64,000 bases of DNA from Oscillospiraceae bacterium. GTDB lineage: Bacteria; Bacillota; Clostridia; Oscillospirales; Ruminococcaceae. The notes beneath the pieces are model-generated. The model was not told the DNA's origin and did not search any database. It saw only the letters and a program-made list of their open reading frames with translations. Position numbers and translations under genes: made by a program. The first letter of the stretch is position 1. Each line of letters starts with the position of its first letter. Shown piece by piece: positions 1 to 64,000 of this stretch. The stretch is from contig JAGBCL010000109.1 of assembly GCA_018110825.1 (NCBI GenBank), forward strand, positions 62,001 through 126,000. Reading direction: 5' to 3'.

Positions 1-623
1 CCGTCCACAACCGTACCCATATCCATAGTCAGCTCCCCAGTATTCATCATCAGCTCACGAAAACGCTCAGGCTTGATATTGCTGTTGCCTGAAACGAAAT
101 TGATAATTCTGTCCTGCATTTTATCAAAGTAGGACAGCGTTTGCGGCACGCCTAAAACTGTTCCGCTCATTCGGACGGGGTGAATTGTCATTGTTGCACT
201 TGGCACGATGAAGGATTTCTTTGCTGAAACTGCAAGAGGCACACCGATTGAGTGACCGCCGCCTACCACAATTGAAACGGTTGGTGTTTTCATTCCTGCG
301 ATAAGCTCGGCAATTGCAAGTCCTGCTTCAACGTCACCGCCTACGGTGTTGAGGATTATCACAAGTCCCTCGATTGAGCGGTCCTGCTCGATTGCAACAA
401 GGGCAGGCATAATATGCTCATACTTGGTAGTTTTATTTTGGGGCGGCAGGATGTAATGTCCCTCGACCTGACCGATAACCGTCAGGCAATGGATAAGGTG
501 CTTTGCGTTCTGTGACACGACCTCGCCGTTTTTCTCGATAAGGTCAGTACGGTCAAGCTGTTCCTCAGTCTGAGAGGTGTTTTCAGTATCTTCATTATTG
601 CAGTTCTTCTCTTTTTCCGACAT
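1..623 (-). CDS. tepA: TepA-like ClpP-family serine protease (partial, 3' end cut by window)
   Basis: The reverse strand is open from the ATG at 623 to the window edge, giving the first 207 residues. After an acidic N-terminal stretch of about 40 residues comes a ClpP/crotonase fold: a GGD segment near residue 95, a GGGHSIG segment carrying the likely nucleophile Ser125, and TIHPVR with the likely catalytic His148. This order matches the ClpP-like translocation-enhancing protein TepA (YmfB) of Bacilli and Clostridia, a cytosolic peptidase linked to signal-peptide degradation and secretion. The start is supported by a GAGGG ribosome site 6-7 bases upstream. The third catalytic residue lies outside the window. 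Family call firm; exact role inferred. Confidence 0.8.
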
Positions 624-695
624 AGAATTCCCTCGCATTTCATAATATTACAAGGTTATTTTACGCCGAGAAGGTACAATTATTCACAATAAATT

Positions 696-724
696 ATTAT
701 ACAACATTTCCTGCAAAAAGTCAA
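696..724 (-). promoter_or_regulatory. Sigma-A promoter for the TepA-like gene
   Basis: Read on the minus strand: TTGACT (724-719), 17-base spacer, TATAAT (701-696), about 75 bases upstream of the start at 623. Confidence 0.7.
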
Positions 725-747
725 TTGAATTGAGTAATTATTCCGCC

Positions 748-776
748 TTGACAGGCAATAGTTTCCGTTGTATAAT
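748..776 (+). promoter_or_regulatory. Sigma-A promoter for the pyrophosphatase gene
   Basis: TTGACA (748-753), 17 bases, TATAAT (771-776). It overlaps any start codon at 768, which therefore cannot be used from this promoter and supports the GTG start at 810. Confidence 0.8.
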
Positions 777-809
777 TTAAGTCCCGAAAAAGCAGAGGAG
801 GCTTGTGAA

Positions 810-1133
810 GTGATTGGCAAAACCGTAACTGTAACCGTTGACCGTCCGCTGGGGTCGTATCACCCCGAACATCCCGATATGTATTACCCCGTAAACTACG
901 GCTATGTGGAAGGAATTATCGCACCCGACGGCGAAGAGCAGGACGTTTCCATTCTCGGTGTTGACAAGCCTGTGGAAAGCTTCACTGGGAGGGTTATTGC
1001 AATTGTACACAGGCGTGATGACGTGGAGGAAAAGTGGGTGTGTGCACCTGACGGAATGACGTTTACCGAAGAAGAAATTGCAAAACAGCTTCATTTTCAG
1101 GAGCAATATTTTGACTCGGAAATAATTTTATAA
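810..1133 (+). CDS. Small inorganic pyrophosphatase-family protein
   Basis: A 107-residue cytosolic protein resembling the short inorganic pyrophosphatase-like proteins of Clostridia: DRPLGSYHP, MYYPVNYGYVEG, PDGEEQDV and a final VEEKWV block match the soluble pyrophosphatase core (PPi to two phosphates). Canonical family I enzymes are about 165-175 residues, so this is a short form and some metal-binding acids of the large family may be absent. The GTG start at 810 is preceded by AGAGGAGG with 8 bases spacing; an in-frame upstream start at 768 would lie inside the promoter. It is monocistronic. Activity on pyrophosphate is inferred. Confidence 0.75.
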   Translation: MIGKTVTVTVDRPLGSYHPEHPDMYYPVNYGYVEGIIAPDGEEQDVSILGVDKPVESFTGRVIAIVHRRDDVEEKWVCAPDGMTFTEEEIAKQLHFQEQYFDSEIIL

Positions 1134-1149
1134 ATTTTTCATTTACCCC

Positions 1150-1178
1150 TTGACAAAATTAAAATTTCGTATTATACT
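1150..1178 (+). promoter_or_regulatory. Consensus sigma-A promoter of the leader/acetyltransferase unit
   Basis: TTGACA (1150-1155), 17-base spacer, TATACT (1173-1178). It drives a 5' leader of about 230 bases before the acetyltransferase start at 1419. Confidence 0.8.
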
Positions 1179-1200
1179 AAAACGCAATTAATTGTGTTTT
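1179..1200 (+). promoter_or_regulatory. Palindrome at the transcription start
   Basis: AAAACGCAATT followed directly by AATTGTGTTTT, an 11-base arm inverted repeat with one G-U pair, starting right after the -10 box. It could be a repressor operator or a 5' RNA hairpin; no binding protein is indicated. Confidence 0.5.
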
Positions 1201-1242
1201 AGTTTTATACTGATACAAAAATCAACGAAAGGATACACTGAT

Positions 1243-1341
1243 ATGAACAGAACATTCGCATACAGAGTGAATATGGTGATGGCAGTCATGTACGTTATGT
1301 GCAATGGCTTTAGGTCGCTATGCTCTGAAATTTGCGGATAA
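1243..1341 (+). CDS. Candidate leader peptide (32 aa, Met-rich)
   Basis: A short ORF with ATG at 1243 and a GAAAGGA ribosome site 9 bases upstream. It encodes 32 residues, with Met at 1, 11, 13, 16 and 19 and three Cys near the C-terminus. It lies between a consensus promoter (1150-1178) and an intrinsic terminator-like hairpin (1362-1400), directly before an acetyltransferase gene. This layout is that of a translated leader controlling attenuation or ribosome-stalling induction. No database leader is recognised; the peptide function is inferred from position only. Confidence 0.5.
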   Translation: MNRTFAYRVNMVMAVMYVMCNGFRSLCSEICG

Positions 1342-1361
1342 TCTGTAATATTTTGGCATAA

Positions 1362-1400
1362 AGCGGTCTGAAGCAATTGTTTCAGGCCGCTGTTTTTATT
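1362..1400 (+). terminator. Leader attenuator hairpin
   Basis: AGCGGTCTGAA (1362-1372) pairs with TTCAGGCCGCT (1381-1391) with one G-U pair, followed by GTTTTTATTT. It ends 18 bases before the acetyltransferase start, so the downstream gene needs read-through. Confidence 0.75.
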
Positions 1401-1418
1401 TCTGAAAGGACTGGTTGT

Positions 1419-1928
1419 ATGTTATTCGGCAAGAAAAAATCTGCTTCCGAAGTTATCACCGAGGGCAAATTTGATATAAAAAGACTTACCGCAAAAGAGG
1501 ATATTCACGCTTCGTTACAGCTTGCAGAGGACGTATTTATGCAGTTTGAAGCACCCGACTTCCCTCCCAGCGGAGTGGAAAGCTTCAAAAGTTTCATCTG
1601 GGGCAGACGAGTCAAGGAAATGATTGATGACGGAAACTTTGTTGTGTGGGGTTGTTACTGCGAAAATCAGCTTGTGGGAATGCTTGCGATGCGTGACAAC
1701 AGTCATATAAGTCTGCTTTTCGTAATGGGCGATTTTCACCGTCAGGGGATTGGGCGAATGCTTTACTCGCAGGCGAAAAAGTATGCGGCTTTGCACTTGA
1801 AAAGGAAAATCACGGTCAATGCGAGTCCTTACGGGCTGCCATTTTACCGTGCAATCGGATTCAAAGAAACCGATATGGAGAATGTTATTGACGGGGTACG
1901 GTCTACTCCGATGAAAGCTAAGATTTAA
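1419..1928 (+). CDS. GNAT-family N-acetyltransferase
   Basis: A 169-residue GNAT acetyltransferase. The acetyl-CoA binding motif A appears as MGDFHRQGIGRMLY, followed by NASPYGLPFYRAIGF typical of the C-terminal beta-strand and helix. The ATG at 1419 has GAAAGGA 8 bases upstream; the frame stays open upstream through the attenuator hairpin but has no better ribosome site. The acceptor substrate cannot be read from sequence. Transcription must pass the attenuator at 1362-1400, which hints at inducible expression, as seen for drug-modifying or resistance genes. First of four same-strand genes (1419-4674). Confidence 0.8.
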   Translation: MLFGKKKSASEVITEGKFDIKRLTAKEDIHASLQLAEDVFMQFEAPDFPPSGVESFKSFIWGRRVKEMIDDGNFVVWGCYCENQLVGMLAMRDNSHISLLFVMGDFHRQGIGRMLYSQAKKYAALHLKRKITVNASPYGLPFYRAIGFKETDMENVIDGVRSTPMKAKI

Positions 1929-1952
1929 TTTACAATAAAGGATTTGATTACT

Positions 1953-2744
1953 ATGACAGACAAAATACGAAAAATTCTTGACAAAGGTCACAAATACAAC
2001 ACAGCAGACCTTGCTTACATAAACTTTGGACTTGACAGCAGCATTGAGTATGATGCACTGGTTGTTGCACCGTCTTTCACGCCGTACAAGCTTATCCGTG
2101 ACAACAGCTTTAAGATTACTGAACTTGGTTCGCAAAGTTACTGTGCAGGTTATCTTGTTGAACGTGACGGACTGAAAATTGCTTGGATAAAAACTGCGGC
2201 AGGCGGCTGTAATATGCTTGATTATCTGATGATTTGTGCTGAACTCAGCTTCAAGAAGCTTATTTTTGTTGGTGCAGTTGGGGCGCTGAAAGCGGAGTTT
2301 GACATCGGTGACATCTGCACGCCGAGTTACTCGATTGCAGGCACGCTGGCAAACACTTACCTCAAAGACAGCCTGCGTGATTACGTACCTTTTGAGAAGA
2401 TTTATCCTGATACGGAGTACGTTGACAGCGTTGTTAAGTTGGCAATGGAAAGTGGTTACACCATGAAAAAAGCAAGTGTTTTCTGCACTGACTCGATTGT
2501 TATGGAGTATACACATCTTGATGAGATACGCTCATTCGGCACGGACCTGATTGAGATGGAAACCTCGGTATTTTATGCTGTTGCAAAGCTTATGGAAATT
2601 CCTGCGATTGCTTTGCTTGTTGTTTCGGATAACTCTGCAACGGGTATTCCTCTTGTTGGCAGAAGTGACGAGGTACAGGAAATTTACGACAGGGCGAGAA
2701 GGGTTGTTCTGCCCGATTTGATTTACAGAATTACAAGGAGATGA
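1953..2744 (+). CDS. Nucleoside phosphorylase-superfamily protein
   Basis: 263 residues with the purine/uridine phosphorylase fold: FVGAVGALKAEFDIGDI is the phosphate-binding strand-loop, and DLIEMETSVFYAVA matches the conserved EME segment that binds ribose in phosphorylases. A late SDN (VVSDNSAT) corresponds to the purine-binding Asp region. Expected reaction: phosphorolysis of a nucleoside to base plus ribose-1-phosphate in the cytosol. The ATG at 1953 is chosen because AAAGGA lies 10 bases upstream; a TTG three codons earlier is too close to it. It sits 24 bases after the acetyltransferase and 4 bases before the next one. Substrate unknown. Confidence 0.75.
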   Translation: MTDKIRKILDKGHKYNTADLAYINFGLDSSIEYDALVVAPSFTPYKLIRDNSFKITELGSQSYCAGYLVERDGLKIAWIKTAAGGCNMLDYLMICAELSFKKLIFVGAVGALKAEFDIGDICTPSYSIAGTLANTYLKDSLRDYVPFEKIYPDTEYVDSVVKLAMESGYTMKKASVFCTDSIVMEYTHLDEIRSFGTDLIEMETSVFYAVAKLMEIPAIALLVVSDNSATGIPLVGRSDEVQEIYDRARRVVLPDLIYRITRR

Positions 2745-2748
2745 TTTT

Positions 2749-3336
2749 ATGCTAAACCACAAAGGCAGCAAAACTATAGAAACTGACCGCTTGATTTTGC
2801 GGCAATACAGGAGCACGGACGCTGAGCTGATGTTCAGGAACTGGGCGAGCGACAGAGAGGTTACAAAGTTCCTGACCTGGAACGCTCACCGCAGTATTTC
2901 CGATACGGAAGCGATTATCAACCTTTGGGTGTCGGAGTACAACGAGTTGTCACGCTACAACTGGATTATTGTGCTGAAGGAAACGGGTGAGCCGATTGGC
3001 AGCATTGATGTTTGTCACATTCACGCTAACATCGATGCGGCGGAGATTGGTTACTGCATCGGCAAGGCACACTGGGGCAAGGGTATTATGACGGAGGCTT
3101 TCAAGGCTGTTATAAAATACCTTTTTGAGGAAATCGGCTTCAATCAGGTTCGTGCGGCACACGCTGTAAAAAATCCTGCTTCGGGAAAGGTAATGGAAAA
3201 GTGCGGGCTTGCTCTTGACGGCACGTTCAGACAGTTTTTCCGTGCAACGTCGGGCGAATTGCTTGACATAAGCTATCGCTCAATACTTCGTGAAGATTAT
3301 TTTGCCGATAAAGAAAAATCTTGCAAAGCGGAATAA
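2749..3336 (+). CDS. RimJ/RimL-type GNAT acetyltransferase
   Basis: 195 residues. ETDRLILRQY at the N-terminus, IGYCIGKAHWGKGIMTEA (acetyl-CoA loop) and a late VMEKCG segment are the signature order of RimJ/RimL-type N-acetyltransferases, which acetylate protein N-termini, amino acids or drugs. It starts 4 bases after the phosphorylase stop with AGGAG upstream, so the two are probably co-translated. Its 3' end contains the metY promoter. Substrate unknown. Confidence 0.8.
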   Translation: MLNHKGSKTIETDRLILRQYRSTDAELMFRNWASDREVTKFLTWNAHRSISDTEAIINLWVSEYNELSRYNWIIVLKETGEPIGSIDVCHIHANIDAAEIGYCIGKAHWGKGIMTEAFKAVIKYLFEEIGFNQVRAAHAVKNPASGKVMEKCGLALDGTFRQFFRATSGELLDISYRSILREDYFADKEKSCKAE

Positions 3337-3349
3337 GATATGGTATAAT
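3321..3349 (+). promoter_or_regulatory. Sigma-A promoter of metY inside the upstream gene
   Basis: TTGCAA (3321-3326), 17 bases, TATAAT (3344-3349). The -35 box lies within the last codons of the acetyltransferase gene, so metY can be expressed apart from the attenuated unit. Confidence 0.7.
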
Positions 3350-3387
3350 TATTTTTGGAATTTTATTACTGGAAAGGAATAAATGCT

Positions 3388-4674
3388 ATGAAAGAACTTA
3401 ATCCAAACGCTAAAATTGAAACAAAATGCCTCCACGCAGGCTACACTCCTAAGAATGGCGAGCCGAGAGTAATGCCTATCGTTCAGAGCACTACATACGT
3501 TTACGACTCCACAGACGATGTTGCAGCTGTTTTTGACGATCCAACCAAGAGCTTGATTTACTCACGTTTTGAGAACCCTACAACTGACGCTGTTGAAAAG
3601 AAAATTGCTGCTCTCGAAGGCGGTGTTGCTGCAATGTGCACATCAAGCGGTCAGGCGGCTTCCCTTCTCTCCATTCTTAACATCTGTGAGGCTGGTGACA
3701 GCTTTATTGCTTCATCTTCCATTTACGGCGGTACAATCAACCTTTTCGGCGTAACTCTCAAGAGAATGGGTATCGAGTGCATCTGGGTTGACGTTGACGC
3801 TACCGAGGAAGAACTCAACGCTGCATTCAAGGAAAACACAAAGGCTGTTTTCGGCGAAACAATTGCTAACCCAGCACTTACTGTACTTGATATTGAAAAG
3901 TGGGCAAAGGCTGCACACGCACACGGTTGTCCGCTCATTATCGACAACACATTTGCTACACCTATCCTTTGCCGTCCTATCGAATGGGGCGCTGACATTG
4001 TTATCCACTCCACTTCCAAGTACATGGACGGTCACGCTGTACAGGTTGGCGGTGTAATTGTTGACAGCGGCAAGTTTGACTGGACAAACGGCAAGTTCCC
4101 ATGTATGACTGAGCCTGACGAAAGCTACCACGGCATTGTTTATACAAAGGATTATGCTTTTGCACCATTCATTGTAAAGGCAAGAATGCAGCTGATGAGA
4201 GATTTCGGCTGTTATCCAGCTGCAAACAGCTCTTTCCTGCTCAATCTCGGACTTGAAACTCTCCACGTAAGAATGAAGCAGTACTGCGAAAACGCAATCA
4301 AGGTTGCTAAGTTCATCGAGTCTACAGGCAAGGTTAACTTCGTTTCCTATCCTGGACTTGAAAGCGACAAGTATCACGCACTTGCTGAAAAGTATCTTCC
4401 ACTCGGAACAAGCGGTGTTATCTCCTTCTCCATCAAGGGCGGACGTGACACAGCTGTCAAGTTTATGGACAGCCTGACACTTGCTTCCAACGAGGTACAC
4501 GTTGCAGATATCCGCACCTGCGTACTTCACCCAGCTTCCGCAACTCACCGTCAGCTTACTGACGAACAGCTTGTTGCGGCCGGCATTGACGGCGGTCTTA
4601 TCAGATTCTCCGTTGGTCTTGAAAATGTTGAGGATATTCTTGAGGACGTTAAGCAGGCGTTTGAGAAGATTTGA
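3388..4674 (+). CDS. metY: O-acetylhomoserine sulfhydrylase (PLP enzyme)
   Basis: 428 residues of the Cys/Met-metabolism PLP-dependent family. STSKYMDGHA carries the Schiff-base lysine; YSRFENPT and TSSGQAA are the cofactor/substrate loops; ETIANP and IDNTFATP place the PLP-contacting Asp. The long insert around 225-265 and TCVLHPASATHRQ near the C-terminus fit O-acetylhomoserine aminocarboxypropyltransferase, which makes homocysteine from O-acetylhomoserine and sulfide. The ATG at 3388 follows GGAAAGGA by 9 bases; an upstream in-frame ATG at 3355 lacks one. It has its own promoter (3321-3349) and a strong terminator (4686-4720). Cystathionine gamma-synthase activity is a less likely alternative. 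Confidence 0.88.
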   Translation: MKELNPNAKIETKCLHAGYTPKNGEPRVMPIVQSTTYVYDSTDDVAAVFDDPTKSLIYSRFENPTTDAVEKKIAALEGGVAAMCTSSGQAASLLSILNICEAGDSFIASSSIYGGTINLFGVTLKRMGIECIWVDVDATEEELNAAFKENTKAVFGETIANPALTVLDIEKWAKAAHAHGCPLIIDNTFATPILCRPIEWGADIVIHSTSKYMDGHAVQVGGVIVDSGKFDWTNGKFPCMTEPDESYHGIVYTKDYAFAPFIVKARMQLMRDFGCYPAANSSFLLNLGLETLHVRMKQYCENAIKVAKFIESTGKVNFVSYPGLESDKYHALAEKYLPLGTSGVISFSIKGGRDTAVKFMDSLTLASNEVHVADIRTCVLHPASATHRQLTDEQLVAAGIDGGLIRFSVGLENVEDILEDVKQAFEKI

Positions 4675-4685
4675 GGATGATTTGT

Positions 4686-4720
4686 GGGGGGAACTGGTTA
4701 AGTTCCCCCCTATTTTGTTA
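4686..4720 (+). terminator. Intrinsic terminator after metY
   Basis: GGGGGGAACT (4686-4695), loop GGTTA, AGTTCCCCCC (4701-4710), then TATTTTGTT. A perfect 10-bp stem. Confidence 0.9.
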
Positions 4721-4731
4721 GGAGGATAAGT

Positions 4732-5340
4732 ATGAAAACAATAATTACTATTCAGCACACTCAATCCGTTCATCACACAAACGGAATGGTCGGTTCGTGG
4801 ACTGATTGGGATTTATCTGAATTGGGCATTAAGCAAGCCGAAAAGATTGGTGAAAAGATTAAAACTGAATTGGCTGGACGAAATTTTGTTATGTATTCTT
4901 CCGATTTGAAGCGTGCAAAGCAAACAGCTGAAAATGTCGGCAAATTTCTTGAAATTGACCCCATTTTACGCAAGGAACTGCGTGAAAGAAATCTTGGAAA
5001 ATGCTGTGGGAAATCTGTTCAATGGCTCCGTGAAAACATTGAACAGCAAGAAAAGACTATTGATGACAGACTTTTCTCCGATGCTGAAAGCCGCCGTGAC
5101 GAATGGAACAGGCTGAAACCATTTTTCGACGAAATAATGTCAAATGATGAAGAAAACATCATTATTGTTTCCCACGGCGATTTATTAAGCGTATTCAATG
5201 CTATGTTTGCTGGACTTGAAGTTGAGTCGCTTAATAACTGTGAGATGTTTGGATTATCTGGCGGTGTTTCATATATGTTTGAAAATAATGATGGTAAAAG
5301 ATTTATAAAGAAGATAAGTGATATGAGTTATATTGGATAA
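4732..5340 (+). CDS. Histidine phosphatase-family protein with QHT in place of RHG
   Basis: 202 residues of the phosphoglycerate-mutase-like histidine phosphatase fold: NTDWxLSELG-type segment near residue 25, SSDLKRAKQTAE (second conserved Arg), a RERNLG stretch, and VSHGDLLS with the C-terminal catalytic His. The N-terminal motif is TIQHTQS, so the phospho-accepting His is kept but the usual preceding Arg of RHG is Gln. Such QHT variants occur in Clostridia; how they act is not settled for me. The gene starts 12 bases after the metY terminator with AGGAGGA upstream and ends at a bidirectional terminator. Substrate unknown. Confidence 0.75.
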   Translation: MKTIITIQHTQSVHHTNGMVGSWTDWDLSELGIKQAEKIGEKIKTELAGRNFVMYSSDLKRAKQTAENVGKFLEIDPILRKELRERNLGKCCGKSVQWLRENIEQQEKTIDDRLFSDAESRRDEWNRLKPFFDEIMSNDEENIIIVSHGDLLSVFNAMFAGLEVESLNNCEMFGLSGGVSYMFENNDGKRFIKKISDMSYIG

Positions 5341-5347
5341 CGCAAAA

Positions 5348-5376
5348 ACAGGCATCGGAACTCGTCCGATGCCTGT
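5348..5376. terminator. Bidirectional terminator between phosphatase and rubrerythrin
   Basis: ACAGGCATCGGA (5348-5359) and TCCGATGCCTGT (5365-5376) form a perfect 12-bp stem, with T-rich tails on the plus side (5381-5385) and the minus side (5347-5343). Confidence 0.9.
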
Positions 5377-5389
5377 CGCATTTTTACTA

Positions 5390-5944
5390 TTAACCAAAGT
5401 ATCTCTTAAGCAGACCTGCGAAACCGCATCCGTGTCTTGCTTCGTCCTTTGCCATTTCGTGAACTGTGTCGTGGATAGCGTCAAGGCCCATTTCCTTAGC
5501 CTTTGCAGCAAGCTTCATCTTGCCTTCGCAAGCACCGTTTTCTGCCATAACTCTCATTTCGAGGTTCTTCTTTGTGGAGTCTGTTACAACGTCGCCGAGG
5601 AGCTCAGCAAACTTTGCAGCGTGCTCTGCTTCTTCCCAAGCTGCCTTTTCGTAGTACATACCGATTTCAGGATAGCCTTCACGATGTGCAACTCTTGCCA
5701 TTGCGAGGTACATACCAACCTCTGTGCACTCGCCCATGAAGTTCTGGTTGAGACCTTCGATGATTTCAGCATCAGCGCCTTCCTTGCCGATACCTACGAT
5801 GTGCTGGCAAGCCCAGTTGAGCTGGTTTTCAACTACCTCGTTGAACTTTGCTGCTGGTGCCTTACACTGTGGACATTTGTAATCAGCAGGGAGATTTTCG
5901 CCCTCGTAAACGTAACCGCAGATTGAACAGACAAACTTTTTCAT
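5390..5944 (-). CDS. Reverse rubrerythrin (rubredoxin-first peroxide reductase)
   Basis: 184 residues. An N-terminal rubredoxin domain ([10 protein letters not shown] and CPQCKAP, residues 5-30) precedes a four-helix diiron domain with ExxE-type ligands (GECTEVG, EEAEHA, DEARHG). This order is reversed relative to classical rubrerythrin and matches the reverse rubrerythrins / NADH peroxidase terminal components of Clostridia, which reduce hydrogen peroxide and oxygen in the cytosol of anaerobes. AGGAGGA lies 9 bases before the ATG. It is monocistronic and has a consensus promoter with a palindrome inside the spacer (6033-6061), suggesting repression lifted by oxidative stress. Confidence 0.85.
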
Positions 5945-6032
5945 AATTGTATCCTCCTGAATTTTAATTAATTAAATTTTACTACATTATTTATTTTTGT
6001 CAACCCCTTGTGGGTTTCTTTACTGTACTTAA

Positions 6033-6061
6033 AGTATACCAAATTGGTACACTTTTGTCAA
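6033..6061 (-). promoter_or_regulatory. Rubrerythrin promoter with spacer palindrome
   Basis: On the minus strand TTGACA (6061-6056), 17 bases, TATACT (6038-6033). The spacer holds TACCAAATTGGTA (6037-6049), a palindrome with 6-base arms around one base, ideally placed for a repressor that blocks polymerase. Confidence 0.75.
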
Positions 6062-6121
6062 TACTCTTTTTAATGGATTTTATTACTATTTTGTGAATTT
6101 TATAATAAAATTGGATAATTA

Positions 6122-8470
6122 TTACTGTAATTGTGACACTTTAAGGTAAATATTATCATTTTCTGCCAGAACTACAGCCTTATCACCCTTTTTTACCGTT
6201 CCATCCAGAATGTTCTTTGAGAGCATACTTTCTACTGTTGTGGTAATTTTTCGGCGTAATTTACGTGCACCTGTTTTATCGACTACATCAGAAATAAGTG
6301 CAGAAATTGCTTCGTCGCTGAACTCCACAGAAATTTCCAACGCTTCGGCACGCTTGCATAAGCCCATCAGCATTTTTCGTGCAATGCCATACAACTCGTC
6401 CTTACCAAGCTTATTGAACACGATTATTTCATCCATTCGTCCCACAAGTTCGGGTCGAAAACGCTTTTTTACAGCTGTCAGAACGTCCGATTTTACACTA
6501 TTATCAGAATTATCTGTAGCAAAACCAAGAGACTTTTTATCACTTATTTGCTCTGCTCCGACATTTGATGTGAGAATTATAACAGTGCTACGGAAACTAA
6601 CCTGTCTGCCTTTGCTGTCGGTGAGAATACCATCCTCCATAATTTGCAGGAGGATATTATAGATATCGTCATGGGCTTTCTCGATTTCGTCAAAAAGAAT
6701 TACGCTGTATGGCTTCTTACGCACTTTTTCAGTAAGCTGTCCGCCATCATCACAGCCTACATAACCCGGAGGTGCACCTATAAGCTTGCTGACGCTGTGC
6801 TTTTCCATATACTCAGACATATCAAATCGGATAAGCGATTTTTCCGTACCGAAAAGGCACTCGGCAAGTGCTTTGGAAAGTTCGGTTTTACCTGCCCCAG
6901 ATGGTCCTGTGAACATGAAACAACCCATTGGACGTGATGGGTCTTTAAGTCCTGCACGGCTTCTTCGTATTGCGTCGGCAACTGTTGAAACAGCTTCGTC
7001 TTGTCCGATTACACGCTGTTTAAGCTCGTTTTCTAGGTTAAGCAGGCGTTTTCCCTCGTTGTCAGAAATTTTGGTAACAGGTATACCTGTTACTGTTGAA
7101 ACTACCTCTGCAATACTTTCTGCTGTGATAATTACAGGCTTTGCCTCACTGTCAGAATACCAGCTTGTATTCCCTTTTTTCTTGCAGGAATTTGAATTTG
7201 CAGCCTGCTTTTCAAGCATTCTTTTCAGACTGTCGGCAAGCTCACGAAGAGTCTGCGGTGTTTCAGAAGCTTTCATTCTTGCTTTTGAACAAGCTTCATC
7301 GATAAGGTCGATTGCCTTGTCAGGAAGAAAACGGTCAGGCTGATAGCGTACCGACATAGTTACTGCGGATTTTACAGCTTCATCGGTAATTATTACCCCA
7401 TGAAAATCTTCGTAGCAATGCTTCAGCCCCGTGATAATACGCACTGCCTCCTCCTCATCAGGCTCATTGATAAGCACCTTCTGAAAGCGGCGCTCAAGGG
7501 CACTGTCTTTTTCAATAAAGCGGCGGTATTCTTCGATTGTTGTTGCTCCTATTATCTGCAATTCCCCTCTTGCAAGCTGTGGTTTAAGAATATTTGCGGC
7601 ATCAATTGCCCCCTCTGCGGCACCTGCTCCGACAATTGTATGAAGCTCATCTATAAATAGTATTATATTTTTATTTGCGGCAACTTCATCAAGGCACTGC
7701 TTGATACGTTCCTCAAAATCACCTCGGTATTTTGCACCTGCAAGCATTGAAGTGAGACTCAATGAAAAAATCTGCTTACAACGTATTGCATCCGGAACCT
7801 TTCCTTCAGCAATTTTCATTGCTATGCCCTCGGCAATCGCTGTTTTGCCTACACCTGCTTCACCTACAAGACAAGGGTTATTCTTGGTACGACGTGACAA
7901 AATCTGCACTACACGTTCAATTTCACGGTCACGGCAGAAAACAGGGTCGAATTTCTTCTCACGTGCATCTTTAGTAAGATTTCTGCCGTATTTGACAAGA
8001 GTGGGAGCTTTGATTATTCCGTTCGAGCCATCAGGATTTGAGGACATTGAACATGCACCTGCCATACGGCTTATATTGCCCCCGATTTCATTTATGATAC
8101 GGCATCCCGTACAGGTTTGCTCCTGCAATAAAGCAAGAAGCAGATGTTCAGTTCCTGCAAGCTGTGCCCCGTTTTCAGATGAAATAAAAACAGCTCTCTC
8201 TATAATTTTCCTAACAGTAGGTGTTAGTCCATCATGGTCAACTATGCACGGTTCGCCTCTGCCGACAAGCACGTTTATTCTTAAAACTACAGCTTCTTCC
8301 TTTATGCCGCAGACACGGCAAATACTTGCAGAGGTACTGCCTTGCTCTGTAATAAGTGAAAGCAGAAGATGTTCACTTCCCATGTAGACATGTCCGAAAC
8401 GTCCCGCATGAATATATGCCTTGTTGATAGCGTTATTTGCTTTTCTGGTAAAGCTTTCAAAATTATACAT
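6122..8470 (-). CDS. clpC: ClpC-type AAA+ unfoldase with reduced middle domain
   Basis: 782 residues. Two Clp_N repeats (residues 1-145, with GSEHLLLSL and GTEHLLLAL), NBD1 with Walker A GEAGVGKT and Walker B ILFIDE, and NBD2 with GPSGAGKT and VILFDE. A KSLGFA loop in NBD2 supplies the LGF tripeptide that docks on ClpP, so it is a protease partner rather than a ClpB disaggregase. The linker between NBD1 and NBD2 is about 17 residues shorter than in B. subtilis ClpC and has no recognisable UVR-type segment. McsA/McsB/CtsR genes are not adjacent, unlike the Bacillus operon. Monocistronic; start at 8470 has AAAAGG 4-5 bases upstream. Confidence 0.85.
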
Positions 8471-8570
8471 AAGCCTTTTCTGACCTTTCTTTTTAACTTA
8501 TGTATATTATTCCACATCTGCAGGGAAATATTTGTCGTAAGATGTAATATATAAAATTCTGTAACCAAAA

Positions 8571-8599
8571 TTGCTTCGCATCATAATATGAACTATGAA
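8571..8599 (+). promoter_or_regulatory. Possible promoter for the Cys-rich gene
   Basis: TTGCTT (8571-8576), 17 bases, TATGAA (8594-8599). Weak match; a sporulation sigma factor could be used instead. Confidence 0.3.
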
Positions 8600-8664
8600 A
8601 AGTCAAACGGAACGCCAAAAACGCTCCCGACTTTCAGAATACATTATTTAAAGGAGAAATCTCT

Positions 8665-8817
8665 ATGAACTGTGGATTTAACTTTGGCAATGGCGGTAAC
8701 TGCTGCTGGATTATCATCATCCTTCTCGTGCTCTGGTTCTGCTGCGGCAACAATAACAACGGCTGCTCCAACAACTGCACATCCAACTGCGATTGCAACT
8801 GCAACAGCATTTGCTGA
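8665..8817 (+). CDS. Cys/Asn-rich single-span small protein (50 aa)
   Basis: ATG at 8665 with AAAGGAG 8 bases upstream; stop at 8815. The 50 residues contain 12 Cys and 14 Asn flanking one hydrophobic span (WIIIILLVLWF, residues 15-25). The composition resembles the small proteins auto-annotated in Ruminococcus and Clostridium as 'chorion class high-cysteine' proteins, and small sporulation membrane peptides. Function unknown. A strong terminator (8881-8915) ends the unit, so it is expressed alone. It faces sigK across that terminator; a spore-coat role is only a guess. Confidence 0.65.
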   Translation: MNCGFNFGNGGNCCWIIIILLVLWFCCGNNNNGCSNNCTSNCDCNCNSIC

Positions 8818-8880
8818 TTAAATCGCAAACAATCCGAATAAGTTTTACTTACGGACAGACGGAGAATGACCGTCACGAAA

Positions 8881-8915
8881 AAGTGTCCCGGCGTACTCAG
8901 TACGGCGGGACACTT
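8881..8915. terminator. Bidirectional terminator between Cys-rich gene and sigK
   Basis: AAGTGTCCCG.CGTAC pairs with GTACG.CGGGACACTT around loop TCA, one G-G mismatch; T-rich on both outer sides. Confidence 0.9.
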
Positions 8916-8919
8916 AATT

Positions 8920-9660
8920 TCATTTTGTTTCCCTCCCTTTGTTTTTGGAATTATCAAAAATTGAAGTACGGTCATACTTCTTCCTGAGGGTCTGCAAGGC
9001 TTTTTTCTCAATTCTGGAAACATAGGAACGGGAAATATCAAGTTTTTTGGCAACCTCTCTCTGAGTCAGCGGTTTACATCCGAACAAGCCATAGCGGTAC
9101 TTGATAATTGTCAGTTCACGCTCGTCAAGACACTCATCTATGAAGCGGTAAAGCTGCTCTGATTTTATATTCAGGTCAATTTTTTCGACGATGCCATCGT
9201 CCTCTGCGATAATATCAATAAGTGTAAGCTGGTTGCCCTCCTTATCGGTGTCAATCGGCTCGTCGAAGTAGATGTCCCCTGCGGTTTTCTTCAGGGAACG
9301 AAAGTGCATGAGAATTTCGTTCTCTATGCACCGGGAAGCATAGGTTGCGAATCTTACCTTCTTAGAATAATCAAAACTTGACACAGCTTTGATTAGTCCG
9401 ATTGTTCCTATAGAAATCAAGTCCTCCTGGTCGGTAGTCACGTTGTAATACTTTTTTATAATGTGTGCAACAAGACGCATATTGTGCTCGATAAGCTTAC
9501 TTCGGGCGGCGGTATCTCCCTCGTGCATTTTACGGAAACATTCTTCCTCCTCGGCGGCGGACAAGGGTTTCGGGAAAACACTTCCTGTTTCGAAATGCAG
9601 GGCGAAAAAAAGCAGGTTGTCAAACAGCAGGTTAAATAGTTCAAACATTTTAATAATCAT
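8920..9660 (-). CDS. sigK: Sporulation sigma factor sigma-K (pro-form)
   Basis: 246 residues. A hydrophobic N-terminal pro-sequence (about residues 1-30, rich in Phe/Leu) precedes FPKPLSAAEEE, then region 2 (HNMRLVAHIIKKY, DLISIGTIGLIKA, ATYASRCIENEILMHFR) and region 4 (YRYGLFGCKPLTQREVAKKL, SRSYVSRIEKKAL). This matches sigma-K, the late mother-cell sigma factor, made as an inactive membrane-held precursor. The coding frame is intact, so no skin-type element interrupts it. Start choice is open between 9660 and 9648; the nearest good ribosome site (AAGGAG, 9687-9682) is 21 bases upstream of 9660, across a hairpin that includes part of the start codon. Confidence 0.85.
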   Translation of the reverse strand: MIIKMFELFNLLFDNLLFFALHFETGSVFPKPLSAAEEEECFRKMHEGDTAARSKLIEHNMRLVAHIIKKYYNVTTDQEDLISIGTIGLIKAVSSFDYSKKVRFATYASRCIENEILMHFRSLKKTAGDIYFDEPIDTDKEGNQLTLIDIIAEDDGIVEKIDLNIKSEQLYRFIDECLDERELTIIKYRYGLFGCKPLTQREVAKKLDISRSYVSRIEKKALQTLRKKYDRTSIFDNSKNKGRETK

Positions 9661-9678
9661 TTTCCCGAAAGGGAAAAT
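9659..9678 (-). promoter_or_regulatory. Hairpin between ribosome site and sigK start codon
   Basis: On the minus strand ATTTTCCC, loop TTTC, GGGAAAAT: a perfect 8-bp stem whose 3' arm covers the first two bases of the AUG at 9660. The Shine-Dalgarno AAGGAG is just 5' of the hairpin, so folding would bring it next to the start or mask the start. Confidence 0.55.
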
Positions 9679-9715
9679 GCACTCCTTTCGATGTTTTGTG
9701 CTTTTCGTCAGAAAA

Positions 9716-9778
9716 TTTCGGATGACAATCCGAAAAACAAAACTCGGAGTTGAAAACTTGTTTTCAACTTCAACTCCG
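9716..9778. other. Two hairpins in the sigK/ABC-F divergent region
   Basis: TTTCGGAT/ATCCGAAA (9716-9723, 9728-9735) and a nested pair: GTTGAAAAC/GTTTTCAAC (9749-9757, 9760-9768) inside CGGAGTTGAA/TTCAACTCCG (9745-9754, 9769-9778). The latter two are mutually alternative folds. Neither follows a gene end, so plain termination does not explain them. Confidence 0.5.
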
Positions 9779-9832
9779 TAGTAAGGTTGTATTTTACAAT
9801 ATGCAGTCGGAAGAATGTCCTATGAATAAAAA

Positions 9833-9867
9833 CCGTGATTGACATTCACGGCAAATTCTGCTAAACT
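9833..9867 (+). promoter_or_regulatory. ABC-F promoter with dyad around the -35 box
   Basis: TTGACA (9839-9844), 17 bases, TAAACT (9862-9867). CCGTGA (9833-9838) and TCACGG (9846-9851) bracket the -35 box as a perfect 6-base inverted repeat, suggesting an operator. Confidence 0.65.
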
Positions 9868-9903
9868 GTTATTACTTATGCAAAACGAAAAGGAATTGAA
9901 AAT

Positions 9904-11457
9904 ATGAGTATTTTAAATGTTGAAAACGTGACACACGGTTTTGGTGCACGTCAGATTCTGAACAACGCTTCTTTCCGTCTGCTCAAAGGTGAGCACATAG
10001 GTCTTGTTGGTGCAAACGGTGAGGGTAAATCTACATTTCTGAACATTATCACGGGCAAGCTTGCTCCTGATGAGGGAAAGATTGAGTGGTGCAGACACAT
10101 TACCACGGGTTATCTTGACCAGTACAGCACGCTTACAAAGGGCAAGACGATTGCTGACGTGCTTCGTGATGCTTTTGCTCACTATGCTGAGCTTGAACAG
10201 GAAATGATGGCACTTTACGATTCCATGGCAGATTGCTCCGATGAGGAAATGGCTGAAGCTATGGAAAAGGTTGGCGAAATTCAGGACATTCTCGATTACA
10301 GCGGTTACTACACGATTGATGCGAAAATTTCCGAGTACGCAAACGGACTTGGACTTGGTGAAATCGGTCTTGACCGTGATGTTTCCGAGCTTTCGGGCGG
10401 TCAGCGTGCAAAGGTTTTGCTTGCTAAGGTACTGCTGGAAAATCCGATGATTCTTATTCTTGACGAGCCCACAAACTTCCTTGATGAAAATCACATTGCG
10501 TGGCTGAAAAACTTTTTGCAGAACTACGAAAATGCGTTTATTCTTGTTTCCCACGATATTCCGTTCCTTAATGATGTTGTCAATGTTATTTATCACGTTG
10601 AAAATGCGGTGCTGACGAGATACACGGGTGACTATGACAATTTCCAGAAGATGTACGAACTGAAAAAGCGTCAGCTTGAACAGGCTTACGAGAAGCAGCA
10701 AAAGGAAATTGCTGACCTTGAGGATTTTATTGCAAGGAACAAGGCGAGGGTTGCTACCACAAATATGGCTAAATCACGTCAGAAGAAGCTTGACAAGATG
10801 GACAAGATTACGCTTATGAGCGAGAAGCCGAAGCCGAATTTTTCTTTTCAGCCTGCGAGAACTCCGGGACGTGTGGTAATTGAATGCAGTGATTTGGTGC
10901 TTGGTTACGGTGAGCCGCTCACAAAGCCGTTGTCACTGAAGCTGGAATGCGGGCAGAAGGTTGCTATCAAGGGTGTAAACGGTTTGGGTAAGTCAACGCT
11001 GTTGAAAACGCTGTTGAAGCTTATTCCGCCTGTTTCGGGTGAGGTTGAGCACGACCAGTTTGTTGAGGTTGGTTACTTTGAGCAGGAGGAGGAAGCTACT
11101 TCCGAAACGGCTTTGCAGACAATTTGGGACGAATATCCTTCACTGACAAATGCAGAGGTGCGTGCGGCACTGGCGAGGTGCGGACTTACCACGGAGCATA
11201 TCACGTCGCAGATGCGTGTGCTTTCGGGCGGTGAGAATGCGAAGGTGCGTCTGTGCAGACTTATGCTGAAAAAGATAAATCTGCTTGTACTTGACGAGCC
11301 GACAAATCATCTTGATGTTGATGCAAAGGACGAGCTGAAATCGGCTATCAAGGACTTCAAGGGCACGGTGCTTCTTGTAAGCCACGAGCCTGAGTTTTAT
11401 CTTGATGTTTGTGATGAGGTCTGGAATTTGGAGCAGTGGACTACGAAAATCGTATGA
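9904..11457 (+). CDS. ABC-F family ATPase
   Basis: 517 residues with two ABC domains and no membrane segments. Domain 1: Walker A GANGEGKS, signature LSGGQ, Walker B ILILDEP. Domain 2: GVNGLGKS, LSGGE, LLVLDEP. They are joined by a charged helical linker (about residues 235-310; KKRQLEQAYEKQQKE) typical of the ribosome P-site tRNA-interaction motif. ABC-F proteins bind the ribosomal E site to rescue stalled or antibiotic-bound ribosomes. The subgroup (housekeeping versus resistance) cannot be set by eye. Overlapped frame continues into an acetyltransferase gene 17 bases after its stop, so the two form an operon. Confidence 0.85.
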   Translation: MSILNVENVTHGFGARQILNNASFRLLKGEHIGLVGANGEGKSTFLNIITGKLAPDEGKIEWCRHITTGYLDQYSTLTKGKTIADVLRDAFAHYAELEQEMMALYDSMADCSDEEMAEAMEKVGEIQDILDYSGYYTIDAKISEYANGLGLGEIGLDRDVSELSGGQRAKVLLAKVLLENPMILILDEPTNFLDENHIAWLKNFLQNYENAFILVSHDIPFLNDVVNVIYHVENAVLTRYTGDYDNFQKMYELKKRQLEQAYEKQQKEIADLEDFIARNKARVATTNMAKSRQKKLDKMDKITLMSEKPKPNFSFQPARTPGRVVIECSDLVLGYGEPLTKPLSLKLECGQKVAIKGVNGLGKSTLLKTLLKLIPPVSGEVEHDQFVEVGYFEQEEEATSETALQTIWDEYPSLTNAEVRAALARCGLTTEHITSQMRVLSGGENAKVRLCRLMLKKINLLVLDEPTNHLDVDAKDELKSAIKDFKGTVLLVSHEPEFYLDVCDEVWNLEQWTTKIV

Positions 11458-11474
11458 TAACGGAGGTAGCAGAT

Positions 11475-11918
11475 ATGGAAATAATGGAAGTTAAGGAAAA
11501 TAAAAAGCGATTTCTTCCACTATTACTATTGGCTGATGAACAGGAAGATATGATAGACCGATACCTCGACAAAGGTACAATGTATGTACTAAATGATAAT
11601 GGTATTAAATGTGAATGTGTTATCACAGATGAGGGAAATGGTATACTGGAAATAAAAAACATAGCAACTGAGCCACTTCATCACGGCAAAGGATATGCTA
11701 AACAGTTGATTGAATATATTGCTTCAAAGTACAAAAATCAATATTCAGTTCTTCAGGTCGGAACTGGAGATAGCCCGATGACAATTCCCTTTTATGAAAA
11801 ATGTGGATTTATACGTTCTCATAGTATCAAAAATTTCTTTACAGATAATTATGACCACCCAATATATGAATGCGGGATTCAACTGGTTGATATGGTATAT
11901 TTAAGAAAAGAACTATAA
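11475..11918 (+). CDS. GNAT-family N-acetyltransferase
   Basis: 147 residues. IKNIATEPLHHGKGYAKQL is the acetyl-CoA binding motif and FYEKCGF the C-terminal GNAT signature. ATG at 11475 is preferred because GGAGG (11462-11466) is 8 bases upstream; an upstream in-frame ATG inside the ABC-F gene has none. Same operon as the ABC-F protein and closed by the terminator at 11925-11952. Substrate unknown; pairing of ABC-F with an acetyltransferase is compatible with antibiotic tolerance, as an inference only. Confidence 0.75.
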   Translation: MEIMEVKENKKRFLPLLLLADEQEDMIDRYLDKGTMYVLNDNGIKCECVITDEGNGILEIKNIATEPLHHGKGYAKQLIEYIASKYKNQYSVLQVGTGDSPMTIPFYEKCGFIRSHSIKNFFTDNYDHPIYECGIQLVDMVYLRKEL

Positions 11919-11924
11919 AAGAAA

Positions 11925-11952
11925 ACCGCCACGGCAACTGTACCGTGGCGGT
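11925..11952. terminator. Bidirectional terminator between GNAT and glnA
   Basis: ACCGCCACGG (11925-11934) and CCGTGGCGGT (11943-11952), perfect 10-bp stem, T-rich in both directions. Confidence 0.92.
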
Positions 11953-11963
11953 CATTTTTTATA

Positions 11964-13388
11964 TTAGAGGTTGAAATATCTGTCAAATTCTGCCGGGTGA
12001 GGAATCTTGGAAAGTTCGAAGCATTCCTTTCTCTTGTTTGCGATAAATGTCTTGATGAGCTGTTCTGGGAATACACCGCCTTCTGTGAGGTAATCGTGGT
12101 CAGCTTCGAGTGCATCAAGAGCAGCATCAAGAGTTGTTGGGAGAGAAGAAAGCTTTGCCTTTTCCTCATCGGAAAGCTTATAGAGGTTAAAGTCATATGG
12201 ACCCCAGCCGTTTGCGTGTGGGTCAATCTTGTTCTTTACACCGTCAAGACCTGCCATAAGGATTGCTGCATAAGCAAGGTATGGGTTACAGGTTGCGTCA
12301 GGGTTACGGATTTCGAAACGTCTGAGCTTTGGCGTTTTTGCGTAAGCTGGGATACGGATTACGGCACTTCTGTTGGAAGTTGCGTAACCAACTGTTACAG
12401 GTGCCTCAAAGCCAGGTACAAGACGCTTGAAGGAGTTTGTACTTGGGTTTGTGATTGCACAGAGAGAAGAAATATGCTTCAGCAGACCGCCCATAAAGTA
12501 GTGTGCTGTTTCACTGAGATGTGAATAGCCGTTATCATCGGAGAACACAGGCTCGCCGTCCTTGAGGAGAAGCATATGTACGTGCATACCGTTACCAGCT
12601 TCACCGTAAACAGGCTTTGGCATAAAGGTTGCAACCTTACCGTACTTGAGAGCTGTATTGTGGATAATGTACTTAATCATCATTGTTGCGTCAGCCATGG
12701 TTGACATCTGACCGAGCATTGGTTCGATTTCAAACTGACCTGCTGCACCAACTTCAGGGTGGTGGTACTTGATTGGAATACCAGCCTTCTGCATTTCCAT
12801 ACACATTTCAGAACGGCACTCATAAGAGGTATCGAATGGCTTAGCGATGTGGTAGTTCTTCTGATGGGCAACTACACAGCCCTTTCCTTCTGTTTCGCTG
12901 TTCCAGTAAGCCTGTGAAGTATCAACGTACATACCGATTCTTTCAGGTGTTACGGACCAGCCTGCGTTATCGAAAAGATGGAATTCAAATTCGGGGAGTA
13001 TGAGCATTGTATCAGCAATGCCTGTATCCTTCATATACTGTTCAGCAGCAAGAACGATGTTTCTTGGATACTGGTCAAGCGGACGGTTTTCAGGGTAGTC
13101 GATAACCATTGCATTACCTGTGATAGAGAGGGTTGGTACGCCGCAGAACGGGTCAACCATAGCTGTATCCAGGTCAGGAATAAATACCATATCGCTCTTT
13201 TCAACAACTGCATAGCCATAGTTGGAAGCATCGAAACCGATACCTTCCTTCAATGTATCCTCATTGAACTGTTCAGCAGGGATTGTTACGTGACGGAACT
13301 GACCGTTGATATCAACGATTTTGAAGTCAATCATCTGGATATCATTATCCTTGATCATATTCATAAGCTCTTGTACTGTTCTTGCCAT
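11964..13388 (-). CDS. glnA: Glutamine synthetase, type I
   Basis: 474 residues. GS signatures in order: metal/substrate acids in LPEFEFHLFD, EVGAAGQFEIEP, GNGMHVHM (His of the metal site), and NRSAVIRIP with the conserved glutamate-loop Arg, ending in FEIRNPDATCNPYLA. It makes glutamine from glutamate, ammonia and ATP in the cytosol. The ATG at 13388 has GGAGG 8 bases upstream; a frame extension of 19 codons upstream lacks one. Tyr is present at the position equivalent to the adenylylation site (NLYKLSDEE), but no adenylyltransferase is in view. Monocistronic, with its own promoter and a palindrome just downstream of it. Confidence 0.93.
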   Translation of the reverse strand: MARTVQELMNMIKDNDIQMIDFKIVDINGQFRHVTIPAEQFNEDTLKEGIGFDASNYGYAVVEKSDMVFIPDLDTAMVDPFCGVPTLSITGNAMVIDYPENRPLDQYPRNIVLAAEQYMKDTGIADTMLILPEFEFHLFDNAGWSVTPERIGMYVDTSQAYWNSETEGKGCVVAHQKNYHIAKPFDTSYECRSEMCMEMQKAGIPIKYHHPEVGAAGQFEIEPMLGQMSTMADATMMIKYIIHNTALKYGKVATFMPKPVYGEAGNGMHVHMLLLKDGEPVFSDDNGYSHLSETAHYFMGGLLKHISSLCAITNPSTNSFKRLVPGFEAPVTVGYATSNRSAVIRIPAYAKTPKLRRFEIRNPDATCNPYLAYAAILMAGLDGVKNKIDPHANGWGPYDFNLYKLSDEEKAKLSSLPTTLDAALDALEADHDYLTEGGVFPEQLIKTFIANKRKECFELSKIPHPAEFDRYFNL

Positions 13389-13430
13389 TTGAAAACCTCC
13401 AATATAATTCTTTTTCCAAACTGTATGTGT

Positions 13431-13485
13431 TGTAAAATTACACAACCGTTATTGACATTATACCATACAAAATATGAAATTGCAA
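13431..13485 (-). promoter_or_regulatory. glnA promoter and downstream palindrome
   Basis: Minus strand: TTGCAA (13485-13480), 17 bases, TATAAT (13462-13457). TGTAA-AA-TTACA (13431-13442) lies at about +15 to +26, a repressor-like position. It is shorter than the GlnR/TnrA box, so the factor is unknown. Confidence 0.65.
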
Positions 13486-13509
13486 CAAAAAGTTTTCAAC
13501 ATTACAAAA

Positions 13510-13538
13510 AACCGCAGGAAAATAGTTTTCCTGCGGTT
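13510..13538 (-). terminator. Terminator after the GH5 lipoprotein gene
   Basis: AACCGCAGGAAAA / TTTTCCTGCGGTT with loop TAG, followed on the minus strand by TTTTTGTAAT. Confidence 0.88.
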
Positions 13539-13551
13539 AAAAATTATTCAA

Positions 13552-14649
13552 TCAATTGTTTCTCCAAGGGGAATCCTTTGTTCTTTCGCTGATAAGTTCC
13601 TTTATATACTTGCCTGTTTCACTAAGAATACTATCCTTTTTGAAGATACTTGAGGTTTCGTCCTTATCATTTACAGACCAGTTACAGCTGGAAATGTTGT
13701 TCTTATCCATCCACGCAAACCATTCTTCCGTAGAAGCTTTATCGATATTTCCGTTGCCATCTGCATTTACGCTTCCCCATTCTGTTACAAAGAGAGGAAT
13801 ACCTGCGGCAAGTGCTTTGTCACCGTTATCTCTGAGCCACTGCTTATGAGTACCTGCGTAGAAATGGAGAGTATAGGCAATATTTTCGCCTTCAACAGGA
13901 TTTCCTGCTGCAGAAACAACATCCTGAGACCAGGTCGGAGAACCTACAATCACAAGATTATCGGAGTGCTTTCTGATTGCGGGAATAACTATTTCAGCGT
14001 ATGCCTTTACAGTTTCCCAGCTTACCTGAGTAGGTTCATTATAAATTTCGAAAATAACATTATCGTAGCTTCCATATTTTTCAGCAAGCTGCTCAAAGTA
14101 CGCAACAGCCTCGTCAGGATTGTTGTGTGCACCATGGGAATGCCAGTCAATGATTACATATACACCACGCTCAATTGCCTGATTGATAACATCCTCAATG
14201 AGTGGCTCGCAGGTATCGTCATATGGCACGCCGTTATCCTGGATACCGTATGAACAGCGGACAACCTCACAATTATAATCATCTACGAGATAATCAACGT
14301 AATCGGCGGTATAATATTTCTGTGACCAGTTGCTCCAGAAAAAGCTCATACCTGTTACTCTCACCGGCTCACCTGTATTTTTTCCTACAAGCTTATTACC
14401 ATCAGCAATGATTTCACCATAATACGCAACCGGTGTACCTGCTGTAGTCTCGGCTTCTGTAGTTTCTTCTGCAGTTGCTTCTTCCGTTTCAGTTGTTTGC
14501 TGTTCGGTTGTTGTTTCAGTAACACTGATTGTTTCTGCAGTAGTTACAGTAACCTGCTCAGAAGTCTGCATAACAGGACTTTCCGTATTATCTGCTGAAC
14601 ACGCTGTAAGCACTGCACACATAACAAGTATGGTTATTATTCTTTTCAT
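13552..14649 (-). CDS. GH5 endoglucanase-like lipoprotein
   Basis: 365 residues. The start at 14649 gives a lipoprotein signal (MKRIITILVM, lipobox LTAC, Cys17), then a Thr/Glu-rich linker (about 25-70) and a GH5 (subfamily 2-like) barrel. IDWHSHG, EIYNEP (acid/base Glu) and VTEWG (nucleophile Glu) are the catalytic strands. It should cut beta-1,4-glucan at the cell surface. Length fits a bare catalytic domain with no carbohydrate-binding module. AGGAG lies 9-10 bases upstream of the start. It has its own promoter (14722-14750) and terminator. Confidence 0.88.
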   Translation of the reverse strand: MKRIITILVMCAVLTACSADNTESPVMQTSEQVTVTTAETISVTETTTEQQTTETEEATAEETTEAETTAGTPVAYYGEIIADGNKLVGKNTGEPVRVTGMSFFWSNWSQKYYTADYVDYLVDDYNCEVVRCSYGIQDNGVPYDDTCEPLIEDVINQAIERGVYVIIDWHSHGAHNNPDEAVAYFEQLAEKYGSYDNVIFEIYNEPTQVSWETVKAYAEIVIPAIRKHSDNLVIVGSPTWSQDVVSAAGNPVEGENIAYTLHFYAGTHKQWLRDNGDKALAAGIPLFVTEWGSVNADGNGNIDKASTEEWFAWMDKNNISSCNWSVNDKDETSSIFKKDSILSETGKYIKELISERTKDSPWRNN

Positions 14650-14721
14650 AATTTCACTCCTGTTCAATATTGACACGGATTTCAAGAACATAATTATTAC
14701 AAAAATACAAAATCTATGTAC

Positions 14722-14750
14722 ATTATATATTTATTACCGATAATTGTCAA
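14722..14750 (-). promoter_or_regulatory. Promoter of the GH5 lipoprotein gene
   Basis: Minus strand: TTGACA (14750-14745), 17 bases, TATAAT (14727-14722). Full consensus. Confidence 0.8.
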
Positions 14751-14805
14751 TACAAAAATCAAAACAAAACAACTGATTATTTGGTTTTATTTATTGCAAA
14801 ATCTA

Positions 14806-14834
14806 TTGTACTCGGAAGAAAAATATGGTATAAT
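14806..14834 (+). promoter_or_regulatory. Promoter of the EamA/NhaC operon
   Basis: TTGTAC (14806-14811), 17 bases, TATAAT (14829-14834), 42 bases before the ATG at 14876. Confidence 0.7.
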
Positions 14835-14875
14835 AAAACGAATTTTATTATTTTATATTGAAATAAGAGGTTATT

Positions 14876-15811
14876 ATGAACAAAAAACTAAAAGGCAACC
14901 TCATGCTTCTGATTACCGCATTAATATGGGGTACGGCCTTTGTAGCACAAAGCAAGGGAATGGACTACATAGGTCCTTTTACTTACAGTGCTGTAAGAAC
15001 TTTTCTCGGTGGAATTGTTCTTATTCCAGTAATTGTCTTTTTAAGAAAATTCAATGGTACGGCTTCATCTGAAAGCAAAGCTCCTATGAGTGTTACCATA
15101 CGCGGTGGAATAATCTGTGGCATTATTCTCTGCATTGCAAGCTCCCTTCAGCAAGTAGGAATAAGTATGACAACTGCCGGAAAGGCAGGATTCATAAGTG
15201 CTATATACATTATTGCTGTACCGTTAATTGAATTTTTCCTTTACAAGAAGAAATCTGTATTTGTATGGATTTGTGCACTTATTGCCTTTGCAGGACTATA
15301 TCTGCTGTGTGTAAATGAAAATCTCCGTATAAACCGCGGTGATATGATTGTTTTATACAGTGCTTTCGGTTTTACAGTGCACATAATGGTTATCGACCGA
15401 TTTAACAGCAAGGGTGCTGATGGTCTGATAATGTCGTGCATACAATTCTTTACTGCTTCAATATTTATGGCAATTGCCATGTTTACTTTTGAAACTCCTG
15501 CTCTTGCTGATATCTTTGATGCAAGATATACTATTCTTTATGCTGGAATAATGTCAAGTGGTGTAGCTTTTACCCTGCAGATTCTCGGTCAGCGTTACAC
15601 CGACCCGACCTCTGCTTCGTTACTTATGAGTCTTGAATCGGTATTTGCGGCATTGTCAGGATGGCTCATACTTAACGAAATAATGTCATTGAAAGAATTT
15701 TCGGGATGTATTCTTGTTTTTGCAGCCGTTATTCTGTCGCAGCTGCAGGATATGAGAAAAAATAAAAAGAAAACAAACAAGGGGGAATTTTATGAAAAAA
15801 CATCTGAGTAA
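14876..15811 (+). CDS. EamA/DMT-family transporter
   Basis: 311 residues with about ten hydrophobic spans in two EamA repeats (first repeat begins ITALIWGTAFVAQS; second begins SAFGFTVHIMVI). ALIWG and the C-terminal LESVFAALSGWLILNE are hallmarks of drug/metabolite exporters of this superfamily, which move amino acids, nucleotide-linked metabolites or other small molecules across the cytoplasmic membrane. The C-terminus is basic and overlaps the NhaC-like gene by 20 bases, so the two are translationally coupled. Substrate unknown. Confidence 0.85.
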   Translation: MNKKLKGNLMLLITALIWGTAFVAQSKGMDYIGPFTYSAVRTFLGGIVLIPVIVFLRKFNGTASSESKAPMSVTIRGGIICGIILCIASSLQQVGISMTTAGKAGFISAIYIIAVPLIEFFLYKKKSVFVWICALIAFAGLYLLCVNENLRINRGDMIVLYSAFGFTVHIMVIDRFNSKGADGLIMSCIQFFTASIFMAIAMFTFETPALADIFDARYTILYAGIMSSGVAFTLQILGQRYTDPTSASLLMSLESVFAALSGWLILNEIMSLKEFSGCILVFAAVILSQLQDMRKNKKKTNKGEFYEKTSE

Positions 15812-17417
15812 AATCATCTTTGCCGTAATAATTGCAGTATTCATCATATTCTGCTTTATTCAGGCACCTGTCTCGGAAGCTGTAGGGTCATTGTGGGCAT
15901 TGCTTCCGCCGATTATTGCTATCGGACTTGCACTTATAACCAAAGAGGTTTATTCTTCGCTTTTTGTAGGAATAATTACCGGCGGTGTGGTTTATGCTGC
16001 AGCTTCCTCAAGCGGCTTCAGCGGCATGTTCACAGCTGTTGTTCAGGATGGTCTTATTGCAAATCTGTCAGACTCTTATAATGTAGGTATCCTTATTTTT
16101 CTTGTTATTCTCGGAATTATTGTTGTTCTTATGAATAAAGCAGGCGGAAGCCGTGCATACGGAGAATGGGCTGCTAAGCATATCAAAAGCCGTGCAGGTG
16201 CAAGCATTGCAACATTCTTCCTTGGAGTGCTTATTTTTGTTGACGACTATTTTAACTGTCTTACAGTAGGTTCTGTAATGCGTCCGATTACTGACAAACA
16301 CAAGGTTTCACGTTCAAAGCTTGCATACCTCATTGATTCCACTGCTGCACCAATATGCATTATTGCACCGATTTCATCCTGGGCTGCTGCGGTAAGCGGT
16401 ACAGTTGACGGCGTAAACGGAATCCGTCTTTTCATCAGCACTATTCCTTACAATCTTTACGCTTTACTTACACTGATTATGGTTATATTTATCGCAGTTG
16501 CAAACATTGATTACGGTCCAATGAAAACACATGAAAGCAATGCACACAACGGCGACTTGTTTACAACACGAAATAAGATTTATGAAGAAAGCGAAGAACC
16601 AATTACTTCTAAAGGAAAGGTTATTGACCTTATCCTTCCGGTTGTAATTCTTATTGCTTCATGCGTTGCAGGAATGATTTACACCGGAGGATTTTTCAGC
16701 GGAACTGACTTTATTACAGCTTTTGCAGACTGTGATGCTGCTTACGGACTTTCACTCGGTTCATTGGGTGCACTGCTTGTCATTATTGCATATTTCATAT
16801 GCCGTCGTGTACTTACATTCAGCGACTGCATGGATTCTATTGCCCTCGGCTTCAAGCAGATGGTTCCTGCAATACTTATTCTTACATTTGCATGGACACT
16901 CAAAACCATGACAAATCTTCTTGATGCAGGCACATTCGTATCGGGAATTGTTGAAAGTGCAACCGCTATTCAGATACTTCTTCCTCTTATTCTGTTCGTT
17001 GTTGCAATCGGTCTTTCTTTTGCAACGGGTACTTCATGGGGTACATTCGGAATTCTTATTCCTATAGTTACAAGTGTTTTCGAAAAGGACCTTCTGAATG
17101 TTTCCTCAACAGGAGATATTCCTGCTATGGTTATAATCTGCATTTCTGCATGTCTTGCAGGTGCAGTATGCGGAGACCATTGTTCACCTATTTCGGATAC
17201 AACCATTATGGCTTCCACCGGTGCACAGTGTGACCATGTAAACCATGTCTCCACACAGCTTCCTTATGCACTTACAGTTGCGGCTGTCAGTGCTGTAGGA
17301 TATCTCATTTCAGGATTTGTTCAAAATGTATTTGCTGTTCTTGGAATTTCGATTGCTCTCATGCTTGCCGTTTTGTTTACAATAAAACTTTTCGGCGGTA
17401 AAAAGCAAGCAGAATAA
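15792..17417 (+). CDS. nhaC: NhaC-family Na+/H+ antiporter
   Basis: 541 residues, about eleven to twelve membrane spans. VFVDDYFN-type segment (LIFVDDYFNCLTVGS) and FATGTSWGTFGI are the conserved intramembrane motifs of the NhaC/ion-transporter superfamily; a late GDHCSPISDTTIMAS matches the second repeat. It probably exchanges sodium or an organic anion for protons. GGGGGAA before the ATG at 15792 lies inside the end of the EamA gene. The pair ends in a strong terminator (17433-17467). NhaC relatives also include malate/lactate exchangers, so the ion is uncertain. Confidence 0.85.
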   Translation: MKKHLSKIIFAVIIAVFIIFCFIQAPVSEAVGSLWALLPPIIAIGLALITKEVYSSLFVGIITGGVVYAAASSSGFSGMFTAVVQDGLIANLSDSYNVGILIFLVILGIIVVLMNKAGGSRAYGEWAAKHIKSRAGASIATFFLGVLIFVDDYFNCLTVGSVMRPITDKHKVSRSKLAYLIDSTAAPICIIAPISSWAAAVSGTVDGVNGIRLFISTIPYNLYALLTLIMVIFIAVANIDYGPMKTHESNAHNGDLFTTRNKIYEESEEPITSKGKVIDLILPVVILIASCVAGMIYTGGFFSGTDFITAFADCDAAYGLSLGSLGALLVIIAYFICRRVLTFSDCMDSIALGFKQMVPAILILTFAWTLKTMTNLLDAGTFVSGIVESATAIQILLPLILFVVAIGLSFATGTSWGTFGILIPIVTSVFEKDLLNVSSTGDIPAMVIICISACLAGAVCGDHCSPISDTTIMASTGAQCDHVNHVSTQLPYALTVAAVSAVGYLISGFVQNVFAVLGISIALMLAVLFTIKLFGGKKQAE

Positions 17418-17432
17418 AATCACTCAATAAAG

Positions 17433-17467
17433 CAAGGTATCGCCTTAACACGATACCTTGTTTTTTT
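17433..17467 (+). terminator. Terminator of the EamA/NhaC operon
   Basis: CAAGGTATCG (17433-17442) and CGATACCTTG (17451-17460), perfect 10-bp stem, then seven T. Confidence 0.93.
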
Positions 17468-17546
17468 GATATAATGTATACTTTATGTCGTCCCTCTTGT
17501 CAGCATTATACAAATATGTTTCGGAAAATTCGCCTAAATTACCGTA

Positions 17547-17575
17547 TTGCCGAAGGTAAATTATTATGTTATACT
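17547..17575 (+). promoter_or_regulatory. Promoter of the six-gene carbohydrate operon
   Basis: TTGCCG (17547-17552), 17 bases, TATACT (17570-17575), 33 bases before the ATG at 17609. Confidence 0.65.
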
Positions 17576-17608
17576 GATAAAAATCCAACGAGAAAGCAGG
17601 GTGTTTTT

Positions 17609-19360
17609 ATGGGAAATTACAGGAATTTTGAACTGGTTGTTTACTTTGTTGCACACGGCGTAAAAAACGTGAACGAATCTGAACTTGGCAAGCAGATTGA
17701 ATTCTTCAAGAAATATATGCGCATTGACAAGGTTTATCTTGAACCTTTCCGTGACGGCTGCTTTGCAAGTGAAGAACAGCTTTGTCTTTGCAGGGATATT
17801 TTTGCAAAGCACGGCATAAAGTCACAGGGCGGTATTACAACAAGTATGCCTGACCCTGAGGGTGCAAAGGCTAAACAGCGTTTGTTCAACGTAATGTGTT
17901 ACAATGATGAGGTCATGATGGACACGCTGAAGCAGGTCTGCGAAATGAATGCACGGGTTTTCGATGGATTTATCATTGACGATTTCTTCTTTACAAACTG
18001 TACTTGTGAAAAGTGCAGAAATGGCAGAGATGCATACAACGCTGAACACGGAATTACAGACGGAAGCTGGCAGGCTTACCGTACTCATCTTATGTATGAG
18101 GCTTCAAAGAAATATGTTATTGGTCCTGCAAAGGCTGTAAATCCTGATTGCAAAATCACAATCAAATATCCGAACTGGATGGAGTCCTATCAGGAAACAG
18201 GCTATGACCCTGCTTCACAGAAGGAAATTTTCGACTACATTTATACTGGCACGGAAACCCGTGACCCGATGAACACTGACCAGCACCTGCCGAGGTATCT
18301 TTCCTATTCGCTTATGAAGTATATGGACAAGATGGCACCCGGAAGAAACGGTGGCGGATGGTTTGACCCATTCGATTGCAGGATGCTTGACTATTATCTT
18401 GAACAGGCTTATCTTACTGCTTTTGCAAAGCCTAAGGAAGTAATGATGTTCTGTTTTCAGGCACTTGCTGACTCGGTAAATGTTCCTGCACTTGGATTTA
18501 TGCTTGACAAGCTTGATGCACTTCTCGACGGACTTGGCGAACCGCTTGGTGTACCTTGCTATATTCCGAATGCTTCACAGGGTGAGGACAATGTTCAGGA
18601 CTTCCTTGGTATGAACGGGTTCCCAGTTCTTTCTACGCCAAACTTTGAAGCTGATGCACCTATTATGCTTATGACCGCTTCTTCCGCATATGACAAGAAT
18701 ATTGTTGATAAGCTTGAGAAGTACGTTACAGGCGGCGGAAAGGCTATCGTAACAAGCGGTTTTATCAAGAAAACTCTCGGAAAGGGTATTGAACGCATAA
18801 CTTCAATCCGTGACAGAAACAGAAAAATGACTGTCAAGGATTACGCAGCTGAAAATTCTTTCTTCTTCAACAGATGGGAAAGAGAAAGCTCAGCAAAGGC
18901 TGTTACTGTTCCCGTTATGGAATTCAGAAACAACGCAACCTGGGGTGCAATCTGCAAGGGTATTTCTGAGGAAGAAGCCTGCACGCTGTTTGCGATTGAC
19001 ACCTACGGCGATGGGCAGATGTACACTCTTGTTGTGCCCGAAACCTTTGCTGATATCAAGCACTACCCTGAAACCGTGCTGAACAGAATGAGAAAGGAAT
19101 TTGCCGTAAACGGTATCCGTATGGAGGGCAAGGGACAGATAAGCATTTTCACTTATGACAATGATACTTTTGTTGTTTATCCTTATGTTGACAACAATAC
19201 TTATGACAGCGACATTACAGTTCATATCAAGGGTGCAAAGGCTATTGCAAGACTTTCCGACGGTAAGGAAATTGCTCCGCTTTACGAGGAAAACGGTGAA
19301 GCTGTTTTCAGACTTCGTGCTGAGGTGGGCAAATTTGTTGGATACAAGATAATCAGATAA
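17609..19360 (+). CDS. Glycosidase-like TIM-barrel protein of unknown family
   Basis: 583 residues, no signal peptide, so cytosolic. I do not recognise a named family. The first ~360 residues read as a TIM barrel: DKVYLEPFRDG, then FDGFIIDDFFFTNCTCEKCR, the Asp-Asp-Phe and Cys-x-Cys-x2-Cys pattern seen in hypothetical glycosyl hydrolase-like proteins. Residues ~370-440 (MLMTASSAYDKNIVDKLEKY, VTGGGKAIVTSG) resemble the GH42 trimerisation/class I amidotransferase-like domain, and the C-terminus looks like a beta-sandwich. The ATG at 17609 follows GCAGGG; upstream in-frame codons precede the promoter. First gene of the operon with a GH113-like enzyme 11 bases later, which supports a sugar-related role. 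Confidence 0.6.
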   Translation: MGNYRNFELVVYFVAHGVKNVNESELGKQIEFFKKYMRIDKVYLEPFRDGCFASEEQLCLCRDIFAKHGIKSQGGITTSMPDPEGAKAKQRLFNVMCYNDEVMMDTLKQVCEMNARVFDGFIIDDFFFTNCTCEKCRNGRDAYNAEHGITDGSWQAYRTHLMYEASKKYVIGPAKAVNPDCKITIKYPNWMESYQETGYDPASQKEIFDYIYTGTETRDPMNTDQHLPRYLSYSLMKYMDKMAPGRNGGGWFDPFDCRMLDYYLEQAYLTAFAKPKEVMMFCFQALADSVNVPALGFMLDKLDALLDGLGEPLGVPCYIPNASQGEDNVQDFLGMNGFPVLSTPNFEADAPIMLMTASSAYDKNIVDKLEKYVTGGGKAIVTSGFIKKTLGKGIERITSIRDRNRKMTVKDYAAENSFFFNRWERESSAKAVTVPVMEFRNNATWGAICKGISEEEACTLFAIDTYGDGQMYTLVVPETFADIKHYPETVLNRMRKEFAVNGIRMEGKGQISIFTYDNDTFVVYPYVDNNTYDSDITVHIKGAKAIARLSDGKEIAPLYEENGEAVFRLRAEVGKFVGYKIIR

Positions 19361-19371
19361 GAGGATTTTTT

Positions 19372-20298
19372 ATGGATTTTATTAAAGGAATAACCTTTGC
19401 ACCTTTTGCACGCAGGGGTGCACTGGCAACTGCTGAGGCCCGCAAAAGCCTTGACAATCTTATTGAACGGACAAATGCTGACTTTATCATACTTGTACCG
19501 AATGGCTTGCAGGAACACCCTCAGGCTGAAATTGTGGATTATAAATCCGAGGCAACTATGGGCGATGAGGAACTTATTGAATTTATCGGATACGCACATT
19601 CAAAAGGGTTACGTGTTGCGCTGAAACCAACGGTAAACTGCAAAAACGGAACATGGCGTGCACACATCAACTTCTTTGATGAGGACGTGCCTTGTGAACC
19701 TAAATGGTGCAACTGGTTTGCAAGCTATACGGAATTTCAGGTGCACTTTGCCAAGATTGCTGAAAAGTGCGGCTGTGAAATGTTTATTGCAGGGTGCGAA
19801 ATGGTACAGGCACAACGCCGTGAGACTGAATGCAGAAAGATGATTTCCGATATCCGTCAGCATTACAGCGGGCTTGTTTCCTACAATACTGACAAGTATC
19901 AGGAACACAATGTGAAGTGGTGGGACGCTGTTGATGTGATTTCCTCCAGCGGCTACTACCCTATCAATGACTGGGAAAATCAGCTTGACCGTATTGAAAA
20001 AGTTGTGAAGCAATTCAACAAACCGTTTTTCTTTGCGGAATGCGGCTGTATGTCGGTAAAGGGTTCAAATCTTGTTCCGAATGACTGGTCAGTGCGTGGC
20101 AAAATTGATTTGCAAGGACAGGCAGACTGGTACAAGGCTATGTTTGAAGCTTGTGAAAAGCGTGACTGGACTGGCGGATTTGCTGTATGGGACTGGCGTT
20201 GGAAACAGTATGAAAATGCTGAAAATGACGGTGGTTATGACGTTTACCTCAAGCCTGCCGAAAAAGTAATAGCTGATTATTATTCATACAAAAAATAA
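19372..20298 (+). CDS. GH113-like cytosolic glycosidase (beta-mannanase-type)
   Basis: 308 residues. KGITFAPFARRG at the N-terminus, VALKPTVNC, WFASYTEFQVHFAKIAE, MFIAGCEM (candidate acid/base Glu), VDVISSSGYYP and FFFAECG (candidate nucleophile Glu) follow the order of the GH113/TIM-barrel glycosidase family, whose known members cut beta-1,4-mannan or mannooligosaccharides. There is no signal peptide, so it would act on imported oligosaccharides. Eleven bases separate it from the upstream gene. Ribosome site AGAGGA is present. Substrate assignment to mannosides is by family only. Confidence 0.7.
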   Translation: MDFIKGITFAPFARRGALATAEARKSLDNLIERTNADFIILVPNGLQEHPQAEIVDYKSEATMGDEELIEFIGYAHSKGLRVALKPTVNCKNGTWRAHINFFDEDVPCEPKWCNWFASYTEFQVHFAKIAEKCGCEMFIAGCEMVQAQRRETECRKMISDIRQHYSGLVSYNTDKYQEHNVKWWDAVDVISSSGYYPINDWENQLDRIEKVVKQFNKPFFFAECGCMSVKGSNLVPNDWSVRGKIDLQGQADWYKAMFEACEKRDWTGGFAVWDWRWKQYENAENDGGYDVYLKPAEKVIADYYSYKK

Positions 20299-20334
20299 AG
20301 CTATGTCAATCATTTATATAAAGGAGAATAATTT

Positions 20335-21327
20335 ATGTTTATTGCTGATGAAAAAAGATATGATAAAATGGTTTACAACCGATGCGGTAAAAGCGGCTTG
20401 AAGCTGCCTGCTGTTTCACTTGGTCTGTGGAAAAATTTCGGGCACGAAAACAGCTTTGCAAACATTGAAAAAATGGTGCATACTGCATTTAATCTGGGAA
20501 TTACTCATTTCGACCTTGCAAACAATTACGGAAACCCTTACAATGGAAGTGCTGAAGAAAACTTCGGCAAGGTTCTGAAGGGAATGATGCATTATCGTGA
20601 TGAAATGTGCATTTCCACAAAGGCAGGCTATGACATGTGGCCCGGTCCTTACGGTGATAAGAACGGTTCACGCAAGTACCTTACAGCTTCCCTCGACCAG
20701 AGTCTGAAACGTATGGGACTTGAATACGTGGATATTTTCTACCATCACGTTTTTGATCCTGACACACCAGCTGAGGAAACTGCACTTGCACTTGACAATG
20801 CTGTAAGACAGGGTAAGGCTCTTTATGTTGGTATTTCAAACTACAACAGTCAGCAGACAGCGGACATTATGAAGATTTTCAAGGAACTTCATACGCCGTT
20901 TGTTGTAAATCAGCCGTCATACGCAATGCTTAACCGCTGGGTTGAGGACGACAAGCTTGATGATTTCTGCATTGAAAACGGAATCGGACTTGCGGTATTT
21001 TCACCTCTTTATCAGGGTTTCCTTACTGACAGATACCTGAACGGTGTTCCTGCTGATTCAAGAGTCGGCAAGGGTGACACCTGGATTGGAAATCAACTTG
21101 ATGAAAATATGGTTGCTAAGCTCAACAAGCTTAATGCACTTGCACAGAAACGTGGTCAGAAGCTTTCACAGATGGCTCTTTCATGGGTTCTGAACAACAA
21201 GGCTGTTGCAACTGTTCTTATCGGTGCAAGCCGACCTGAACAGATTATTGAAAATGCAGCCTGCATTGAAAAGCTTGGATTTACTGATGAGGAAATTGCT
21301 GAAATTGAAAGAATTCTGAGCGAATAA
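20335..21327 (+). CDS. Aldo/keto reductase, YghZ-type
   Basis: 330 residues. HFDLANNYG holds the catalytic Asp and Tyr, ISTKAG the Lys, and IFYHHVFDP the His of the aldo/keto reductase tetrad; IGASRPEQI near the C-terminus binds the NADPH phosphate. The GSAEENFG insert and overall pattern match the YghZ (L-glyceraldehyde-3-phosphate reductase) and Kv-beta-like group. It reduces an aldehyde or sugar carbonyl with NADPH in the cytosol. AAAGGAG lies before the ATG. Third gene of the operon, 36 bases after the GH113-like gene. Confidence 0.85.
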   Translation: MFIADEKRYDKMVYNRCGKSGLKLPAVSLGLWKNFGHENSFANIEKMVHTAFNLGITHFDLANNYGNPYNGSAEENFGKVLKGMMHYRDEMCISTKAGYDMWPGPYGDKNGSRKYLTASLDQSLKRMGLEYVDIFYHHVFDPDTPAEETALALDNAVRQGKALYVGISNYNSQQTADIMKIFKELHTPFVVNQPSYAMLNRWVEDDKLDDFCIENGIGLAVFSPLYQGFLTDRYLNGVPADSRVGKGDTWIGNQLDENMVAKLNKLNALAQKRGQKLSQMALSWVLNNKAVATVLIGASRPEQIIENAACIEKLGFTDEEIAEIERILSE

Positions 21328-21427
21328 ATTAACCTGTTATATTTCAAATTGAATTATAGGTATTTATCCTCCAAATACGGATTAATACTGTAGCAGTGAT
21401 ATTTTATATTGTAAAAGAGGTTTTCCA

Positions 21428-22549
21428 ATGAATATTGATGTAACAAAAATGCCTAAGCTTGGTTTTGGATTGATGCGTCTGCCTGAAAAGGACGGTGCAA
21501 TCGACATTCCACGTGTGAGCGATATGGTTGACCGCTATATGAATGCAGGATTCAATTACTTTGACACGGCTTACGTTTACCATGGCGGCAACTCGGAAAA
21601 AGCTGTCAAGGAAGTGCTTGTGAAACGTTATCCGAGAGAGGCTTTTACTGTTGCCACAAAGCTTCCTGCATGGGCAATAAAGACGCTTGATGACCGTGAC
21701 AGAGTTTTCAACGAACAGCTTGAACGCACGGGACTTGACTTTTTTGACTATTACCTGCTTCACAGCCTTGAGGACGGTGCAAACTATGATGTATACGAAA
21801 AGCTGGACTGCTTCAACTGGTGTTTGAACAAGAAGGCTGAGGGTAAAATCAAGCATTTCGGATTTTCATTCCACGGCTCACCTGAGCTGCTTGAAAAGGT
21901 ATTGGACAAGCATCCCGAAGTTGAGTTTGTTCAGATTCAGCTGAACTATGCTGACTGGAACAATCAAGTTGTACATTCGGGCAGACTTTACGAAATTCTG
22001 CTTGAAAGAAAGATTCCGATGATAATTATGGAGCCTGTCAAGGGCGGCACGCTTGCAAATCTCTCCCCTGACCTTGAAGAAATGTTCAGGGCTGTCCGTC
22101 CTGACAAGTCTGCGGCTTCCTGGGCAATGCGTTTCTGCGGAAGTCTTGACGGTATCGGTACAATTTTGAGCGGTATGTCCAACGAGGAACAGGTAGAAGA
22201 TAATCTTGCTACGTTTGCGGATTTTGAGCCGCTTACCGATAACGATAAGGCAACCATTGACAAGGTACTTGAAAAGATGCTTGCAACTCCGCTTATCGGC
22301 TGCACATCCTGTCGCTACTGCGTTGACGGTTGCCCTCAGAACATACATATTCCCGATATTTTCGGTGCTGTGAACACGGCGAGAAAATTCCCCAAGGATA
22401 ATCGTCCAAAGTTTTTCTACGGAAGTCTTACAGGCTATTCGGGTAAGGCTTCCTCCTGCATTGAATGTGGTCAGTGCGAAGCGGTCTGTCCTCAGCATCT
22501 GCCGATTATTGAGCTACTGAAGGAAGCTGTTGAAAAGCTGGAAAACTAA
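21428..22549 (+). CDS. Aldo/keto reductase fused to a 2[4Fe-4S] ferredoxin domain
   Basis: 373 residues. Residues 1-280 are an aldo/keto reductase barrel (YFDTAYVYHGG with Asp/Tyr, VATKLP with Lys, YYLLHSL with His). The C-terminus carries two ferredoxin motifs, CTSCRYCVDGCP and CIECGQCEAVCP, each C-x2-C-x2-C-x3-CP, so it should hold two 4Fe-4S clusters and pass electrons between NAD(P)H chemistry and ferredoxin-type carriers. Such fusions are common in anaerobes but their substrates are mostly unknown. It lies 100 bases after the first reductase and 14 bases before the FMN gene. Confidence 0.85.
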   Translation: MNIDVTKMPKLGFGLMRLPEKDGAIDIPRVSDMVDRYMNAGFNYFDTAYVYHGGNSEKAVKEVLVKRYPREAFTVATKLPAWAIKTLDDRDRVFNEQLERTGLDFFDYYLLHSLEDGANYDVYEKLDCFNWCLNKKAEGKIKHFGFSFHGSPELLEKVLDKHPEVEFVQIQLNYADWNNQVVHSGRLYEILLERKIPMIIMEPVKGGTLANLSPDLEEMFRAVRPDKSAASWAMRFCGSLDGIGTILSGMSNEEQVEDNLATFADFEPLTDNDKATIDKVLEKMLATPLIGCTSCRYCVDGCPQNIHIPDIFGAVNTARKFPKDNRPKFFYGSLTGYSGKASSCIECGQCEAVCPQHLPIIELLKEAVEKLEN

Positions 22550-22563
22550 CGGGAGGGATAGCT

Positions 22564-23439
22564 ATGAGCGGTGATTCCAACAAGATTACAAGAGATTATT
22601 TTGACTCGATTCTTCTTGAAATGCGGCACATTGACTCCGACCTGCCAAGCACGGATTTTAAGCTTTTCGGGGAGAAATTCTCCACGCCGATTATGACGGC
22701 GGCACTTTCACATCTGCACCATATATGTGACAATGCTATGGTTGAGATTGCAAAGGGTGCAAAAAATGCGGGTGCTGTTCACTGGGTAGGTATGGGTGAA
22801 TATGATGAGATGGAGCAGATTTATGCCGCGGCAAGAACTATACGCATAATCAAGCCTCACGCTGACAATAACGAGGTTTTCAAGCGTATTGAACACGCTG
22901 TTGAACACGGTGCATTTGCGGTTGGAATGGACATCGACCACGCAATTTCCTGGGATGGAAAATATGATGTTGTATGTGACCTGCCTATGCGTCCGAAATC
23001 CCGTGCTGAGATTGAAAGCTTTGTAAAGGCATCGGCTGTCCCCTTTATTGTAAAGGGTGTTCTAAGCGTTTCAGATGCTGTAAAATGCGCTGAAGCGGGA
23101 GTTGCGGGAATTGTTGTTTCCCATCATCACGGAATTATGGACTACGCTGTTCCGCCGCTTCAGATTTTACCTGATATTGTAAAGGCTGTTGGCGGAAAGA
23201 TGAAAATTATGGTTGACTGCGGCTTTGAAAGCGGTATTGACGTATTCAAGGCTCTGGCTCTTGGTGCTGACTGTGTATGCGTTGGACGTAATCTTATGGA
23301 GCCGCTGAAAAATGGTGCTGACGGTGTAACAAAACGCATAATTGAGATGAACAATGAACTTGTCAAGGTTATGGCAAGGACAGGCTTCAAGACACTTGAC
23401 GAAATTGATTCAAGCGTGATATGGAAAAGGACGGTGTAA
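22564..23439 (+). CDS. FMN-dependent dehydrogenase-family protein lacking the carboxylate-binding Arg
   Basis: 291 residues with the alpha-hydroxy-acid oxidase / glutamate synthase FMN barrel: TPIMTAALSHLHH near residue 40, FIVKGVLSVSDA with the flavin-contacting Lys, GIVVSHHHGIMD, and IMVDCGFESG with CVCVGRNLM at the FMN phosphate site. In lactate or glycolate oxidases the active-site run is S-N-H-G-x-R-Q; here the His is kept but the Arg position is Ile. It therefore may bind FMN but probably not use simple 2-hydroxy acids. Fourteen bases after the reductase gene and 3 bases before the next gene: tightly coupled operon member. Confidence 0.75.
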   Translation: MSGDSNKITRDYFDSILLEMRHIDSDLPSTDFKLFGEKFSTPIMTAALSHLHHICDNAMVEIAKGAKNAGAVHWVGMGEYDEMEQIYAAARTIRIIKPHADNNEVFKRIEHAVEHGAFAVGMDIDHAISWDGKYDVVCDLPMRPKSRAEIESFVKASAVPFIVKGVLSVSDAVKCAEAGVAGIVVSHHHGIMDYAVPPLQILPDIVKAVGGKMKIMVDCGFESGIDVFKALALGADCVCVGRNLMEPLKNGADGVTKRIIEMNNELVKVMARTGFKTLDEIDSSVIWKRTV

Positions 23440-23442
23440 CTT

Positions 23443-24264
23443 ATGAGGCTTGGTATTTCTTCCGCACTTTCGCACACTTCCCCTGCTCACTGGGCAAAAC
23501 AGCTTAAAGAGCTGGGCTGCCGCTCGGCTGTATTTCCCGTGAACTGCAACAGCGATAAGGACACGATAAGGGCTTATTCAGAGGCGGCAAAGGAAAATGA
23601 CCTGGTTATTGCTGAGGTAGGAATATGGAACAATATGCTTGATGCTGACCCTGAAAAACGCAAGGCAAACCTTGACTACGCAATCCGTCAGATTATTCTT
23701 GCTGATGAAATAGGTGCAGTTTGTGCGGTAAATATTGCAGGCACGCCGCATGGTCCTCGCTGGGACGGCGGTTATCGTGACAATTTCAGCAAGGAAACCT
23801 TCGATATGACGGTAGAAACGGTGCAGTACGTACTGAAGCAGGCTGACCCGAAACGCACTCATTTCAGCATTGAGTCAATGCCCTGGATGATTCCGTCGGG
23901 ACCTCAAGAATATCTTGAGCTTATTGAGCGTATAAATCACCCTCAGTTTTCCGCACATCTTGATATTGTGAATATGATTACCTCACCGAGAAGATATTTC
24001 TTCAACGATGAGTTTCTTCGTGAATGCTTTGACTTGCTCAAAGGTAAAATTTGCAGTTGTCATCTTAAGGATATCCGACTTAAAGAGGAGTCCACTTTTC
24101 AACTTGAAGAATGTGCTGTTGGAGAAGGTACACTTGATATTGAGCTGCTTGCACAGCTTTGCGATGAGGCAAATCCCGAAATGCCCGTGCTGATTGAGCA
24201 TCTGAATACCGATGAAGAATATCGGAAAAGCTTTTTGTACACAAAAAACAGACTTGGAATATAA
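23443..24264 (+). CDS. Sugar phosphate isomerase/epimerase-like TIM barrel
   Basis: 273 residues of the xylose isomerase-like (AP endonuclease 2) barrel: VNIAGTPHGPRWDGG, FSIESMPWM with a candidate metal-binding Glu, FSAHLDIVNMI with Asp/His ligands, CSCHLKDIRL with His, and PVLIEHL with Glu near the end. These are the usual divalent-metal ligands for keto-aldo isomerases and 3-epimerases of sugars, and of the 3-keto-glycoside lyases. It starts 3 bases after the FMN gene stop and is last in the operon. Which sugar it acts on is unknown. Confidence 0.78.
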   Translation: MRLGISSALSHTSPAHWAKQLKELGCRSAVFPVNCNSDKDTIRAYSEAAKENDLVIAEVGIWNNMLDADPEKRKANLDYAIRQIILADEIGAVCAVNIAGTPHGPRWDGGYRDNFSKETFDMTVETVQYVLKQADPKRTHFSIESMPWMIPSGPQEYLELIERINHPQFSAHLDIVNMITSPRRYFFNDEFLRECFDLLKGKICSCHLKDIRLKEESTFQLEECAVGEGTLDIELLAQLCDEANPEMPVLIEHLNTDEEYRKSFLYTKNRLGI

Positions 24265-24269
24265 ATTTA

Positions 24270-24315
24270 ACCCGTTATGTTCTGCCATACAGCAGAATAT
24301 GACGGGTATTTTGTA
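24270..24315 (+). terminator. Terminator of the six-gene operon
   Basis: A 16-bp stem with two G-U pairs (24270-24285 with 24292-24307) followed by ATTTTGTA, six bases after the last stop. Confidence 0.88.
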
Positions 24316-24384
24316 TATTATTTTAAATATTTCCCGCAAAAAATTGTATAGATTATAAATAAACTTATCACAATTACCAACAAT

Positions 24385-24445
24385 AATATAACAAAAAGAA
24401 TATCATTGTTATATTTTTCTCCTTGAAAGTGTGTTAAAGTATAAT
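24385..24445 (+). promoter_or_regulatory. Inverted repeat and weak promoter before the orphan binding protein
   Basis: AATATAACAA (24385-24394) and TTGTTATATT (24406-24415) are a perfect 10-base inverted repeat with arms centred 21 bases apart. A TATAAT (24440-24445) has no acceptable -35 box at 17 bases, which suggests an activator bound at the repeat. Confidence 0.55.
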
Positions 24446-24485
24446 CACAATGAACGACAAAACATTTTCAAGAAGGAGTGTTTAT

Positions 24486-25895
24486 ATGAAAAACTTTAAA
24501 AGATTAACAGCTATGATTTCAGCACTTGCAATGCTCGGAACTCTCACAGCCTGCAGCAGTGATGATGGAATTGCAAGCGAAGCGGAAGTTACAAGTGCAA
24601 CAACTGCACCGAAGCAGTTGAGTGAGGAAGAACAAGCTGCTGTTCAGGAAGTAGAAATTACCGATGAAAAATTAGAAAATGGCACAGTTAAATGGCTTGC
24701 AACCTACGATATCAACCCTGACAAGGGAAAGCCGAAGCTTTTTGCACTTGAACTTTTTGAAACAAAGTACGGCGGTAAGATTGAATACATTCCTACAACC
24801 TGGGAAAAACGTTACACAGACCTTTCTACACTTGTTCTTGGCGGTACAGCACCTGACCTTTTCCCTGCACAGGAATTTGATACCTTCCCAAGCAAGGTTG
24901 TAGATGGTATGTTCCAGCCATTTGATGATTACCTTGATTTCAATGACGAGTCACTTTGGACAGAGGGTGCAAAGAAGCTTGCTGATGCACACGTTATGGG
25001 CGGTAAGCACTATGTTGCTCCTGTAAATACAGACTCCAAGTGTCTTATGATTTACAATAAGAAAACAATGGAAGAAAACGGACTTGATGATCCTGCTGAA
25101 CTCTTTGCAGAAGGCAACTGGACATGGGATACATTCCGTGATATGTGCTTTGAATATTGCAGCCGTGAAGAAGATAAGTTTGCATACGACAGCTGGTATT
25201 TTGAAACACAGTTTGTACTTACTACAGGCGTTGCTCCAATCAGTATGGAAAACGGTCTTGTAAAGAGCAATATTGACAGCGCTGAACTTGAACGTGCAGA
25301 AAACTTCATGTATGAGCTCAAGAAGGCTGACCTGCCGCTTCCTAAGGCTGAATACGACTGGACAGAACAGCCGCAGCGTATCGCAGAGGGCAAGACACTT
25401 TTCTGGCCTTGCGCAACATGGGCACTCTGGGAAGCTGACCTTTCCAAGTTTGGTGAACCTGGTGAAATCATGTTTGTACCAATGCCTCGTGACCCTAACG
25501 CTGATGAATATTATCTTCCTGCAAATATGGACGCTTATGCACTTTGCAAGGGTGCAGAGAATCCTGAAGGTGCTGCTGCATTCATCAAGTGCAAACTCAT
25601 TGCTGAAAAGGATGAAAGTGCAATTGCTATCACAGAAAATCAGTACCGTGAAGACTACGGCTGGACTGATGAAATGTTTGAAATGTGGTACAAGGTAAGA
25701 GAACTTACTGATGCTAACCCTGTTGTAAGTCTCCATATGGGTCTCCCTTCAGAAGTCGCTGCAATTGTTGATGATTCTATCAAGCAGGCTTCCTTCAACG
25801 GAACTGATTGGAACGTAACAAGAGAAACAATCAGCGGTCTTACACAGACAACTGTTGATGAACTCAATCAGCAGATTACAGAACAGTTTTCCTGA
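24486..25895 (+). CDS. Sugar ABC transporter substrate-binding lipoprotein (orphan)
   Basis: 469 residues. Lipoprotein signal with lipobox LTAC at residues 20-23, an acidic/Thr linker, then an extracellular solute-binding protein family 1 fold (IEYIPTTWEKRY, GGTAPDLFPAQEF, MIYNKKTMEENGLDDPA, and a late CKLIAEKDES). It would bind an oligosaccharide at the cell surface for an ABC importer. No permease or ATPase genes flank it: the unit ends at the terminator 25932-25962. It must share a permease encoded elsewhere, possibly the set at 40126-41848. AGAAGGAG precedes the ATG at 24486. Confidence 0.85.
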   Translation: MKNFKRLTAMISALAMLGTLTACSSDDGIASEAEVTSATTAPKQLSEEEQAAVQEVEITDEKLENGTVKWLATYDINPDKGKPKLFALELFETKYGGKIEYIPTTWEKRYTDLSTLVLGGTAPDLFPAQEFDTFPSKVVDGMFQPFDDYLDFNDESLWTEGAKKLADAHVMGGKHYVAPVNTDSKCLMIYNKKTMEENGLDDPAELFAEGNWTWDTFRDMCFEYCSREEDKFAYDSWYFETQFVLTTGVAPISMENGLVKSNIDSAELERAENFMYELKKADLPLPKAEYDWTEQPQRIAEGKTLFWPCATWALWEADLSKFGEPGEIMFVPMPRDPNADEYYLPANMDAYALCKGAENPEGAAAFIKCKLIAEKDESAIAITENQYREDYGWTDEMFEMWYKVRELTDANPVVSLHMGLPSEVAAIVDDSIKQASFNGTDWNVTRETISGLTQTTVDELNQQITEQFS

Positions 25896-25931
25896 TTATT
25901 AATTTAAAATATCATCATAATTTTCCTTCTG

Positions 25932-25962
25932 ATAACCCCGTTTCCATGTGAAACGGGGTTAT
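25932..25962 (+). terminator. Terminator after the orphan binding-protein gene
   Basis: ATAACCCCGTTTC (25932-25944) and GAAACGGGGTTAT (25950-25962), perfect 13-bp stem; weak T tail. Confidence 0.8.
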
Positions 25963-25986
25963 TGCTATTATCAGAGAATATAAAAA

Positions 25987-26020
25987 CGGAATGAGGAACT
26001 AAAAGTAATTCCTCATTCCG
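25987..26020 (-). terminator. Terminator after the cytosolic GH5 gene
   Basis: CGGAATGAGGA and TCCTCATTCCG form an 11-bp stem, with TTTTTA on the minus-strand side. Confidence 0.85.
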
Positions 26021-26027
26021 CTTTAAA

Positions 26028-26981
26028 TTACATGTATTTCAGCAGTTCATCACGAATTGCGTCAAGCCTTGCGTCAGAAATTCCGAAATCCATTTGTTTG
26101 TAATTCCATGCGCTTCTTGCTATGCCATGTTTTTCGAATACTTCATTTATGCATTTGAACCATTTCAGTGTATCCTCAGGTGAAACCTTATCAATAACAC
26201 CATATTCGCCGCAGTAAAGACTAGTTCCGTTTTTATTGGCTGTTTCAATTGCTGAAGCAAAAAATTTCTCAAAATATTCCGCTGTAACTCCGCTTTCCTC
26301 AAACGGAATTCGCTCATCCGGGTCAATCATATTCGTCCAATAAGCACCCTGATGGGTAAATTTCAACGGGTCATAACTGTGGAAGTTATACACAACCTTG
26401 TCGTCATAAGGCTTTTCAAGGTCCTTTACAGCTTCAGCACTATTATTCCAGTAGCTTCCGACAAGAATAAGCGTATCGGGAGCGTATACTCTTATACGCT
26501 TTATACAGGTTTCAGCAATATTGTTCCACTTTTCGATATACTCCTTATCTGTAACCTCATTCAGAAGTTCAAATGCTATGCTTTCAGGACGATTGCCATA
26601 TCGCAATGCAAACTTTTCCCAGAGCTTATAAAAACGTTCCTGCAATTTCTCGCTGTCAAAAAAACCACTTTCATTTTCAGCGTAATAATCGAAAGAAAAT
26701 CCGGCTGTCTTATGCAGGTCAAGTACAGCATTGAGTCCGTATTTACGGCATATCTCAAATGCACGGTCAATGCGTTCAAATCCGTCATTCTTGTATGTTC
26801 CGTCATCATTTTCAAATATGTTGTAATCAACAGGAATTCTTACGTGGTCAAATTTCCATTGACTTATTTTTCGGAAATCCTCCTCGGTAATATAATTATT
26901 AAGGCGCTCCTCACTGTAGTCACACTGTGAAAACCATCCACCCAAATTTACCCCTCTGTAAAAGCCTTTATTCTTTAGCAT
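26028..26981 (-). CDS. Cytosolic GH5 glycosidase
   Basis: 317 residues, no signal peptide. GFYRGVNLGGWFSQ at the N-terminus, HVRIPVDYN, VLDLHKTAG, FELLNEVTD (acid/base Glu in LNE), VVYNFHSYDP and YCGEYGV (nucleophile Glu) give the full GH5 catalytic set. The pattern is that of GH5 enzymes similar to exo-beta-1,3-glucanases and intracellular beta-glucanases, so it probably trims imported beta-gluco-oligosaccharides. AAAGGA lies 8-9 bases before the ATG at 26981. It is divergent from the GH16 gene (198 bases between starts), suggesting shared control. Linkage specificity not readable. Confidence 0.82.
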   Translation of the reverse strand: MLKNKGFYRGVNLGGWFSQCDYSEERLNNYITEEDFRKISQWKFDHVRIPVDYNIFENDDGTYKNDGFERIDRAFEICRKYGLNAVLDLHKTAGFSFDYYAENESGFFDSEKLQERFYKLWEKFALRYGNRPESIAFELLNEVTDKEYIEKWNNIAETCIKRIRVYAPDTLILVGSYWNNSAEAVKDLEKPYDDKVVYNFHSYDPLKFTHQGAYWTNMIDPDERIPFEESGVTAEYFEKFFASAIETANKNGTSLYCGEYGVIDKVSPEDTLKWFKCINEVFEKHGIARSAWNYKQMDFGISDARLDAIRDELLKYM

Positions 26982-27095
26982 AATTAACCGTTCCTTTCAG
27001 AATTGATGCTATTAATATAACATATCCGCAAACAAACAAATATCACGAAATCATCTATTATATCATAATTATGTTGTAAAAAACACAGTAAATAA

Positions 27096-27125
27096 TTGAC
27101 ATTTACAGCAAATATGTGATATTAT
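27096..27125 (+). promoter_or_regulatory. Promoter of the GH16/AraC unit
   Basis: TTGACA (27096-27101), 18 bases, TATTAT (27120-27125). Confidence 0.6.
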
Positions 27126-27179
27126 TGATTTGTTAAAAGTGTTATAATCATGTCATAACAACAAATTGGAGGTTTTACC

Positions 27180-27959
27180 ATGAAAAAGATAAAGCTTATT
27201 TCAGCTATTTTAACAACTGCTGTTTTACTTGCAGCTTGCGGAAAAGAACCGGTAACAGAAACAATATCCGAAACAACAGAAGTTACTGCTGCGGAAATAC
27301 TTGATGACGGTTCCGCATATGTCGAATTTTCAGATGGCATGCCTGAAAACTGGGAGTGTGCTGACGGCTGGACAAACGGCAGTATGTTTAATGTTACATG
27401 GCGTAAATCAAATGTAACCTTCAATGATGGAAAAATGCAGCTGATTATTGATAAGGATTTGCTTTCTGACGGCACTATTCCTTATGCAGGCGGAGAATTC
27501 AGAAGCAAGGATTTTTACGGTTACGGACGCTATGAGGTTTCAATGAAGGCTATTAAAAATAACGGTGTGGTATCTTCATTCTTTACATACACAGGTCCTT
27601 CCGACGGAAATCCGTGGGACGAAATTGATGTTGAAATTCTCGGCAAGGATACAACAAAGGTTCAGTTCAACTACTTTACAAACAGTCAAGGTAATCATGA
27701 ATACATGCATGACCTTGGTTTTGATGCAGCTGAGGATTTTCACACGTATGCATTTGAATGGCACAAGGACAAAATCGTCTGGTTTGTTGATGGTGAAGAA
27801 GTATACAGTGCCAATGAAAACATACCGGTGACAGAAAGCAAGATTATGATGAATTCCTGGTGCGGAACCGGTGTTGATGGTTGGCTTAATGCTTTTGATG
27901 ATACAAATATGCCGCTTACTGCTGAATATGAATGGATAAGATTTACTCCATTTGAATAA
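27180..27959 (+). CDS. GH16 licheninase-like lipoprotein
   Basis: 259 residues. Lipoprotein signal MKKIKLISAI with lipobox LAAC, short Thr-rich linker, then a GH16 jelly roll: GEFRSKDFYGYGRYEV, WDEIDVEILG with the nucleophile and acid/base Glu of the E-I-D-x-E motif, and HTYAFEWHKDKIVWFVDG. This is the bacterial beta-1,3-1,4-glucanase (lichenase) pattern; it cuts mixed-linkage glucans at the cell surface. GGAGG precedes the ATG. It is followed 14 bases later by an AraC regulator in the same transcript. Confidence 0.9.
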   Translation: MKKIKLISAILTTAVLLAACGKEPVTETISETTEVTAAEILDDGSAYVEFSDGMPENWECADGWTNGSMFNVTWRKSNVTFNDGKMQLIIDKDLLSDGTIPYAGGEFRSKDFYGYGRYEVSMKAIKNNGVVSSFFTYTGPSDGNPWDEIDVEILGKDTTKVQFNYFTNSQGNHEYMHDLGFDAAEDFHTYAFEWHKDKIVWFVDGEEVYSANENIPVTESKIMMNSWCGTGVDGWLNAFDDTNMPLTAEYEWIRFTPFE

Positions 27960-27973
27960 ACGGAGGTGACACT

Positions 27974-28711
27974 GTGAATGTAAATAAAAAGCTTTCGCAT
28001 GTCGAATTTCTCAATCGTGAATATAATATTTCACATCTTTCCTACGAACGTGAAATGGCTTTCTTCTACAGCATAAAGGAAGGAAATGCCGAAGAAGCAA
28101 ACCGCCTGTTCAAGCCGTTCAACAGCGCAGACATGGGCAGTCTCAGTGATGATAAGCTTCGTAATCTGAAATATCACCTGATTATAACCGTTGCACTGAT
28201 TACCCGATACTGCATTGAAGGCGGAATGGAAATGGAAACGGCATACAATCTGAGTGACATATACATCAGAAGCATTGACAAATGTCGCACCGAAGAAGAA
28301 ATAAATTTACTTCATCATGAGGTTGTAGATGATTATGCACAGCGGATGAATATTATCCGAAAACAGAATAAGTATCCAAAGGCGGTTACAATATGCCTTG
28401 ATTATATTTATGATAATCTGCACCGCAGAATTACGCTTGAAAATCTTGCTGACAAAGTTTCTCTCAGTCCTGCATACCTGTCTAAACTTTTTCATAAGGA
28501 AACAGGAATGACGGTATCAGGTTACATAACCAAAAAGAGGATTGAGGCAGCTGAAAATATGCTGAAATTTTCGGAATATTCCTGCCTTGACATTTCAGAA
28601 TATCTTTGCTTCAGTTCTGAGAGTCACTTTATTCAGGTGTTTAAAAAGCACACTGGTTATACCCCAAAAGTTTACCGCGAAAAATTCTTCAGAACAAAAA
28701 CTTCTACATAA
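27974..28711 (+). CDS. AraC-family regulator
   Basis: 245 residues. GTG start at 27974 with GGAGG 7-8 bases upstream. Residues 1-140 are an all-helical region with a Y-x-IKEGN motif, unlike the cupin sensors of other AraC proteins here. Residues ~140-242 are the double helix-turn-helix (ITLENLADKVSLSPAYLSKLF, CLDISEYLCFSSESHFIQVF, YTPKVYREK). It shares a transcript with the GH16 gene and probably controls it and the divergent GH5. Ligand unknown. Confidence 0.85.
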   Translation: MNVNKKLSHVEFLNREYNISHLSYEREMAFFYSIKEGNAEEANRLFKPFNSADMGSLSDDKLRNLKYHLIITVALITRYCIEGGMEMETAYNLSDIYIRSIDKCRTEEEINLLHHEVVDDYAQRMNIIRKQNKYPKAVTICLDYIYDNLHRRITLENLADKVSLSPAYLSKLFHKETGMTVSGYITKKRIEAAENMLKFSEYSCLDISEYLCFSSESHFIQVFKKHTGYTPKVYREKFFRTKTST

Positions 28712-28717
28712 ATACTT

Positions 28718-28751
28718 AACCCCGTCACAGCTTTATTGCTGCGGCGGGGTT
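28718..28751 (+). terminator. Terminator after the GH16/AraC unit
   Basis: AACCCCGTCACAGC paired with GCTGCGGCGGGGTT around TTTATT, then GATTTATT; also lies at the 3' side of the convergent GH5_4 gene. Confidence 0.8.
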
Positions 28752-28764
28752 GATTTATTACCGA

Positions 28765-30561
28765 TTATGGAGCGTTATATGTAAAAGTAACTGTCAATGT
28801 ATCAATTCTCGTACTGCTGTCAAGAGGCATAATCTGTGCGGAACAACCGGTTGTATCTCCGTCAACTGTTCTTGCTTCCTCAGGAACGCTTGGCACCCAC
28901 TGATTATACAGATTAACTCTTGTACAATTTCCATCATCAGAAGCTGTATATTCCTTTGCGGCAAGTGTATATGGTTCGTCATTGACAAGGATACTGTCTA
29001 TGCTGATTGTATAATCAGGGAAAAGTGCTTCGCCGTTGTAGATACCGAGGGCAGAGAAAGCTGTTCCGTAAACACCGCCAAGGTCGGTAAAATCAAGACT
29101 TACTGTATATGTGCCCTCTCCCGTAACCTCAACATTTGTTGCCTTTATGCCGGCTGTCATATTTGTAGGGTCATATCTGTCACCTACGCTGTATGCAACT
29201 GTCCAGTCAGCACTCTGGAACATAATCCACGCTGCAGCTTTGTCATCACTTGGAAGAACAGAAATTCCCTCGATAATATCATCGCTTGCTTTCTTGTATG
29301 CTGCATCAATACGTTCCTTTGCAGAAGATTTGATTTCTTCTGTTGTCATATCCTTTTCGTTTGCATAACGACGGTCGCTGAAAATTCCTGCGAGAGTTTC
29401 ATCTGCCATAGTTTGTGTAAGACGCTTGTAAAGGGAATTACAGTCCCAAAGTACAGGACAGAAATCGTAATAATCACAGTTATCAAGAAAGTTGCTGTAG
29501 AACTTATCTGTATCAGGCTTTGGTGCACCGTCTGTAAGTACGGCATACTCGCCGATTACTACACCATAGCCTTGTTCGTTGAACTTGCTGAGCATTTCCA
29601 TAAGCTCATTCTGCTCCTTGTAGTCATCAGGTGAACCCCAGTGATTGAGTGCATCAGAACCGCAGTAATCCCATGGTGTATAATAATGAACAGAAAGGAG
29701 AAGCTTATCTTTTGCTGTATCCTCAGGCATCTTGTAACGGTCGTCACAGGTCATTGTAATATCTGTATTGTAACCAGCGATAAGGAGGAAACGGTCAGCA
29801 TTCTTGCCGCCTGTTGAACGAATAAGCTTTACAAATTCGCTATTGATTTCGTATAGCTTTTCGTAACATTCGTCCTGTGTAAGAATACCCTTTGAGCCTG
29901 TGATTTCCTTGTCGTTAAGGCGATCTCCGAGTTCTTCGTTTGCTGACTCGAAAATCACCTTATAGGAATAATCCTTGAATCGTTCACCAATCTGGTTCCA
30001 CATGGATTTATAGAGTTCCATGCCCTTTTCACGGACTTCCATATCTGCTGAGCCGAACATGCCCCACCAGCCGCCGTCCCAGTGGTCATTGATGATAACG
30101 TACATATCTGCATCAAGTGCATAGTTGACTACTTCCTCAACACGAGCCATAAGTCTTTCATCAATTGTGTAATCGCCGCTTTCGAAGTTCATTCCGTTTG
30201 TCCATGCAACAGGAATACGGAGGGTATCAAAGCCTGCGTCCTTCATACCCTGTATGATTTCAGGAGTTGTCTTGGGCTGTCCCCAGCTTGTTTCGAAGTT
30301 TGTTGGGGCTGCTCCGCCAACATATCCCTGATGATTGTACGCTTCAAGGGTATTGCCGAGGTTGATTCCGTTACCCATCAGACCGATAACCTCAAGAGAT
30401 GTAAGGTTATTTCCCTCACCTTCTGCTGCACTATTTGCTGCATTTGCAATATTCTGCACTTCTGCTGTACTGTCAGCAGTACCTTCCTTTGAACAGCCTG
30501 CACAAAGCATTAATGCTGCTGTGCACAGCAATGCAGTGAATTTTTTGAACGTTTTTTTCAT
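28765..30561 (-). CDS. GH5 subfamily 4-like lipoprotein with C-terminal beta module
   Basis: 598 residues. The start at 30561 yields MKKTFKKFTA with lipobox CAGC; GAGGAGCAGG lies upstream. The GH5 domain (about 45-390) begins with MGNGINLGNTLEA, typical of GH5_4 xyloglucanases/endoglucanases, then INDHWDGGWW, FESANEELGD (acid/base Glu) and VVIGEYAV (nucleophile Glu). After a helical linker, residues ~430-598 form a beta-rich module (WIMFQSADW, YTVSLDFTDLGG, YTISIDSILVNDEPY) that I cannot place in a named CBM family but which probably binds polysaccharide. It is 17 bases downstream of the GH43 gene, in one operon. Confidence 0.87.
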   Translation of the reverse strand: MKKTFKKFTALLCTAALMLCAGCSKEGTADSTAEVQNIANAANSAAEGEGNNLTSLEVIGLMGNGINLGNTLEAYNHQGYVGGAAPTNFETSWGQPKTTPEIIQGMKDAGFDTLRIPVAWTNGMNFESGDYTIDERLMARVEEVVNYALDADMYVIINDHWDGGWWGMFGSADMEVREKGMELYKSMWNQIGERFKDYSYKVIFESANEELGDRLNDKEITGSKGILTQDECYEKLYEINSEFVKLIRSTGGKNADRFLLIAGYNTDITMTCDDRYKMPEDTAKDKLLLSVHYYTPWDYCGSDALNHWGSPDDYKEQNELMEMLSKFNEQGYGVVIGEYAVLTDGAPKPDTDKFYSNFLDNCDYYDFCPVLWDCNSLYKRLTQTMADETLAGIFSDRRYANEKDMTTEEIKSSAKERIDAAYKKASDDIIEGISVLPSDDKAAAWIMFQSADWTVAYSVGDRYDPTNMTAGIKATNVEVTGEGTYTVSLDFTDLGGVYGTAFSALGIYNGEALFPDYTISIDSILVNDEPYTLAAKEYTASDDGNCTRVNLYNQWVPSVPEEARTVDGDTTGCSAQIMPLDSSTRIDTLTVTFTYNAP

Positions 30562-30578
30562 TTTAACCTGCTCCTCTC

Positions 30579-31979
30579 TCATATAAACTTCCAATTTTCA
30601 AGACTTATATTCTTCTCTGAAAAAGCAAAATAAAGGTTGTGATTTCCAGATATCTGCTTTTCAAAATCAACTGTATATTCCTTGACGTTTTCTTTTAATT
30701 CAATTACAGCAAACGGATTATCGTTCCTTTCATCAAGCCTTAATTCGACAGAGCCTGAACCGCTTGCCTTAATGTAAAGCTTCTGTGCTCCGTTTCTGAA
30801 ATCAACACCTTTTACATATATCCACGAACCATTATCAAGCGATATCACACTCATAGTGCCATTATCATTTTTGTCGTACCACATACCTGCACAAGTAAAC
30901 ATTTCCGCACCGCTGTGCTGTTTATACGGATCAAGCCACTGCACCTGATTTACACCATCACGGGTTGCTTTTGTAACAGGAAATTCCGTGTCACTGTAGG
31001 GCAGATAGTCTACACACATACATCTGAATCCACCTTTGGTATTCATCCGTTCCTGAATATGCATTGTATGATGCAGAATATATTTCGTACCTCTGTATTC
31101 TGTAAGATGGGTATGGTTGTTGCACCAATCCATACCCGATTCGCCTGCATTCAGAAACAGACCGCACCTGAATTCCCAGCTGTCTGCATCAAGAGGCGTT
31201 TTACTGGTCATACACCCCATACTGCATATTGACGGTGCAGGAATATCACTTCTGTCCCAGTTATCTCTTGCCTGCCAATCCGTACTGTATGTGTAAATAT
31301 ATGTACCGTTTTCATAGTTAAGCTCGCTTGCTTCGTAAAAATACGGTGCATCAATTGAAATAAAATCACTGTCAAAGGAAAGCATATCCCTACCAAGCTT
31401 AACTATTTTCGCAACCTTGGAATGAATGGTATTTCCGTCTGACGGAGTACCGCCTCCGAAAGAAAGCCATCCTATACCATTTTCATCAATGCACACGCCC
31501 GGATCAAACGGTGCAGGACAATTCTCAAGTCCTGGCATATTCTGATATATAAGCGGTTTACCGAGCGGGTCACTCCATGGACCAAGAGGATTGATTGCTG
31601 TCAGTACACCTACTCCGTTGCCATTATTGGAAAAATAAAGATAAAAATGTGTCAGGCCATCATCTTCAGTACGGGATACAATTGATGGTGCCCATGAATT
31701 TGTTATCCATGGTGCAATTTCTGCTGTATTGATAATTCCGTGATATTCCCAGTTCGCCATATCATCAGTGGAAAAAATCACAAGTGACTTTATGTGAACA
31801 TAATCATTTTTCCCGTCATCACCGACTGCCTGGTATTGTTGGTGGTCGTTAGTCCCGTAAACATACAGCCTGCCGTCATACTCCACGCTTGTAGGGTCTG
31901 CGCAGAACACATTGGGAGAAATGGGATTTGCTGTAGTTTCAAGTTTAAACGGCTTATCATTCAATTTTTCTGTTGCCAT
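30579..31979 (-). CDS. Cytosolic GH43 enzyme with CBM6-like tail
   Basis: 466 residues, no signal peptide. NVFCADPTSVEYDGRLYVYGT contains the GH43 catalytic-base Asp, WAPSI the pKa-modulating region (with PFDPGVCID), and FYEASELNY the acid Glu, all in five-bladed propeller order. Residues ~340-466 look like a CBM6-type beta sandwich (CAGMWYDKND, WIYVKGVDFRNGA). GH43 members remove arabinose or xylose; cytosolic location suggests action on imported arabinoxylo- or xyloglucan oligosaccharides. GAGGTG precedes the ATG at 31979; a long upstream frame crosses the promoter and is rejected. First gene of a two-gene operon with GH5_4. Confidence 0.87.
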   Translation of the reverse strand: MATEKLNDKPFKLETTANPISPNVFCADPTSVEYDGRLYVYGTNDHQQYQAVGDDGKNDYVHIKSLVIFSTDDMANWEYHGIINTAEIAPWITNSWAPSIVSRTEDDGLTHFYLYFSNNGNGVGVLTAINPLGPWSDPLGKPLIYQNMPGLENCPAPFDPGVCIDENGIGWLSFGGGTPSDGNTIHSKVAKIVKLGRDMLSFDSDFISIDAPYFYEASELNYENGTYIYTYSTDWQARDNWDRSDIPAPSICSMGCMTSKTPLDADSWEFRCGLFLNAGESGMDWCNNHTHLTEYRGTKYILHHTMHIQERMNTKGGFRCMCVDYLPYSDTEFPVTKATRDGVNQVQWLDPYKQHSGAEMFTCAGMWYDKNDNGTMSVISLDNGSWIYVKGVDFRNGAQKLYIKASGSGSVELRLDERNDNPFAVIELKENVKEYTVDFEKQISGNHNLYFAFSEKNISLENWKFI

Positions 31980-32009
31980 ATTCAGCACCTCATTATATTT
32001 GCTGTCATT

Positions 32010-32038
32010 ATTATACTTAACAGCAACTACAAAATCAA
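32010..32038 (-). promoter_or_regulatory. GH43/GH5_4 operon promoter
   Basis: Minus strand: TTGATT (32038-32033), 17 bases, TATAAT (32015-32010). Confidence 0.75.
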
Positions 32039-32085
32039 TAGTGCACATTCGGATAATCCACCTTTTAATCAAAATATGCACTATT
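32037..32085. promoter_or_regulatory. Paired operator half-sites between divergent promoters
   Basis: AATAGTGCA (32037-32045) and TGCACTATT (32077-32085): perfect 9-base inverted repeat, arms 40 bases apart (about four helical turns). One arm touches the GH43 -35 box, the other lies 5 bases from the regulator -35 box. Confidence 0.6.
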
Positions 32086-32089
32086 TTTA

Positions 32090-32118
32090 TTGACATTGAG
32101 AAAAAAAGAGGATATAAT
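32090..32118 (+). promoter_or_regulatory. Promoter of the composite regulator gene
   Basis: TTGACA (32090-32095), 17 bases, TATAAT (32113-32118). Full consensus, 22 bases before the start. Confidence 0.8.
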
Positions 32119-32139
32119 TCTCTAAAAGGCGGTGATTTT

Positions 32140-34254
32140 ATGGCAAAGAAAAAATTAGCTGTCATAACTGCAAGAGCTGATGACACGGAACAAAAGGAGA
32201 TACTTTGCGGAATTGCTGAAGCTGCTTTTTCAGCAAATGCAGATATTGCTGTTTATTCCAATATCTATAACCATATTACCGACGACGAACAACTCAGGTT
32301 TGAGAATATAATCTATAATCTTTTTGACCCTGACGATTTTGACGGTGTAATAATTACAACTGAGGCTTTTATGGATATCAATATTCTTGATAATGTTATT
32401 GACAAGCTGAAAAAATCACAGCTTCCAACCATAACGGTCGGTAAGGAAATTGATGGCTTTGAATGTATTTTGTCTGATGATGCCGATGATATGGAAAAGA
32501 TAACAGAACATCTTATTACTGCTCACGACTTTACTGACATTGATATTCTTACAGGAAACAGCAACAATCCTGTGTCACACATCAGAGTTGAAGGCTGCAG
32601 AAGAGCTTTTCAGAATCACGGTATTAATTTCAATGAATCCAAAGTACATTACGGCAGTTTCTGGAATGATTCGGGTGATACTCTTGCACATCGTTATATC
32701 AATGGCGAGCTTCCGATTCCTCAAGCTGTAATATGCACCAACGATTACATGGCTTACGGTTTATGCGACGCACTTACGACTGCAGGTATAGCTATTCCCG
32801 AAAAAGTAACAATTACAGGATATGATTACACGGGTGGAAGAATTTATCATTATCCTGTTCTTACCACAATGCACAGAAACAGGCGCAAGATGGGAATTGA
32901 TGCTGTAAACAAACTATTCAAATGTTTTTATCCATCAAAAAGCACTGACAGATTTGTATACGGAAACACCTGCTTTTGCGGGACTGACCGTATCCAGCTT
33001 GCTGAGGAAATGAAATCAGAAAGAATTAATCAATATCATACAATAATGAGCAGCGTTGCTCAATTTTCAAGCCGCCTTACATTGTGTCAGACTATTGCGG
33101 AGTATACTGCCGTGCTTAGTGAATTTTCTTATCTTATTCATGGTGCAGAAAGGCTTTATCTTTGCCTTGATGCATTATGGAATAATGCTGAACATGAATG
33201 TGAGGAATTTATCTGCCACGAAATAAGCAGAACACCAAATAACACTGCACCCAGAAAACTTGGCAAAAACGAGCTGGTTACGTCCTTGTTTGACATATAT
33301 GACAAACCTATGCTTAACTATTTGATTCCTGTTCATTTCCAGACAAGGCTGTTCGGATATATTGTGCTATCATACAATTATCCTGAAAGCTATGATTTCA
33401 GCTTCCGTGACTGGCTTAAAACTGCCGCAAATGCACTTGAAATCCTGAGAATGAAAAATGACATTCACTATCTTTCCAAATGTCAGCGTGCATCACTGCT
33501 TTACGACTCACTTACCGGCTTTTACAATCTTCGTGAGTTCAGTGAAATACTTGATGAAATCACCGAAAACAGTTTCTTGTATGCAATAAAAATGAATTTT
33601 ATTAATGACGGGGAACACATTTATGGAGAACACTACAGAAGCGATATAATTTCCACTGCCGCAGATGCGATAAAAAAAGCTTGCACAAGACACGAAATAT
33701 GCTGCCGTGCAGATGATGATACTTTCATTATTTTATGTAAATCCGATACTGAAATTTTTTCAGACAAAATTAAAGTAATGCTTGATAATGAGATATACGA
33801 AAGATACGATGAACGTCAGGTTATGATAAGCTGTACTTTTACTGATAATCGTGATATTAAAAAATTATGTGCCGATATTAATTACAAATCGCAACTTGAT
33901 ATTGCAAAGCTTAATAAAAGAAAGGAATTGCCGCATTACAACGAACTTCTTGACATACGGATTTCAATTATGACAGAACCTCATAAAGCACCTGAACTTA
34001 ATGAAGCAAGCCGCAGACTATGCGTAAGTGAGGGGTACTTCCGTTCAGTATACAAGAAATGCTTTGGTGTAAGCTATAATCAGGACTGCATAAATGCAAG
34101 GATAAGCAAGGCTTGTTATCTTTTATGCACAACTGCTATGAGTATATATTCAATTGCTCTGAAATGCGGTTATGGTGATGAAAAATATTTTTCACGGCAA
34201 TTCAGACAGATAACCGATTGCTCTCCTATACAATATAGGAATAAGTACTGCTGA
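32140..34254 (+). CDS. Composite regulator: sugar-sensor domain, degenerate GGDEF, AraC DNA-binding domain
   Basis: 704 residues, no membrane spans, cytosolic. Residues 1-270 are a LacI/GalR-type periplasmic-binding-like sensor (KLAVITARADD, VEGCRRAFQNHGI, AVICTNDYMAYGL, VTITGYDYTG). A middle part of ~180 residues is uncharacterised. From ~452, DSLTGFYNLREF begins a GGDEF-like domain whose signature is RADDDTF instead of GGDEF, so cyclase activity is unlikely. Residues ~606-704 are an AraC double helix-turn-helix (LNEASRRLCVSEGYFRSVYKKCFG, YSIALKCGYGDEKYFSRQF). ATG at 32140 has AAAGGCGGTG upstream; a 76-codon upstream extension overlaps the promoter. Divergent from GH43/GH5_4, its probable target. 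Confidence 0.85.
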   Translation: MAKKKLAVITARADDTEQKEILCGIAEAAFSANADIAVYSNIYNHITDDEQLRFENIIYNLFDPDDFDGVIITTEAFMDINILDNVIDKLKKSQLPTITVGKEIDGFECILSDDADDMEKITEHLITAHDFTDIDILTGNSNNPVSHIRVEGCRRAFQNHGINFNESKVHYGSFWNDSGDTLAHRYINGELPIPQAVICTNDYMAYGLCDALTTAGIAIPEKVTITGYDYTGGRIYHYPVLTTMHRNRRKMGIDAVNKLFKCFYPSKSTDRFVYGNTCFCGTDRIQLAEEMKSERINQYHTIMSSVAQFSSRLTLCQTIAEYTAVLSEFSYLIHGAERLYLCLDALWNNAEHECEEFICHEISRTPNNTAPRKLGKNELVTSLFDIYDKPMLNYLIPVHFQTRLFGYIVLSYNYPESYDFSFRDWLKTAANALEILRMKNDIHYLSKCQRASLLYDSLTGFYNLREFSEILDEITENSFLYAIKMNFINDGEHIYGEHYRSDIISTAADAIKKACTRHEICCRADDDTFIILCKSDTEIFSDKIKVMLDNEIYERYDERQVMISCTFTDNRDIKKLCADINYKSQLDIAKLNKRKELPHYNELLDIRISIMTEPHKAPELNEASRRLCVSEGYFRSVYKKCFGVSYNQDCINARISKACYLLCTTAMSIYSIALKCGYGDEKYFSRQFRQITDCSPIQYRNKYC

Positions 34255-34274
34255 ACTTATACGTATGTATACAA

Positions 34275-35081
34275 CTAACCTTTTCTGAACTGCGTAGGCG
34301 TCATTCCCTCATATCTTCTGAACAATTTACAAAAATAACTTCCGGTACAGAATCCGGTTTCTTCCGCAATTTCTTCAACTGACAAATCAGTATCGGTAAG
34401 CAGTTCCTTGGCTGCCTGAATACGGCATTTTGCGGCATATTCCATCGGACGGGAATTAAGAGCTGAACGGAACAGTCTGCATAAATGCTGCTTCGACACT
34501 CCTGATACTTCGCAAAGCTGCTCCATAGTTATTTCTTCGGTATAGTTGGCATTTATATAGTCAATTGCTCTGATAACCGCTGAATTTGCTGTTACCGCTG
34601 TTCCCGACTCTGTTACAAGGCGATGAAACTCAATGAGAAAATCGTACAAATATCCCGATGCACGATAATTTCCGTAAATTCTGTCGCCCATAAGTGCATC
34701 GTGCATTTTTCTGAAATGATGCTCAAGCATTTTCATATCACCCAGTTCAAAAAAGCTGAGGCTATTCAATCCGAAATGCGATAACAGCTCATTGAGTGCC
34801 TTTCCTGACGGCACTATCCAATGAATATCCCATACATCTTCGTTGGGATAATATTCGTGCGGACAGCCTGCAGGAATAAAAACCGCAGTATGCGCTGTGA
34901 TTATATGCTTTTGATTTTCATATAAAAATGTTCCGCTTCCCCTGGTGCAGTAAAGTATCTGAGGATAGCTGTAACCTTCTTCTCTTACGATATGCGGTTG
35001 TACATCGTGGAGACCCATATTTACAAGATAAATCGGCAGACTGCTTTCAGTACTGATAATAGGAAAATCATAGAAATGCAT
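34275..35081 (-). CDS. AraC-family regulator with cupin sensor
   Basis: 268 residues. Residues 1-100 form an AraC-type cupin (YPQILYCTRGSGTF, AVFIPAGCPHEYYP, WDIHWIVPSG), the last ~100 the double helix-turn-helix (ITMEQLCEVSGVSKQHLCRLFRS, VEEIAEETGFCTGSYFCKLF, GMTPTQFRKG). It is paralogous to the regulator at 56280-57116. It is divergent from the GH2 gene with physically overlapping promoters, so it probably controls that enzyme and itself. GGAGAG precedes the ATG. Confidence 0.88.
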   Translation of the reverse strand: MHFYDFPIISTESSLPIYLVNMGLHDVQPHIVREEGYSYPQILYCTRGSGTFLYENQKHIITAHTAVFIPAGCPHEYYPNEDVWDIHWIVPSGKALNELLSHFGLNSLSFFELGDMKMLEHHFRKMHDALMGDRIYGNYRASGYLYDFLIEFHRLVTESGTAVTANSAVIRAIDYINANYTEEITMEQLCEVSGVSKQHLCRLFRSALNSRPMEYAAKCRIQAAKELLTDTDLSVEEIAEETGFCTGSYFCKLFRRYEGMTPTQFRKG

Positions 35082-35128
35082 ATTTTTCTCTCCATGTTCA
35101 TATTGTTATATTTTAATAATATCATTTA

Positions 35129-38174
<3,046 letters not shown>

Positions 38175-38247
38175 ATATCCAAGTAAAAATATTGCGTATT
38201 GTCTTCATTGATGAGATTCATCAGGCTTGAAGCTCCACAATATTCTA

Positions 38248-38297
38248 TTGACATATTTAACTGATTAAGTTATAATTATATTGACTTAAACGTTTTA
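38248..38297 (+). promoter_or_regulatory. LacI-regulator promoter and candidate autoregulatory operator
   Basis: TTGACA (38248-38253), 17 bases, TATAAT (38271-38276). Downstream, TTAAACGTTTTA (38286-38297) is a near-palindrome centred on CG, the usual LacI/GalR site form. Confidence 0.7.
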
Positions 38298-38323
38298 TTT
38301 TTTATAGTGGAAGGATACTCAAT

Positions 38324-39331
38324 ATGGCAAGGAAACAAGTCACTTTAAGTGATATAGCCGAGGTTTGCGGTACAAGTAATGTTACCGTTTCAAAAGCCCT
38401 TAGCGGGAAAGATGGCGTAGGCGACGAGCTGCGTGAAAAAATTAAATCAGTTGCCCGTGAAATGGGATATATCCCTGCTGCTAAATATATTCCGTCCGAA
38501 AATATTGGCAATATAGGTGTAATTATTCCTGAAAAATTTCTTACTCCCGTCGGTACATTCTATTCAGCATTGTCAAATCGTATTATGAAACGTCTGAAGC
38601 AGGATAATATCAGCTGTATTCAGGAAAATATCAGCGAAGACGAGGAAGCTTCTCTTATTCTGCCAAACATTCTTGCAAACGGTAAAATTGCGGGACTTAT
38701 TTCACTTGGACAGGTTTCTCCCGAATATCTGAAAATGATTATGCAGAAAACAAATAATCTTGTTCTTCTGGATTACTATATCCCAGGAATTGACGTTGAC
38801 TGCGTTATTTCAAATGGAATTTCCGGTGCATACCGTATTACAAATCATCTCATAGAAAACGGACACAAAGATATCGGATTTATCGGAACAAGACTTGCTA
38901 CTTCAAGTATTTTTGACCGTTTCACAGGTTTTGCAAGAGCTATGCTTGAGCATAGTCTTCCTATCCGTGAAGAATGGATAATCAACGACCGTAAAAATGA
39001 TAATATGGATTTCGGTGAAATGGATTTTCCGCAAACAATGCCTACTGCATTTGTCTGCAACTGTGACGAAATTGCTTTTGCGGCAATAAGGAAGCTTAAA
39101 AGTCTGGGTTACTCCGTACCTGATGATATTTCTGTTGTAGGCTATGATAACTTCCTCATTTCTGAAATAGCCGAACCTCAGATTACAACAATCAGTGTAG
39201 ATGCCACGGAAATTGCCGACACTGCTGTTTCAATGCTTATTGACAGAATTAACAATCCGTTGAAAAAATCTGAAATACGCAGCATCAGCGGAAATCTTGA
39301 AATCAAGAATTCAGTTAAAAATATTTGCTGA
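38324..39331 (+). CDS. LacI-family transcriptional regulator
   Basis: 335 residues. The N-terminal helix-turn-helix and hinge are clear (VTLSDIAEVCGTSNVTVSKALSG, VAREMGY), followed by the sugar-binding sensor (GVIIPEKFL, GHKDIGFIGTRLA, TAFVCNCDEIAFAAIRKLKSLG, SVVGYDNF, TTISVDATEIA). It is convergent with the ABC importer operon 39380-43366 and has a CG-centred palindrome in its own promoter region. A cre/LacI-type site also lies upstream of the importer (43566-43579), so that operon is a likely target, as an inference. Confidence 0.88.
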   Translation: MARKQVTLSDIAEVCGTSNVTVSKALSGKDGVGDELREKIKSVAREMGYIPAAKYIPSENIGNIGVIIPEKFLTPVGTFYSALSNRIMKRLKQDNISCIQENISEDEEASLILPNILANGKIAGLISLGQVSPEYLKMIMQKTNNLVLLDYYIPGIDVDCVISNGISGAYRITNHLIENGHKDIGFIGTRLATSSIFDRFTGFARAMLEHSLPIREEWIINDRKNDNMDFGEMDFPQTMPTAFVCNCDEIAFAAIRKLKSLGYSVPDDISVVGYDNFLISEIAEPQITTISVDATEIADTAVSMLIDRINNPLKKSEIRSISGNLEIKNSVKNIC

Positions 39332-39334
39332 CAA

Positions 39335-39368
39335 AAACGCACCGCCGTTCTATGAACAGTGGTGCGTT
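39335..39368. terminator. Shared terminator between LacI gene and ABC operon
   Basis: AAACGCACC..GTTC / GAAC..GGTGCGTTT stem with a small bulge; ends both converging units. Confidence 0.75.
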
Positions 39369-39379
39369 TCTATATTAAT

Positions 39380-40027
39380 TCATATCATTTTCAGCATTTC
39401 TTCTCCGAAATACTCCTTCTCTTCATCAGTCAGTTCCTTTTTCAGGTTCTTGAAGCCAAGTATACCGAGAAATGCAACCGTTTCCACAAGCAGCACAACT
39501 ATTGTACCAATCAGCAGGAAAACACCCATCAGTTTTACACTGAACAATGTTGTAATCAGAAGCATTGCTACCCACACAAGAAGGAAAAAATGCACACGAT
39601 AAAACATTGCAATAAGAACATCTGTCACTGTAGGTTTTGAACTGTAAAAAATATGATAGGTTACAATATAAACAATCAATGTAAGTATAAATGAGATGCA
39701 CCCCACCATAAGATACATAAGGAAATTCATACCTACTTTTTCTGCTGCATACATTCCCGCAAGCTGAATAATTATAATCAATTGCAGAGGAAAATATCTC
39801 ATCATTCCGATTTCAGAAACAAGTCCTTTGAAAAATCTTTTAATAAGTCCGTCATATACGTCATAACGTTTGTATATTACATCCTTGCCGACAGCAAATG
39901 CTGATGTCAATGCAGGAATCAATAATATTCCCATTGACAAAATCACTGTACCGAAACATACAAGACTCAACACAACAATAAGGTGTATTGCTGACATTAT
40001 AGCTGTAAGGGTAAATTTATTTTTCAT
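39380..40027 (-). CDS. YesL-like DUF624 membrane protein
   Basis: 215 residues with about five hydrophobic spans. The GILLIPALTSAF and later RFFKGLVSEIG segments, with a short acidic C-terminus, fit the DUF624/YesL family that is routinely encoded with carbohydrate ABC permeases in Firmicutes. Role unknown; a sensor or accessory membrane subunit has been supposed. Last gene of the importer operon, 98 bases after the second permease with a hairpin in the gap (40056-40085). Confidence 0.75.
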   Translation of the reverse strand: MKNKFTLTAIMSAIHLIVVLSLVCFGTVILSMGILLIPALTSAFAVGKDVIYKRYDVYDGLIKRFFKGLVSEIGMMRYFPLQLIIIIQLAGMYAAEKVGMNFLMYLMVGCISFILTLIVYIVTYHIFYSSKPTVTDVLIAMFYRVHFFLLVWVAMLLITTLFSVKLMGVFLLIGTIVVLLVETVAFLGILGFKNLKKELTDEEKEYFGEEMLKMI

Positions 40028-40055
40028 CAGGACTGCCTCCTATTCAATAATGCCA

Positions 40056-40085
40056 AGAGCAAAACCCATAACTGAGTTTTGCTCT
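40056..40085 (-). other. Intra-operon hairpin before the YesL-like gene
   Basis: AGAGCAAAAC and GTTTTGCTCT, perfect 10-bp stem with no T run on the minus strand, so more likely an mRNA processing or stability element than a terminator. Confidence 0.6.
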
Positions 40086-40125
40086 AAGCACGTAAGCATT
40101 TATTTTAGGAAGATTACTAGCAAAA

Positions 40126-40995
40126 TTACATTTTAACAGAACCTGCGAGTCCGTTATAAATATATTTCTGTAAGAATATAAATACAATCATAATCGGAAT
40201 CATACCGATGATAATTGCTGCGGCAACAATCTCAAACGGTGTTGCCATTGAACCGAAGAACTTATAAAGTGCAACGGTAAATGTCTGAACATCACGGTTC
40301 AGATAGAGATTAGGAATGTAGAAGTCGTTGTAAAGACCGATACCGTTAATGATAATCAGCGTTGTACATGCAGGCTTCATAAGCGGAAATACGATTGTTA
40401 CAAATGTACGGAAATATCCTGCGCCGTCAATAAGTGCCGCTTCGTCAATTTCCCTGGAAATACTTTCAAGCTGATTGAGCATAATGTATATACCTACAAT
40501 TCCTACGCCTGAATAAAGCAGAACAACGCTCCACATTGTATTGATGAGCTTTACAGCATACATCATTCTGAAAACAAGAGTCTGTGTTGCAACAATCGGA
40601 ATGAACATTGTGAGTGTAAAGAGTGTCTTTACAATCTTCTTACCCATAAATTCAAATCGTCCGAGAACGTATGCAACCATTGCTGTCAGAGTAACCTGAA
40701 TTGCAAGGGAAATTGTCAGGATGATAGCTGTGTTGAGGAACGCCTTACCAAGCTTACCAACATCAAGAGCATACTTGAAGTTGTAGAAATTTAAAAAGCT
40801 TTTAGGTGCTTCAAGTACGCTTGTGCTTGAATATTCAGCACCTGTCTTGAATGCCATGAAAATCAGCGGAATAAGCGGAATAATTACAAACAGACTTGCA
40901 AAAACCAGAAAAACATAACGCACAATTTTATACAAAAGCGATTCTCTTGCCATGTAGCTGAAATCCGCTTCTTTTTTTCTTTTGAATATGCTCAT
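40126..40995 (-). CDS. Carbohydrate ABC permease, MalG type
   Basis: 289 residues, six spans. The cytoplasmic EAA loop is ISREIDEAALIDGAGYFRTFVTIVFPLMKP, shown here as the segments EIDEAALIDGAG and FPLMKP, which contacts the ATPase. C-terminal LQKYIYNGLAGSVK is the typical MalG-type end. It imports an oligosaccharide together with the adjacent permease and binding protein. Its start is 1 base after the stop of the upstream permease, so they are translationally coupled. No ATPase gene is in the operon. Confidence 0.88.
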   Translation of the reverse strand: MSIFKRKKEADFSYMARESLLYKIVRYVFLVFASLFVIIPLIPLIFMAFKTGAEYSSTSVLEAPKSFLNFYNFKYALDVGKLGKAFLNTAIILTISLAIQVTLTAMVAYVLGRFEFMGKKIVKTLFTLTMFIPIVATQTLVFRMMYAVKLINTMWSVVLLYSGVGIVGIYIMLNQLESISREIDEAALIDGAGYFRTFVTIVFPLMKPACTTLIIINGIGLYNDFYIPNLYLNRDVQTFTVALYKFFGSMATPFEIVAAAIIIGMIPIMIVFIFLQKYIYNGLAGSVKM

Positions 40996-40996
40996 G

Positions 40997-41848
40997 TCAA
41001 TCCTCCTTTACAAGCAGCTTCTGAAGACCGACAACTATAAGCACGATAACGAATACCATTACCGAAAGAGCAGCTGCAAAGCCGACTCTGTTTTCGGACA
41101 TACTCTGCTGAATCATAATAACAGGTGTACCTGTGCCGTTGCTTCCGTTGAGCATGATATACGGGATTTCAAATACCTGAATTGAACCGGAAACACTGAG
41201 AAGGATATTGATAAAAAGAACCTTCTTAATGGACGGAATTGAAATATATCTGATTTCCTGCATCTTTGTACAGCCGTCAAGTGTTGCAGCTTCATAAAGT
41301 TCAGTAGGAATAGACTGGAGTGCACCGAAGAACATGATAAAGTTCATTCCGTAGTATCTCCAGATACTGATTGAAGCAACCGCTGGGTTTACAAGCTCAA
41401 GGTCCTGGAGCCATTTGTGTTGGAGTGCGTCAAGGCCTATAGAGCCGAGGATTGTGTTGAGTGTACCCTCACCATTGAAGAAAATGATGAAGATTGTTGA
41501 AATAATTACACCGTTGAGAAGATATGGTATAATAAGAATTCCCTTGAAAATATTGAGTCCCTTGAATTTACCGTTTACGATAACTGCGAGGAAAAATGCG
41601 AAAATAAGCTGCGGAATTGCCGCAAGGAAATACCAGAAACAATTCTTGAACATTGAAATATATTCTGGATTTGTAAACAGCTTGCGGTAGTTTCTGATTC
41701 CTATAAACTCAATTTCTCCGAAGCCCTTCCAGTTGGTAAAGCTAAGTACAAAGTTGCCGATAATCGGCACGTAGGAAAAAATAATCAGATGAATAAGCGG
41801 TAACGCAAGAAACAGAATTATAAACAAAGATCTGCTTTTACTTTTCAT
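40997..41848 (-). CDS. Carbohydrate ABC permease, MalF/UgpA type
   Basis: 283 residues, six spans, with the EAA loop PTELYEAATLDGCTKMQ and following SIPSIKK. N-terminal SFTNWKGFGE and the SLSVMVFVIV end fit the UgpA/LacF-type inner-membrane subunit. First permease of the importer, 72 bases after the binding-protein gene across a hairpin (41873-41899). AGGTGAGGTT is the ribosome site. Confidence 0.88.
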   Translation of the reverse strand: MKSKSRSLFIILFLALPLIHLIIFSYVPIIGNFVLSFTNWKGFGEIEFIGIRNYRKLFTNPEYISMFKNCFWYFLAAIPQLIFAFFLAVIVNGKFKGLNIFKGILIIPYLLNGVIISTIFIIFFNGEGTLNTILGSIGLDALQHKWLQDLELVNPAVASISIWRYYGMNFIMFFGALQSIPTELYEAATLDGCTKMQEIRYISIPSIKKVLFINILLSVSGSIQVFEIPYIMLNGSNGTGTPVIMIQQSMSENRVGFAAALSVMVFVIVLIVVGLQKLLVKED

Positions 41849-41872
41849 ATAACCTCACCTTTAAGTTACAGT

Positions 41873-41899
41873 ATTGGGCGGTACATAATACCGCCCAAT
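41873..41899 (-). other. Hairpin between binding protein and permease genes
   Basis: ATTGGGCGGTA and TACCGCCCAAT, perfect 11-bp stem without a T run. Such hairpins after binding-protein genes protect the upstream mRNA and lower permease output (as between malE and malF). Confidence 0.7.
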
Positions 41900-41920
41900 C
41901 ATCACATTATTAGCTATTGA

Positions 41921-43366
41921 TTAGAGAGTATCATCCCAAGCAACGCCAAGATCTTCTCTTGCCTGAACATATGCCTTGTTCTGTGCATCAACCTGAGCAT
42001 CATATGCTGCCCAGTCAGCTTCCTTAGTTACGTCGATAACGTCATAGAGATTACCAACATACTTAACGTCAGCAAGAAGGCTTGCTTCTGTAAGAACAGC
42101 TTCATTGTTCATAGAGTTTTCGTTTGTTGCGTAAGCGAAGAGAACCTTACATGTGCCAGCTTCTACAGCGTCGTCGATAAGCTTGTAAAGGTCAGGAACG
42201 ATTGGTGTAACACCCTTCTTCATTGCGATATAACCGCTGTCAGCAAGGTACTGAGCATCTTCGGAGATATATTCGATAAAGAGTCTTGCAGCATCCTTGT
42301 TGTCAGAACCCTTGTTGATTGCATAACTGTCAGCAGCGGAAGCCATTACATACTGACCGTTGCCGAAGTCAGGAGCAGGAGCAAACTTGATTACGGATGG
42401 ATCTGTTCCCTCTGGAACACGGCCCTGAATCTGTGGAACTACCCATGCACCGAAGAGCATCATACCAGCCTTACCGTTACCTACAACGTCCATAGCTACA
42501 CCGAAGTCTGTGTAGATATCAGCTTCAAAGAAGCCTCTGGATTTCCAGTCTGTGTACATCTTGATTGTCTTACCCATTGGTTCGCTTTCGCTGAATGGTG
42601 TGTCACTCTTGAGCATACTCTGGTAAGCATCATTTCTGCCTGCTACATAGTTAGCGAAATCATTGATTGTGGAAAGAGGCCAGTTTTCAACTCTGTGCAT
42701 TGCAATTGGGTCAATGCCAGCTTCTCTGAGCTTTGTGCAAAGATCTTCGAATTCAGCCTGTGTTGTTGGAATAGAATCGTAACCAACGCTCTTGATTGTT
42801 TCTTCGTTATAAACTACAGCGTTGTTATATGTCTTTGCAGGCATAAGAGCGTAGATGTATGTACCGTCATTGTACATTGTTTCAGCGTAGTCACCGTAAA
42901 GTGCCTTAGCTTCATCAATTGTGCAGTATGGTTCAGCATACTGCTGCCATTCTTCGATGCTCCAGTTAGGAGATGTGTAGATATCGATGGATGGGTCAGC
43001 TGTCTGGAGAAGAGGACGGATATCATCTTCTGTGGAGTTAACCTGGAGGTCAACGTGAATGCCGTACTCGCCTTCAAACTTTTCAGCAAGATGCTTCAGA
43101 TAAGCGTAGGATTCATCACGGTATGTATTACCGTCAGCATCCTTCTTTTCTTCACCGAGAACTCTGTTACCACCGTGTGTGTAAAGAGTAATGGAAGTAC
43201 CCTTGAGAGCTTCTGTGTCGATGTCAGCAATAGACTTGAGAATCTTGCCGTCAGGAGCTGGTGCACCGCCATTGCCTGCAGCACCGCCTTCTTCGCTACA
43301 ACCAGCAAACATTGTTGCAGTCATAGCAAGACAGATTGCAGCAGAAAGAATCTTTTTTACCTTCAT
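41921..43366 (-). CDS. Sugar ABC transporter substrate-binding lipoprotein
   Basis: 481 residues. Lipoprotein signal with lipobox FAGC near residue 22, Gly/Ala-rich linker, then family 1 solute-binding domain (SITLYTHGGNR, FEGEYGIHVDLQVNS, YNNAVVYNEETIKSVGYDSIP, GKAGMMLFGAWVVPQIQG). It captures an oligosaccharide for the following permeases. GGGAGG lies 10 bases before the ATG. First gene of a four-gene operon under the promoter near 43454-43482 and a perfect cre-type site at 43566-43579. Confidence 0.9.
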   Translation of the reverse strand: MKVKKILSAAICLAMTATMFAGCSEEGGAAGNGGAPAPDGKILKSIADIDTEALKGTSITLYTHGGNRVLGEEKKDADGNTYRDESYAYLKHLAEKFEGEYGIHVDLQVNSTEDDIRPLLQTADPSIDIYTSPNWSIEEWQQYAEPYCTIDEAKALYGDYAETMYNDGTYIYALMPAKTYNNAVVYNEETIKSVGYDSIPTTQAEFEDLCTKLREAGIDPIAMHRVENWPLSTINDFANYVAGRNDAYQSMLKSDTPFSESEPMGKTIKMYTDWKSRGFFEADIYTDFGVAMDVVGNGKAGMMLFGAWVVPQIQGRVPEGTDPSVIKFAPAPDFGNGQYVMASAADSYAINKGSDNKDAARLFIEYISEDAQYLADSGYIAMKKGVTPIVPDLYKLIDDAVEAGTCKVLFAYATNENSMNNEAVLTEASLLADVKYVGNLYDVIDVTKEADWAAYDAQVDAQNKAYVQAREDLGVAWDDTL

Positions 43367-43425
43367 AATAAATTTCCTCCCTTAAAATTGCAAGCTTAAC
43401 ACCTTGCATTTCACATAAATCAAGT

Positions 43426-43440
43426 AAGTAAAGTTTACTT
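43426..43440. promoter_or_regulatory. 15-base palindrome upstream of the importer operon
   Basis: AAGTAAA-G-TTTACTT, perfect 7-base arms, 60 bases upstream of the binding-protein start and just downstream of its promoter: a repressor-site position. Confidence 0.6.
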
Positions 43441-43453
43441 CACCTTGTTAACA

Positions 43454-43482
43454 ATTAAACTATAACTTAACAAAATAATCAA
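43454..43482 (-). promoter_or_regulatory. Probable promoter of the ABC importer operon
   Basis: Minus strand: TTGATT (43482-43477), 17 bases, TTTAAT (43459-43454). Moderate match. Confidence 0.5.
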
Positions 43483-43565
43483 GAGTTTTTAGCTAACTTA
43501 TTAAGTATTTCTCTTTATTCTATAAACTTGTCGCAAAAATATAGCTAATATGCACAAAAACTCGT

Positions 43566-43579
43566 TGTAAACGTTATCA
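43566..43579. promoter_or_regulatory. cre site (carbon catabolite control)
   Basis: TGTAAACGTTATCA matches the cre consensus TGWAANCGNTNWCA at every defined position. It lies about 85-100 bases upstream of the importer promoter, where CcpA or the nearby LacI protein could bind. Confidence 0.65.
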
Positions 43580-43754
43580 CATATAAACAACCTGCTTTAT
43601 ATATCCACAAATTTCATACTTATTCATAAAATTCATCTGCATTACATTTTATTATTTTTAAGTTACACAAGTTAATAATTGCTTTATCTTTAATTAAATC
43701 ACAGCTTTTTTGCACCAATTATTTATTAAAATATAACAACATAAATTTGCATAA

Positions 43755-43786
43755 AAAAACCGCAGATATACCAATCTGCGGTTTTT
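43755..43786. terminator. Orphan terminator hairpin
   Basis: AAAAACCGCAGAT and ATCTGCGGTTTTT, perfect 13-bp stem, usable in both directions. No intact gene precedes it on either strand, which fits loss of a gene here. Confidence 0.8.
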
Positions 43787-43861
43787 AATGAATTAATTTT
43801 GCAATCAGTTCAGCATAAATCTGAATTCTGACTCTCACTTTATCAAGAATACTAACCAGTA

Positions 43862-44092
43862 TTGTTTAATATACAGTTAGGCAGCAACATTTTCAACATC
43901 CTTTTCGTAATAGGTGTTTCTGCACTTATTGTTCCTGTCCCTTTTGCAAGCAACTTCGTCTTTGATACAATTGTGGCAATAATCGCTGCAGTTATGCTTC
44001 TCCTGTGCTGTCTTAAAACACAGTCTCTCAAGCGTTGGGCAGGTATACTTATGCTTATCAGCTATGCTGTGTATTTTGTAATGATTCTCTGA
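43862..44092 (+). pseudogene. C-terminal remnant of a Na+/Ca2+ antiporter (CaCA family)
   Basis: An open stretch encoding GSNIFNILFVIGVSALI, the alpha-2 repeat signature of calcium/sodium antiporters, then FDTIVAIIAAVMLLL and a final span ending in SYAVYFVMIL. A full antiporter is about 310-330 residues with an alpha-1 repeat; only the last ~70 residues are present and the sequence upstream (43787-43861) shows no continuation or start with a ribosome site. It is read as a decayed gene, not a functional small protein. Confidence 0.7.
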
Positions 44093-44132
44093 TAAAATCA
44101 GGAATTGTTACTGACAAGCAATTATTTTTCAT

Positions 44133-44174
44133 AAAAACATCGTCCTTACTCAATAAAGTAAGGACGATGTTTTT
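44133..44174. terminator. Bidirectional terminator between antiporter remnant and EAL gene
   Basis: An 18-bp perfect stem (44133-44150 with 44157-44174), A-rich before and T-rich after on each strand. Confidence 0.92.
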
Positions 44175-44195
44175 AATATTTATAGCAAACAATAA

Positions 44196-46265
44196 TTATT
44201 CACTTTTGATTTCTGTACCATTGACAACAACATTCATTCTTCCGCCTTCAATAATGAATTTATCCTTATCAATGAAGTTCATATAATCTGCCTTGGTAAC
44301 AAGATTTACAGACGAATCTGCATTGAGCAGGGAAATTTCATTGTCACGGCTATAGCCTCCGAGTGCAAGTGCGTTGTCACCCTTGGAGATAATATGCATA
44401 CTTGCCTTGCTTAGTTTGAACACTGTTGAGCCTTCCAACGCGGCAACTGCTGCACAATGATCTGCAGAAATATTGAATACCATACTTGCCTCGCAGACAG
44501 AAACATCACAACTGCTTCCCTCCAGTGTGCCTATACCGACCATATCACTGCCTGAAAGGGAAATCTTTGTTGAAGCATGATGTATGTTTGCAATACATTT
44601 TCCCTGCTGAGAGCCTATTGCAACCCCAAATTGCTCCGAAAGGTCAAAGGATATATTGCATGCAAACAACTCAATATCCGTATCACCTTCATGTGAACCT
44701 ATACCAACACCGAAATATCCGGTCATTTTCAATGAAAACTGTCCGAGGAGAATTCTGATTTTTCCACCAAGTCCTGAGCCTATGCAGACACCGCCTGCGG
44801 CATGGTTGTCAACGGAAATACCTTGTTCAAACACAAGTTCACCGTGCTTTGAATCTATGTCATTTCCTATTGCGTAATAACCCGAACCATCAATAAATAT
44901 GGACAGACCACCATCACCGCATACATGCAGCTTTGCACTTTCCGGGACCTTTATTCCACCGTTTTTAAGCTTGTTTGTACCACTGAGCACAAGCTTGACG
45001 TCGCAATTTTCACCTATATTGATACAAGGACGGCTTTTTGAATTGGAAAGAACGGCATTGGAAAGTATTATGCTGCCCTTAAAGCCATTTGAAACATCAA
45101 CGTATATATCAGTATCAATACCTGGAGTACCTGCGATTGTGACTTCGCCATCTCCGGATTTACCAATCAGAATACATTTATATTCTTCCATTCCAAGCCT
45201 TTCAAGCTGTATTCTTTCTGATTTTTCTGCTGTGTAAATATGATACTTTATTCCATCATCACGTTCCTGACGGTAAAGCTTTATTTCCTGTCTTATCTCG
45301 TAAGGAATCGTTTCCATAACAACAGCTGAAGGCCTTGAAGTGTAATATCCCTGAACAAGGTCTGCACCGAGATGGATAACAGTTTGCAGCTCTTCGGAGG
45401 TTTCCACACCTTCAGCAAGAGCAAGGATTCCGTTATCATGACAGAAATCTATAATCTCACGCACAAAATACCGCTTCTTACGGTTATTCAGTATATCACT
45501 CACGAGCGAACGGTCAATCTTGACATAATCAGGCATATACCGCAGCAGATTCTGCACATTGGAATAGCCTGTTCCGTAATCGTCAATTGCTGTTCTGACG
45601 TTTATACTATTGTACATTTCCTTGATTGTGCCAAACTCATTGTCACCCATTTCGGACTGTTCTGTCATCTCAACAACAACCCTGTCCGAATATTTTCCCA
45701 ACATCATTTTTATTCGCTCCATGTCGGCCTCATCAAGCCTTGCGCTTGGTATGCTGTTGATAAAAACAGGATGCCCATGAAACATATCGGTTTCACTGCC
45801 AATTCTGTCAAGCACATTGAGGAAAGTTGCTTTTTCGACATCATTGAGTCTGTCTGTTATTTCCGCATATTTGATAATATGATACGGACTCGGACACAAT
45901 ACACTCTTAGGACGCATAAGAGCTTCATATGAGTATATTGCACCGTTAACAGTACTTACAATAGGCTGAAAATGATAATCAAAAAGATTTTCATCAATTA
46001 TCTTCGTTACCTCTGCAAGCTCAGCACGCTCCTGCTCCGTTCGTACAACAAGCTGATTATCCGTATTCACAGCATTGCTTCGGAGCATGACAAGCTCACT
46101 GCCTATCTTCCTTATGTCCTTCAGCACCTCTGCCATAAGCTCATCATTTTCACATTCAAGCTTATTGGCATATTCCGCAGTAATTCTATTGAGTTCATTT
46201 TCATCATTCACACAGACAACAGCTGAAAGCAGTCTATGTAACATTTCAAGTTTTATTCCGTTCAT
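44196..46265 (-). CDS. EAL phosphodiesterase fused to a C-terminal beta-solenoid
   Basis: 689 residues, no signal peptide or membrane span. Residues ~1-90 are helical. Residues ~92-330 are an EAL domain with all usual catalytic motifs: YEALMR, FINSIPS, VEMTEQSE, DDYGTGYSN, KIDRSL, AEGVET and QGYY, so it should hydrolyse cyclic di-GMP. After a linker, residues ~370-689 read as a right-handed beta-helix: a cap like those of secreted carbohydrate-binding repeat proteins (VKLVLSGTNKLKNGGI, LHVCGDGGLSIFIDG) and then about seven turns of 27-29 residues each starting with a VGIGS/VAIGS-type motif. Monocistronic. Fusion of these two parts is unusual; the solenoid may be a sensor or scaffold. Confidence 0.85.
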   Translation of the reverse strand: MNGIKLEMLHRLLSAVVCVNDENELNRITAEYANKLECENDELMAEVLKDIRKIGSELVMLRSNAVNTDNQLVVRTEQERAELAEVTKIIDENLFDYHFQPIVSTVNGAIYSYEALMRPKSVLCPSPYHIIKYAEITDRLNDVEKATFLNVLDRIGSETDMFHGHPVFINSIPSARLDEADMERIKMMLGKYSDRVVVEMTEQSEMGDNEFGTIKEMYNSINVRTAIDDYGTGYSNVQNLLRYMPDYVKIDRSLVSDILNNRKKRYFVREIIDFCHDNGILALAEGVETSEELQTVIHLGADLVQGYYTSRPSAVVMETIPYEIRQEIKLYRQERDDGIKYHIYTAEKSERIQLERLGMEEYKCILIGKSGDGEVTIAGTPGIDTDIYVDVSNGFKGSIILSNAVLSNSKSRPCINIGENCDVKLVLSGTNKLKNGGIKVPESAKLHVCGDGGLSIFIDGSGYYAIGNDIDSKHGELVFEQGISVDNHAAGGVCIGSGLGGKIRILLGQFSLKMTGYFGVGIGSHEGDTDIELFACNISFDLSEQFGVAIGSQQGKCIANIHHASTKISLSGSDMVGIGTLEGSSCDVSVCEASMVFNISADHCAAVAALEGSTVFKLSKASMHIISKGDNALALGGYSRDNEISLLNADSSVNLVTKADYMNFIDKDKFIIEGGRMNVVVNGTEIKSE

Positions 46266-46408
46266 TCGCAGCTCTCCACTTCAGTATTTTTTATGGGGAG
46301 TTATTTATTACATTATAGCATACCTTACACAAAAATGCAATGTATATATATAACTTTTGTGATAGCTTTAAACAATACCGATACAGAATGATTTCTGATA
46401 TTTTCGGC

Positions 46409-46798
46409 TCAATTATCTGTCATATAAATTCTCACTACAACTCCGTTCTCCACACATTCCACATCTGCTGTAAGGTTTGCTTTTTCGAGAAAAGCAAGCT
46501 CCTCGCTGTCAGTGTAAATTCTCGGCACACAATTCTCAAGGGACGTACCGTTATTTTCGATAAACAATCTGCAATATTTTCCGCTTTTATCCATTCCTTC
46601 AAGCATATACCGTGCTGAAAGTGAAAACCCGTCAGATGTACTTATCTGTGTGTCTACTCCATTTGAAATGGTTTTTCCATTGAAATATTTTCCCGTTGCT
46701 TCTCCGCTGAATGGTATCATCACAACTCTTGAATTTCTGCCATCGAGTGCCTGTGCTTCATAGGTTGTAACGTTTATCGTAACAATAAGCTCAACCAT
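46409..46798 (-). CDS. DUF3237-family protein
   Basis: 129 residues from the ATG at 46798. The pattern YEAQALDGRNSRVVMIPFSG, FNGKTISNGVDTQ, LSARYMLEGMDKSGKY and FIENNG matches DUF3237, a small beta-barrel-like family of unknown function. Its start codon overlaps the end of the composite regulator by 8 bases (ATGGTTGA), so it is translationally coupled to it. That linkage suggests a job in the regulated pathway or as a ligand-binding partner, which is inference. Confidence 0.75.
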   Translation of the reverse strand: MVELIVTINVTTYEAQALDGRNSRVVMIPFSGEATGKYFNGKTISNGVDTQISTSDGFSLSARYMLEGMDKSGKYCRLFIENNGTSLENCVPRIYTDSEELAFLEKANLTADVECVENGVVVRIYMTDN

Positions 46799-48896
46799 TT
46801 TTCTCAGCCTTTCTGTATTGTCCCGCACTCATATTTTCGCGTTCCTTGAATTGTCTCATAAAATGTGCACAGTTTGTATAACCACATTCCTCCGCAACCT
46901 GCTGAACAGTCATTGAGGTGTTTCTGAGCAGATATTTTGCTCTGTCGATACGGAATAAAATCAATTCCTCAGTAAAAGAAACTCCGAAATATTTTTTATA
47001 CAAACGCTGAAAATGGCTTCCGCTGAGTCCCGTTTTTTCTGCGGCTGAAGCAACACTCCAGTTGAACTGCGGTAAATATTTCATTTCACTGCGAAGATTT
47101 GCAAAAACTTCTGAATATGTCTCGCTGTTTTTCGGTACATTCTTTTCCGTAAGCATACCATACATTTTATCAAGTTGCTTTTCACAAGTCTGCTTATCTG
47201 ATATTTTCTCCGATGTCATACCAATTTCATTTTCAGTGATATAAATTCCAAGCTCGGACATTGAACGGCAAAGTCCCCTTAAAAAATCATCGTAGCTCTC
47301 ATTTTCAAGTACTATTCCGAAAACAGTTTCCCCCATATACACTGCCATTCTGCTGTTATCATCCGAACGCAGAACTGTAGAAACAATCGGCACGAAATAC
47401 TGCATATTCCTGCTTCTCTGCGGAAACGAAACTGCCGTAACAATATCGCCGTTTTCAACCTTTTTTACAAATCCCCTGCGGCTCATGAGTCCCGTATAAA
47501 TATCCATCATATTCTTTTCTTCAAGTTTCTGCCAGATATATTCCGTATTGCTCTTTTTTATAACAATATCAAGTCCGTTTGCAACAGCGTCACACCAGCT
47601 TATATAATGCTCATCAACGGCAAATTGCTCCGCCTTTTCGTATTGTGTTGCAATATACCCGATTATCCTGTCGGAGTAATGAATTGAACTGAATACCCAT
47701 AACTGTGGTTCATGCGGAATATTAAGCCGCGGAAGAAGTTTTTGCAGAGGGAAAAGAAGCTGTCCGGGCAAATTTTCCGAATAAATAAGATTCATGTTTT
47801 CAGAAAAGCCATGTTTTCTGTATTCGGGATGCTCCGTACGCCAATCCTCACACAAGCAGATATTTACAGAAATACAGTCGGACAGCATATACCGCAGGCT
47901 GTCAAGCACAGCCGCAAATTTCGGTATTGATTCACAATCAGACATTCTTACAATATAATTTGAGAACATGAAATTTTTTCTGTCAAGCTGTCTGTGGAGC
48001 ATTTTCTCTGTTTCTTCAAGCAGCGCATCTCTTTCGCCAAGTTCGTTATTACATCCGCAGCTTCCGCATATTCTTATATGCACATTTCCGCAGTCAATAT
48101 CATTGTCAATATTCATCATTTCTGCAAGCGTTTTTACCGCACTCTTGCCGAGACACAAATCGCCGCCGCACACCGTGGTTATTGCAGGCTTTGTAATAAG
48201 CGTATATACACTTCCGTCATAGCCTGTTACAGCAACATCTCTTGGAACCTTCAGACCATGTTTCTGCAATTCCTGACAAAGTGCAACCGCCATAATATCG
48301 TTTGTACACACAACAGCTTCGGGGCATTTCATTTCCCCTGTTGCAATCTTTTCAGCGATATTTGCAGCTGTATATCTCCAGAAATCACCGTAAATTATTT
48401 TTCCGTGCCAATCAAGTCCGTTGTCCTCCATTGCTGAAATAAAACCATCGGCACGAATTTGTGCTTCGTAATTTTCTTTGGGACCGGTAAGGCATAAAAT
48501 ATTTTTGTAACCATGCCATACAAGCAAATGGTCGGTAAGGTTGTATATACTCTTTTTCTGGTCAAGGAACACGCCCTTGATTTTGTCGTGTTTCTCCTCG
48601 ACGACAACGCATGGAATTTTGCTTTTTTCAAGTCGGCTCAGGATTTCAGCTTTAAGATTTTCATCATGGAAACGGTTTGCCGCCATAATTATTCCATCAA
48701 TTTCCGTCATAAATGTCAGATTATATATATTATTTTCTCCGCTTGTATAGCTGTCAGCATTTTCTGCTGATATGCTTGTAAACACCAACGTGTCCAAACC
48801 GATTTGTTTTGCCGCTGTATGTATACCTGTAAGGAATTCCTTGTCAAGCGCGTCATATACTGCTGGAATAAGTACTGCTATTCTTCCTCTTGCCAT
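46791..48896 (-). CDS. Composite regulator: sugar-sensor domain, degenerate GGDEF, AraC DNA-binding domain (second copy)
   Basis: 701 residues, same architecture as the protein at 32140-34254. Residues 1-275: LacI/GalR-type sensor (RIAVLIPAVYDALD, YNLTDHLLVWHGYKNILCLTG, AVVCTNDIMAVALCQELQKHG, AVTGYDGSVY). A Cys-containing segment (CGSCGCN) and helices follow. From ~464, MDIYTGLMSRRGF starts a GGDEF-like domain with MGETVF in place of GGDEF, so no cyclase. Residues ~602-701: AraC double helix-turn-helix (SVASAAEKTGLSGSHFQRLYKKYFG, VQQVAEECGYTNCAHFMRQF). Start at 48896 is chosen because GAGGTG is 6 bases upstream; two upstream codons overlap it. Confidence 0.85.
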   Translation of the reverse strand: MARGRIAVLIPAVYDALDKEFLTGIHTAAKQIGLDTLVFTSISAENADSYTSGENNIYNLTFMTEIDGIIMAANRFHDENLKAEILSRLEKSKIPCVVVEEKHDKIKGVFLDQKKSIYNLTDHLLVWHGYKNILCLTGPKENYEAQIRADGFISAMEDNGLDWHGKIIYGDFWRYTAANIAEKIATGEMKCPEAVVCTNDIMAVALCQELQKHGLKVPRDVAVTGYDGSVYTLITKPAITTVCGGDLCLGKSAVKTLAEMMNIDNDIDCGNVHIRICGSCGCNNELGERDALLEETEKMLHRQLDRKNFMFSNYIVRMSDCESIPKFAAVLDSLRYMLSDCISVNICLCEDWRTEHPEYRKHGFSENMNLIYSENLPGQLLFPLQKLLPRLNIPHEPQLWVFSSIHYSDRIIGYIATQYEKAEQFAVDEHYISWCDAVANGLDIVIKKSNTEYIWQKLEEKNMMDIYTGLMSRRGFVKKVENGDIVTAVSFPQRSRNMQYFVPIVSTVLRSDDNSRMAVYMGETVFGIVLENESYDDFLRGLCRSMSELGIYITENEIGMTSEKISDKQTCEKQLDKMYGMLTEKNVPKNSETYSEVFANLRSEMKYLPQFNWSVASAAEKTGLSGSHFQRLYKKYFGVSFTEELILFRIDRAKYLLRNTSMTVQQVAEECGYTNCAHFMRQFKERENMSAGQYRKAEKNG

Positions 48897-49203
48897 TGTC
48901 ATCACCTCGATTATATAATATCACAATCTGATTTAAAAAGCAACTTTAATTATTATATTTTGCTGTATAAATCAAAAATCTGATATGAAACATCACATTT
49001 TTGATAGGATAGATTATTGAACAATATACCATTATGCGATATAATACAATATGGAAAACTGTCTGCACCAGATATCAGGTCAAATAAAAATGATATTATG
49101 AAAAAGTTTATTTCTCTTGATGAAATTACAGAGATATACAAGTAAATTTTTCCTCATAAAAAGCAAATCGTCCTTATCATAAGACAAGGACGATTTGCTT
49201 TTA
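48897..49203. other. Intergenic region with terminator hairpin
   Basis: 307 bases without a supported gene. It holds AT-rich sequence, two ORFs of about 15 residues without ribosome sites, and the strong hairpin at 49160-49203. Confidence 0.6.
49160..49203. terminator. Terminator after the CE1 esterase gene
   Basis: AAAAGCAAATCGTCCTT and AAGGACGATTTGCTTTT, perfect 17-bp stem directly adjoining the esterase stop codon; symmetric tails. Confidence 0.92.
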
Positions 49204-50190
49204 TTATTTGAAAAGGAATTGTAAATAGTTGTACAAATGAGGTTTAACACTTGAATGGTCATGTCCTGTATTTTTCATTACGTGGGACAGATATTCAACT
49301 TCATTTTCTGTCATAATGTTGCGGTAATCATTAGGTGAAGAGCCTACAACTCCGTCAACATCAGATGAACTTACAAAAACAACATATGGCTTGTTATCTG
49401 CAAATATCATTTCCTCAGCTTTCATTTGTCCTGGATGCATAGGTGAACCCGGGATTTCCACAAGGCCAGGTGCAGGGCATACAGCACCTATATATCCGAA
49501 CAGGTCAGGACGTTCAAATCCTATGAACAGTGATTCACGTCCTCCCATAGAAAAGCCTGTTATTGCGGTATTTTCCCTGCCCTTTGCAGCTGAAAAGCTT
49601 TCTTCAACAAACGGCATCAGGTCAGTTGTAAGGTCATTTATAAAATTATCATAAGCGTAACAGTTTGCAAGATCCATACCAGTACAGTATGGCATATTCT
49701 TATCGCAGAAAATATACGGCAGAACGATTATCATTTCTTCCGCCTTGCCGTCTGCAAGCAGATTTCCGTATATAGTACTGAGATTTACAACCGAACGTGT
49801 CATCCAGTCCTCGTTATCATAAAACCCGTGAAGAATGTACAGCACCGGATATTCCTTATCCTCTGAATAATCAGGTGGAAGAAGTACATTTACATTGGTA
49901 TCTCTTCCTGCTGTTGACGAAAAATATGTATGCTTCTGAAATTCCGCATACTGAACGCCGTCACGTTTATCCTCATACCCTGACGGTGCCAGTTCAGTAA
50001 TAATATCCTTGAATTGCTCCATATATGTTTCCTCCTGTACACTCTCTGATTCTGCAATTGTTTCTGTCTGCACTGATGTTGCAGACAACGATGTTGTTTC
50101 AGCCTGAACATCGTTTTCTTCCGAGCATCCCGCTGTCAGCAAAGCTGCCATAACGAGAATAGCAGCAATTGACTTATTTCTGATTTTCAT
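49204..50190 (-). CDS. CE1-type carbohydrate esterase lipoprotein
   Basis: 328 residues. Lipoprotein signal MKIRNKSIAA with lipobox LTAGC, Thr/Ser/Glu linker to ~55, then an alpha/beta hydrolase of the esterase D/CE1 group: YPVLYILHGFYDNEDW (oxyanion hole), ITGFSMGGRES (nucleophile Ser), with later SSSDVDG (Asp) and NTGHDHSS (His). Family members are feruloyl or acetyl-xylan esterases that remove side groups from xylan. It acts on the cell surface. GGAGG lies 5-6 bases before the ATG at 50190; a GTG/ATG four codons upstream is weaker. Monocistronic. Confidence 0.87.
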   Translation of the reverse strand: MKIRNKSIAAILVMAALLTAGCSEENDVQAETTSLSATSVQTETIAESESVQEETYMEQFKDIITELAPSGYEDKRDGVQYAEFQKHTYFSSTAGRDTNVNVLLPPDYSEDKEYPVLYILHGFYDNEDWMTRSVVNLSTIYGNLLADGKAEEMIIVLPYIFCDKNMPYCTGMDLANCYAYDNFINDLTTDLMPFVEESFSAAKGRENTAITGFSMGGRESLFIGFERPDLFGYIGAVCPAPGLVEIPGSPMHPGQMKAEEMIFADNKPYVVFVSSSDVDGVVGSSPNDYRNIMTENEVEYLSHVMKNTGHDHSSVKPHLYNYLQFLFK

Positions 50191-50362
50191 TTTTACCTCC
50201 ACATTGCTTTTTTTTATTATACAACAGCATAATATGGTTTACAATGAATTTTCGCACCTTATTTATTGCAGATTATATCATAACATCTACGTATCATATT
50301 TTCATTTTTCACGGATACATTACGCACAGCAGACATTCTCCACTGAAAATCATTTTCACCCC

Positions 50363-50391
50363 TTGCAAAATCAAAACATTTGTGCTATAAT
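50363..50391 (+). promoter_or_regulatory. Promoter of the UmuC/YolD unit, with a weak LexA-like site
   Basis: TTGCAA (50363-50368), 17 bases, TATAAT (50386-50391). The spacer includes AAACATTTGTGC (50374-50385), 6 of 8 matches to the GAAC-N4-GTTC LexA box; suggestive only. Confidence 0.6.
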
Positions 50392-50420
50392 AAATTCACT
50401 ACGTTGAAAGGACTGATACA

Positions 50421-51938
50421 ATGTCTGAAAAATCATATATAGCCATTGACCTGAAGTCCTTTTATGCTTCGGTTGAATGTGTTGAGCGGGGACTTGACCC
50501 GCTTGTGGCAAACCTTGTTGTTGCTGACCCGAGCCGTACCGAAAAGACAATCTGTCTTGCAGTTTCCCCTGCTCTTAAGGCCTACGGAATACCAGGCAGG
50601 GCGAGGCTTTTTGAGGTTGTGCAGAAGGTAAAGGAAGCAAATTTACAGCGTCAACGGAAGCTTCGCCGTCAGCTTGAAGGCTCATCGACTGACTCTGCTG
50701 AATTAAACAGCAATCCTGCGCTTGCCATTGATTACATTGTTGCACCGCCGCAGATGGCACGCTACATGGAAGTCAGCACGCAGATTTACAACATCTATCT
50801 GCGTTTCATTGCACCTGAGGATATTCACGTTTACTCCATTGATGAGGTGTTTATCGATGTAACCTCATATCTGAAAACTTACGGAATGACGCCCCGTGAG
50901 CTTGCTAAAAAGATTATCTCTGCGGTACTTGCTGAAACGGGAATTACTGCAACGGCTGGCATTGGCACGAATATGTATCTGTGCAAGATTGCGATGGACA
51001 TTGTTGCAAAGAAAATGCCTGCTGACAAGGATGGGGTACGAATTGCTGAACTTGACGAAATGAGTTATCGTCAGCAGTTGTGGACGCATCGTCCGCTGAC
51101 GGATTTCTGGCGTGTCGGCAAGGGTTACGCAAAAAAGCTTGAAGAAAACGGCTTGTACACCATGGGCGATATTGCACGGTGTTCTCTAGGCACGGATTAC
51201 AACTACTACAACGAAAATCTGCTGTACAAGCTTTTCGGCATCAATGCGGAGCTTCTCATTGACCACGCGTGGGGTTGGGAGCCGTGTACAATTGCGGAAA
51301 TTAAGGCTTACCGTCCCGAAAACAACAGCATAAGTTCGGGACAGGTACTTCAATGCCCTTATGATTTTGAAAAAGGCAGGCTTGTTGTCCGTGAAATGAC
51401 GGATTTACTGGTGCTTGACCTTGTGGAAAAGGGACTTGTCACAGACCAGATGGTGCTGACGGTTGGGTATGATATTGACAACCTTACCGACCCTGACCGC
51501 AGGAAAAATTTCAATGGCACGGTTACTACTGACCATTACGGCAGGCAGGTGCCAAAGTCTGCACACGGCTCGATAAACATTGGTTTTTACACGTCTTCAA
51601 CGAAGAAAATCACCGAGTCGGTAATGGAGCTTTACGACAGGATTGTGGACGAAAAGCTGTTGGTGCGGAGAATGTACGTTGTTGCAAATCATGTCATTCC
51701 TGAAAGCAAAATGCCTAAGGAAGAAAATGTTCAGCTTGACTTCTTTACGGATTATGAAGAAGTACAGCGACAGCAGGAAGCTGAGGCAAAAGGCTTTGCC
51801 CGTGAGAAGCGTATGCAGAAAGCTTTACTTGATATAAAGAAAAAGTACGGCAAGAACGCCGTACTGAAAGGTATGAATTTTGAGGAAGGTGCCACAACTA
51901 TTGAACGCAATGGACAGGTCGGAGGGCACAAGGCTTAA
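50421..51938 (+). CDS. Y-family DNA polymerase (UmuC/ImpB type)
   Basis: 505 residues. YIAIDLKSFYASVECVERG has the first catalytic Asp and steric-gate region, VYSIDEVFIDVT the paired Asp-Glu, and TATAGIGTNMYLCKIAMDIVAKK the helix-hairpin-helix side; the little-finger domain follows (FGINAELLIDHAWGWEP). This is a translesion polymerase of the UvrX/UmuC-like group common in Firmicutes chromosomes and mobile elements. AAAGGA lies upstream of the ATG at 50421. Next gene is a YolD-like protein, the usual partner. Confidence 0.9.
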   Translation: MSEKSYIAIDLKSFYASVECVERGLDPLVANLVVADPSRTEKTICLAVSPALKAYGIPGRARLFEVVQKVKEANLQRQRKLRRQLEGSSTDSAELNSNPALAIDYIVAPPQMARYMEVSTQIYNIYLRFIAPEDIHVYSIDEVFIDVTSYLKTYGMTPRELAKKIISAVLAETGITATAGIGTNMYLCKIAMDIVAKKMPADKDGVRIAELDEMSYRQQLWTHRPLTDFWRVGKGYAKKLEENGLYTMGDIARCSLGTDYNYYNENLLYKLFGINAELLIDHAWGWEPCTIAEIKAYRPENNSISSGQVLQCPYDFEKGRLVVREMTDLLVLDLVEKGLVTDQMVLTVGYDIDNLTDPDRRKNFNGTVTTDHYGRQVPKSAHGSINIGFYTSSTKKITESVMELYDRIVDEKLLVRRMYVVANHVIPESKMPKEENVQLDFFTDYEEVQRQQEAEAKGFAREKRMQKALLDIKKKYGKNAVLKGMNFEEGATTIERNGQVGGHKA

Positions 51939-51952
51939 TTATGGAGGAAATC

Positions 51953-52372
51953 ATGGACAACGAACATCGCTATGACGATATTATAAATCTGCCGCACCAC
52001 GTTTCAAAGACACGTCCGCAGATGTCGATGCATGACCGTGCGGCACAGTTTTCCCCTTTTGCGGCATTGACGGGTTATGATGATGCTGTTGAGGAAACAG
52101 CAAGGCTTACCGATGAACAATACGAGCTTTCAGAAGATGCACGGAACAGGCTTGATGAACAGCTTCGGCTGATTACTGACAGAATTGACGAACAGCCTGA
52201 AGTTGAGATTACTTATTTTGTGCCTGATGAACTGAAAGAGGGCGGAAAATATGTGACGGTAAAGGGGCATGTACGAATTATTGATGAATATTCAAAAGAG
52301 ATTGTTTTTGTTGATGGAACACGGCTCAGGCTTGAAGTTGTTTCGGAGATAAAGACAGATAGCAAAAGCTGA
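51953..52372 (+). CDS. YolD-like protein
   Basis: 139 residues. The segment MSMHDRAAQFSPFAALTGYDDA followed by a helical and a small beta region (VTVKGHVRIIDEYSKEIVFVDG) matches the YolD-like family, which is almost always encoded beside UmuC-type polymerases in Firmicutes and is thought to act as a UmuD-like accessory. GGAGG (51943-51947) supports the ATG at 51953; an ATG at 51941 overlaps that site. Stop is followed by a shared terminator. Confidence 0.82.
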   Translation: MDNEHRYDDIINLPHHVSKTRPQMSMHDRAAQFSPFAALTGYDDAVEETARLTDEQYELSEDARNRLDEQLRLITDRIDEQPEVEITYFVPDELKEGGKYVTVKGHVRIIDEYSKEIVFVDGTRLRLEVVSEIKTDSKS

Positions 52373-52396
52373 TGGGTACAAAACTCATCAGCTTTT
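52364..52396. terminator. Bidirectional terminator between YolD and PIN-like genes
   Basis: AAAAGCTGATG and CATCAGCTTTT, perfect 11-bp stem, T tail to 52400 on plus. Confidence 0.85.
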
Positions 52397-52399
52397 TAT

Positions 52400-52852
52400 T
52401 TACATTATTCTATGTATCATTCCGTTTTCTTCAATTTCCACAACTTTGAGGAAACCGTCAGTTCTGTTCAATTTACCGCATAAATCCGAAAGTTCTGTGA
52501 CAAGCTGAATATCATTTGTTGCAACGATTATATTCTCGTCTGATTTTTCACACAGCTTGTAGAAGTAATCTTCGGAATACTCCACTCCGTCAAAGCTTTC
52601 TACAATAACTGCAATGCCTTCATTTACAGCCTTGTCAACTCTTGCAAGTCCCTGATAACACAAAGCGTAATCGTCCATTCTCGACATCGGCACAGCTTTC
52701 ATTTCGTCGATAACGGGTTGCGGAACATTAAGCTTTACACCGCTTTCTCTCAGCAATAAAGTATTGTTCTCACAGAACAGTTCGAAGCTTTCATTCATAA
52801 ATATTGTATAGTCGCAGTATATTTTTGCGCTTGTTTTCAGTAAGTCCTTCAT
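52400..52852 (-). CDS. PIN-domain-like protein
   Basis: 150 residues. The spaced acids IYCDYTIF, QPVIDEMKAV and IIVATNDIQLVTEL follow the D-E-D layout of PIN-domain nucleases, and TNDIQL resembles the family's T-N-D segment. It is not paired with an antitoxin-like gene, so a toxin role is not supported; stand-alone PIN proteins may be RNA nucleases or inactive binders. The start at 52852 has AGGGTGT upstream, a modest ribosome site. Monocistronic, convergent with YolD. Confidence 0.6.
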   Translation of the reverse strand: MKDLLKTSAKIYCDYTIFMNESFELFCENNTLLLRESGVKLNVPQPVIDEMKAVPMSRMDDYALCYQGLARVDKAVNEGIAVIVESFDGVEYSEDYFYKLCEKSDENIIVATNDIQLVTELSDLCGKLNRTDGFLKVVEIEENGMIHRIM

Positions 52853-52944
52853 TTACACCCTAACCTCTTTTTCAGAAAAGTATGATACTTGTTTATTATA
52901 CCGCTATTGAAGTGCAGTGTCAACAGCGAATCGGGCATAAAAAC

Positions 52945-52970
52945 GGCAGCCACATAATGCTATGGCTGCC
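52945..52970 (-). terminator. Terminator of the GH27/GH44 operon
   Basis: GGCAGCCA and TGGCTGCC with a 10-base loop, then GTTTTTATG on the minus strand. Confidence 0.82.
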
Positions 52971-52987
52971 ATTATACTTTACAATAA

Positions 52988-54697
52988 TTACTTTTTCCTG
53001 CGACGTAAGAATAATGCAATTCCCGCAGCACCAACAACTGCTGCACCTGCTGTAACAAGCACGGGAACATTCAGCTTATTTTCCTTTTTATGCACCACAA
53101 ACTCTGTAACAGAAAGCGGCTTGAGAGTATATGTGAAGCTGTTTTCTGAAATATTTTCAATGCCGTCAGCGACACGGATTTCAGCTTTGTCGCCATAAAG
53201 CTCATAAACCTCGGCATTTGCAAATTCAACTTCGGAAGAAACAGCTATACTTACAGGTGTTTCACCGTGAATATCCTTATTTACGGCAATGATTTTTACA
53301 ACGCTGTCATCCTCACTGTCAACAGATGAGTACACGGAAATCTTATCGTTTTCGCACACTGTCTTTACAAGTGTGTCTCCGAATCCATTTCCTGCACCGT
53401 CATAATTGGTAAACATATTTATTGCCGCAAGCTGATAAGCGTTGTTATCGAATGACCACATCGTTGCAAAATACACGCCGTACTCCGCAAAAATGCCGTA
53501 CATATCCGCCTGTGTAACGGCACCCGAAATATGGTCGCCGCCTCCGAAATTATACTCGGTAAATGCGATTTTTGTACCCGGATAATATTTGTCTATGGAT
53601 TGCTGCAGGTTAGGCAGAAGCGGGAAAAATTCCGCACCTGTGTCAACAATCCAGCTGTTTTCAAGATATCCATCCTCATAAAGGGAACGAACGCTGTCAA
53701 GACGTGCCTGAACGCACTCGTCGTTATCATAATGGTTGCAGGAACGCTCACCGCAGGCACCCTTTGCTTCGGTGTAAAAATGAATATCAAGCACGTCAAG
53801 CAGACGTGTTCCACATTCATCCTCTGCCTTTTTCATTTCGTCAAGATAATAATCAATAAACCAAAGATAGTCGTTTTCCGACTTCAGTCCTTCCCAGTCA
53901 GGTGCACCTGCAAAGGAATCAAATGCGGAGTAACCGAAAAGGGATGGCCCGAATACTTCTGCACCGCTGTCCATTTCCTTTACAAGAGCTGCAAGGTCAA
54001 CCGACTTTTCAATCAGCTCCGAGCATTTGAGGTGCTCAGGCTGAATAAGGCTGTGGGTGTGATGCCACAAACCAGGCTCGTTGTCAAGAGCATAGGCTTT
54101 AAAACCCGTTTCGCTGTCGGATTTACCGATATTCTCAAACAGGTAGTTGAGGTACTCTTCGGTATAGATATAATCGTCCTTTTTGTCAGGCTCAATTGAG
54201 AATTCACCGTCCTTGCGGTTTACAACCTCTTTCCAGTATTCAGACGGTGCAACAGCGTTTTCGTTAAGCTGTCCACGCTTTGCCGAGGAAACATATCCAA
54301 GCATCTGCAGGCTTAACAGCGTATACGGAACATTACCGTTTGCGGCTTCATAAGAAGCGTTCAGCGCCGCACCACCCGGTACACGCTTGAACTGTTCAGC
54401 AACATTGTTTACCAGATACATATCGGCGGAATTATGCCAGTCCGAACCTGCGTTAGACATATTATTTTCCCAATTGTAAGCGGTCATTCTGTTACCGCCC
54501 AGACGGAATGATTTTGCTGAAACAGTAGTTAAATCCACACCGCTGTTTACACCGTAAATGTATGGAGAAATGCCTTTGTGTCCCTCATCAGGGTACACTG
54601 TTATTTCAGTTGCAATCTGTTCTGCGCAGGTTGCACAACCAATTGAAACGCACATAAGAAGTGCTGTTATTGCTGCCGCAATTTTTCTGATTTTCAT
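52988..54697 (-). CDS. GH44 endoglucanase/xyloglucanase with C-terminal membrane anchor
   Basis: 569 residues. Signal peptide MKIRKIAAAITALLMCVSIG (export; the Cys pair near 28-31 leaves lipoprotein processing open). GH44 domain: PYIYGVNSG, RLGGNRMTAYNWENN, YALDNEPGLW (acid/base Glu), VLDIHFYTEA, IAFTEYNFGGG (nucleophile Glu) and MWSFDNNAYQLAA. A beta domain follows, then VTAGAAVVGAAGIALFL and RRRKK, a membrane span with basic tail but no LPxTG sorting signal. The enzyme would be tethered to the outer membrane face and cut beta-1,4-glucan or xyloglucan. Downstream in the operon from GH27. Confidence 0.88.
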   Translation of the reverse strand: MKIRKIAAAITALLMCVSIGCATCAEQIATEITVYPDEGHKGISPYIYGVNSGVDLTTVSAKSFRLGGNRMTAYNWENNMSNAGSDWHNSADMYLVNNVAEQFKRVPGGAALNASYEAANGNVPYTLLSLQMLGYVSSAKRGQLNENAVAPSEYWKEVVNRKDGEFSIEPDKKDDYIYTEEYLNYLFENIGKSDSETGFKAYALDNEPGLWHHTHSLIQPEHLKCSELIEKSVDLAALVKEMDSGAEVFGPSLFGYSAFDSFAGAPDWEGLKSENDYLWFIDYYLDEMKKAEDECGTRLLDVLDIHFYTEAKGACGERSCNHYDNDECVQARLDSVRSLYEDGYLENSWIVDTGAEFFPLLPNLQQSIDKYYPGTKIAFTEYNFGGGDHISGAVTQADMYGIFAEYGVYFATMWSFDNNAYQLAAINMFTNYDGAGNGFGDTLVKTVCENDKISVYSSVDSEDDSVVKIIAVNKDIHGETPVSIAVSSEVEFANAEVYELYGDKAEIRVADGIENISENSFTYTLKPLSVTEFVVHKKENKLNVPVLVTAGAAVVGAAGIALFLRRRKK

Positions 54698-54710
54698 TAC
54701 CTCAACTCCA

Positions 54711-54914
54711 TTATCTGAATAATGTGCATTGTCCGCTTTCACGGTAATACTGTATCAGACGCTCAATTTTTTCACGGGTACATCCAAGCTGTTTTCCCAG
54801 ACAATCAATGCAAAGGAATTCGTCAGCACCACGGTGCACAAGTTTTCTGTAGATTGCAATGTCATCATCAAGCAATCCTGCATCACATTCCTTGCAGGTT
54901 TTATAGTTAGCCAT
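54711..54914 (-). CDS. Small four-Cys zinc-ribbon-like protein (67 aa)
   Basis: 67 residues with two CxxC pairs (CKEC at residues 7-10, CIDC at 35-38) and a basic helical C-terminus (CTREKIERLIQYYRESG). The layout suggests a zinc-binding treble-clef or ribbon. Its ATG overlaps the GH27 stop by 8 bases (ATGGCTAA) and its stop is 13 bases before the GH44 start, so all three are one operon. Family not recognised; possible roles are RNA or protein binding or operon control. Confidence 0.65.
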   Translation of the reverse strand: MANYKTCKECDAGLLDDDIAIYRKLVHRGADEFLCIDCLGKQLGCTREKIERLIQYYRESGQCTLFR

Positions 54915-56064
54915 TTGCCTTTACAACCTTTGCACGGAACATCATACAATCGTGTGAAGGAATTTCCACAGCAAGACGTTCTGTATATGTACCGATTGTT
55001 TCGTGCTTGTAGCAATCGTAGATTTCAAGTCCCCTGCCAGAAGCCGCAGGCAAACCGATATCATAGAACTGAAGTGACATTTCGCTTGTCTTATCACCGA
55101 AATTGAACATACCGATTGCATAATCGCCACCGCTTAACGGCTTGATAAGTGCAAAGACATTTTCAGGATTGTTCCACTGCTTGATACAGTACGGGCCACG
55201 GCATTCAATATCCTGATTGATTGCGATGATATCCTTGTTCATGAGAATTTCCTTGGTTGCATCAGACATTTTTCTGATATCACAGCCAATCATAAGCGGT
55301 GAATTCATAATTGCCCAGAGAGCGAAATGTGTCTTGTATTCCACATCGGAACATCCGCCTACAACGTCGGCAATCCACTCGTTGTCACTGTTGCCGTGCA
55401 TACCTACAACAAGCATATCCATATCGTTGTGACAGTAAACTCCGCCGTAGCACTCCTTGCCAATCTGTGAAAGTGCAAGACGCTTTACGGACTCCCAGTT
55501 GTCCTGAATATCGCCTGTTGAACGGAAAAGCTGTGCGCCGCTTTCTCTTATCCATTCGTGTACGCCGTCACCGCCCCAGTTGCAGGCTGAGAAAACTATA
55601 TCACGTCCGCAGTTGCGAAGCGCCATACCCATTCTCTTGTAGAGGTTTGCACCGTCAGCAGCGGAAGGCTTGTAGCAGTAGTCGTATTTAAGATAGTCTA
55701 CTCCCCATTCCGCAAAGGTTTCTGCATCATCAAATTCGTGTTCAAAGCTTCCTGGGTAGCCTGCACAGGTATGTGTGCCCGCACAGGAATACATACCGAA
55801 TTTCAGTCCCTTTGAGTGAACGTAGTCCGCAACAGGCTTTATGCCCTCAGGAAACTTGTCCTTATCGGGAACAAGTCTGCCGTTCACACGCTGCTTTTCG
55901 CTCCAGCAATCGTCAATCACTATGTATTCGTAGCCCGCATCCTTGAGTCCTGTGGAAACCATATATTCAGCGCTTGTTTTGATAAGGTCAGCGTTGATGT
56001 TCCAGCTGAAGGTGTTCCAGGAATTCCAACCCATAGGCGGTGTATGTGCAAGTGGTTTGTTCAT
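54907..56064 (-). CDS. GH27 alpha-galactosidase
   Basis: 385 residues, no signal peptide. TPPMGWNSWNTF, YIVIDDCWSE, DYLKYDYCY (nucleophile Asp128), RSTGDIQDNW (acid/base Asp185) and HNDMDMLVVG give the complete GH27 signature; an antiparallel C-terminal beta domain ends the protein. It removes alpha-galactosyl groups, for example from galactomannan oligosaccharides taken into the cell. AAAGGA precedes the ATG at 56064; a 17-codon upstream extension overlaps the promoter. First gene of the GH27-zinc peptide-GH44 operon, divergent from an AraC regulator. Confidence 0.92.
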   Translation of the reverse strand: MNKPLAHTPPMGWNSWNTFSWNINADLIKTSAEYMVSTGLKDAGYEYIVIDDCWSEKQRVNGRLVPDKDKFPEGIKPVADYVHSKGLKFGMYSCAGTHTCAGYPGSFEHEFDDAETFAEWGVDYLKYDYCYKPSAADGANLYKRMGMALRNCGRDIVFSACNWGGDGVHEWIRESGAQLFRSTGDIQDNWESVKRLALSQIGKECYGGVYCHNDMDMLVVGMHGNSDNEWIADVVGGCSDVEYKTHFALWAIMNSPLMIGCDIRKMSDATKEILMNKDIIAINQDIECRGPYCIKQWNNPENVFALIKPLSGGDYAIGMFNFGDKTSEMSLQFYDIGLPAASGRGLEIYDCYKHETIGTYTERLAVEIPSHDCMMFRAKVVKANG

Positions 56065-56094
56065 ATAAATCATCCTTTCGGTGTTATTAAATAT

Positions 56095-56123
56095 ATAATA
56101 GCATCGGATTGTCACAACGTCAA
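56095..56123 (-). promoter_or_regulatory. GH27/GH44 operon promoter
   Basis: Minus strand: TTGACG (56123-56118), 17 bases, TATTAT (56100-56095). GATTG and CAATC (56107-56111, 56121-56125) form a small dyad at the -35 box. Confidence 0.68.
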
Positions 56124-56231
56124 TCTGAAATTATGAAAACATAGTTTCAAAAAGCTAAAGTTATTTTTCAGAACGCTTTGATTTCATTGCATTTTAAAAC
56201 GTGTCTAACATTTAAAAAAGCAAAACTACTA

Positions 56232-56260
56232 TTGACAATTTCAGCTATTCGTACTATACT
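56232..56260 (+). promoter_or_regulatory. Promoter of the AraC regulator gene
   Basis: TTGACA (56232-56237), 17 bases, TATACT (56255-56260). Confidence 0.78.
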
Positions 56261-56279
56261 TTAACTGAGGTGTTGCAAT

Positions 56280-57116
56280 ATGGCGGTAAAAATAAATCAA
56301 CATGCCTACCCATTTGTAGAACAGGTTAAAAATCTTCCCGTGTACCTGACTGGAATAGGTGGTACGGAATATCAAGGTGCTGTAAAACGTGACGAAGGTT
56401 ATTGCTGGCATCAGATTTTATTCTGTGCAAGCGGAAGCGGCATACTTAGATTTGATGATATTACTATTGAAATAATGGAAAACTGTTTTATTTTTCTGCC
56501 TGCTTTCTATCCTCATGAATATATTCCCGATGATATGAAGTGGGATATCAGATGGGTTGTTTTTGACGGATATGCCTGCAAACAGATTTTAAGCGAATTT
56601 GGCATGGACAAACCCATGGTCGTAAAATCCAACAACAGCGATTCCATGCAGAAGCTTTATAATAAAATGTTTGTTGCATTGAAAACTGACAAGGTTTATG
56701 GAAATTATACCTGTGCGGGACTTGTTTATCAGTACATACTGGAATTACACCGCCTTGCATCTGACAGCACTGCCAAAAGCAAAGCAGACAAAAGTGATAT
56801 ACTTATGCCTGTCCTGAATTATATTGAAGAAAATTTCCGAAATGATTTTCCGATTGCTGTTCTTGCTGAAATATCCGGTGTTTCGCATCAGTATCTTTGC
56901 CGTGTTTTCAATCGCACAATGAATATCCGCCCCAATGAATATATCACCTGTCGAAAGCTTCAAGAGGCGAAGCACCTTCTTGCTGAAACTACACTTTCTG
57001 TTTATGAAATATGTATACAATCAGGTTTTTCCGATGCAAGCTATTTCAGCACGGTTTTCAAGCGTTATGAGGGAATTACTCCTGCCGAATACCGTAAAAA
57101 AACAAAGGCTTATTAA
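56280..57116 (+). CDS. AraC-family regulator with cupin sensor
   Basis: 278 residues, paralogous to the regulator at 34275-35081. Cupin sensor: GYCWHQILFCASGSGIL, IFLPAFYPHEYIPDD, WDIRWVVFDG. DNA-binding domain: FPIAVLAEISGVSHQYLCRVFNR, VYEICIQSGFSDASYFSTVF, GITPAEYRK. Divergent from the GH27 operon and the likely controller of it. GAGGTG lies 7 bases before the ATG. Ligand presumably a sugar freed from galactomannan or similar, by context. Confidence 0.88.
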   Translation: MAVKINQHAYPFVEQVKNLPVYLTGIGGTEYQGAVKRDEGYCWHQILFCASGSGILRFDDITIEIMENCFIFLPAFYPHEYIPDDMKWDIRWVVFDGYACKQILSEFGMDKPMVVKSNNSDSMQKLYNKMFVALKTDKVYGNYTCAGLVYQYILELHRLASDSTAKSKADKSDILMPVLNYIEENFRNDFPIAVLAEISGVSHQYLCRVFNRTMNIRPNEYITCRKLQEAKHLLAETTLSVYEICIQSGFSDASYFSTVFKRYEGITPAEYRKKTKAY

Positions 57117-57174
57117 AAACAAACCGCCGCAGTTATTATGCACAAGTCCATTAAAAACGTCCAATAGAAAATAC

Positions 57175-57216
57175 ACCCCCTTTATGGTAGAATAAAACCG
57201 CTACCGTAAAGGGGGT
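57175..57216 (+). repeat. Long hairpin at the start of the insertion-sequence remnant
   Basis: A 16-bp stem with one mismatch-type pair (57175-57190 with 57201-57216), loop AATAAAAC, just upstream of the transposase-like ATG. Such hairpins shield transposase genes from read-through. Confidence 0.6.
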
Positions 57217-57223
57217 ATTTTGT

Positions 57224-57392
57224 ATGGCAAGAGAATACAGACATATCAATCTGTATGAAAAAATGCACAATTTTTCATACGGAACAACTGAAATCACGAA
57301 AAGCATCAGAAAGTGAAGGGATAAAGCAGCCAGGCAGATTGAGAAAAGCTGGCGTTAAATTGCCACCATCCGTTCAACAATTAAGTAAGTTT
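57224..57392 (+). pseudogene. IS3-type transposase orfA remnant
   Basis: The ATG at 57224 opens MAREYRHINLYEKM, which matches the start of IS3-family orfA proteins of gut Clostridia, but stops at 57316 after 30 codons. In another frame about 57318-57392 encode GIKQPGRLRKAGVKLPPS, like the basic RGRPRKDG segment from the later part of orfA. The helix-turn-helix between them and all of orfB are missing, so this is an internally deleted and frameshifted relic. Element ends cannot be set; the sequence from about 57140 (TCCATTAAAAACGTCC) may be the left end. Confidence 0.6.
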
Positions 57393-57420
57393 TTTCAATC
57401 ATTCTTCTCCTTCATCGCTA

Positions 57421-58290
57421 TTATTCATCCTTCACATACAGTAATCCAAAGGTACGCGGACCACTGTTTCCCGAAACTGTAGCAGAAGCTTTCGTTACAA
57501 TTACCGAATCAAATTTCATAATGCGGCTGACTTCTTTTTTGATAAGTTTTATATCATTTGCTGTGCAGCCTGCATGGGTAATAAACAATCTGTCGGTTTT
57601 GATTTTGTTCTCTTTCAATTCTTTTCGGATATATCTCAACGCACTTTTTTCGTAATTGCCGATTTGTACGGATTTAAGTCCAAGATAACCGTTTTTCATC
57701 GCAAGAACAGGGTGAATGTTAAACATACCGCATATTACCTGAACAGCTTTTGAAACTTTACCATTGCGATATAGATAGTCTGCACTGTCTGCCATGAAGG
57801 ACGAAGATACCATATTTCGCATTTTTTCAAGTTCTGCAATAATCTTTTCGGTATCGTTCACACCGTTCTTTACCATTTCCGCAGCCTTGAGAACAATATG
57901 TCCTATTCCTGTGGAAAGGTGCCCTGAATCAAATACATGCACCCTTTCTCCAAGGCTGCCCATCTGTTCAACAGCCGCTTTTGAATTTGCTACAGAAGCA
58001 CTTATCATATTGCCCGTAGCGATATGTATTATCTCTTCACAGTTTTTCAGCTTTTTCGAAAAAACCTCAACAAACTCCTCGGAAGGCGGAGCACCTGTTA
58101 CACTTTTCTTACCTCCGTTTTTAAGGTATTCAAAAATATTCTGAGCTGTTATTTCACTTCTGTCCCTGAAACATCCTGTATCGGTATCAATGTAAAAATA
58201 AACAATGTCAATATCATTATCCCTGAGCATTTCATCCGGAAGGTCACAGACGCAGTCGGTTGTAATGCAAATTTTTCTTTTATCTGACAT
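57421..58290 (-). CDS. DegV-family fatty-acid-binding protein
   Basis: 289 residues. ITTDCVCDLP at the N-terminus, SVTGAPPSEEFVEVF, a long helical middle with VFDSGHLSTGIG, and KNGYLGLKSVQ then THAGCTANDI are in DegV order. DegV proteins bind fatty acids; several (FakB) present them to FakA for phosphorylation before membrane lipid synthesis. No fakA is visible here. The start is 1 base after the kinase stop, so it is translationally coupled to a sensor kinase, an unusual partner. No terminator is seen after it. Confidence 0.85.
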   Translation of the reverse strand: MSDKRKICITTDCVCDLPDEMLRDNDIDIVYFYIDTDTGCFRDRSEITAQNIFEYLKNGGKKSVTGAPPSEEFVEVFSKKLKNCEEIIHIATGNMISASVANSKAAVEQMGSLGERVHVFDSGHLSTGIGHIVLKAAEMVKNGVNDTEKIIAELEKMRNMVSSSFMADSADYLYRNGKVSKAVQVICGMFNIHPVLAMKNGYLGLKSVQIGNYEKSALRYIRKELKENKIKTDRLFITHAGCTANDIKLIKKEVSRIMKFDSVIVTKASATVSGNSGPRTFGLLYVKDE

Positions 58291-58291
58291 A

Positions 58292-61093
58292 TCAACCCTG
58301 CTCCTTTCTCATTCCAAGTTCATTAATCATCTTATTCAGTTCTTCAAGTGAGCTGTCATATTCAAAGTCTGCTGCATATTCAGCAATTTTATCAAAATAC
58401 GGTTTAAGCGGCTTTCCGAAGAAAGCGTAAGCAGACATTTCTTTTGATTTTGTGATAATTCCATCACCGTCAAAATCTGAACACAATTCCTCTATCGAAG
58501 AAATACATTCGTTGAGCTGTTCAACAGAGATGTTTTCAGCTGTACAATCAGCAATACTGTTATCCTCGTGCTCAGCCAGAACCTTTCTTTCATTAACAAG
58601 CTTTTCGCCTTCTGAAATAACCCTTTTATAGAGTTCGGAAAGAGCCTCGTTTTCTTTTACAATGGTATCGTAATCACCTGCTTTGCCTGCAAGTTCAAGC
58701 TTCTTTGCAAGCTCTGACAACTCAACTGCACCAATGCTCAGAGATGTGCTCTTCAATGCATGAACCTCAATTATATAGTTTTTCCAGTCTGCTGTTTCAG
58801 CATAGGAATTTATCTGTATACGTTTTTCCTCACCCTTGCGTACGTACGTATCCAGTATCTCATAGTATGCGTCCTCAATTCCTCCCGTGTAACCCATACC
58901 CTTTGAAACGGAAATAAGTCCGCTGTCATTGTACTCTTTATTTCTGTTGCTCTTTCTTCGGTCATTTTTTCCATAATTCGTTGAAACAGGAGCCATTATG
59001 TATTCCTGAGGCAGCCATGTTTTCAGCACCCTGTCAAGAGCTGAAAGTTCTATCGGCTTTGCAATAAAATCATTTAATCCCGATTCAATGAACATCTCAC
59101 GGACACCGTTTACCGCATTTGCAGTAAGTGCAATAATCGGAAGTTTCTTATAATAGTCACCTTCCATCTCTCTGATAAGCTTTGTTGCTTCGACACCGTC
59201 CATTTCAGGCATCATATGGTCCATAAATACAATATCAAAATCCTTTGAACGAAGCATTGATATTGCAGCCTTACCGCTGTCAACAGTCATAAGCTGCATA
59301 TTGTACGGACGCATAAGTCCGACTGCTACCTTCAGATTTATGAGATTATCATCAACTATAAGTACACGTGCCTTAGGAGCGGAAAAGCTTGTAGAAGAAC
59401 CTCGTCTGTCGCTTAGATTTACAACTATGCTTTCATTGTTGAGTGCTGCCGCTGCTGACATGGTATAGAACGGCTTGAACACACATTTTATTTCTGCAGG
59501 CACCTGAACTGAATTCAGCATATCCTGAACGATTGTCACATTTACCTTTGAAGCAATATCAATGAAATAATCCTTGTGAGCTATATATTCTTCCTTACCT
59601 ATGAAGCAATTGGTTATTGTATTGGTATCTATCATTTTTTGCAGTTTATTGAAATCAGATGTATGCTGCATTTTAACATGAAGCTGTTGACTCATCTCAT
59701 TCATCAGTGCCATATACTGACGTTCAATTGAAACAAGCTTGAATTTGCTGAAATCAATATATACAGCTGCATTAAGATTTTCATAACTGTTTACACTGAT
59801 GAATGGTTTATTGTCGCTTACCTTCAGAGGAACTACAAAACTGAAAACAGACCCTTCACCATACACGCTTGAAACATTGATAAAGCCGCCCATTTTTGTA
59901 ACAAGACGCTTTGAAATGGCAAGTCCAAGACCTGTCCCCTCAATTGAACGGTTCTTTTTTGTGTCAACCTGCTGGAAACTGCTGAACAGCTTTTCAAGAT
60001 TTTCCTCAGTAATGCCTATACCCGAATCCTCAACGGAAATTCTCAGATTTATACCGTAAGCCTGTCTGCTGAAAGAAACGTTCAGCGTTACTGCACCTTC
60101 ATTCGTGAACTTGATTGCGTTTGTCATAAGGTTAACCATGACCTGACGTATGCGGACCTCATCACCGATAAGTCCGCAGGGAATATCAGGGTCAGCATGA
60201 ACCATAACCTCGATTTTTTTCTGACCCTTACGTGTCATTGTCATATTAATGACATCATTCAGCATGGAAGCAATATTGAATTCCGATTCAATCAATTCCA
60301 TTTTCCCTGACTCAATCTTTGAAAAGTCAAGTATGTCATTGATAATGGAAAGAAGGCTTCGGCTGGAACTCTGGATATTGAAGCAGTTGTCCCTTACGCT
60401 TTCACTTACATCCTGTTCACGCAGAATCAGCTCACACATTCCTATTATCGCATTCATAGGTGTACGGATTTCATGGGACATATTTGCAAGGAAGTCACTC
60501 TTTGCACTACTTGCGCTTTCAAGCTGTTTTCTTTTCTTTTCATAGATATAGGTCTGATATTTGAATATACAACCCAAAATACAGCTTACAAACGAAATCG
60601 ACTGGATATAGTCCCAGCTTACCTTTTCACGGGTTTCAAGCATTGTAACCAGTTCAGGAAAATACAACTCTGCCAATATACATGCAGTTACCGCAGCGAT
60701 TCCTAACAGATTCATAATCGTACATGCTTTTCCTGTCAAAAGAAGCCAGGAAAATATAAGTCCAAGGAGATACCACAACGGCATACCTGAATTGATACCG
60801 CCAGATGTGAAATACATTATCGGAAATGCAATGAAATTCGCAAATGCCACAAGTCCAAGGCTTGCCAGTTCAGGCCTTTTTTTCTCATTGGCAACCCACA
60901 TAAAAACCAGAACACTGATTATGAGCAATCCCATTATGACAAGCGATATCAATCCGACACCTATAATAAGGCTGCATACAAAGGAAAATATCCCCCCACC
61001 AAAAACAACAATAAGGATAAGGTTAAGCAATCGATGACGTATATCAAGTTCTTCATTAAAATAATCTGTAATTCTTTGGTGTATAGATTTCAT
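58292..61093 (-). CDS. Hybrid sensor histidine kinase with REC and HPt domains
   Basis: 933 residues. Six membrane spans (about residues 22-175), then HisKA with SHEIRTPMN (phospho-His207), HATPase with NAIKFTN, DSGIGI and GTGLGL, an inactive receiver-like segment (~420-560), a receiver with [13 protein letters not shown] (phospho-Asp near 625) and an HPt domain with [10 protein letters not shown] (phospho-His near 778). This is a complete His-Asp-His relay on one chain lacking a DNA-binding output. No extracytoplasmic sensor loop of size is seen. Operon with DegV downstream, divergent from a similar kinase at 61450. Confidence 0.88.
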
Positions 61094-61153
61094 AATACTC
61101 CTCCAAGCATATCCGACTTTTTACAGGTATATGTTATTTGCAGCTAAAAGACA

Positions 61154-61183
61154 ATTATATATAAAATTGTATCATATTATCAA
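61154..61183 (-). promoter_or_regulatory. Promoter of the hybrid kinase/DegV unit
   Basis: Minus strand: TTGATA (61183-61178), 18 bases, TATAAT (61159-61154). Confidence 0.6.
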
Positions 61184-61369
61184 TTGTTTGTAAATGTTTT
61201 TTGAAGATATTTTGTATTTTATGTCGATTTATTTGTTTGTTCTTAACCGAAACAAGAATTACTTTCAATAATTATAATAATATCGGTGGGGAAATTTACA
61301 AATTGAACTAAAATATAATAAATTTGATTATTTTCGTCATAAATTTGTGCAACATTTTTTTGTAAATTG

Positions 61370-61399
61370 TAGACAAAAATATACATAATATTGTATAAT
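61370..61399 (+). promoter_or_regulatory. Promoter of the second hybrid kinase
   Basis: TAGACA (61370-61375), 18 bases, TATAAT (61394-61399). Confidence 0.6.
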
Positions 61400-61449
61400 T
61401 AAGATAAGAAGTATTTTACAGTATTTATATGTAATGGGGGCTTCGTACT

Positions 61450-63714
61450 ATGGCAAAAAAATTTAATAATGATGAGATATCTACATATATTGAAAACAGT
61501 GAATACAGTGCAAACAAATATGTAATGCGCTGTTTTTCGGTTTCTATGCTTATTTATTCACTTGCTTATATTCTGAATCTTCTGAATATTTTTATCATTA
61601 ATAAGGAAATAATGAGTTCAGGCTTCTTCCCTTCTGTGGCAACATATCTTATTGTTTTCTTTGTAACCAAAAAACTTTCTCTGAACAATCCCAAAACCAA
61701 ATATATAATTATTACGGGTAACATCCTGGCATTTACCATGATTGGTGCAACAATTACATATCACGTTGTACTGATAGCGGTTATTCCATTTTTGTGTGCA
61801 ATGCTTTACTCGTCAAAAAGACTTATGTGGTATGTGTACATTCTCACGGTAATCAGCACATTTATTACTGTTTACGGCGGATATTACTGGGGGCTTTGCG
61901 ACGCAAACATGGCATTGCTTACTTCAGGAAATATTTCCGATTATATCGAAAATGGAATATTTACACTTACCGATGTAAACGATAACCCTGTTATAACACT
62001 TTTCCTTTTCTTTGTTATGCCTCGATGCTTTATTTATGTTGCATTCATGTCAATCGGAAACAGTATCTTTACAATTCTCAGCGGCAGTGTAGAAAAAGCC
62101 AAGCTTGCTGACGAACTTGAAAAGGCCAAAATTGAAGCTGAAACAGCAAACCGTGCAAAATCACAGTTCCTTGCAAGAATGTCACACGAAATCAGAACCC
62201 CAATCAATGCTGTTATGGGTATGAATGAGATGATTCTTCGCGAAAGTAATGAAGAAAACGTGCTGCAATATGCAAGCAATGTAAAGGATTCGTCAGGATT
62301 GCTGCTGAGTATTATAAACGATATTCTTGATTCATCAAAAATTGAATCGGGAATGATGGAGATTATTCCTGTTGATTATCAGCTTGGAAGTCTTCTTAAT
62401 GACATTTATAATATGATAAGTCTTAAAGCTAATGAAAAAGGGCTTGCTCTCGAGTTCAATATAGATAAAACCGTTCCAAGAGGATATTTCGGAGATGATA
62501 AAAGAATACGTCAGATTCTTATAAATCTTCTGTCAAATGCTGTAAAATATACTAACAAGGGAACGGTAACCCTGGCTCTTACCTGTGAAGCTAATACCGA
62601 AAACGCTATTCTTCATTTCTCTGTAAAGGATACAGGAATAGGTATCAAGGAAGAAAATATCGAAAAGCTTTATGGCGAATTCCAGAGAATTGATGAATTG
62701 CGCAACAGAAATGTTGAAGGTACCGGCCTTGGAATGGTAATTGTTTGTAAGCTTCTCAATCTTATGGGAAGTGAACTTCACATCGAAAGCGTCTACGAAC
62801 AAGGAAGTGTATTTTCTTTTGACCTTGTTCAGAAAATTACGGATACGATGCCTTTAGGTGACTTCCGTACAGAATATGAACGCAATATTTCTGATTCTGC
62901 AAATGAAAGCTTTACTGCTCCGGATGCCAAAATTCTGGTTGTTGATGACAACAGAATGAATTTAAAGGTATTTACCAACCTGCTCAAAAATACACAAATT
63001 CAGATTTCAGAGGCTGAAAGCGGTATGCAATGTATAGAAATGGTAAAAAATAAGAATTTTGATATTATTTTTCTTGACCATATGATGCCAGGAATGGATG
63101 GAATCGAAACACTTCATAACCTTCGTAAGGACAAGCTGTGCGAGGGTATACCTGTTATTATGCTTACTGCAAATGCAATTGCAGGAGACAAAGAAAGATA
63201 TATCAACGAGGGATTCGATGATTTTCTGTCAAAACCAATTGACCCTGATAAGCTGAATAAAATGGTGATTCATTACCTTAACAATAATTGTAACAGCACA
63301 ACTGCTGAAACGATAAAAGAACCTGCTGTGCCAAAATCGGATGATGAAATCATCCAGCTGCTTGCTGAAAAGCTTCCTGAAATTGACACTGCCAAAGGAC
63401 TTGAATCCTGCATTGATGATAAGGAATTTTACATTGAACTGCTTACTGATTACACCAATCTGGAAATAAAATCAGAGCTTGAATTCCTGCTGAAATCAGA
63501 TGACAGACAAAACTACTGTATTAAAATCCACTCATTTAAAAGTTCATCATATTCCATCGGTGCAATGCAAATCGGCAATCTTGCCTTTGAAATGGAAAAA
63601 CTCAGCAGAGAATGTCTGAATGATGAAATCGTTGAGATGCAGAAAGAATTGTTCAATCAATATGACAGAATTTGTACAACATTCAATAAAGTGAAGTCAA
63701 ACGGAGATATATGA
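61450..63714 (+). CDS. Hybrid sensor histidine kinase with REC and HPt domains (second)
   Basis: 754 residues. About six membrane spans (30-210), a coiled helix (KLADELEKAKIEAETANRAK), HisKA with SHEIRTPIN (phospho-His near 246), HATPase with NAVKYTN, DTGIGI and GTGLGM, a receiver with IIFLDHMMPGMDG (phospho-Asp near 542) and an HPt domain with KIHSFKSSSYS (phospho-His near 693). It resembles the kinase at 58292-61093 but lacks its extra receiver-like segment. GGGGGC precedes the ATG. Its stop is 4 bases before the next start, so it is in an operon with a 7TM sensor protein. Confidence 0.88.
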   Translation: MAKKFNNDEISTYIENSEYSANKYVMRCFSVSMLIYSLAYILNLLNIFIINKEIMSSGFFPSVATYLIVFFVTKKLSLNNPKTKYIIITGNILAFTMIGATITYHVVLIAVIPFLCAMLYSSKRLMWYVYILTVISTFITVYGGYYWGLCDANMALLTSGNISDYIENGIFTLTDVNDNPVITLFLFFVMPRCFIYVAFMSIGNSIFTILSGSVEKAKLADELEKAKIEAETANRAKSQFLARMSHEIRTPINAVMGMNEMILRESNEENVLQYASNVKDSSGLLLSIINDILDSSKIESGMMEIIPVDYQLGSLLNDIYNMISLKANEKGLALEFNIDKTVPRGYFGDDKRIRQILINLLSNAVKYTNKGTVTLALTCEANTENAILHFSVKDTGIGIKEENIEKLYGEFQRIDELRNRNVEGTGLGMVIVCKLLNLMGSELHIESVYEQGSVFSFDLVQKITDTMPLGDFRTEYERNISDSANESFTAPDAKILVVDDNRMNLKVFTNLLKNTQIQISEAESGMQCIEMVKNKNFDIIFLDHMMPGMDGIETLHNLRKDKLCEGIPVIMLTANAIAGDKERYINEGFDDFLSKPIDPDKLNKMVIHYLNNNCNSTTAETIKEPAVPKSDDEIIQLLAEKLPEIDTAKGLESCIDDKEFYIELLTDYTNLEIKSELEFLLKSDDRQNYCIKIHSFKSSSYSIGAMQIGNLAFEMEKLSRECLNDEIVEMQKELFNQYDRICTTFNKVKSNGDI

Positions 63715-63718
63715 TATT

Positions 63719-64000
63719 ATGATTACTTATTATCTGATAACAACAGGAATTTCTCTTATCAATCTTCTTATCCTTGTATTTACCTTTGAAAATAAAAAAG
63801 TAAACTATTACTTTATGATGCTTATGCTCATAATGGCAATTTCAAACGGCGGATATCTTGCACTCGGACTTTCTGAAACGGTTGAAGAAGCGATACTTGC
63901 AAACAAAATCGCCTATATAGGCGGCTGCTTCACGTCACCGATTATGATTTTCCTTATATGTTCAATCTGTAAAATCAACCTCAGCAAATGGTACAGATTT
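63719..64000 (+). CDS. 7TM sensor protein (partial, 3' end cut by window)
   Basis: ATG at 63719, with GGAG 12 bases upstream and 4 bases after the kinase stop; open to the window edge (94 residues). It shows three to four hydrophobic spans separated by short loops, with FTFENKKVNYYFMM, ANKIAYIGGCFTSP and a late KINLSKWYR, which is the N-terminal 7TM module found before histidine kinases, GGDEF or EAL domains. The output domain is outside the window. Confidence 0.65.
   Translation, partial: MITYYLITTGISLINLLILVFTFENKKVNYYFMMLMLIMAISNGGYLALGLSETVEEAILANKIAYIGGCFTSPIMIFLICSICKINLSKWYRF

Follow-up and report, generated by a model that had tools for sequence, protein, structure and literature searches.

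The window, the whole stretch of 64,000 nucleotides that was analysed, comes from a contig of an Oscillospiraceae bacterium and carries on its reverse strand a gene whose product joins an EAL domain to a C-terminal beta-helix. The gene, its parts and its nearest neighbours are the following, residues being numbered along the encoded protein:

44196..46265, reverse strand: EAL and beta-helix gene, 689 aa, ATG start, stop codon within the span
45999..46265, reverse strand: N-terminal part, residues 1-89, helical, without known sensor, pLDDT below 50 at residues 64-72
45330..45998, reverse strand: EAL phosphodiesterase domain, residues 90-312 (Pfam)
45255..45302, reverse strand: linking helix between EAL domain and beta-helix, residues 322-337 (full-length model; conserved)
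44295..45239, reverse strand: beta-helix, residues 343-657 (structure predictions and structural matches)
44355..44879, reverse strand: seven VGIGS-like motifs, residues 463-637, with a period of 27-29
44199..44294, reverse strand: C-terminal cap, residues 658-689, a short helix and strands, with conserved R676 and N682
44132..44175, no strand assigned (scan output given as forward strand): terminator-like stem-loop of 19 pairs with a T-rich tail, directly after the stop codon of the EAL gene
46409..46828, reverse strand: upstream neighbour, DUF3237-like, 139 aa
46791..48905, reverse strand: upstream neighbour, LacI-type sugar-binding domain, middle region (GAF-like by eye) and AraC HTH, 704 aa

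Three terminator-like sites were found in the region against 4.0 expected from shuffles, and the stem of the site at 44132..44175 is by far the longest. At about 43830-44093 on the forward strand, an open stretch resembles the C-terminus of a membrane protein, cation-exchanger-like by eye; it has no upstream part and has the appearance of a gene remnant. The EAL gene is included in a dense carbohydrate-use region (28765-50202), and GH5, GH43 and GH2 genes, LacI and AraC regulators, a solute-binding protein with two permeases (ABC transporter) and an esterase are found from about 28.8 to 50.2 kb. A second regulator with a sugar-binding domain and an AraC part (31912-34254, forward strand, 780 aa) resembles the neighbour of the EAL gene in its layout; the GGDEF match that overlaps this second regulator is weak (E 5.4e-6). 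Rfam searched at the gathering score over the whole window gave no match, cyclic di-GMP riboswitches included, and the PADLOC search for defence systems at E 0.01 gave none.

The EAL domain and the beta-helix tail

The only domain found by Pfam in the window protein is EAL (PF00563), with 161.4 bits against a curated cut-off of 31.3, while NCBIfam matches it only through the EAL part and always far under the cut-offs. Nine residues, which we take to be the catalytic positions (E114, N170, E199, E202, D228, D229, K249, E285 and Q305), are invariant wherever a row has a letter, in 77-79 of the 79 rows of an EAL alignment from which nine loci were left out (eight gene copies and, by oversight, the separate gene L015). 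The catalytic motifs described in the original prediction are present and, judging from the sequence, the domain is expected to be an active cyclic di-GMP phosphodiesterase. It aligns with Lmo0131 (4q6j), BlrP1 and a Vibrio EAL protein (6ifq). Degenerate EAL receptors of the LapD/FimX type have lost catalytic residues, and this identity was ruled out since the window protein keeps all nine; in the structure search, LapD and FimX match the model through the common EAL fold, their matches covering residues 73-325 only. The EAL fold and the catalytic positions are also common to BlrP1, PdeA, MorA and DosP, none of which is known to have a C-terminal beta-helix.

In the window protein, 377 residues follow the EAL domain. 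The VGIGS-like motifs start at residues 463, 492, 519, 547, 575, 604 and 632, with spacings of 29, 27, 28, 28, 29 and 28. When the single sequence was matched to itself the best lag was 28, but it was equalled by 4.4% of 2000 shuffles; on the 49-row family profile lag 28 was again the best and was reached by none of 2000 shuffles, which rules out chance repeats. Motif spacing and family profile together confirm the seven VGIGS-led turns of 27-29 residues proposed earlier. The solenoid reading stands as well, since structure prediction of the tail gave a beta-helix (pLDDT 93.2, pTM 0.91), and the prediction superposes on solved right-handed parallel beta-helix proteins over most of the domain. 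From the strand pattern, the seven regular turns would form a part of the helix, preceded by about four less regular turns from about residue 343. In the full-length model (pLDDT 88.3, pTM 0.71), the placement of the EAL domain relative to the helix is uncertain at that pTM.

Conservation was read from alignments of the related loci described below, A1 (48 of 55 loci plus the window) and A2 (49 of 55 loci plus the window). At the linking helix, I328, E334 and G338 are invariant in the 50-row alignment. Mean identity is 0.62-0.69 in blocks up to residue 519 versus 0.43-0.53 in blocks 520-687, and the EAL-proximal half of the beta-helix is more conserved than the far half in the 49-row alignment. 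Gly, Ile and Leu account for 45 of the 75 columns conserved at 85%, six columns being acidic (three of these in the linking helix) and three aromatic; Trp is absent in 40 of 49 solenoids. Residues 360-689 had no match in Pfam and NCBIfam up to E 1, nor did the solenoid in a phmmer search of PDB sequences. The PDB profile search with the solenoid returned 34 rows, of which subtilisins made up nearly the whole; the best E was 0.017, and the matches were judged to be chance.

Distribution, cellular place and fold relatives

The 55 related loci belong to Oscillospiraceae, Ruminococcus (many of them R. flavefaciens), Lachnospiraceae, Eubacterium and others, largely from rumen or gut according to the record titles. 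They were found with a query including the EAL domain and therefore contain it by construction, so that the search with the solenoid alone is the independent test. This search matched 23 of 61 genomes, among them every one of the 21 searched that belong to the window's genus; in most of these the match lies in a longer frame, about 1000 aa in length, that resembles the paralog in the window's own genome. With the solenoid profile, matches were obtained in 15 of 345 genomes at the level of the order (two weakly), 16 of 391 at that of the class (three weakly) and 3 of 398 at that of the phylum. EAL-domain motifs were in frame at 44 of the 47 solenoid-only loci, which include five repeat fetches and represent 42 distinct genes, 39 of them with the motifs. 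The three exceptions are L017, whose frame is cut by the contig end, and L110 and L111, weak matches in large non-EAL proteins. The exact EAL pattern is absent from L036, L038 (which reads YEILMR) and L101, but the DDxG, EGVE and QG motifs are present; L094-L096 were fetched and lie outside the analysis.

The novelty envisaged for the fusion holds in part, as this domain arrangement is widespread in the lineage and yet carries no name in Pfam or NCBIfam. No description of EAL enzymes with a beta-helix or solenoid was found in the literature searched, and no paper on c-di-GMP enzymes of this kind in rumen Ruminococcus; an article bearing on c-di-GMP, EAL, rumen and Ruminococcus (PMC9540692) has, in the portion consulted, AI-2 receptors as its subject. 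EAL enzymes and beta-helices are each well known, and it is the tail of the fusion that is unnamed.

On the Kyte-Doolittle scale, 19-residue means of the window protein rise no higher than 1.24, and neither a membrane span nor a signal-peptide core was seen by this hydropathy measure, as the original prediction had stated. The reading as an exported protein was rejected, hydropathy giving no signal in its support, and on the same measure the solenoids of the window protein and of the own-genome paralog are expected in the cytosol. The solved structures listed as matches of the beta-helix are presumably secreted, surface, periplasmic or phage proteins; these fold matches, together with hydropathy, support the view that a fold of the cell exterior has been joined to an intact EAL enzyme without export signal. 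Vag8, the SRRP adhesin, the AlgE/AlgG epimerases and polygalacturonases are right-handed beta-helices outside the cytosol, sharing 6-13% identity with the window helix among the 50 matches listed; unlike them, the window helix is expected to be cytosolic and is fused to a signalling enzyme.

Five genomes encode large proteins (L110, L111 and L144-L146) with distant sequence similarity to the first half of the helix; the E-values, 1e-9 to 1e-6, were obtained with filters tolerant of biased composition, and the L110 and L111 matches arise locally only when the bias filter of HMMER is off. The N-termini of L111 and L153, the only two read, are signal-peptide-like by eye; L153 comes from one of the L144-L146 genomes, and 2231 residues of its 2477-aa frame, signal-like start included, were read. 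On this sequence likeness, large and probably secreted proteins count among the distant kin of the first half of the tail. L153 (G932:C2:90500-99500) is a very large surface-type protein with Beta_helix_3 repeats, and three stretches of this protein match the first half of the solenoid.

The Cthe_2159 family (PF14262), which consists of beta-helix proteins of Clostridia and others according to the part of PMC6712302 consulted, shares its fold with the window tail. As the identity of the tail it was ruled out by profile, despite the distant likeness of the fold and the few large proteins. PF14262 did not match the window protein and matched one of the 49 rows of A1, at E 0.027 and without a bit score. 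Comparison by hhalign of the solenoid profile with 18 of the 20 fetched PF14262 domains (alignment A3) indicated no relation (Prob 0.8 percent, E 0.069), and with all HMMER filters off the best E-values in the PF14262 loci were 0.15, in an opposite-strand frame of L118, and 0.24, in the Cthe_2159 ORF of L115. Six Asp are invariant in Cthe_2159, whereas three Asp columns reach at least 85% in the window family, the columns having been counted separately for each family.

N-terminal parts and neighbouring GGDEF genes

With our own HMM, a LacI-type sugar-binding domain was found ahead of the EAL domain in the same ORF in 40 of the 55 related ORFs, and Pfam confirms it in all three long forms scanned (L059, L093 and L054); the sugar-binding and GGDEF models were built in-house from seven neighbours, the former also from three long forms. 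A PBP-GGDEF-EAL-helix form, with frames of 1273-1284 aa in another family, was observed in the three frames scanned out of eight, the helix being identified there by the solenoid search, and their GGDEF signatures are degenerate by eye. The own-genome paralog is a membrane-GGDEF-EAL-helix protein (984 aa stop to stop) whose hydropathy is at least 1.6 only for segments starting at positions 15-51, corresponding to the N-terminal membrane part, and whose GGDEF signature is degenerate-looking by eye. A GH26+CBM35 enzyme and a carbohydrate phosphorylase are encoded next to this paralog (L012 10080-14297). A hydropathy of 1.6 was reached by 3 of the 55 ORFs, the top value being that of L075, near the beginning of its stop-to-stop frame and possibly before the true start. 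The short form encoded in the window has no sensor domain recognisable by Pfam.

In a tree of 77 cores, made by a quick method with long-branch warnings (L034, L041) and with the own-genome paralog entered twice (L010, L011), the membrane-form rows lie on one side of one branch (support 100); this label was given by kinship, the membrane part having been checked only in the own-genome paralog and the other loci being cut before it. Three changes among the three labels were counted on the same tree, compared with a shuffled mean of 32.5, L083 having been set with the short forms by hand despite its longer N-terminus and L067 being a fragment of a split PBP form. The N-terminal part was exchanged or lost while the EAL domain and the tail stayed joined.

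GGDEF ORFs are concentrated near the family, with 19 in 60,184 bases (3.16 per 10 kb) at 600 bp or less from the 55 ORFs versus 8 in 380,508 bases (0.21 per 10 kb) farther out, as counted with a model that was built from seven near neighbours and is biased toward finding near ones. The sugar-binding domain is also carried by nine of the 19 near GGDEF ORFs versus none of the eight far ones, and Pfam confirmed the PBP-GGDEF arrangement in seven of these nine. Such adjacency concerns a part of the family, 19 of the 55 ORFs only, and among these at least L048, L053, L055, L058 and L090, five in number, also match EAL and so are not plain cyclases. The same bacteria have GGDEF proteins with a LacI-type sugar-binding domain, whose N-terminal sensor is of the kind seen in the long EAL-beta-helix proteins but which end in GGDEF, without beta-helix; at 9 of the 55 loci they adjoin the EAL-beta-helix ORF, where they are possibly the opposing enzyme.

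The window gene has no GGDEF gene alongside, the nearest on the contig being about 10 kb away. Cyclic di-GMP is plausibly made in its own genome, because 9 EAL, 22 GGDEF and 15 Peripla_BP_3 matches were found there. Six more frames combining a LacI-type sugar-binding domain with GGDEF were noted in this genome (contigs C47, C100, C14 twice, C101 and C87), and by their domain content sugar-linked cyclases seem common in this bacterium. The upstream 704-aa PBP-AraC protein aligns over about residues 6-462 with the N-terminus of long EAL-beta-helix proteins (22-30% identity). Its gene was rejected as a fixed partner: a counterpart is also found close to the EAL gene in L039, but in an order that differs from that in the window, and no match was found in L040.

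Role of the beta-helix

The reading that we favour, with a probability of about 0.4, is that of a cytosolic cyclic di-GMP phosphodiesterase in which the beta-helix is a fixed structural or docking arm and the input comes from the N-terminus. The EAL domain would cleave cyclic di-GMP, and the conserved helix 322-337 would join it to the capped beta-helix, an arm that would keep the EAL dimer, or a cyclase acting as partner, in position. In the long forms, the LacI-type N-terminal domain would bind a sugar in the cytosol, as the putative input in most of the related ORFs found, and this sugar-type input would alter the EAL dimer and so change cyclic di-GMP hydrolysis. In the short form of the window, the input would have been lost or never been present, and hydrolysis would presumably be set by expression or by a partner. 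We infer an arm acting as scaffold or dock, and not as sensor, because the EAL/helix pairing is constant and the joint helix conserved, and because the computed conservation is stronger in the EAL-proximal half, aromatic residues making up only 3 and acidic ones 6 of the 75 conserved columns. The stronger conservation next to the EAL domain could alternatively be the mark of a ligand site.

A rival reading is that of a cytosolic ligand sensor (for example of a glycan, glycogen or a cell-wall precursor) tuning the EAL domain from its C-terminal side; it is related to the new sensor first suggested for this protein, and we regard it as unlikely. Outside the cell, beta-helices bind polysaccharides; many of the structural matches listed are polysaccharide-binding or -cutting proteins and adhesins, two of the large proteins with distant relatedness read as secreted, no other sensor is recognised in the short form, and carbohydrate-acting genes surround both the window copy and the own-genome paralog. 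However, a role of the tail as the variable sensor is put in doubt chiefly by the change of the N-terminus around a constant EAL domain and tail, a sensor domain being already present in 40 of the 55 ORFs. The scarcity of conserved aromatic and acidic columns in the helix, with most solenoids lacking Trp, lowers this reading further, and the carbohydrate-binding family tested, Cthe_2159, is unrelated by profile.

The conserved residues of the helix being mostly structural and its far half divergent, it could also serve passively, as a rigid spacer or a tail that stabilises the protein, after a single recruitment and retention by inertia. We consider this improbable, as the helix persists through four different arrangements of the N-terminus and in three families of the class, and the joint helix is itself conserved. 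A role in localising the phosphodiesterase, for example at the cell pole, on glycogen or in a membrane complex, appears quite improbable: the own-genome paralog presents the same core on a membrane anchor, but this anchored form still has the helix, and no targeting motif was seen by eye. Bactofilins are cytosolic beta-helices that polymerise, and end-to-end stacking of the helices into similar cytosolic filaments can be imagined on that precedent; it is very improbable here, both ends of the model appearing capped (helix 322-337 on one side, the short helix and strands 658-689 on the other). Pfam gave no match, bactofilin or other, in residues 360-689.

Returning to the docking arm, a broader proposal, which we put forward tentatively and hold to be doubtful, is that in fibre-degrading gut Clostridia the EAL domain and the beta-helix form a new regulatory unit, a cytosolic switch responding to sugar, in which the helix would hold together the phosphodiesterase and, in some species, a neighbouring cyclase with a sugar-binding domain of the same kind, local cyclic di-GMP being set by the entering sugar. 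For rumen Ruminococcus, the data suggest a cyclase/phosphodiesterase pair linked to sugar, and the N-terminal inputs changing around a constant EAL-beta-helix core lead to a clear testable prediction. Within this signalling system, the tail appears to be a conserved component: it adds a conserved domain without name to the cyclic di-GMP enzymes, and a fold best known from extracellular proteins is retained inside the cell in many species. In the window's own genome, a PBP-GGDEF-EAL protein without the tail was also noted (L152, G000:C97 about 27105-29329), with one TAA within its sugar-binding part.
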